Below are positions 1-20,942 of a stretch of DNA of 20,942 nucleotides, in pieces (position 1 is the stretch's first letter; each line of letters begins with the position of its first letter). A program made the position numbers and the translations under genes. This stretch comes from a virus. Location: positions 1-20,942 of IMG/VR virus record IMGVR_UViG_3300017917_002604; one strand, given 5' to 3'. Below the pieces are notes generated by a model. The model saw only the letters and a program-made list of their open reading frames with translations, was not told where the DNA came from and searched no databases.

Positions 1-1
1 A

Positions 2-502
2 TATCCAAAACAAGACTTAGTAAATAAAGGTGTCGGAAAGTTATTTACTCGTCATTGGAATAATATATATCTTTATTTAGATCCGACAGAGTGCGCTTTA
101 TTCTCCTGGTTGGTAGGTTATAGTGATGGGATAAACACCTTTACTTATACCACCACACTGCTAAAACAATTTGATAAAGCATCAGATAGAGCTATGGAGA
201 TATATGGAGTAAATAAGGTGAAGTATAAAACTTCGAGAGACAACGCACGGACGGCACTAATATCTTTGATAGAAAAAGGATTAATAATAAGAATATCCGG
301 TAAGAACCGATTTATGATAAACCCTTATGTAGTGTTTACAAATGATAAGAACCGGTTTTATAAGATACCAAGACATAAAGAATACCTTGAAATAGTGAAT
401 AAGTATTCCGGACAAGAATTACAAGATAAATTAACAGAACTATGTAATAACATAGAGAAATTTTACACAGAATATAATAGTAAGTATGGAAAAAGAGATT
501 AA
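2..502 (+). CDS. Winged-helix-like DNA-binding protein, 5' end outside window
   Basis: The reading frame is open from the first full codon (base 2) to the TAA at 500-502, so the gene starts upstream of the window; about 166 residues are visible. A TTG at 110 could be taken as a start, but open, protein-like sequence (LYLDPTECALFSWLVGY) precedes it, so I do not use it. The C-terminal half reads like a winged helix: a recognition-helix-like segment (TSRDNARTALISLIEKG) followed by a wing hairpin (LIIRISGKNRFMINPYVVF). The same layout, with SGKN-F-(I/V)NP, occurs in the gene at 1698-2030, so the two look paralogous. It overlaps the methyltransferase start by 17 bases, implying co-transcription. 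A role as repressor or replication-initiator-like protein is inference; the DNA target is unknown. Confidence 0.6.
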   Translation, partial: YPKQDLVNKGVGKLFTRHWNNIYLYLDPTECALFSWLVGYSDGINTFTYTTTLLKQFDKASDRAMEIYGVNKVKYKTSRDNARTALISLIEKGLIIRISGKNRFMINPYVVFTNDKNRFYKIPRHKEYLEIVNKYSGQELQDKLTELCNNIEKFYTEYNSKYGKRD

Positions 503-1028
503 AGTATTGAGTTTGTTTAATGGTATGGGCTGTATTTGGTTAGCCTTAGATAAATTAGGAATAAAAGTAACGGCAAGATATTCAAGTGAGGTGGATAAAT
601 ACGCTATTCAAGTGAACGATGCTAACTATCCCGACACAATTCAATTAGGGGATGTAAGAAACGTTAAAGGTTCTGATTTAGGGTATATTGATTTACTTGC
701 CGGAGGTTCTCCTTGTCAATCATTCTCGTTTGCTGGAAAACGTAAAGGGATGAGTACTAAAGATAATATTGAGATATTGACGTTAAAACACTATTTAGAA
801 CTTAAAAGTCAAGGATTTGAATTTGAAGGGCAATCTTATTTGTTTTGGGAGTATATGAGGATATATGCAGAATTACTTGAAATAAATCCTAATATAAAGT
901 TTTTACTTGAGAATGTAGAAATGGGTGTAAAGTGGGAAAAGATACTTACCAGAGCCATAGGAATCAATCCTATACATATTAACAGCTTTATTATCAGCTC
1001 AAAACAGAAAACGTGTTTACTGGACTAA
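486..1028 (+). CDS. C5-cytosine DNA methyltransferase, N-terminal part (frameshifted)
   Basis: This enzyme family transfers methyl from S-adenosylmethionine to cytosine C5 in DNA. Visible motifs: motif I LSLFNGMGCIWLAL (residues 8-21, with Asn where Asp is common), an acidic SSEVDKYA after it, GDV (55-57), the catalytic motif IV GSPCQSFSF (74-82, Cys77) and motif VI ENV (142-144). The frame then runs into TAG-less but non-homologous sequence and stops at 1026-1028. The expected motif VIII (QNRKR-YW) is present in the +1 frame from base 985, so the last 14 or so residues here are out-of-frame. The ATG at 486 lies inside the end of the upstream winged-helix gene. Phage methyltransferases of this type usually protect DNA against restriction; the recognition site cannot be read from sequence. 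Confidence 0.85.
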   Translation: MEKEIKVLSLFNGMGCIWLALDKLGIKVTARYSSEVDKYAIQVNDANYPDTIQLGDVRNVKGSDLGYIDLLAGGSPCQSFSFAGKRKGMSTKDNIEILTLKHYLELKSQGFEFEGQSYLFWEYMRIYAELLEINPNIKFLLENVEMGVKWEKILTRAIGINPIHINSFIISSKQKTCLLD

Positions 1029-1698
1029 CATTGGAGCTGAGTCAGATGGTTTATTTGGTGAACTTTACTGTAAAATACCCCAACCAAAAGACAAAGGAAT
1101 ACTATTAAAAGATATTTTAGAGCCAGAAGTTGACGAAAGATATTATTTATCAAATCAAAGATTAGAAACAATATCAAAATCCGATAGAAAGCAAAATTTT
1201 ATAAATGAAAATACTTCTAAACATGGCTGTTTAATTGCTGGATATAATAAAATACCTACTGATGGTAAATATATTTGCGTAGCGTCTCGTGGACGTAACC
1301 CTGAGAATCCTAAAAGTAGACAATCAGGTTTACCAACAGAACAACAATTAGAGCCTAGAAATGATGGTAAGACAATTTGTCTTACCTCTGTACAGAAAGA
1401 TAATTTAATAGTTCATAATATGATGCCACGATCATCAAAAAGTGGAAAAGGAGGAACGGGACATTTAACTCGTAATGATGGAAAAACTTATTGTTTAGAT
1501 ACAGGAAACACAAATGCGGTTGAAAAGGATTATCGAATAAGAAGATTAACTCCGATAGAGTGTTGTAGATTGCAAACAGTTCCAGATGATTACTTTTTTA
1601 AAGAAAGCAAACAAATAGTTTCAGACACTCAGATGTACAAACAGCTAGGAAACGGATGGACGGTTGACGTAATATCTCACATTTTAAGTTATTTATAA
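985..1698 (+). pseudogene. C5-cytosine DNA methyltransferase, C-terminal part in shifted frame
   Basis: Open frame without a plausible start codon of its own, continuing the methyltransferase. From base 985 it reads ALLSAQNRKRVYWTNIGA, which holds motif VIII (QNRKR). A variable region of about 150 residues follows (the usual place of the target-recognition domain), then motif IX (RRLTPIECCRLQTVPDDYF) and motif X (QLGNGWTVDVI). With the upstream part this makes a complete enzyme of about 403 residues. The junction AACAGCTTTATTA at 981-993 would be in frame if a GC had been lost from AACAGCGCTTTA. No classic slippery heptamer is evident. The first ATG in this frame is at 1420, too far downstream to make a working protein. 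The stop overlaps the next ATG (TAATG). Confidence 0.8.
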
Positions 1699-2030
1699 TG
1701 GAAAAAAAGAAGTCTAAAATAATACCATTAAGAGGTCAGGATGCTTATATTAAGTTATTAGCAAGTCAATTTGGGGTATCGGCGGACATGGAAATAGAAG
1801 TGATAAAAGTCCTTATTAAATTCGATATGTTCACTCCATTTTCGATGTGTAAGTACACAAGAGAGAAGATAAGAAGAGAATTGAATTGTCCTTACCCTAG
1901 TTTAAATACAGCAATACGCCGACTAATAAAGTCAAACGTAATAGCTAGAAGTGGTAAGAATTTTTATGTTAATCCAGGGTTTAGAGGCTTGGACGATATA
2001 GAATCAATAGTGTTTAAGAGAGTGGATTAG
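1698..2030 (+). CDS. Small winged-helix-like DNA-binding protein
   Basis: 110 residues. The start ATG overlaps the methyltransferase stop (TAATG at 1696-1700), so translation is probably coupled. The N-terminus is basic (MEKKKSK). Residues about 60-97 resemble a winged helix: a recognition-helix-like segment (PYPSLNTAIRRLIKSN) followed by a wing (VIARSGKNFYVNPGF). It resembles the partial protein at the left edge and is likely its paralogue. Being cotranscribed with a methyltransferase, it could be a controller-type regulator, but controller proteins are normally classic helix-turn-helix proteins, so this is only a guess. It ends 14 bases before the convergent leftward gene. Confidence 0.6.
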   Translation: MEKKKSKIIPLRGQDAYIKLLASQFGVSADMEIEVIKVLIKFDMFTPFSMCKYTREKIRRELNCPYPSLNTAIRRLIKSNVIARSGKNFYVNPGFRGLDDIESIVFKRVD

Positions 2031-2045
2031 CATTATACTTCCCTT
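2031..2045 (-). promoter_or_regulatory. TATAATG-type motif in a convergent gap
   Basis: On the minus strand this reads AAGGGAAGTATAATG, the best match to the motif repeated between the leftward genes. It fills the 14-base gap between convergent genes. If it is a promoter, it drives RNA antisense to the winged-helix and methyltransferase genes. If instead the motif marks gene ends, this copy would fit that too. Confidence 0.4.
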
Positions 2046-2308
2046 TAAAGATTTCTCCAATCAAGTCCGGAGTTGCGCTCTTCGTATCGTTGCTCCCAAT
2101 AGTCAAATGAATTTTGCTCATAGTGTTTTTGGCACTTCCATTTAATATCTTCCAACTCTTCTTCAGGGATGAGTTCGGATATTTCTAGTTTACCATTCAT
2201 AATTGAGTTTATGCGGATAGTAACTTCTCCGTCCTCTTTAAAGTACTCGAAGTCAATGGCTATATTGATTATAGCTCCGTCAATAGTTATTTCAGTTTCT
2301 TTGATCAT
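2045..2308 (-). CDS. Hypothetical acidic protein, 87 aa
   Basis: Not recognised. The protein is rich in acidic and aromatic residues. The first half looks like beta strands (EITIDGAIINIAIDFEYF, then GEVTIRINSI) and the second half like helix (PEEELEDIKWKCQKHYEQ), ending in LDWRNL. No membrane segment or known motif. The ATG at 2308 is the first in frame and follows an unusually long leader of about 220 bases with a folded RNA element. It is the last gene of the leftward block and converges with the winged-helix gene. Confidence 0.6.
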   Translation of the reverse strand: MIKETEITIDGAIINIAIDFEYFKEDGEVTIRINSIMNGKLEISELIPEEELEDIKWKCQKHYEQNSFDYWEQRYEERNSGLDWRNL

Positions 2309-2325
2309 GGTTACAAATTTAAGTA

Positions 2326-2395
2326 AAGCCGCCTTATGTATTTTAGAAACCCTTAACCACTAACCCCTTAATGGTAAAATATCACTCGGCGGCTT
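2326..2395 (-). ncRNA. Structured 5' leader RNA element
   Basis: On the minus strand three nested helices can be drawn: an outer 8-bp stem AAGCCGCC (2395-2388) with GGCGGCTT (2333-2326), a middle 6-bp stem TATTTT (2381-2376) with AAAATA (2344-2339), and an inner hairpin ACCATTAA-GGGG-TTAGTGGT (2375-2356). The inner hairpin pairs fully only as minus-strand RNA, through one G-U pair; the plus-strand transcript has a C-A mismatch there. That favours leftward transcription. It ends 17 bases before the ATG of the gene at 2045-2308. A regulatory leader (riboswitch-like or protein-bound) is inference. Between it and the motif at 2526 I see only a 14-codon ATG frame (2403-2447), too short to call. 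Confidence 0.5.
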
Positions 2396-2525
2396 AATAT
2401 TGATTTATTTTGATTTTAACGACGCTTGTGTTTTTATAGTAGGGTACATTATTTTTTAATAGACGTTAGAGCGTGGGTTAAATTTAATAAGTATAATTTG
2501 ATTTTAAATACAAGTTATTAGTTTG

Positions 2526-2541
2526 CATTATAATTCCGCTT
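2526..2541 (-). promoter_or_regulatory. Putative phage promoter, TATAATG motif
   Basis: Minus strand reads AAGCGGAATTATAATG. It lies about 217 bases upstream of the ATG at 2308 and just downstream of the gene ending at 2572. If it is the promoter of the 2045-2308 gene, the transcript carries the whole structured leader. Confidence 0.45.
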
Positions 2542-2556
2542 GAAAATTATCATCTA

Positions 2557-2579
2557 TAATTCAATTTTGAATTAAAAAA
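2557..2579. repeat. Palindrome TAATTCAANNTTGAATT, copy 1
   Basis: Arms AATTCAA and TTGAATT separated by TT, followed by six A on the + strand, exactly as in the copies at 7531 and 9641. It overlaps the stop codon of the leftward gene 2572-2742 and lies about 16 bases upstream (leftward sense) of a TATAATG motif. An operator is more likely than a terminator, because no T-run follows the stem in either direction. Confidence 0.55.
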
Positions 2580-2742
2580 TGCTTAATTGTTGTTTTGGTT
2601 GCATTGGTTTTTTAGTTTTTTCTTCAATGTAGTTTATACATTCTCTTTTAGTTCTGAACTTGCGCTCAAAAAACCAGGTTCCGTTGTCGTATTTATCTAC
2701 ACTGTAACCTACAATGCTTTTTCTATATTCGTATTTAGCCAT
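2572..2742 (-). CDS. Hypothetical small basic protein, 56 aa
   Basis: Not recognised. ATG at 2742 to TAA at 2572-2574; sequence begins MAKYEYRKSIVGYSVDKYD and ends QPKQQLSIF. It is basic and aromatic, with a GTWFFERKFRTKREC segment followed by a short helix, a pattern seen in small phage proteins, without a known function. The start is one base past the stop of the upstream gene (2744), so the two are very likely translated from one message. The 2572 end overlaps a palindromic repeat. Confidence 0.6.
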   Translation of the reverse strand: MAKYEYRKSIVGYSVDKYDNGTWFFERKFRTKRECINYIEEKTKKPMQPKQQLSIF

Positions 2743-2743
2743 T

Positions 2744-2965
2744 TTAAATTGTTTTTACGTTAATTACTGTACAAAGTTTCTTTATTTCGTTATAAATTTT
2801 CAGGCAGTCGGCGGCTGTTTTAGAGTAAAAAAGCTTGTATGCTAGTTCTTGACTTACATTATAACTCCTTTGATAGTTTTGTCTTTTAAACACTATAGTC
2901 ACTACTTCGTTATGGTAGTTCATACTGTCTAGTATTGGATTGTATGGTAATTTAGTGTGTATCAT
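2744..2965 (-). CDS. Hypothetical protein, 73 aa
   Basis: Not recognised. Begins MIHTKLPYNPILDSMNY; middle has a strand-like EVVTIVFKRQNYQRSYNV followed by a helix (QELAYKLFYSKTAADCLKIYNEI). No membrane segment. The leader before the ATG is A-rich (AAAATAAAACAATATG), the usual start context here. The tRNA-like gene lies 14 bases upstream, so both may be on one transcript from the motif at 3079. Confidence 0.6.
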   Translation of the reverse strand: MIHTKLPYNPILDSMNYHNEVVTIVFKRQNYQRSYNVSQELAYKLFYSKTAADCLKIYNEIKKLCTVINVKTI

Positions 2966-2979
2966 ATTGTTTTATTTTG

Positions 2980-3071
2980 TGGTTAGTATCGGACTCGAAC
3001 CGATATTTTCTTGCTACTCGCTATCTGACCCTATTTGTGGGTGTGTTTTGCCTAAATTAAACTAACTAACC
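2980..3071 (-). tRNA. tRNA-like gene, long variable region, abnormal anticodon loop
   Basis: Minus strand folds as a cloverleaf of 92 bases: acceptor GGTTAGT/ACTAACC (7 bp, perfect), T8-A9, D arm GTTT-AATTTAGGCA-AAAC with the GG pair, anticodon arm CACCC-ACAAATA-GGGTC (4 of 5 bp), a 22-base variable region, and T arm ATCGG-TTCGAGT-CCGAT with canonical TTCGA. CCA is not encoded. A long variable region is typical of Leu, Ser or Tyr tRNAs, but the loop ACAAATA has C at position 33 instead of U and T at 37. Read literally the anticodon is AAA, which does not fit class II. So all parts except the anticodon loop look functional. It is either a degenerate tRNA or a tRNA mimic; amino acid not assigned. 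The minus-strand -10-like TATAAT ends about 8 bases upstream. Confidence 0.6.
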
Positions 3072-3078
3072 GGTGTTG

Positions 3079-3092
3079 CATTATACGTCCTT
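3079..3092 (-). promoter_or_regulatory. Putative promoter of the tRNA-like gene
   Basis: Minus strand reads AAGGACGTATAATG. TATAAT lies 8 bases before the 5' end of the tRNA-like gene, which places the expected start of transcription almost at the tRNA 5' end. This spacing is the best argument that the repeated motif is a promoter. Confidence 0.5.
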
Positions 3093-3095
3093 GTA

Positions 3096-3386
3096 CTAAT
3101 TTAGTCCTAATCTGCTTTCGATTTTCATCCGGATTGTGTCTTTTAAACTGCGATCAAAACTATTGTCTTGTCCTATTGATTCATCAAGCCAGTTAATATG
3201 AGGGTATTTGTCCGCCGCTTGGTTAATTAATTGAATACGCTGTCTATACAGTTTCATGATTAGATTAGCTTTTTCACTTGCGGCGGCTGTTCCTTGTTTT
3301 ACGTCTTTAATATCATTACTTACACATTTTAATAGCTGTTTAAATGCTTCAATGTTTATTAAGTCGCTTTTAGTTAAATTTACCAT
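3096..3386 (-). CDS. Hypothetical helical protein, 96 aa
   Basis: Not recognised. Almost entirely helix-forming: MVNLTKSDLINIEAFKQLLK at the start, then a Lys/Ala-rich middle (KQGTAAASEKANLIMKLYRQ) and RIQLINQAADKYPHINWLDE before a basic end (MKIESRLGLN). No catalytic motif or membrane segment. A TATAATG motif is 25 bases upstream of the ATG, with A-rich sequence between. Member of the leftward early cluster. Confidence 0.6.
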   Translation of the reverse strand: MVNLTKSDLINIEAFKQLLKCVSNDIKDVKQGTAAASEKANLIMKLYRQRIQLINQAADKYPHINWLDESIGQDNSFDRSLKDTIRMKIESRLGLN

Positions 3387-3411
3387 AGTCTTTAAATTTT
3401 AATTAGTTTAA

Positions 3412-3426
3412 CATTATAGTTCCCTT
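3412..3426 (-). promoter_or_regulatory. Putative phage promoter, TATAATG motif
   Basis: Minus strand reads AAGGGAACTATAATG, 25 bases before the ATG at 3386 and directly after the stop of the 46-residue gene (3428). Close to consensus. Confidence 0.5.
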
Positions 3427-3427
3427 A

Positions 3428-3568
3428 TTAGATTATAGTACTTGATAGCATAATAAACTGTCCGTGTTTATTTACCATCTCTTGTTCAAACTCTTTCAAG
3501 TCTTGGGTGTCGGTGTAAATTTCTTTTACTGGACCTTTGCGGGTTAAAATTACAATTTCGTATTTCAT
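3428..3568 (-). CDS. Hypothetical small protein, 46 aa
   Basis: Not recognised. ATG at 3568, TAA at 3428-3430. Begins MKYEIVILTRKGPVKEIYTD and ends HGQFIMLSSTII: a strand, a helix (QDLKEFEQEMVNKHG) and a strand, a plausible small folded domain. It sits between two intergenic TATAATG motifs, as its neighbours do, which supports a real gene. The octamer TCGGCGGA lies three bases upstream of its ATG (3571-3578, + strand). Confidence 0.55.
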   Translation of the reverse strand: MKYEIVILTRKGPVKEIYTDTQDLKEFEQEMVNKHGQFIMLSSTII

Positions 3569-3618
3569 AGTCGGCGGATATTTTAAAAGTTTATACTAAT
3601 TTATTTATACAAAGGTTA

Positions 3619-3633
3619 CATTATAGCTCCCTT
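3619..3633 (-). promoter_or_regulatory. Putative phage promoter, TATAATG motif
   Basis: Minus strand reads AAGGGAGCTATAATG, about 50 bases before the ATG at 3568 and 6 bases after the stop of the 74-residue gene. Confidence 0.5.
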
Positions 3634-3639
3634 AATTAT

Positions 3640-3864
3640 TTAGATTACTTCTAACGTATGTTTAATAATCCACTCTTTTGTTTCTTTGTTCATTTCCATG
3701 TATCCAACTGTTACGTTAAATAATAGTTCTTTTTTATTCTTTTTAGGTAGTGCTTTTATTTGTTCGTGGGCTTGTTTGAATTGTCCATTTACAAAACTAT
3801 CGTTTATCATATAAAAGTATTCAATAGTATTTGTTAGTCCGTATGTATTTAGTAGTTGTTTCAT
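3640..3864 (-). CDS. Hypothetical small protein, 74 aa
   Basis: The layout resembles a type of small phage protein with a FYMINDSFVNGQFKQA segment followed by PKKNKKELL; I recall no assigned function. Predicted mostly helical, with no membrane segment or metal-binding cluster. The ATG has the common A-rich context TTAGAAACCATG, shared with the genes starting at 4850 and 5359. A TATAATG motif overlapping a palindromic repeat lies about 36 bases upstream. Confidence 0.6.
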   Translation of the reverse strand: MKQLLNTYGLTNTIEYFYMINDSFVNGQFKQAHEQIKALPKKNKKELLFNVTVGYMEMNKETKEWIIKHTLEVI

Positions 3865-3887
3865 GGTTTCTAATATTTAATAGTTTA

Positions 3888-3906
3888 TAATTCAACTTTG
3901 CATTAT
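3888..3906. repeat. Imperfect palindrome TAATTCAACTTTGCATTAT, copy 2
   Basis: 19 bases identical to 18999-19017. Arms AATTCAA/TTGCATT differ from the perfect palindrome by one base. It overlaps the TATAATG motif at 3901 and would cover its transcription start region, as an operator would. Confidence 0.45.
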
Positions 3907-3915
3907 AATTCCTTT
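3901..3915 (-). promoter_or_regulatory. Putative phage promoter, TATAATG motif
   Basis: Minus strand reads AAAGGAATTATAATG, 36 bases before the ATG at 3864. It sits right after the stop of the gene 3918-4121. Confidence 0.5.
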
Positions 3916-3917
3916 TG

Positions 3918-4121
3918 TTAATTGCTTGTAATTTCTTTAATGGTTTGCTCTATCTGTTCGGTGTTCTCAAACTCTCCTGCGTACATTTCCCTATCTATTT
4001 CAATAAAAGCGGTTATAACTTCATTTTGCTTTATATAGTAGCCTATATACTTATTATTTAGCATTATGTCCGTGTGAGCTTTTATGCTTTCGGTTCCTTG
4101 GTGGTTTATGTAACTTATCAT
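3918..4121 (-). CDS. Hypothetical small protein, 67 aa
   Basis: Not recognised. Begins MISYINHQGTESIKAHTDIM; strand-rich (NKYIGYYIKQNEVITAFIEI) with an acidic helical end (EFENTEQIEQTIKEITSN). Soluble, with no known motif. The ATG context is A-rich (AAAACTTAAAACGATG). Upstream gap of about 100 bases contains a weaker TATTATG version of the promoter-like motif. Confidence 0.6.
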   Translation of the reverse strand: MISYINHQGTESIKAHTDIMLNNKYIGYYIKQNEVITAFIEIDREMYAGEFENTEQIEQTIKEITSN

Positions 4122-4204
4122 CGTTTTAAGTTTTAAAGTGTTAATTTTTAATTTTCGTTTTTGCCATTCGGCGGCTGTACCTATCTATTATTTAAAATTA
4201 TCTA

Positions 4205-4218
4205 CATAATAATTCCTT
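4205..4218 (-). promoter_or_regulatory. Weaker TATTATG motif
   Basis: Minus strand reads AAGGAATTATTATG, one base off the TATAATG core, 83 bases before the ATG at 4121 and just after the gene ending at 4227. A further TATAATG at 4301-4307 lies inside the next gene and may be chance. Confidence 0.35.
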
Positions 4219-4226
4219 AATCTTAT

Positions 4227-4484
4227 TCATATAGGCATATACTTAACAGGTATATCTTTTAATAACCATATTCTGCTGTAACTCTTTAACTTACTACCTA
4301 CATTATAATTCTCCCCTCTGTAATACTCACAAAATTTAGTTCCCTTTTTATCCCCTTTTACATACATTCCAAATGTCATAAAACTGTCTTTATCAATCCT
4401 TAACTCTAATATGTCACACTCTGGATTATGCGTTAAATGACTGTTAAACTTAACTGTGTTACTATTTATCACTATATTTTTCAT
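4227..4484 (-). CDS. Hypothetical protein, 85 aa
   Basis: Not recognised. Begins MKNIVINSNTVKFNSHLTHN and ends LLKDIPVKYMPI. It looks beta-rich with charged turns (LELRIDKDSFMTFGMYVKGDKKGTKF) and carries two cysteines (CDILEL, KFCEYY) that are too far apart for a zinc knuckle. The start is preceded by AAATATAAAGACATG, the same AAGAC-ATG-like context as the gene at 3386. The 130 bases upstream of it contain no gene. Confidence 0.55.
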   Translation of the reverse strand: MKNIVINSNTVKFNSHLTHNPECDILELRIDKDSFMTFGMYVKGDKKGTKFCEYYRGENYNVGSKLKSYSRIWLLKDIPVKYMPI

Positions 4485-4613
4485 GTCTTTATATTTTATA
4501 TTATTAATACTCCTGTTATTTAATCCTTTAACTCTTGTAGCCGTTTGTTGTCGATTATCTTAAACCTATTATAGTTTAGGTATTATATAATTTTTATACC
4601 TCCAACTTATTGA

Positions 4614-4850
4614 CTACCAGCCGTTTAAACGAGTTATAAATTTGTTGCATTCTGCGTAAATTTCGCTTATTATGTCGCTTAAAACGTTGTTTAGTTCGTC
4701 TATTTCCATGTTATAAAGCATATCGAACGTGTCGCCGTTGTGTAAATGTGGTTTAAATTGCTTGTAATAATCTAATATACAATTAATTGCGCTTATTTTC
4801 TCCTCTTGCATCATTTGATTTAGTCGGGTTACTATTTGCGGGTTTTTCAT
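4614..4850 (-). CDS. Hypothetical helical protein, 78 aa
   Basis: Not recognised. MKNPQIVTRLNQMMQEEKIS at the start and then mostly helix; the middle HLHNGDTFDMLYNMEIDELN is acidic. Two isolated cysteines, no membrane segment. ATG context ATAGAAACCATG matches other leftward genes. No clear TATAATG motif precedes the next gene downstream; that gap has a GGAGGTATAAAAATTATATAAT stretch instead. Confidence 0.55.
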   Translation of the reverse strand: MKNPQIVTRLNQMMQEEKISAINCILDYYKQFKPHLHNGDTFDMLYNMEIDELNNVLSDIISEIYAECNKFITRLNGW

Positions 4851-4975
4851 GGTTTCTATGTTTTTAAGGGTTAAAATTTAAAATACTTTGTCGATTAAAA
4901 AGCGGCTTTTGTCGATAAATGGTGTCTAAAAATGCGGGGTTTTATCGGGTTTTTACTAAATTCGTCGAAATTGAG

Positions 4976-5359
4976 CTATATATTTTCTAGTTCTTCCATT
5001 AATTCGGTGCTTAACTCTTCGTTTAAATATTCGTCCCAATTGTTTCGGATTGCGTTTAAGCCGTTAATTATTTCCTCTCCTAAAATATATACATACATAT
5101 TACACACTCTTTCAGGTTCGCTTAAATCCGTGTTAACTTCTCCAAAATTATCTTGTTCGTATTGTTTGATAGTTTCAATAGCGTTAAATATTCCGCCGTT
5201 ATTAATTAACCATTGTTCGGCTTCATAACGCCCAATGATAAAATAATCAGTATTAAACACTTCGTTGTGTATTTCGCTTACTGGTTTATCTGTTAATCTG
5301 CCGTCGTTAATAGCATCAATTATAAGGCTTACTAACTCTAATTTTGTTGTGTGTTTCAT
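4976..5359 (-). CDS. Hypothetical acidic protein, 127 aa, first leftward gene
   Basis: Longest gene of the leftward block and the first after the divergent gap. Helical and acidic: MKHTTKLELVSLIIDAINDG, then EAEQWLINNGGIFNAIETIKQYE, DNFGEVNTDLSEPERVCNMY, and a Glu-rich tail (EELSTELMEELENI). The GEVNTDLSEPERV...YILGEE pattern is one I associate with small phage proteins of unknown function. No catalytic motif. A-rich start context (TTAAAAACCATG). Its promoter should lie in the 5360-6226 gap. Confidence 0.65.
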   Translation of the reverse strand: MKHTTKLELVSLIIDAINDGRLTDKPVSEIHNEVFNTDYFIIGRYEAEQWLINNGGIFNAIETIKQYEQDNFGEVNTDLSEPERVCNMYVYILGEEIINGLNAIRNNWDEYLNEELSTELMEELENI

Positions 5360-6226
5360 GGTTTTTAATTATTAAAGGGTTATTATTTATTTGTTTCTTG
5401 ATGTAAAGATATATCCTTTATTTCTGTTTATTGTTACCGTTCATCAGTTTATATTACCGTTCGTACGAATTTTTAAGGCTATTTTAAGCCATTTTAAAAT
5501 CATGCCAAACTATCTATTTAACTAAACTATTACATAAGTGGTAAAATGGCTTTATGAGTGGTAAAATTCTGGGATGATCGGCGGGCGCTCCTCTAATTCG
5601 TATAAATTGAATAAACCGTATAAATGTACGATCAAAATTATATACGCGATTCTCAGCGATTAGGATAATAAAATAATACTCTAAAAGTGTACAAAAAACC
5701 ATGTGTTAAATTATCCGTTTGTAGTCGTTTATTCGTGCCAAACTTTACCGGTAAATGTTAAAATAATGACTATTACATGAACGGTTAAAAACAATGATAA
5801 GCGGTAAACTGTATTATCCGATTACAAACGGCTAAATAATTCAATTTTGAATTATAAATGTATGTTTTAACGGCTCGTTGTTGTGTATCGGCGGATCAAC
5901 AAAATTGATTTGCAAGGTGGCGGATGTTCTAAAGTATTAATTTATCCTATACACTAATATATTTTACATAATAACTCTATAACATAGTATAAAAACAAAT
6001 AAACATCTCTAACCTAATTTCCTAACCTCTAAAAATCCTAATTTCAATCTGTAAACTTTCTAACCTCTCAAAATTATACCCCCCATTACGTCATCCGTTT
6101 TCCTTTTTGCAAAAACAACCCATATAATACTATAAAAATAATTTTAAAAATAATTTTTTTTTATTGATGAAAAGAATCATTTAAAAAAAGTTTAGGAATA
6201 ATGTAACCTTTAAGTAATTGGTTCCG
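5360..6226. other. Divergent non-coding region, candidate origin or switch
   Basis: About 870 bases between leftward and rightward genes with no credible coding frame. It holds TTACCGTTC twice, 20 bases apart (5434, 5454), palindrome TTCGTACGAA (5460-5469), AGTGGTAAAAT twice, 20 bases apart (5537, 5557), palindrome TTTACCGGTAAA (5744-5755), a 13-bp inverted repeat with one mismatch (5715-5727 and 5819-5831), and the palindromic repeat copy 3 (5837-5853). A C-rich stretch with repeated CTAACCT (6008-6068) and an A/T tract (6130-6170) follow. Such a repeat-rich divergent gap suits a replication origin or an early transcription switch; which one is inference. Confidence 0.45.
5837..5853. repeat. 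Palindrome TAATTCAANNTTGAATT, copy 3
   Basis: AATTCAA-TT-TTGAATT, same spacer as copy 1, in the middle of the divergent gap. The following bases are TATAAATG rather than six A. Confidence 0.55.
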
Positions 6227-6233
6227 TATAATG
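6227..6233 (+). promoter_or_regulatory. Rightward TATAATG motif
   Basis: CCGTATAATG on the + strand, 15 bases before the ATG at 6249. The same core as the leftward motifs, now pointing right at the first rightward gene. It argues that the ATG at 6231 belongs to the promoter core and is not the gene start. Confidence 0.4.
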
Positions 6234-6248
6234 TTTGAAAAAGGGGAT

Positions 6249-6389
6249 ATGAAGAATATTAAATTAAAGTTTGCATTTAGCACGTGGTATTTATTTCCGA
6301 TAGTTGGGAAGAATAGAAGTAATAATGAGGGATATTTTATATGGTTGTTTTTTGCGGTGGTAGTTCAATATAAGGAGGAGGAAGAATGA
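6249..6389 (+). CDS. Hypothetical small protein, 46 aa
   Basis: Begins MKNIKLKFAFSTWYLFPIVG and ends WLFFAVVVQYKEEEE. The aromatic pattern (FAFSTWYLFPIV...GYFIWLFFAVVVQY) is like a short phage protein family made of beta strands with conserved Trp and Pro; function unknown. An in-frame ATG at 6231 would add six residues, but it lies in the TATAATG motif; the ATG at 6249 follows AAAAAGGGGAT and is preferred. The stop overlaps the next start as ATGA (6386-6389). Confidence 0.5.
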   Translation: MKNIKLKFAFSTWYLFPIVGKNRSNNEGYFIWLFFAVVVQYKEEEE

Positions 6390-6535
6390 AGAAGTTTTTA
6401 GAGCAACTGAGGAAGGTGAGGGATGGAAAGGTGTTGATGTGGGATTGGAGGGATGAGAGGTGGATAGTAGGTGATGGAGATAAGGTGAAGAGATTTAGTA
6501 AGTGGGCGGTAGTAGTAAAAGATTTTAGTAAATAG
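6386..6535 (+). CDS. Hypothetical small basic protein, 49 aa
   Basis: Begins MKKFLEQLRKVRDGKVLMWD, has WDWRDERWIVGDGDKVKRFS and ends WAVVVKDFSK: strongly basic, Trp-rich, likely small beta fold or nucleic-acid binding, no known family. The start overlaps the upstream stop (ATGA) and is preceded by AAGGAGGAGGAAG, a strong Shine-Dalgarno-like run that is unusual here, though it also codes for KEEEE. The next gene begins one base after its stop. Confidence 0.5.
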   Translation: MKKFLEQLRKVRDGKVLMWDWRDERWIVGDGDKVKRFSKWAVVVKDFSK

Positions 6536-6536
6536 T

Positions 6537-6743
6537 ATGGAACAATGGATAATAGATATGGCTTTTAAGGAGTTTGGTTTTGAGGAAGCTTTAGATGTGT
6601 GTTTTGCTGCGGCGAGTTATGAGGTAGAAAATATGATTGACAGTAAGATAGAGCATTATAAGATGTTTGATTGTATAAAGTTGGGATTTGTTCCGGTAGA
6701 TGCTAGTATTCAATATAGAGTAATTTTTAGTAAAAAATTGTAA
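6537..6743 (+). CDS. Hypothetical protein, 68 aa
   Basis: Not recognised. N-terminal helical part (MEQWIIDMAFKEFGFEEALD), then CFAAASYEVENMIDSKIEHY and a strand-like end (QYRVIFSKKL). No membrane segment. Start one base after the preceding stop, so part of the same operon. Confidence 0.55.
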   Translation: MEQWIIDMAFKEFGFEEALDVCFAAASYEVENMIDSKIEHYKMFDCIKLGFVPVDASIQYRVIFSKKL

Positions 6744-6773
6744 CCTTTAGAATAATAATAGAGTATAATTGGT

Positions 6774-7187
6774 ATGGAAGAAAAGAATATTGCCGCCGAA
6801 ATGGTGGAGAGTAAATTTAAAATAGGTGATAAAGTTAAAGTGGTTAAATACGGACACTTAATGTTTAAGAGTAAAAAGAATTACCAAGAGGAATCTGATT
6901 TTTACGCTAAATATCGTGTTAAGTTAGAAAACGATATACTTAGAATGCTTTTTGGAAAAGATGTTCCTCAAGAAAGCGTTGAAGGAGTTAAGGGTAAAAG
7001 CGAACCGGACAACATATATTTAGAAACAGAAGATATGTGGTGGATAGATACGAGTCCTGAGTTAGTAGGACAAGAAGGAGTGGTTTGTAAAGTAGCTTTA
7101 ACACAAGGAAGATTTCAATATGCCGTGGATGAAATTAAAGGTAAACACGCTTGGTATGATGAAAATCAATTAGAATTAATTAAATAA
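6774..7187 (+). CDS. SH3/KOW-like small phage protein, 137 aa
   Basis: Two segments resemble halves of an SH3-like or KOW-type barrel: FKIGDKVKVVKYGHL near residue 15 and LVGQEGVVCKVALTQGRFQY near residue 95, followed by AWYDENQLELI, the typical closing strand. A charged insert of about 60 residues (KNYQEESDFYAKYRVKLEND and on) lies between them. Such proteins are frequent in phages; their partner and role are mostly unknown. It is preceded by GAGTATAATTGGTATGG, in which TATAAT lies close to the ATG. The stop is 5 bases before the next start. Confidence 0.6.
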   Translation: MEEKNIAAEMVESKFKIGDKVKVVKYGHLMFKSKKNYQEESDFYAKYRVKLENDILRMLFGKDVPQESVEGVKGKSEPDNIYLETEDMWWIDTSPELVGQEGVVCKVALTQGRFQYAVDEIKGKHAWYDENQLELIK

Positions 7188-7192
7188 AGACT

Positions 7193-7366
7193 ATGGAAAG
7201 GAAACAAGGATATTATTGGGTAAAAGAAATTAGTTCATCAGAGCATGAAGGAAGATGGATTATAGCGCAATGGATAAACATTGGGTGGCAAATAATGACT
7301 CATAGTTGTTTATTAAGTGATTTTGACTTTGAAGAAATAGATGAAAGACAGATATGCAGAAGTTAA
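7193..7366 (+). CDS. Hypothetical small protein, 57 aa
   Basis: Begins MERKQGYYWVKEISSSEHEG and continues RWIIAQWINIGWQIMTHSCL, ending DERQICRS. The GYYWVK...WIIAQW pattern is common in short phage proteins; no function is known to me. The acidic SDFDFEEIDE near the end is a usual closing feature of these. It overlaps the next gene by 13 bases. Confidence 0.55.
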   Translation: MERKQGYYWVKEISSSEHEGRWIIAQWINIGWQIMTHSCLLSDFDFEEIDERQICRS

Positions 7367-7533
7367 CATTACTAGAAGATATGACGCCGCATGAGATAGT
7401 GTTGTATTATTTTCCAACGGCGGATGATGAAGAGATAAATTGGATTTTATGGAATAAAACTACGTTTCCTTTTGAAACAATAAAAGGAATGAATGATGAT
7501 ATTTATGAATGGTATTTAAAAAGTAAAAAATAA
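7354..7533 (+). CDS. Hypothetical small acidic protein, 59 aa
   Basis: Not recognised. MQKLTLLEDMTPHEIVLYYF, then PTADDEEINWILWNKTTFPF and YEWYLKSKK at the end. Acidic and Trp-rich, soluble. Starts inside the previous gene and its TAA lies inside a palindromic repeat (7526-7553). Confidence 0.5.
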   Translation: MQKLTLLEDMTPHEIVLYYFPTADDEEINWILWNKTTFPFETIKGMNDDIYEWYLKSKK

Positions 7534-7553
7534 TTCAAACTTGAATTAAAAAA
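7526..7553. repeat. Palindromic repeat copy 4, 28 bases identical to 9636-9663
   Basis: AAAAATAATTCAA, spacer AC, then TTGAATTAAAAAA. It overlaps the stop of the gene ending at 7533 and lies 32 bases upstream of the ATG at 7586. The identical second copy has the same position relative to its neighbours. Confidence 0.6.
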
Positions 7554-7585
7554 TAGGATAATTTACAAAAAGTAACTAATTTAGC

Positions 7586-7867
7586 ATGGTGTCAATAAGT
7601 AGAATAAAACCTTACGCATTATACGATAGTGTATATAATTTACAATACATGGAGTTGTATAGTGGCGGGCATTTAGATCCGATTGTAGATGCTTCTTTAT
7701 ACGCTGAAGAACACTTAGCATTTGATGGCGCCGGCAATAGACTTCCTTTTAGTATTCAAACAAGTTTAAACGCTCAATACTTAGATAGAGATAGATTCTT
7801 ATTAGAAGATAAAGACAGAAAGGAGATGAGATTTGAGCAAAAGGTGACGGTGACTATTATTATTTAG
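7586..7867 (+). CDS. Hypothetical phage protein, 93 aa
   Basis: Begins MVSISRIKPYALYDSVYNLQ, with YMELYSGGHLDPIVDASLYA, DGAGNRLPFSIQTSLNAQYL and RDRFLLEDKDRKEMRFEQK. Layout is that of a compact phage protein of about 90 residues seen before small late-early genes; function unknown. Its last residues (VTVTIII) may be natural or may follow a frame slip at CAAAAGG (7839-7844), since protein-like sequence GDGDYYYLVEY continues in another frame. Probably complete. Confidence 0.55.
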   Translation: MVSISRIKPYALYDSVYNLQYMELYSGGHLDPIVDASLYAEEHLAFDGAGNRLPFSIQTSLNAQYLDRDRFLLEDKDRKEMRFEQKVTVTIII

Positions 7868-7911
7868 TCGAATATTGATGATTATATGTTTTATGAAAGT
7901 AGTGAAACGGG

Positions 7912-8037
7912 ATGGGCGGAGTTTATGTAAATCAAACAGCGACTTATTATAGTGTAGGAGAAACTTACTCCACAAGTACCGGTATGGTATTTATAAATAA
8001 GTATGGTTTTATGTGTGTGTATTATAAATTTAAATAA
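7912..8037 (+). CDS. Possible remnant of a small gene, 41 aa
   Basis: MGGVYVNQTATYYSVGETYS followed by TSTGMVFINKYGFMCVYYKF. It could be a tiny gene, but upstream pieces in alternating frames (GDGDYYYLVEY at 7843-7875; NIDDYMFYESSETGWAEFM at 7871-7927) would join it into one sensible protein of about 65 residues if three single-base shifts were undone. So it is probably the C-terminal part of a broken or mis-sequenced gene. Confidence 0.35.
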   Translation: MGGVYVNQTATYYSVGETYSTSTGMVFINKYGFMCVYYKFK

Positions 8038-8045
8038 AAATAAAT

Positions 8046-8825
8046 ATGAGTAAAGAAAGAGTAATCAAAAAAATCACGGTACAAGCTGGCGGATTAAAAG
8101 GGCTCATCCTAGAAGGAACGGTAGAGTCTGTAAAAGAGAACAAATTAGTAACAAATACTTTCAGAGATGGGGTCAAACATCCGGTCAACAGAGATTTAGA
8201 AGGTAAAATCAACGAGTTAAGATTTTTTGCACTTAATATCTGCGGATTAATAACTGCTTCAACTCCTAAAAACGATAAGTTAATGCTTATTGAAGGGTGC
8301 GATGTGTTATCTATTGAGTTCGAGAAAGGTGTAGCCGGTTATTTTAAGATTAAAGTAGCAAGTAGAGTATTTGATACTAAAACTATCACATTAAGCACCC
8401 CGAAAACAGATTCTAGCGATGCTTATGAGTGGTTTGATGAAGTAATGAGTATTATTGATGCTTTATTACTGGAAGTAGACCAATACACTAAAGGATTGAA
8501 AAAGATTAGTGATGAAGACTTAATGATAAGTTATTTACGTCACGGTAAGGACAAGAGCATGGATATGGATAAATTGAATGAGATGTCGGCGGAAGAGAAA
8601 GCTGATTATTGTCAATCTATCCTTGAGAAATTAGGCTGCTTAGTTATTCGTCCGGATGAAGTGTATGAAGAAGGAGACGCTGAAGAAGTATCTTTAGAAA
8701 CTAAAACAGAGCCGGTAATGTTGCAATTAGATGAAGCTGAAGTAGAAGATATTACAGTAAATCAATCTATGGAAGTAGAGCCTTTAAAACTAGAAGTTGC
8801 AGAACCAGTTAAAGTTAAAAAATAA
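8046..8825 (+). CDS. Protein of unknown function with acidic tail, beside nuclease
   Basis: 259 residues. The N-terminal part (KKITVQAGGLKGLILEGTVE, LRFFALNICGLITASTPKND, LIEGCDVLSIEFEKGVAGYF) is strand-rich; the middle is helical with KADYCQSILEKLGCLVIRPD. From about residue 212 the tail is very acidic (YEEGDAEEVSLETKTEP and on), reminiscent of the flexible tails of DNA-handling proteins, though no SSB-type end is present. It lies two bases before the nuclease gene, the usual place for a recombination or ssDNA-binding partner; that role is inference. Confidence 0.6.
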   Translation: MSKERVIKKITVQAGGLKGLILEGTVESVKENKLVTNTFRDGVKHPVNRDLEGKINELRFFALNICGLITASTPKNDKLMLIEGCDVLSIEFEKGVAGYFKIKVASRVFDTKTITLSTPKTDSSDAYEWFDEVMSIIDALLLEVDQYTKGLKKISDEDLMISYLRHGKDKSMDMDKLNEMSAEEKADYCQSILEKLGCLVIRPDEVYEEGDAEEVSLETKTEPVMLQLDEAEVEDITVNQSMEVEPLKLEVAEPVKVKK

Positions 8826-8827
8826 AT

Positions 8828-9637
8828 ATGATTCATAATCTATTTCCAAATGAGGTGTATTTAGAACCTAAAGAGCACAAGTATTTTGATTCAGAAGGCA
8901 ATAAATACATCTCATTTTCAGCACTATATGGTAAACTTGTAAAGAAGTTTGATGCTGAAGGTATAAGTAAGTTAGTAAGTAGAGCTAATGGCAAGTCGGC
9001 AACTGAAGTAAAGCAGGGATGGGAACAAACTGCTGTAAACGGAACACGAATAGATAAAGCCTTAGAATTGTACGCTCAAACAGCTACTATTTTAGATTCT
9101 GACGAAGATTTAAAACAACTTGTACCTCAAGTATTAGAAAAGTATAAAATCTATAATAAGACATTTGAGCAAGGCGTTCCGTATTCTAAAAAATACAGAG
9201 TTGCTGGAAGTTGGGATAAACTAAGCTTGACTTCTAATCGAAAAGACAGTAAGTTTCATTTGTCTGACTTTAAATGTTTTGAAAAAGGGTACGATTCTTT
9301 ATTTACGGTTAGTGGACAGCCGTGGTTAAATAAACCATTTGAGCACTTACCTAATACGAAATTTACTAAAATCAGTTTCCAATTATCTTTTTATGCTTAC
9401 TTATTCGAGGAGTTAACAGGGAGGGGATGTGAGAGATTGTTTATTGATTTAATTACTCCGGTATTCGATAAAGACCACCGATTAGTAAGTTATAAGAACG
9501 AGGTAATCAATACTATCTATCTAAAGAATGATGTAAAGATATTCTTAGAAACATTCAAAGATGAGATAAAGGATATGTTAGATAACACGATTAAAGCAGA
9601 CTTTGTAGATGTGTCGGATGATGATGAAATATTTTAA
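8828..9637 (+). CDS. PD-(D/E)XK family nuclease (RecB/Cas4-like)
   Basis: 269 residues. Visible motifs in the usual order: NGTRIDKALELYA (71-83, in place of the Gxx(H) motif, with Asp where His is common), AGSWDKL (126-132, catalytic Asp130), LSDFKC (145-150, the D-x-K core with Asp147 and Lys149) and QLSFYAYLFEE (185-195, the Gln-Tyr motif of RecB/Cas4-type exonucleases). These enzymes degrade DNA ends with Mg2+. In phages they serve recombination or DNA processing, working with an annealing protein, possibly the product of the gene just upstream. No Cas4 cysteine cluster is visible. Confidence 0.75.
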   Translation: MIHNLFPNEVYLEPKEHKYFDSEGNKYISFSALYGKLVKKFDAEGISKLVSRANGKSATEVKQGWEQTAVNGTRIDKALELYAQTATILDSDEDLKQLVPQVLEKYKIYNKTFEQGVPYSKKYRVAGSWDKLSLTSNRKDSKFHLSDFKCFEKGYDSLFTVSGQPWLNKPFEHLPNTKFTKISFQLSFYAYLFEELTGRGCERLFIDLITPVFDKDHRLVSYKNEVINTIYLKNDVKIFLETFKDEIKDMLDNTIKADFVDVSDDDEIF

Positions 9638-9663
9638 AAATAATTCAAACTTGAATTAAAAAA
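9636..9663. repeat. Palindromic repeat copy 5
   Basis: Identical over 28 bases to 7526-7553. It overlaps the stop of the nuclease gene and ends one base before the ATG at 9665, so a bound protein could block the start of the small membrane-protein gene. Confidence 0.6.
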
Positions 9664-9664
9664 C

Positions 9665-9847
9665 ATGAAATTTCTAGCAACAATAATTTTAATTTTCGGT
9701 ATCGGCGGATGTATAATATGGGCTGTAGTGGCTAATGAAGATAAAAAAGACTTGATTAAAAACTACAATACTCAATTTCAAGACACTCCTTTATATTACA
9801 AAAGATACATGGAAACAAGTGTAATTTACAAATCAAAACATAAATAG
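9665..9847 (+). CDS. Small membrane-anchored or lipoprotein-like protein, 60 aa
   Basis: N-terminal hydrophobic segment MKFLATIILIFGIGGCIIWA, then a charged soluble end (NEDKKDLIKNYNTQFQDTPL and on to YKSKHK). Either a single-pass inner-membrane protein or a lipoprotein with Cys16 in IGGC, a weak lipobox because hydrophobic residues continue after the Cys. Such short proteins can belong to lysis or superinfection control, but nothing here proves that. Its octamer TCGGCGGA at 9702-9709 encodes part of GIGGC. Confidence 0.55.
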   Translation: MKFLATIILIFGIGGCIIWAVVANEDKKDLIKNYNTQFQDTPLYYKRYMETSVIYKSKHK

Positions 9848-9880
9848 CCTTGGGCGGCTTAATTAAACCCATAAAAAAAA

Positions 9881-10192
9881 ATGGAAAAAACATTAACAAA
9901 CACAACGGCAAGTCAAGCAAAAGATAATGTGAAAGATATTATTTTTTGGGGAGATGGTAATTTATTTAAACTATTATCAAAAGCATCATCTGTAAACGAA
10001 GGGTGGATGAAGTCAACGAAAGCAATGGAGATTGATGGAGTTGGATGTGTAGTACAAGTAACTACTCAGCAAGGAAGTAATGTTGCGGAAGCTGTTACTT
10101 TTGTTCCTGGAGTAAAGATTGAAGAGAATTGTAGTGAATCTGAATCATCAGATGTTAAAACTATAACATCAAGAAAATTAGTTAAAATATAA
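9881..10192 (+). CDS. Hypothetical phage protein, 103 aa
   Basis: MEKTLTNTTASQAKDNVKDI, then FWGDGNLFKLLSKASSVNEG, WMKSTKAMEIDGVGCVVQVT and a strand-rich part (AEAVTFVPGVKIEENCS) ending RKLVKI. I associate this kind of sequence with short phage proteins coded just upstream of terminase genes; no activity is assigned. The leader is a run of A before ATG. A hairpin terminator follows, ending this transcription unit before the packaging genes. Confidence 0.6.
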   Translation: MEKTLTNTTASQAKDNVKDIIFWGDGNLFKLLSKASSVNEGWMKSTKAMEIDGVGCVVQVTTQQGSNVAEAVTFVPGVKIEENCSESESSDVKTITSRKLVKI

Positions 10193-10219
10193 TTTTTGAT
10201 AAAAATTTACTAAATTAGT

Positions 10220-10250
10220 AGCCGTGGGATGAGATATTTCACGGCTTTTT
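10220..10250 (+). terminator. Rho-independent terminator before packaging genes
   Basis: Stem AGCCGTG (10220-10226) with CACGGCT (10240-10246), 13-base loop, followed by TTTT. It separates the middle genes from the head module, which therefore needs its own promoter or readthrough. Confidence 0.75.
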
Positions 10251-10270
10251 AGCATAAAAAACAATTTATT

Positions 10271-10816
10271 ATGAGCTACCTATTTTACATAGATGCAAAA
10301 AACAACAAAGTATTACATCCCGATGTAGTTCGATTGGAACCGCAGTTGGCTTTACTAACAGATAAAGAGATTCTTTTTGTCATACTTGCATACGATTATA
10401 ATTCTATTTACAGACAGTTCCCTGAGAGACAGAGAGTCTCTAAGGCGATATTCCACGTATGGAATGATAATAAACCCGAATTATTAAACGAGGATAAGCG
10501 ACCAAAAAGAATAAAGGACGCGATAGAAGCATATAAATCACTTCAGTACAATAGAAATATTGAATTGATAGAGATGTATAATAAGAAGATTGACTCTTTA
10601 TTAGCTATCTTAGAAGAAGACAATTCAGCCACCGGTATAAAAAACGCCATGGACTCTATTGATAAGTTTAGAAAAGCTATCCGCGCGATAGAATCTGAGG
10701 TTGTAGAAGAGAAGTTGATTGATGGAGAGCTGAAAGGTAATACAGAACTTAGTTTCTTGGAAAAAATGAAGGCTAATCAAAAAATGTATCGTTCAGTAAT
10801 AGCTAAAAAAGGATGA
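10271..10816 (+). CDS. Protein at small-terminase position, 181 aa
   Basis: Directly upstream of the large terminase and overlapping it by four bases (ATGA at 10813-10816). Begins MSYLFYIDAKNNKVLHPDVV; helical throughout, with YRQFPERQRVSKAIFHVWND near residue 47, YNKKIDSLLAILEEDNSATG in a coiled-coil-like stretch, and FLEKMKANQKMYRSVIAKKG at the end. Position and helical make-up suit a small terminase subunit, which binds phage DNA before packaging, but I see no clear helix-turn-helix, so the role is inferred from context. Confidence 0.5.
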   Translation: MSYLFYIDAKNNKVLHPDVVRLEPQLALLTDKEILFVILAYDYNSIYRQFPERQRVSKAIFHVWNDNKPELLNEDKRPKRIKDAIEAYKSLQYNRNIELIEMYNKKIDSLLAILEEDNSATGIKNAMDSIDKFRKAIRAIESEVVEEKLIDGELKGNTELSFLEKMKANQKMYRSVIAKKG

Positions 10817-12831
10817 GAGCAGAAGATTTACCAATACCGCAGCCGCCGTATATTAAGGGAAAAGGTTTCGATCCGGCTCCGTTAATAACAAATGGAATAC
10901 CTGATTATGCGGATGCTTATAAAAACCCTAAAGTAATAGGAACTCCGGAATACGAAGTTTTTTGGACAGAACAATTATACAGGTGTATTAATGGTTATCA
11001 AACAGGTGGAATATTTATTCCTGGAAGATTTTATTATTACATGAACTTTAATAGCATGAATACGGTTCATGGCGTAATTACTCCTGACTTTTGTGACTTA
11101 CATTTACAGTTATGTTATATTATAGAGTGGTGTAAAGCTAATGGAAAGAACTTAATTATAGGTAAAAAACGAAGAGCAGGTATATCTGAATTTACCCAAA
11201 AGGCGGTTATTGACCACGGATTTAGATTTAGTGAGTCTTATCAAGCAGGAATAGCGGCCGGACAAAAGAAATACGCAGAGGATTTTATGACTAAATGGGA
11301 AGATTCGGAGGCATTACTTCAGTCTGAATTTAGAGTAAATACTTTATTAAATAACCCTGATGAAGTAGTTTCCGGATATGAGTTAATAGAAAACGGAAAG
11401 ACTACATTAAAGAACAATGCTTGTAAGATATTTGTAAGAACCATGCACAACAACCCTAATATGTTTAAGGGATTATTTTTAAACGATGTTGTTGCGGAGG
11501 AGTCAGGAGAATTTGAGAATTTATGTGAATTTATCAGTGCTACTAATGACTGTTTAATGGATGGAGATACTCAAGTTGGTATGTTTATGATTTATGGTAC
11601 AGGTGGTAACATCAATAAAGGATCTAAAGACTTCAAAAAAGTATGGGAAAACCCTAATGATTATAATGCAGTTAAATTCTTAATTACCGGAGATAGATTT
11701 AAAAAACCTTTTTACGGAGGAGCAACTCGTTTTGGGAAAGATGTGTCTGAAACACCTAACTTACTTAAAAAATACAAGCCTTACCAAATTATAGGATGTG
11801 AAGATAGAGAAGCGGCCATGGAAAATATTATGGCAGAAAGAGAAAGATTAAAGAAAGGCGAGTTAAAAAAGTACTTAGAACACTTACAAAACAACCCTAT
11901 AAATGAGTCAGAGATATTTAGAAAGATGTTTAGTAATAACTTCGACATACAGAAGTTAAACGCTCAACAAGACGAGATAACAATAAATAAGAGTAAATAC
12001 TCTAAATATAAACTAGAATGGGTATTGAAAGAAGATGGAACTAGAGCAGAGCCATTAAAAGTAAGGGCGGTTGCAGCAAAAGATATAGATGATGAATCTG
12101 AGTGCGTATTGATACTTGATGGCTATCATCCTGCTAAAAACTTACAAGGACTATATAAAGCAGGAATTGACCCTTATGACCAAGACCAAGGTGTTTCTAA
12201 ATCATTAGGGGCCATGTGTGTAATTACGTCTATTAATGCATTTGGAATACCAAGATATATGCCGGTGGCTACGATATTTACTCGTCCAAAAAAGAAAGAA
12301 GTATTCTTTGAGATGTGTGTTAAGTTATCGGTTTATTATAATTTATTAGGAGATACGCTAATAGATAAAGCCGGAAGTTCAGGATTACTAAATACATATA
12401 AAGATTTTGGATGTACTAGATATTTAGCTCCAAGGCCAACTAAGTTTGAAAGTGAAAATAGTAAACAGTCAAATGAGTTTTGTGTATCATTAAACTCTTA
12501 TAGCCGCCCGATGATGGTTGGTTTGATGCAGACGGCAGTAGATTATGATGTTCAGAATATTTGGTTTCCGGAATTAATAAACCAATTAGGAAACTTTGAT
12601 GAAGTAGAAGTAGGAAGTGATAATGACTTGGCTGACGCTTATGGGATAGCGTTGATGCAGTGTGTAAGCAATAATGTTCCGCCAAGAGATAATACTCAAT
12701 TAGAAAAAGAAAACCCTTTCTCATTCGGCGGATGGGCTTTTGACAAGAATGGAGAACATATACCATTAGATGAAGAAAACAATCAAGGTTATGGAACTGA
12801 AAAGGATTTTGGTGGTTCAAGTTTTATGTAA
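10813..12831 (+). CDS. terL: Terminase large subunit (packaging ATPase/nuclease)
   Basis: 672 residues. The ATPase domain shows a deviant Walker A GKKRRAGIS (117-125) and a Walker B-like LFLNDVVAEE (221-230). The C-terminal RNase H-fold nuclease shows GIDPYDQDQG (451-460, first acid), LIDKAGSSGL (516-525) and DNDLADAYGIAL (603-614, last acids). The enzyme cuts concatemeric DNA and pumps it into the prohead through the portal coded next. Length and the GKKRRAGIS form fit terminases of large Bacteroidota phages, including crAss-like ones. The end (EKDFGGSSFM) is Gly/Ser-rich. Confidence 0.85.
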   Translation: MRAEDLPIPQPPYIKGKGFDPAPLITNGIPDYADAYKNPKVIGTPEYEVFWTEQLYRCINGYQTGGIFIPGRFYYYMNFNSMNTVHGVITPDFCDLHLQLCYIIEWCKANGKNLIIGKKRRAGISEFTQKAVIDHGFRFSESYQAGIAAGQKKYAEDFMTKWEDSEALLQSEFRVNTLLNNPDEVVSGYELIENGKTTLKNNACKIFVRTMHNNPNMFKGLFLNDVVAEESGEFENLCEFISATNDCLMDGDTQVGMFMIYGTGGNINKGSKDFKKVWENPNDYNAVKFLITGDRFKKPFYGGATRFGKDVSETPNLLKKYKPYQIIGCEDREAAMENIMAERERLKKGELKKYLEHLQNNPINESEIFRKMFSNNFDIQKLNAQQDEITINKSKYSKYKLEWVLKEDGTRAEPLKVRAVAAKDIDDESECVLILDGYHPAKNLQGLYKAGIDPYDQDQGVSKSLGAMCVITSINAFGIPRYMPVATIFTRPKKKEVFFEMCVKLSVYYNLLGDTLIDKAGSSGLLNTYKDFGCTRYLAPRPTKFESENSKQSNEFCVSLNSYSRPMMVGLMQTAVDYDVQNIWFPELINQLGNFDEVEVGSDNDLADAYGIALMQCVSNNVPPRDNTQLEKENPFSFGGWAFDKNGEHIPLDEENNQGYGTEKDFGGSSFM

Positions 12832-12868
12832 AAGAATTTTAACTATTTTTGAATAAAATAATTCAATA

Positions 12869-15097
12869 ATGGCTAGTACTAATATTTTTCCAAATCAGAC
12901 GGTTCCCCAATATAAGAAAACACCTGAGTGGTGTTCTTTACATTTAGATTACGCTCAAAATATTTGGAGGGGTAGTAATATTCTTAGGGATAAGATGGAT
13001 AAAGATTTCCTATCTTATAATGGGGTAAAAGTTCCTGAAAGCATAAGTATTTTAACTAAAACATTTGGTAAAGCAAATAAGGCTAAGTATATAGCTTATA
13101 GAGCTCATAAACCTAAGATTCAATTAATGGTTGGTGAATTTTTAATGCAACCATTGGCGGCAACTGTAGAAACAACAAACCGTGAAGCTAAATCTGAAAA
13201 GATGGCTAAAATGGACATGATGTATGGGGCTATGATTGCTAAAGATGAATTAAAGCAATTAAAAGATAAAGTAGGGGTTGATGTAATGGAAGGGGCTCCG
13301 GTTCCGGAAAGTGAGGACGATCCGATTTGGGATAAAATAAGCCCAAAAGACAAAGAAGAAACAATCATGCAGATAGTCTTAAACGATAAGATTATCGAAG
13401 ATGATATTAAGATAAAGTTTTCAGAAGATGTACTTAATACAGCGATTACATCAATGTGTTATGGTAAAATAGAGAGAAACGAGGAAGGAGAAACTCATTA
13501 TATAAGTATTGACCCAAGAGATGCTATATTCGAGGAAATTAAAGGAGATATTTTCTTAGAGAAAAGTCCGATAATGGGCTCTTGTATTTATATGTCAACG
13601 CATGATGTATTAAGAAAATTTGAACTTACAGAAACTCAGGTTAATCTAGTAAATAGTATCGCTCAAAATCCAACAGACTTTTTAAGAAGAAATAACAACA
13701 ATGGGGTAAAAATTGTTGGAGGAAATTTAATGATTCAAGTTCTGCATATAGAATGGAAGTCAGTGATACCTACTTATTTTAAAAGATTAAAAAAGACAGC
13801 TACTCAATTAGCTTTAGATAGCAGTGAGCCATATATTTATATCGAAATGAATACTGAAGAGTATGAAAAGAATAAAGATTGGCATGATAAACAAGTTGCA
13901 AAAGGAGCTTATGAAGTGATAGCTAAATACGCTGAAGATTTATGGGAAGCGACACGTATCGGCGGAATAGCAGAATTAGACGTTAACAGACGTAGAGCTT
14001 TATTTCAAATGAGAAAAGTTGATGACCCTACTCGTATTTTCGGAGGTTCTTATGTAGGGTTTCTTTGTCAAACAGTAGATGGAAAGAGAATATCTTTAAT
14101 GAATGAATTAGAGAACTTATCTAATGTGTTTGATATTGTGATGTACAAGATACTTCAAGATATTAACAAATATAGTGGAAAATCATTAGGGTTTAACAAG
14201 GCGGCGTTAAGCAGAAACTCATCAGTAAAAGAAGTAATGTATGACGTAATTAATAACGGATTTACAGCTTATGATACTTCAGCTACCGGTAACGCGCACG
14301 GAAGAGATGTTAGTTTAAATAACATGATTCAAGAGTTGGATTTAGGTTTAAGTCAGTCATTTGCATCTTTAATAGCGTTCAAAGACCATTTATTAGCAAT
14401 GATGGATAGAATGACCGGTATTAACGAAAATAGAGAGGGACAGATTTCGGCAAGCGCAACAGTATCTAATACAGACCAAGCAATTACAGCATCAAGAACA
14501 ATTACAGCACCATTCTTTTACGGATTACATTTATATATGAGTAAAGTTCTTAATAAGCTAGTTGAATCTGAAAAGGTAACGTTGGCTTTCTATAAAATAG
14601 AAAAAGGAGAACAGATATTAGGTACAGATAAGTTTAAATATCTACAAGTTACTCAAGAAGTAGGTTATAAAGATTACGGTGTTCATATACAAGATGGAAG
14701 TAAGTATGCTCAAGTTAATACTTTTATGAAAGGATTAATGGAGGCTTCTTTAAACGCAAAAGAAATAACTCAGGCCGATGCTTTAAACTTCATGTTGGCA
14801 GAAACATTTGCAGAGAAAAAAGCTATCTTAGAAAATGCAGAGTTAAAAGTAAAAGAGTTATTACAATCTCAGCAACAAGCACAGATACAATCTCAACAAC
14901 AAATGCAACAAGCTCAATTCCAACAACAGTTAGACTTGAGAAAAGCAGAGATTGAAGACGCTCAACAACACGATATTGATAAGATAAACGCGCAGGCGGA
15001 TGCTGATATTCGTGTAAAGCGTTCAGAGATGACGGATCAAATTACTGTTAATCAGCATAAATTTAACAACGAAAGTCTGAGTAATGAAAATTTTTAA
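12869..15097 (+). CDS. Portal protein
   Basis: 742 residues, 37 bases after the terminase. Placed between terminase and scaffold/capsid genes, with portal-like features: a long mixed N-terminal region, the DRMTGINENREGQISASATV stretch (typical of portal proteins, which often carry a TG-(I/V)-..-G motif at the stem/wing junction), and long helices after it. The C-terminus (about residues 668-730) is a Gln-rich coiled coil (LQSQQQAQIQSQQQMQQAQF) as found in portals of large Bacteroidota phages. It forms the dodecameric DNA channel of the head. It is preceded by TTTTTGAATAAAATA, shared with the next gene. Confidence 0.75.
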   Translation: MASTNIFPNQTVPQYKKTPEWCSLHLDYAQNIWRGSNILRDKMDKDFLSYNGVKVPESISILTKTFGKANKAKYIAYRAHKPKIQLMVGEFLMQPLAATVETTNREAKSEKMAKMDMMYGAMIAKDELKQLKDKVGVDVMEGAPVPESEDDPIWDKISPKDKEETIMQIVLNDKIIEDDIKIKFSEDVLNTAITSMCYGKIERNEEGETHYISIDPRDAIFEEIKGDIFLEKSPIMGSCIYMSTHDVLRKFELTETQVNLVNSIAQNPTDFLRRNNNNGVKIVGGNLMIQVLHIEWKSVIPTYFKRLKKTATQLALDSSEPYIYIEMNTEEYEKNKDWHDKQVAKGAYEVIAKYAEDLWEATRIGGIAELDVNRRRALFQMRKVDDPTRIFGGSYVGFLCQTVDGKRISLMNELENLSNVFDIVMYKILQDINKYSGKSLGFNKAALSRNSSVKEVMYDVINNGFTAYDTSATGNAHGRDVSLNNMIQELDLGLSQSFASLIAFKDHLLAMMDRMTGINENREGQISASATVSNTDQAITASRTITAPFFYGLHLYMSKVLNKLVESEKVTLAFYKIEKGEQILGTDKFKYLQVTQEVGYKDYGVHIQDGSKYAQVNTFMKGLMEASLNAKEITQADALNFMLAETFAEKKAILENAELKVKELLQSQQQAQIQSQQQMQQAQFQQQLDLRKAEIEDAQQHDIDKINAQADADIRVKRSEMTDQITVNQHKFNNESLSNENF

Positions 15098-15122
15098 TAC
15101 ATTTGAATAAAAATACAACAAT

Positions 15123-16280
15123 ATGCCAGAAAATGAAACAATAGTTGCAGAAAATACCGAGCGAGATGCTGTGGTTGCAACTCCTCCGAAAGCAGATTTG
15201 AGTAAGTTAGCTTCAGAACCAGGTTTAAAGATTGATTTTGGTCAATCACAGCCGGCGGTAGAAGAACAAAAACCAATCGTAGAAGAAAATAAAGAAGAGG
15301 CAAAAGAAGAAGTTAATCCGGAAGGAGAGTTAAAAGTAGATGCTGAAGAGCAAGCTAAATCTGAAGGGGAAAATGCTACAGAGCAAGTAGAAGAGAATAA
15401 AGAGGTTGTTTTAACATTAGATGATGAAAATAGTCAAGTTGAACAACCGGAAGAAGGAAGTTGGATTGCTTATGCTAAAGCGGAAGGATTAGATATTACA
15501 GAAGATACTCCTGAAGCTTATATTGCTGCTAAAGTTCAACCTTTCGAGGAGAAGATTAAGCAGGTAGAGCAAATGAAGTTTGAGGAGTTTTTAGCTGATG
15601 TGGACCCGACTTTAAGAATGAAGATTGAACTTCAAAAGACTGGAATGACACTTGAGCAAATAGAGGCACCTTTTAATAACATTGCGAGATACAAAGCGAT
15701 GAGTGATGTAGAGTTGTATAGAGAAGATTTGACTTTAAGATACCCGAATGCTACTCAAGAATGGATTGATGCGGACGTTGAAAAAGCAGTAGAAAGCGGT
15801 CAGGTGTCTCACGATGCAACAAGACTAAGATTAGATTTAGATAATGAAGAATCTAATCTAAGGCAGAGATATGATAATATAATTGAACAACATAAAATAA
15901 ACAGTGCTAAGTTTTTAGAACAAAAAAGAAGCAGTGAAATAGAATCCGTATCAAAGGCTTTGAATGAAATTCCAAGTTTTATGGGTGCTGTAATTGCTCC
16001 TGAGTCTAAACAAGTGATGGCAAGAAAATTTAGTGAAGGTAAGTACGACCAAATCCTAAACGACCCAGCTAAAAAAGCAGAGTTTGTTATGTACCATGAG
16101 TTATGGAAAAAAGCCTATGAAGCGGCAATTGCTAAGAGCAAATCCGAAGGTAAACTATCCGTAACAAAACAGTTAAGTAATGTGCCTCCGGTGGAGAACT
16201 TAGGTGGAGGTAAAAGCACAACAATACAGGAACAAAAAACAGGACTAGCTAAATTAAGAGACGAACCAGGATTAAAGTAA
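15123..16280 (+). CDS. Scaffold-like head assembly protein
   Basis: 385 residues between portal and capsid genes, the common place of scaffold genes. The N-terminal third is highly acidic and low in complexity (EENKEEAKEEVNPEGELKVD and on), the middle is helical and coiled-coil-like, and the end is basic and Gly-rich. It carries the same peptide near both ends: DLSKLASEPGLK (25-36) and GLAKLRDEPGLK (374-385, the very C-terminus). Scaffold proteins bind capsid subunits during prohead assembly; no protease motif is visible. The assignment rests on position and composition. Confidence 0.6.
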   Translation: MPENETIVAENTERDAVVATPPKADLSKLASEPGLKIDFGQSQPAVEEQKPIVEENKEEAKEEVNPEGELKVDAEEQAKSEGENATEQVEENKEVVLTLDDENSQVEQPEEGSWIAYAKAEGLDITEDTPEAYIAAKVQPFEEKIKQVEQMKFEEFLADVDPTLRMKIELQKTGMTLEQIEAPFNNIARYKAMSDVELYREDLTLRYPNATQEWIDADVEKAVESGQVSHDATRLRLDLDNEESNLRQRYDNIIEQHKINSAKFLEQKRSSEIESVSKALNEIPSFMGAVIAPESKQVMARKFSEGKYDQILNDPAKKAEFVMYHELWKKAYEAAIAKSKSEGKLSVTKQLSNVPPVENLGGGKSTTIQEQKTGLAKLRDEPGLK

Positions 16281-16323
16281 AAACAAAATTTAAAAAACAA
16301 CTAAAAACTAAAAAATAAAAATT

Positions 16324-17805
16324 ATGCCAGGTCAAAATCCAGGTCAGACTCGTATCGTAGCCGGTACCTTTACTGACGAATGTACAACAGAATTAGATTT
16401 AATGAAAAATCAAAACCTATTCCCAGAGGTTAAAAAAATGATGTATCAAGTTGATATGCGTCAGCTTTCTACATTATTAACTTCAGGTGCGGTAGGCCCT
16501 TACGGTATTAACGTAACGGCAGATGAGAAATTTGGTAAAGCTCCAGAAGGAACTCCAATCGGAAGCTCAAACTTACAATTCTCTGTAATGGGACGTTTAG
16601 ACAGACCGTCTACGATTTTACAACAAGTAGGAGCATCAGGAAGTGATGGTTCTTTCCAATTATTAATTAAAGATAAGTATATCTATAAAGGACACAACGT
16701 GTTATTTGGTAACTCAGGCCGTTATCAAGCATTAGTAATGTCTGAGCCGGTTAAAACAGCTAACGGTTACTTATATAACTTCCAAAACAAGCAAGGTGAA
16801 GTATTCGTTTATGCCACTCATGCAGCTCCAAACGGAAACGGTACAGCAACGTGTATGGCGGTGTCTACTAACTACGGTGAAGGTTCAAACAGAGGTTACT
16901 CTCGTACAATGTCTCCCGATCGTTTTATCTTAGATATGACTATCCAACGTAAAACAGTTTCTATTACAGGTTCGGCAGCTAATGATATTACATGGTATGA
17001 ATACACGGGTGTTAATGGTTTAACTAAAGGATGGAAATACGAAGCAGTACGTCAAGCAGAAGCTTTATTCGCGGGTGAGAACGAATTTGAAAAATGGTTT
17101 GGTTTATCATCTATGAAAAATGCAGATGGTTCTCGTAGAGCTGCATCTCCTTATATTGATTTAGATGGAGAAGGAGTTATTACTGCTGGTGATGGTGTTG
17201 AAGAGCAAATCCAAGGCGGTAATGTAGTTTACGGTTCAGGTGTTGATGGTAACGCAACTTCTGATGACTTTATTGATGTAATTAAGTTATTAGTTAAGAA
17301 ATCTAACCAAGAGAACTCTAAGGTTAACTTAGTATTCGTAACAGGTACAGATGGTTTCTTCAACTTCCAAACTCAAGCGTCTGTGATTTCAGCATCTTTA
17401 AATGGTCAAATTTTCCAATCAGAACAAGGTGGTGCTGCTAATGTAGTAGCTGGTTATACTTTCACAACTATTAAGTATGGTGGAAGTTCATTAACTTGTG
17501 TAGTTCACCCATTATTTGATGATAACTTGAAGTTCCCTGCAACTGGAGCTGATGGAAAATCAATTATGTCAGGAACATACATTGGAGGTAACTTAGAAGG
17601 TTCTCGTGGTCCTAACATGGAGATTATCCCTAAAGGAGCAAATGGAGGTAACCGTGCTAACGTAACTGCTGATTTAAAAGGTATGACCGGAGTTGGTTCA
17701 GGAACTACTATTACACAAAAAGACGCAGATACATTTGCAATGTTAAAAGAAGATTTAATTGCTATCTATAATACTCAAAATTGGGCTATTATCAGAAAGT
17801 CTTAA
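16324..17805 (+). CDS. Major capsid protein
   Basis: 493 residues, 43 bases after the scaffold-like gene. Begins MPGQNPGQTRIVAGTFTDEC, with FSVMGRLDRPSTILQQVGAS near residue 90 and a Gly-rich, strand-rich body typical of HK97-fold capsid proteins of large Bacteroidota phages. It is the only gene here using CGT for most Arg codons (others use AGA), plus many C-ending AAC and TAC codons, as expected for the most abundant protein. No N-terminal cleavage site can be assigned. A strong terminator follows directly. Confidence 0.75.
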   Translation: MPGQNPGQTRIVAGTFTDECTTELDLMKNQNLFPEVKKMMYQVDMRQLSTLLTSGAVGPYGINVTADEKFGKAPEGTPIGSSNLQFSVMGRLDRPSTILQQVGASGSDGSFQLLIKDKYIYKGHNVLFGNSGRYQALVMSEPVKTANGYLYNFQNKQGEVFVYATHAAPNGNGTATCMAVSTNYGEGSNRGYSRTMSPDRFILDMTIQRKTVSITGSAANDITWYEYTGVNGLTKGWKYEAVRQAEALFAGENEFEKWFGLSSMKNADGSRRAASPYIDLDGEGVITAGDGVEEQIQGGNVVYGSGVDGNATSDDFIDVIKLLVKKSNQENSKVNLVFVTGTDGFFNFQTQASVISASLNGQIFQSEQGGAANVVAGYTFTTIKYGGSSLTCVVHPLFDDNLKFPATGADGKSIMSGTYIGGNLEGSRGPNMEIIPKGANGGNRANVTADLKGMTGVGSGTTITQKDADTFAMLKEDLIAIYNTQNWAIIRKS

Positions 17806-17823
17806 TCTGAAATAAGTTAAAGT

Positions 17824-17857
17824 AAAACCCCTAGCATTAATTTGTTAGGGGTTTTTT
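17824..17857. terminator. Strong hairpin terminator after capsid gene
   Basis: AAAACCCCTA (17824-17833) pairs with TAGGGGTTTT (17846-17855) over 10 bp with a 12-base loop, then T-run TTTTTT (17852-17857). It ends the head operon. It also lies just beyond the stop of the leftward gene (17862) and has a short T-run in that direction (TTTTAC), so it may serve both. Confidence 0.85.
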
Positions 17858-17861
17858 AGTT

Positions 17862-18134
17862 TTAAAACTTTCTTTCTTTTTCAATTCGTTTAATACAATC
17901 TAAAGGAGTTTCATTGTGTTTAATGGAATAACTACATCCTATTGTGCCGCCCTTCCAACTTCCTTTTTGTCTACCTACTTCTTTTGAAAAATGAACATCT
18001 ATGGTTTTATTTTTTACTGCAAATAAACTAGTCCATTGCATCCATTTTGGTCTCCACTCTCTTTCTTCTACATAAATTACAGTTGGAATGATTGAATTAT
18101 CGTATTTATCAATAAAGTCGTAATTCCAAATAGC
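17862..18134 (-). pseudogene. C-terminal part of a gene split by an in-frame TAA
   Basis: Ninety codons in the same frame as the gene at 18135-18572, directly after its TAA, with no start codon of its own. Reads AIWNYDFIDKYDNSIIPTVI, then EEREWRPKWMQWTSLF, KTIDVHFSKEVGRQKGSWKG, GTIGCSYSIKHNETPLDCIK and ends RIEKERKF. The REWRPKW, DVHFS-EVG and GSWKGGTIGCSY elements and the final ER-KF are those of one continuous phage protein whose upstream half is the preceding gene. So a single gene of about 237 residues was split by one codon. Confidence 0.7.
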
Positions 18135-18572
18135 TTATTTTTCTTTCCATTCATCATTATAAAATGATTTTCTTTCTCCACTAAATTCATGTTCCCATGT
18201 TCCATCTTTTAGTAAAATAGAAGTCCTAACCCAGTCTTTTGTAACAAATGGTATATTCCATGTCCACCATTTATTTCCACCTTTCATATTACCTTTGCCT
18301 CCACGATAAATCCATAGTGTATTATTATGAATTGCTATTCCGTATTTAGGAGGGTCGCATTCGTGAATCCATTTGTTTCTAAAAGGTAATATAAATGTTA
18401 AGCTAAAAAATATTAAATCTAAATTTATTCTAGGTCTATTATCAAAATATCCGCATATTTCAAAGCTAATGTCAAATACGTTTCCCCAATAGAATATAAT
18501 CCAATCATTGTTTTCATGTTTATCATTTTTTGACTCTAAATGATAGCAGTCTCCGTGTTTTCTAAATTTCAT
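18135..18572 (-). CDS. Hypothetical phage protein, N-terminal part of split gene
   Basis: 146 residues from the ATG at 18572. A longer frame starts at 18620, but that Met lies inside the upstream gene, whereas 18572 follows its stop (18577) by four bases and has the A-rich leader (AAAACAATTAACAATATG). Begins MKFRKHGDCYHLESKNDKHE; holds aromatic and Trp-rich segments (WIIFYWGNVFDISFEICGYF, KWWTWNIPFVTKDWVRTSIL) and ends GERKSFYNDEWKEK before TAA at 18135-18137. The same frame then continues for 90 codons, so this product lacks its C-terminal third unless the stop is read through. Function unknown. Confidence 0.65.
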   Translation of the reverse strand: MKFRKHGDCYHLESKNDKHENNDWIIFYWGNVFDISFEICGYFDNRPRINLDLIFFSLTFILPFRNKWIHECDPPKYGIAIHNNTLWIYRGGKGNMKGGNKWWTWNIPFVTKDWVRTSILLKDGTWEHEFSGERKSFYNDEWKEK

Positions 18573-18576
18573 ATTG

Positions 18577-18948
18577 TTAATTGTTTTGAGTTGTGTGTGA
18601 TGTAAAATTTCCTTTATCATGTTCGCTTCCTACTATTTTATCAAATTGTTCAGATACAGTTATTAGCATAATTGCGTTTTTAGCTGTTGTTTCAGATAGT
18701 AGACTCATCATGTTAGCAGTGTCTTCTATTATTTTATGACGTTTTAATTCATCATTAAAATCTTCTTTTTTTGCTTTAAAATGAATGTTGTCATGGTTTA
18801 ATTTTGCACAAGAATAACTAGGGGTTATTTCTAATACAAATTCTGAAAAACCAGGAGTATGAAGAACTACTGATGCAGCAATATCGTATTTTTTTAATAC
18901 AGACTTTATTTCTTCAGCCGCCTTTTTAAGTTTTGGTGAGTATTGCAT
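18577..18948 (-). CDS. Hypothetical phage protein, 123 aa
   Basis: Begins MQYSPKLKKAAEEIKSVLKK, then YDIAASVVLHTPGFSEFVLE, ITPSYSCAKLNHDNIHFKAK and a helical part (MMSLLSETTAKNAIMLITVS) ending HDKGNFTSHTTQNN. The PKLKKA-EEIK-ILKKYDIA-VVLHTPGFSEF-L-I-PSYSCAK pattern is a widespread phage protein of unknown function. Transcribed leftward inside the rightward late region, with the split gene four bases downstream. Its promoter must lie in 18949-19054, divergent from the next rightward gene. Confidence 0.7.
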   Translation of the reverse strand: MQYSPKLKKAAEEIKSVLKKYDIAASVVLHTPGFSEFVLEITPSYSCAKLNHDNIHFKAKKEDFNDELKRHKIIEDTANMMSLLSETTAKNAIMLITVSEQFDKIVGSEHDKGNFTSHTTQNN

Positions 18949-18998
18949 ATTTTTATATTTTCTAGTTTATACTGTTATATTTTAAAAAGGTTACAAAA

Positions 18999-19030
18999 TA
19001 ATTCAACTTTGCATTATTTTCTTATATTTG
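18999..19030 (+). promoter_or_regulatory. Palindrome copy 6 and -7-like TATATTTG before 19055 gene
   Basis: TAATTCAACTTTGCATTAT (18999-19017) is identical to 3888-3906. TATATTTG (19023-19030) matches the Bacteroidota -7 consensus TAnnTTTG; a TTTG at 19008-19011 is only 11 bases upstream, shorter than the usual spacing to a -33 box, so the promoter call is tentative. ATG is 24 bases downstream. Confidence 0.4.
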
Positions 19031-19054
19031 TCTTAAATTTTAAAACATAAAAAT

Positions 19055-20149
19055 ATGAACTCAACTCACATTACAAGCGAGACGCTAGTAGAGGGAACTC
19101 ATTACGAAATCGTAAAAGACGGAACGGGCTACGGCTACAAGTACGCAATTTTGGACCACATTATTTGGGCCCCAAAAGAAGGAATCGTTGAAATTAAACG
19201 ATTAAAAAACAATTTAACACTTGCAGGAACTCCTAAGAACGATGATGAAGTAATCATTAAGCGTTATAAGGATAGAGAAACAGGATTGTTATTTGGTTTA
19301 CATACAGGAGTGGATGATAGAACAAAAGCTATTGCTCACAATATTGTTAAACTAGATGGTAACATGATGTTTGATTTATCAATTCCGGCGGACAGACGAT
19401 TATATATTATGGCAATGAGAAGTCCATCTGTAGAAGGAAGTCCAAATCAATCTGGTAAACCTATTTACAAGATATTTGATAAACAAGTTAATGCTTCTAA
19501 AAACATTGATAAACGTACATTAAGACGTAGATGTGAAGATATTATTGCTTCATTAAAACATGACCAATTAGAAGAAATGGCTTTAAATATTGGGGTTAAC
19601 GTGGTAGCTAATAGAAATCACGATATGTTATTAGATGAAGTTTACAGAGTAGCAGAAAACGAGCCGCGTAAGTTTATCGAGATATTTGAAAATCCTAACA
19701 GAGAGTTTATCTCAATATTCCATAAAGCAAGAGCTAAGAACATTATTAGTTTAGATTATGCTACAAATACATTTATGTATGGTGGATTATTGTTGGGCCA
19801 TAGTCAAGACGCAGCAATTAGCTACCTAACAGAGAAAACTAATATTGCTTATTCTATTAAGACACAATGTGAAGATATTGACAACGGAACTAAGAAGTCA
19901 ATGGCGTTTGTAAAAGAGCAAGTTGATCCAGAGAAAGAAGCTATGAGAAAAGAGCTTGAGGAATTAAGAAAGTTAAAAGCTGAAAAATTAAATTCACAGT
20001 CGGTTGATACTACTGGAACTAGCGAAAATGACTTTAATAAATTAAAAGAAAAAGCTAAAGAATTAGGTATTAAAGGATTTGCTTTACCTCACATGACTCC
20101 TGAGATATTAAAAAAAATTATCGAGGAAGCGGAGGCTAAAACAGCATAA
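19055..20149 (+). CDS. Putative virion-associated protein with LEM/HeH-like C-terminus
   Basis: 364 residues. Begins MNSTHITSETLVEGTHYEIV. A strand-rich N-terminal half is followed by DLSIPADRRLYIMAMRSPSV and a helical part (KNIDKRTLRRRCEDIIASLK and on to RAKNIISLDYATNTFMYGGL). A charged linker (KEAMRKELEELRKLKAEKLN) leads to LKEKAKELGIKGFALPHMTP-EILKKII, which looks like an HeH/LEM/SAP-type helix-extended-helix domain. Its position in the late region after the capsid gene suggests a virion or DNA-end-binding role; this is inference. A hairpin terminator follows 23 bases downstream. Confidence 0.55.
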   Translation: MNSTHITSETLVEGTHYEIVKDGTGYGYKYAILDHIIWAPKEGIVEIKRLKNNLTLAGTPKNDDEVIIKRYKDRETGLLFGLHTGVDDRTKAIAHNIVKLDGNMMFDLSIPADRRLYIMAMRSPSVEGSPNQSGKPIYKIFDKQVNASKNIDKRTLRRRCEDIIASLKHDQLEEMALNIGVNVVANRNHDMLLDEVYRVAENEPRKFIEIFENPNREFISIFHKARAKNIISLDYATNTFMYGGLLLGHSQDAAISYLTEKTNIAYSIKTQCEDIDNGTKKSMAFVKEQVDPEKEAMRKELEELRKLKAEKLNSQSVDTTGTSENDFNKLKEKAKELGIKGFALPHMTPEILKKIIEEAEAKTA

Positions 20150-20172
20150 CTATAACTAAACACAAAACGAAG

Positions 20173-20203
20173 AAAGGGTAGGTTTAAAACTTGCCCTTTT
20201 TTT
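20173..20203 (+). terminator. Rho-independent terminator
   Basis: AAAGGGTAGGTT pairs with AACTTGCCCTTT (two G-U pairs, 12 bp) around a three-base loop, followed by a T-run. Ends the 19055-20149 transcript. Confidence 0.8.
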
Positions 20204-20230
20204 ATTTACTTTTATTAAAAATTTAACACA

Positions 20231-20942
20231 ATGAACGCTATACAAGTAGGATATGCCGTAGATTTTTATACAAATCTTACACACGCATCAAGGTTTTATA
20301 ACATAGAAAAGAATAAGGCAGTAAACGATGCTATTATGAAAAAAATAGATAGCATAACTGACACAGTAAATTCTAATCAATTAACCGGTTTGGATAGGAT
20401 TCAAAAGTATAGAGACGAGCTTTACACGCTTATTAAAACTAGTGCTACAGCGCCGACAAATGTTGGGGCTTATAATGATAATGTTTATATAAATCATGTG
20501 AATTACCCAACAGATTATCAAACATTTGTAGCATTGACTCTTACGGTTAGCGGACATACAACTTATGCAAGAGAAACAGATTATAATAAAAGAGGCCCAT
20601 TATTAGAATGTTCTTTCAGAAAACCAACTAATAAAAAGCCTTACTTCTTAGAAGATTCTACAGGATTACTTATTTATAAAGGAGATTCTACTACTATATC
20701 ATCATGTAAATTAGATTACATTAAGCAGCCGGTGGATTTTAATATGGGATTAGAAAGTCAATATATAAATGCTGGGGCCGGAGTTTTAACTAATGCAACT
20801 GCTTATATTGCTACAGAAGAAAGTGTTCATAACGGCGTAACGTATCAACCTGGAGATGCGTTTACGTCTGCTAACACTAACTTAACAAGTGGACAAGTTA
20901 TAAAAGCATCTAATACAACAACTATAGAATTACCAGAGAAAT
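20231..20942 (+). CDS. Putative virion structural protein, 3' end outside window
   Basis: 237 residues visible, open to the end of the window. Begins MNAIQVGYAVDFYTNLTHAS, then a helical part (VNDAIMKKIDSITDTVNSNQ, LDRIQKYRDELYTLIKT), NYPTDYQTFVALTLTVSGHT, KPYFLEDSTGLLIYKGDST and LDYIKQPVDFNMGL. This layout, with a helical start followed by a Y-P-x-DY segment and a strand-rich, YI(K)-(K/Q)P(V) ending, is that of neck or connector-type virion proteins of Bacteroidota phages. The call is from memory of such proteins. It starts after a terminator and has an A-rich leader (TTTAACACAATG). Confidence 0.5.
   Translation, partial: MNAIQVGYAVDFYTNLTHASRFYNIEKNKAVNDAIMKKIDSITDTVNSNQLTGLDRIQKYRDELYTLIKTSATAPTNVGAYNDNVYINHVNYPTDYQTFVALTLTVSGHTTYARETDYNKRGPLLECSFRKPTNKKPYFLEDSTGLLIYKGDSTTISSCKLDYIKQPVDFNMGLESQYINAGAGVLTNATAYIATEESVHNGVTYQPGDAFTSANTNLTSGQVIKASNTTTIELPEK

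What the first reader, a model, noticed from the sequence alone, without database searches (positions are those of the whole stretch)
2980..3071. tRNA-like gene with canonical arms but a non-canonical anticodon loop
Acceptor, D and T arms are near perfect, and the variable region is long (22 bases), but the anticodon loop ACAAATA lacks U33 and has a pyrimidine at 37. Selection seems to keep the tRNA shape but not decoding. It might be a tRNA mimic, a decoy for host nucleases or modifying enzymes, or a decaying tRNA.
Basis: partly seen in the sequence, partly recalled or inferred. Interest (0 to 1): 0.6.

Follow-up and report, generated by a model that had tools for sequence, protein, structure and literature searches.

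The report
Non-decoding tRNA-shaped RNA in phage operon
A crAss-like phage of uncultured bacteria carries, right in front of the start codon of a small gene, an RNA element that folds like a transfer RNA but cannot read a codon, and many other uncultured phages carry similar elements whose middle part changes freely while the tRNA frame is kept, which points to a use of tRNA shape that is not protein decoding.

Summary
On the minus strand, 3071-2980, a 92-nt tRNA cloverleaf (Rfam tRNA 41.9 bits, ARAGORN) has perfect acceptor, D and T arms and intact core nucleotides. Its anticodon loop is ACAAATA (C33, U37), on a 4-bp stem with a C27-C43 mismatch, with a 22-nt variable region. ARAGORN's "Phe(AAA)" is not credible.

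It is probably not an isolated decaying tRNA. A relative has the empty site: the tRNA-like element plus a 14-nt A-rich leader is inserted exactly before the start codon of the 73-aa ORF 2744-2965. Four other non-decoding tRNA-like elements in related phages (loops of 6, 7 without U33, 8 and 14 nt) also end 14-17 nt before a start codon. More widely in IMG/VR I found tRNA-like elements with conserved acceptor, D and T arms, Y48 and C74 but a hypervariable centre, including a virus-only family (AGTCAGG...CCTGACTA).

Best explanation (about 0.42, inferred): a tRNA-shaped processing cassette, cut out of the operon transcript by host RNase P and 3' tRNA processing, freeing the downstream message. 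Rivals: trans-acting mimic or decoy, decaying tRNA, unusual decoding tRNA. No direct relative of the window's own element was found, so its class membership rests on anatomy.

The parts
2980..3071 (-). tRNA-like element, 92 nt, non-canonical anticodon arm
   Evidence: ARAGORN, Rfam 41.9 bits, fold z -3.26
3065..3071 (-). acceptor stem 5' strand GGTTAGT (pairs 7/7 with ACTAACC at 2981-2987)
3045..3062 (-). D arm GTTT-AATTTAGGCA-AAAC, with A14, A15, G18G19
3027..3043 (-). anticodon arm CACCC-ACAAATA-GGGTC; loop 3032-3038 lacks U33 and has U37; C27-C43 mismatch
3005..3026 (-). long variable region (22 nt), ends with U48 (Levitt partner of A15)
2988..3004 (-). T arm ATCGG-TTCGAGT-CCGAT, 5/5 pairs
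2980..2987 (-). acceptor 3' strand ACTAACC and discriminator A73
2966..2979 (-). A-rich leader CAAAATAAAACAAT between the tRNA-like element and the start codon; begins with C74; part of the inserted cassette
   Evidence: absent from the empty site in L054; similar leaders behind related elements
3072..3081 (-). 5' part of the inserted cassette (ATGCAACACC); the sequence before it, GGACGTATA (3082-3090), is the old leader of the ORF as still seen in G002
2744..2965 (-). downstream ORF, 73 aa, unknown function, conserved in 7 of 13 relatives searched
3096..3386 (-). upstream ORF in the same orientation, 96 aa, unknown function; directly adjacent to the 73-aa ORF in G002

Best explanation
The element is a non-decoding tRNA-shaped RNA cassette inserted between two genes of a minus-strand phage operon. 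Shown: it has the full tRNA top half and core, a non-decoding anticodon arm, an encoded C74, and its own A-rich leader placed exactly before a start codon. Inferred: in the polycistronic transcript, host RNase P cuts its 5' end and RNase Z or exonucleases cut behind position 73/74 as for a tRNA. This leaves the 73-aa ORF on a message with a short unstructured A-rich leader (the usual kind of start context in Bacteroidota, from general knowledge) and releases a stable tRNA-shaped RNA. These enzymes read the acceptor and T arms, so the anticodon domain is free to vary or to carry another function.
For: Empty site in relative G002...GGACGTATA|ATGATACACAC against a 116-nt insertion (tRNA-like + CAAAATAAAACAAT) in the window. 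Five non-decoding elements in the window's clade all end 14-17 nt before an ATG ORF, while the three canonical tRNA-Gln genes have no ORF start within 240 nt. Two syntenic sites: L042/L044 keep upstream DNA (100%), acceptor and T arms but replace the anticodon arm (8-nt versus 14-nt loop); L040/L041 keep the stems through 7 double changes with one broken pair. The 3' flank C74 is kept as in real tRNA genes: 48/54 AGTCAGG-type and 7/7 other odd elements versus 57/67 canonical. Y48 is kept next to a hypervariable centre (U48 in 84/91). In the same contigs, 17/47 AGTCAGG elements versus 4/38 canonical tRNAs lie within 35 nt of a downstream ATG ORF.
Against: No transcript or cleavage data. Most AGTCAGG-type elements (38 of 61 not followed by another RNA in the less biased sample) are not within 35 nt of an ORF, so punctuation cannot be their only role. 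Canonical phage tRNAs also often sit close to ORFs (108 of 495 within 35 nt). For the odd elements outside the AGTCAGG family the enrichment is not significant by itself (9/30, p = 0.36). Swapping of whole centres at a fixed site is not required by pure punctuation. The window element has no sequenced direct homologue.
Confidence: 0.42

Rival explanations
1. Trans-acting tRNA mimic: the released RNA binds or is cut by a host factor that acts on tRNAs (anticodon or tail nucleases of anti-phage defence, modification or charging enzymes, CCA-adding enzyme) and so protects the phage; the centre varies because partners vary.
For: Scaffold, core and 3' flank kept while the centre turns over at syntenic sites (11 of 19 odd pairs versus 5 of 44 canonical pairs with scaffold identity >=0.8 have middle identity <0.55, Fisher p 2.4e-4). 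Elements also occur in arrays with no ORF behind them (L316). Phage tRNAs are known to counter tRNA-targeting defences (PMC10264068; PMC11555353).
Against: A decoy for an anticodon nuclease should keep a host-like loop; here loops differ in every element. The known cases are decoding tRNAs. It does not explain the insertion exactly before a start codon with a new leader.
Confidence: 0.25
2. Decaying tRNA: a former class II phage tRNA that recently lost decoding by point mutations in the anticodon loop.
For: Two or three substitutions would suffice; phage tRNA loci turn over fast (L036/L037/L045 have near-identical upstream DNA but different tRNAs); no relative of this very element was found to show conservation.
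Against: All stems and core nucleotides outside the anticodon arm are intact; non-decoding elements make up about 7 of 16 tRNA-like genes in this clade against about 5% of ARAGORN calls in the less biased phage sample; L040/L041 keep their shape through compensatory changes.
Confidence: 0.2
3. Working decoding tRNA with an unusual loop (Phe AAA, or another identity charged without reading the anticodon).
For: ARAGORN reads anticodon AAA; U33 is not absolutely needed in all known tRNAs, and Leu and Ser synthetases do not read the anticodon (general knowledge).
Against: A long variable region is a Leu/Ser/Tyr feature, not Phe; A34 is rare in bacterial tRNAs; C33 and U37 together and a 4-bp stem; UUU and UUC are ordinary codons here (30 and 12 per 1000).
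Confidence: 0.05

Closest known systems
Phage-encoded tRNA genes, including those with anticodon-loop mutations proposed to resist anticodon nucleases (van den Berg et al. 2023, PMC10264068; phage tRNAs against retron defence, PMC11555353)
   Same: phage-borne tRNA-shaped RNA with an altered anticodon loop; full acceptor and T arms
   Different: those tRNAs still decode; here the loop lacks U33 and purine 37, related elements have 6- to 14-nt loops or long unrelated centres, and the element sits with its own leader directly before a start codon
tRNA punctuation of mitochondrial polycistronic transcripts
   Same: tRNA-shaped units between genes that, by the hypothesis, are cut out by RNase P and 3' processing to free messages
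   Different: mitochondrial punctuation uses working tRNAs; no cleavage has been shown here
Engineered tRNA scaffold for RNA expression (insert in place of the anticodon arm, as in PMC3753655)
   Same: a foreign RNA segment sits where the anticodon arm was, on a tRNA acceptor/D/T frame (AGTCAGG family)
   Different: natural, viral, with exchangeable centres; the role of the centre is unknown. Details of the engineered system are from general knowledge; the paper was only listed
yjdF riboswitch with tRNA-like fold (PMC9142559)
   Same: tRNA-like fold in a bacterial mRNA leader that regulates translation
   Different: no similarity found; Rfam reports only the tRNA family here. Known to me from its abstract only

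Membership tests
tRNA (Rfam RF00005) | cloverleaf with acceptor, D and T arms and core nucleotides | tested here: met
   41.9 bits, gathering score 29; all three arms fully paired
tRNA (Rfam RF00005) | 5-bp anticodon stem, 7-nt loop with U33 and purine 37 | tested here: not met
   4 bp + C-C mismatch, loop ACAAATA with C33 and U37
tRNA (Rfam RF00005) | aminoacylation and decoding | not testable with these tools
   needs biochemistry
Anticodon-nuclease-resistant phage tRNA | decodes a codon for which the host tRNA is cleaved, with a loop mutation at the cleavage site | tested here: not met
   no credible anticodon; identity unclear. Cleavage itself not testable
tRNA-like processing (punctuation) element | lies between co-oriented genes, directly before a start codon | tested here: met
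   24 nt behind the upstream ORF, 14 nt before the ATG; empty site in G002
tRNA-like processing (punctuation) element | cleavage at both ends by tRNA-processing enzymes | not testable with these tools
   only indirect: C74 and the top half conserved
AGTCAGG hypervariable tRNA-like family (found here) | scaffold AGTCAGG-TGGCGGAAT...CAGGTTCGAATCCTGTCCTGACTA with variable centre | tested here: not met
   scaffold start absent from the window and 49 related records, 1 mismatch allowed
tmRNA | tmRNA model or tag ORF | tested here: not met
   neither ARAGORN nor Rfam reports a tmRNA in the window

The most novel reading that the evidence does not exclude
Uncultured phages use tRNA scaffolds as carriers for exchangeable RNA payloads: the acceptor, D and T arms and the elbow are kept for processing and stability, the anticodon domain is replaced by hypervariable inserts (about 20-130 nt) that are swapped between phages and loci, and the units are often placed with their own leader in front of phage genes. 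The window element is a small member by anatomy, with an independent scaffold.
Probability: 0.3. Interest if true: 0.85.

Novelty: new variant of a known kind. Interest (0 to 1): 0.6.

Why it matters
Why phages carry tRNA genes has been argued over for decades, and nearly all hypotheses assume that the tRNAs decode. A set of phage tRNA-like elements that keep the tRNA frame but cannot decode, sit before start codons, and in one virus-only family carry hypervariable centres, separates 'being a tRNA' from 'being processed or recognised as a tRNA' and can be tested directly by RNA end mapping. It also warns that many annotated phage tRNAs of undetermined type may belong to a different class of RNA.

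Tried and rejected
(1) Hidden normal fold or shifted loop (for example CAA at 34-36): it breaks two stem pairs; rejected. (2) Suppressor or recoding tRNA: no CUA or UCA in the loop; the large ORFs are intact under code 11. (3) TATAATG just upstream as a promoter: the empty site shows it is the old leader and start codon region of the 73-aa ORF. (4) Centres as antisense guides to the phage's own genes: longest own-contig match for the window 10 nt (shuffles mean 8.6, max 14); for 121 AGT-type elements no excess over shuffles. (5) Direct homologues of the window element: none in INPHARED or by 5' pattern in IMG/VR. (6) Centres of the AGTCAGG family as normal Leu tRNA arms: 4 of 91 have even a loosely canonical anticodon arm. 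(7) Odd elements outside the AGTCAGG family are not significantly nearer to ORFs than canonical tRNAs in the wide sample (p = 0.36), so the leader rule is firm only within the window's clade (small numbers) and moderate for the AGTCAGG family (p about 0.01). (8) A larger ATG-anchored sample is biased by design and was left out of the ORF-distance tests.

Full report
WHAT IS THERE. It scores 41.9 bits against Rfam tRNA (gathering 29) and folds with z = -3.26. Acceptor (7/7), D (4/4) and T (5/5) arms are perfect, and the core nucleotides U8, A14, A15-U48, G18G19, UUC 54-56 and A58 are present. The anticodon stem has 4 pairs and a C27-C43 mismatch; the loop ACAAATA has C33 and U37; the variable region is 22 nt. 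The label Phe(AAA) cannot be right as stated: a long variable region is not a Phe feature, and the loop lacks the decoding nucleotides.

HOST AND NEIGHBOURHOOD. The window is a 20.9-kb IMG/VR contig. Its terminase, portal and major head proteins match PHROG families, and the terminase is 21-27% identical to crAss-like phages, with Flavobacterium phages also among the distant matches. Bacteroidota hosts are therefore likely (inference). The element lies between two minus-strand ORFs, 24 nt after the 96-aa ORF (3096-3386) and 14 nt before the ATG of a 73-aa ORF (2744-2965). Neither ORF has a Pfam or PHROG match.

EMPTY SITE. The 73-aa ORF has homologues in 7 of 13 relatives searched. In G002 (locus L054) the two ORFs are directly adjacent...AACAGGACGTATA|ATGATACACACG. 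In the window the same left side...ACAAGGACGTATA, is followed by ATGCAACACC, the 92-nt tRNA-like element, CAAAATAAAACAAT, and then ATGATACACAC (the right-hand junction was read by eye, because MAFFT aligned only the left side). The tRNA-like element therefore came in, together with a 14-nt A-rich leader, as a cassette of about 116 nt exactly before the start codon. The apparent TATAATG box upstream is the remnant of the old start region, not a promoter.

RELATED PHAGES. A tRNA scan of 34 related records with ARAGORN and manual cloverleaf reading shows three canonical tRNA-Gln(UUG) genes, a cluster of canonical tRNAs in G012, and several non-decoding elements: L044 (8-nt loop), L042 (14-nt loop), L040 (6-nt loop), L041 (7-nt loop with G33), plus two weaker ones (L045, L050; 30.9 and 22.3 bits). 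Counting the window, about 7 of 16 tRNA-like genes of the clade are non-decoding. The odd share of ARAGORN calls in the less biased phage sample is about 5% (45 of 933). The five clear ones (window, L040, L041, L042, L044) all end 14-17 nt before an ATG ORF, behind leaders such as CAAAACAAAAACAATAA and CAAAATAAAAAACTA. The canonical Gln genes have no ORF start within 240 nt. Numbers are small (five versus a handful) and the loci are not independent.

SYNTENIC PAIRS IN THE CLADE. L042 and L044 precede homologous 155-aa genes. The 60 nt upstream are identical, acceptor and T arms are identical, and the leader is 88% identical, but the anticodon arm is replaced. L040 and L041 precede a 200-aa gene whose first 240 nt are 93% identical (92% protein identity). 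The two elements are only 64% alike but keep their stems: 7 double compensatory changes, 1 single, 1 broken pair, with an unchanged anticodon stem and different loops. Replacement by another element, rather than gradual change, cannot be excluded for L040/L041.

A WIDER CLASS. One scaffold stood out: AGTCAGG-TG-GCGGAAT(T)GGTAGACGC ... TACAGGTTCGAATCCTGTCCTGACTA. Of 91 occurrences read, 71 had the complementary 3' half, with total lengths of 73-160 nt and unrelated centres. Several copies with different centres can occur in one phage (L316). Only 4 of 91 distinct elements have even a loosely canonical anticodon arm. A 26-nt form of the scaffold occurs in just 3 short contigs of 84,980 bacterial and archaeal species genomes, so it is essentially viral. 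It is absent from the window's own clade, so the window shares the anatomy, not the scaffold.

SELECTION ON THE SCAFFOLD, NOT THE CENTRE. At syntenic sites (similar flanks) with scaffold identity of at least 0.8, the centre is below 0.55 identity in 11 of 19 pairs of odd elements but in 5 of 44 pairs of canonical tRNAs (Fisher p 2.4e-4). Examples: L231/L300 (upstream 100%, scaffold 94%, centre 18%, 23 versus 109 nt) and L456/L487 (flanks 93-97%, scaffold 100%, centre 50%). The reverse also occurs: L429/L475 have identical centres in unrelated flanks, so units or centres move. Position 48, next to the variable centre, is U in 84 of 91 (background 25%), and position 74 is C in 48 of 54, as in canonical phage tRNAs (57 of 67). 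This is what is expected if the RNA folds into the tRNA L shape and keeps a tRNA-type 3' end. AGTCAGG elements are nearer to downstream ORFs than canonical tRNAs (23/61 versus 108/495 within 35 nt, p about 0.01; within the same contigs 17/47 versus 4/38), but most are not directly before an ORF.

HOW IT PROBABLY WORKS. Shown: shape, non-decoding loop, insertion with a leader before a start codon, and recurrence in relatives. Inferred: transcription as part of the operon, cutting by RNase P and 3' tRNA processing, and release of the downstream message with a short A-rich leader. Not shown: any transcript, cleavage, charging or phenotype. The main rival is a trans-acting tRNA mimic; the fast turnover of the centre in the wider class fits this as well as or better than punctuation alone, and the two can be combined (a processed carrier with a variable payload). 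Decay of a recent class II tRNA remains possible for the window element taken alone, because no direct homologue of it was found.

COMPARISON WITH THE LITERATURE. Phage tRNAs with anticodon-loop mutations proposed to resist host nucleases (PMC10264068) and phage tRNAs that overcome retron-type defence (PMC11555353) are decoding tRNAs. Searches of the held open-access library found no description of non-decoding phage tRNA-like leader elements or of hypervariable tRNA scaffolds. That library is not complete, so novelty is provisional.

LIMITS. The class membership of the window element rests on anatomy and on its clade, not on sequence descent from the AGTCAGG family.

Noticed in passing
window 486-1028 and 1420-1698, + strand: A C5-cytosine DNA methyltransferase is split into two ORFs about 390 nt apart (PHROG methyltransferase match in the first, Pfam DNA_methylase in the second). 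It could be an insertion, an intron or a broken gene.
   Followed up: no
L316 (IMGVR_UViG_3300035681_000025), minus strand, about 1165-4949: A largely non-coding array of many tRNA-like elements: canonical tRNAs mixed with several AGTCAGG elements with different centres (up to 169 nt) and other structured repeats.
   Followed up: partly
L149 (G010), about 150 nt upstream of the homologue of the 155-aa gene: Where two relatives carry a tRNA-like element before this gene, G010 has a different structured leader with nested and crossing complementary segments (GGGCTA/TAGCCC, AACTCGTTT/AAACGAGTT, CAAGTAGCC/GGCTGCTTG); no Rfam match.
   Followed up: partly
L036, L037, L045 (G001, G002, G010): Near-identical upstream DNA is followed by different tRNA genes (two unrelated tRNA-Gln, or an odd element plus tRNA-Gln), so this locus swaps tRNAs quickly.
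   Followed up: no
L197 5885-5980 (+), L201, L316: A second recurrent tRNA-like type, TGGTGTAA...GCACAG...GAAAGGGG...GGTTCGAATCCTT...TTAGTCA, with a long centre.
   Followed up: no
L464, L483, L253: Centres of AGTCAGG elements with a shared motif AAGCGTAGTAAG ... ACGACG(T/C)ATA and covarying stems (CGCAC/GTGCG versus GGGTG/CACCC), suggesting that some centres are structured and functional.
   Followed up: no
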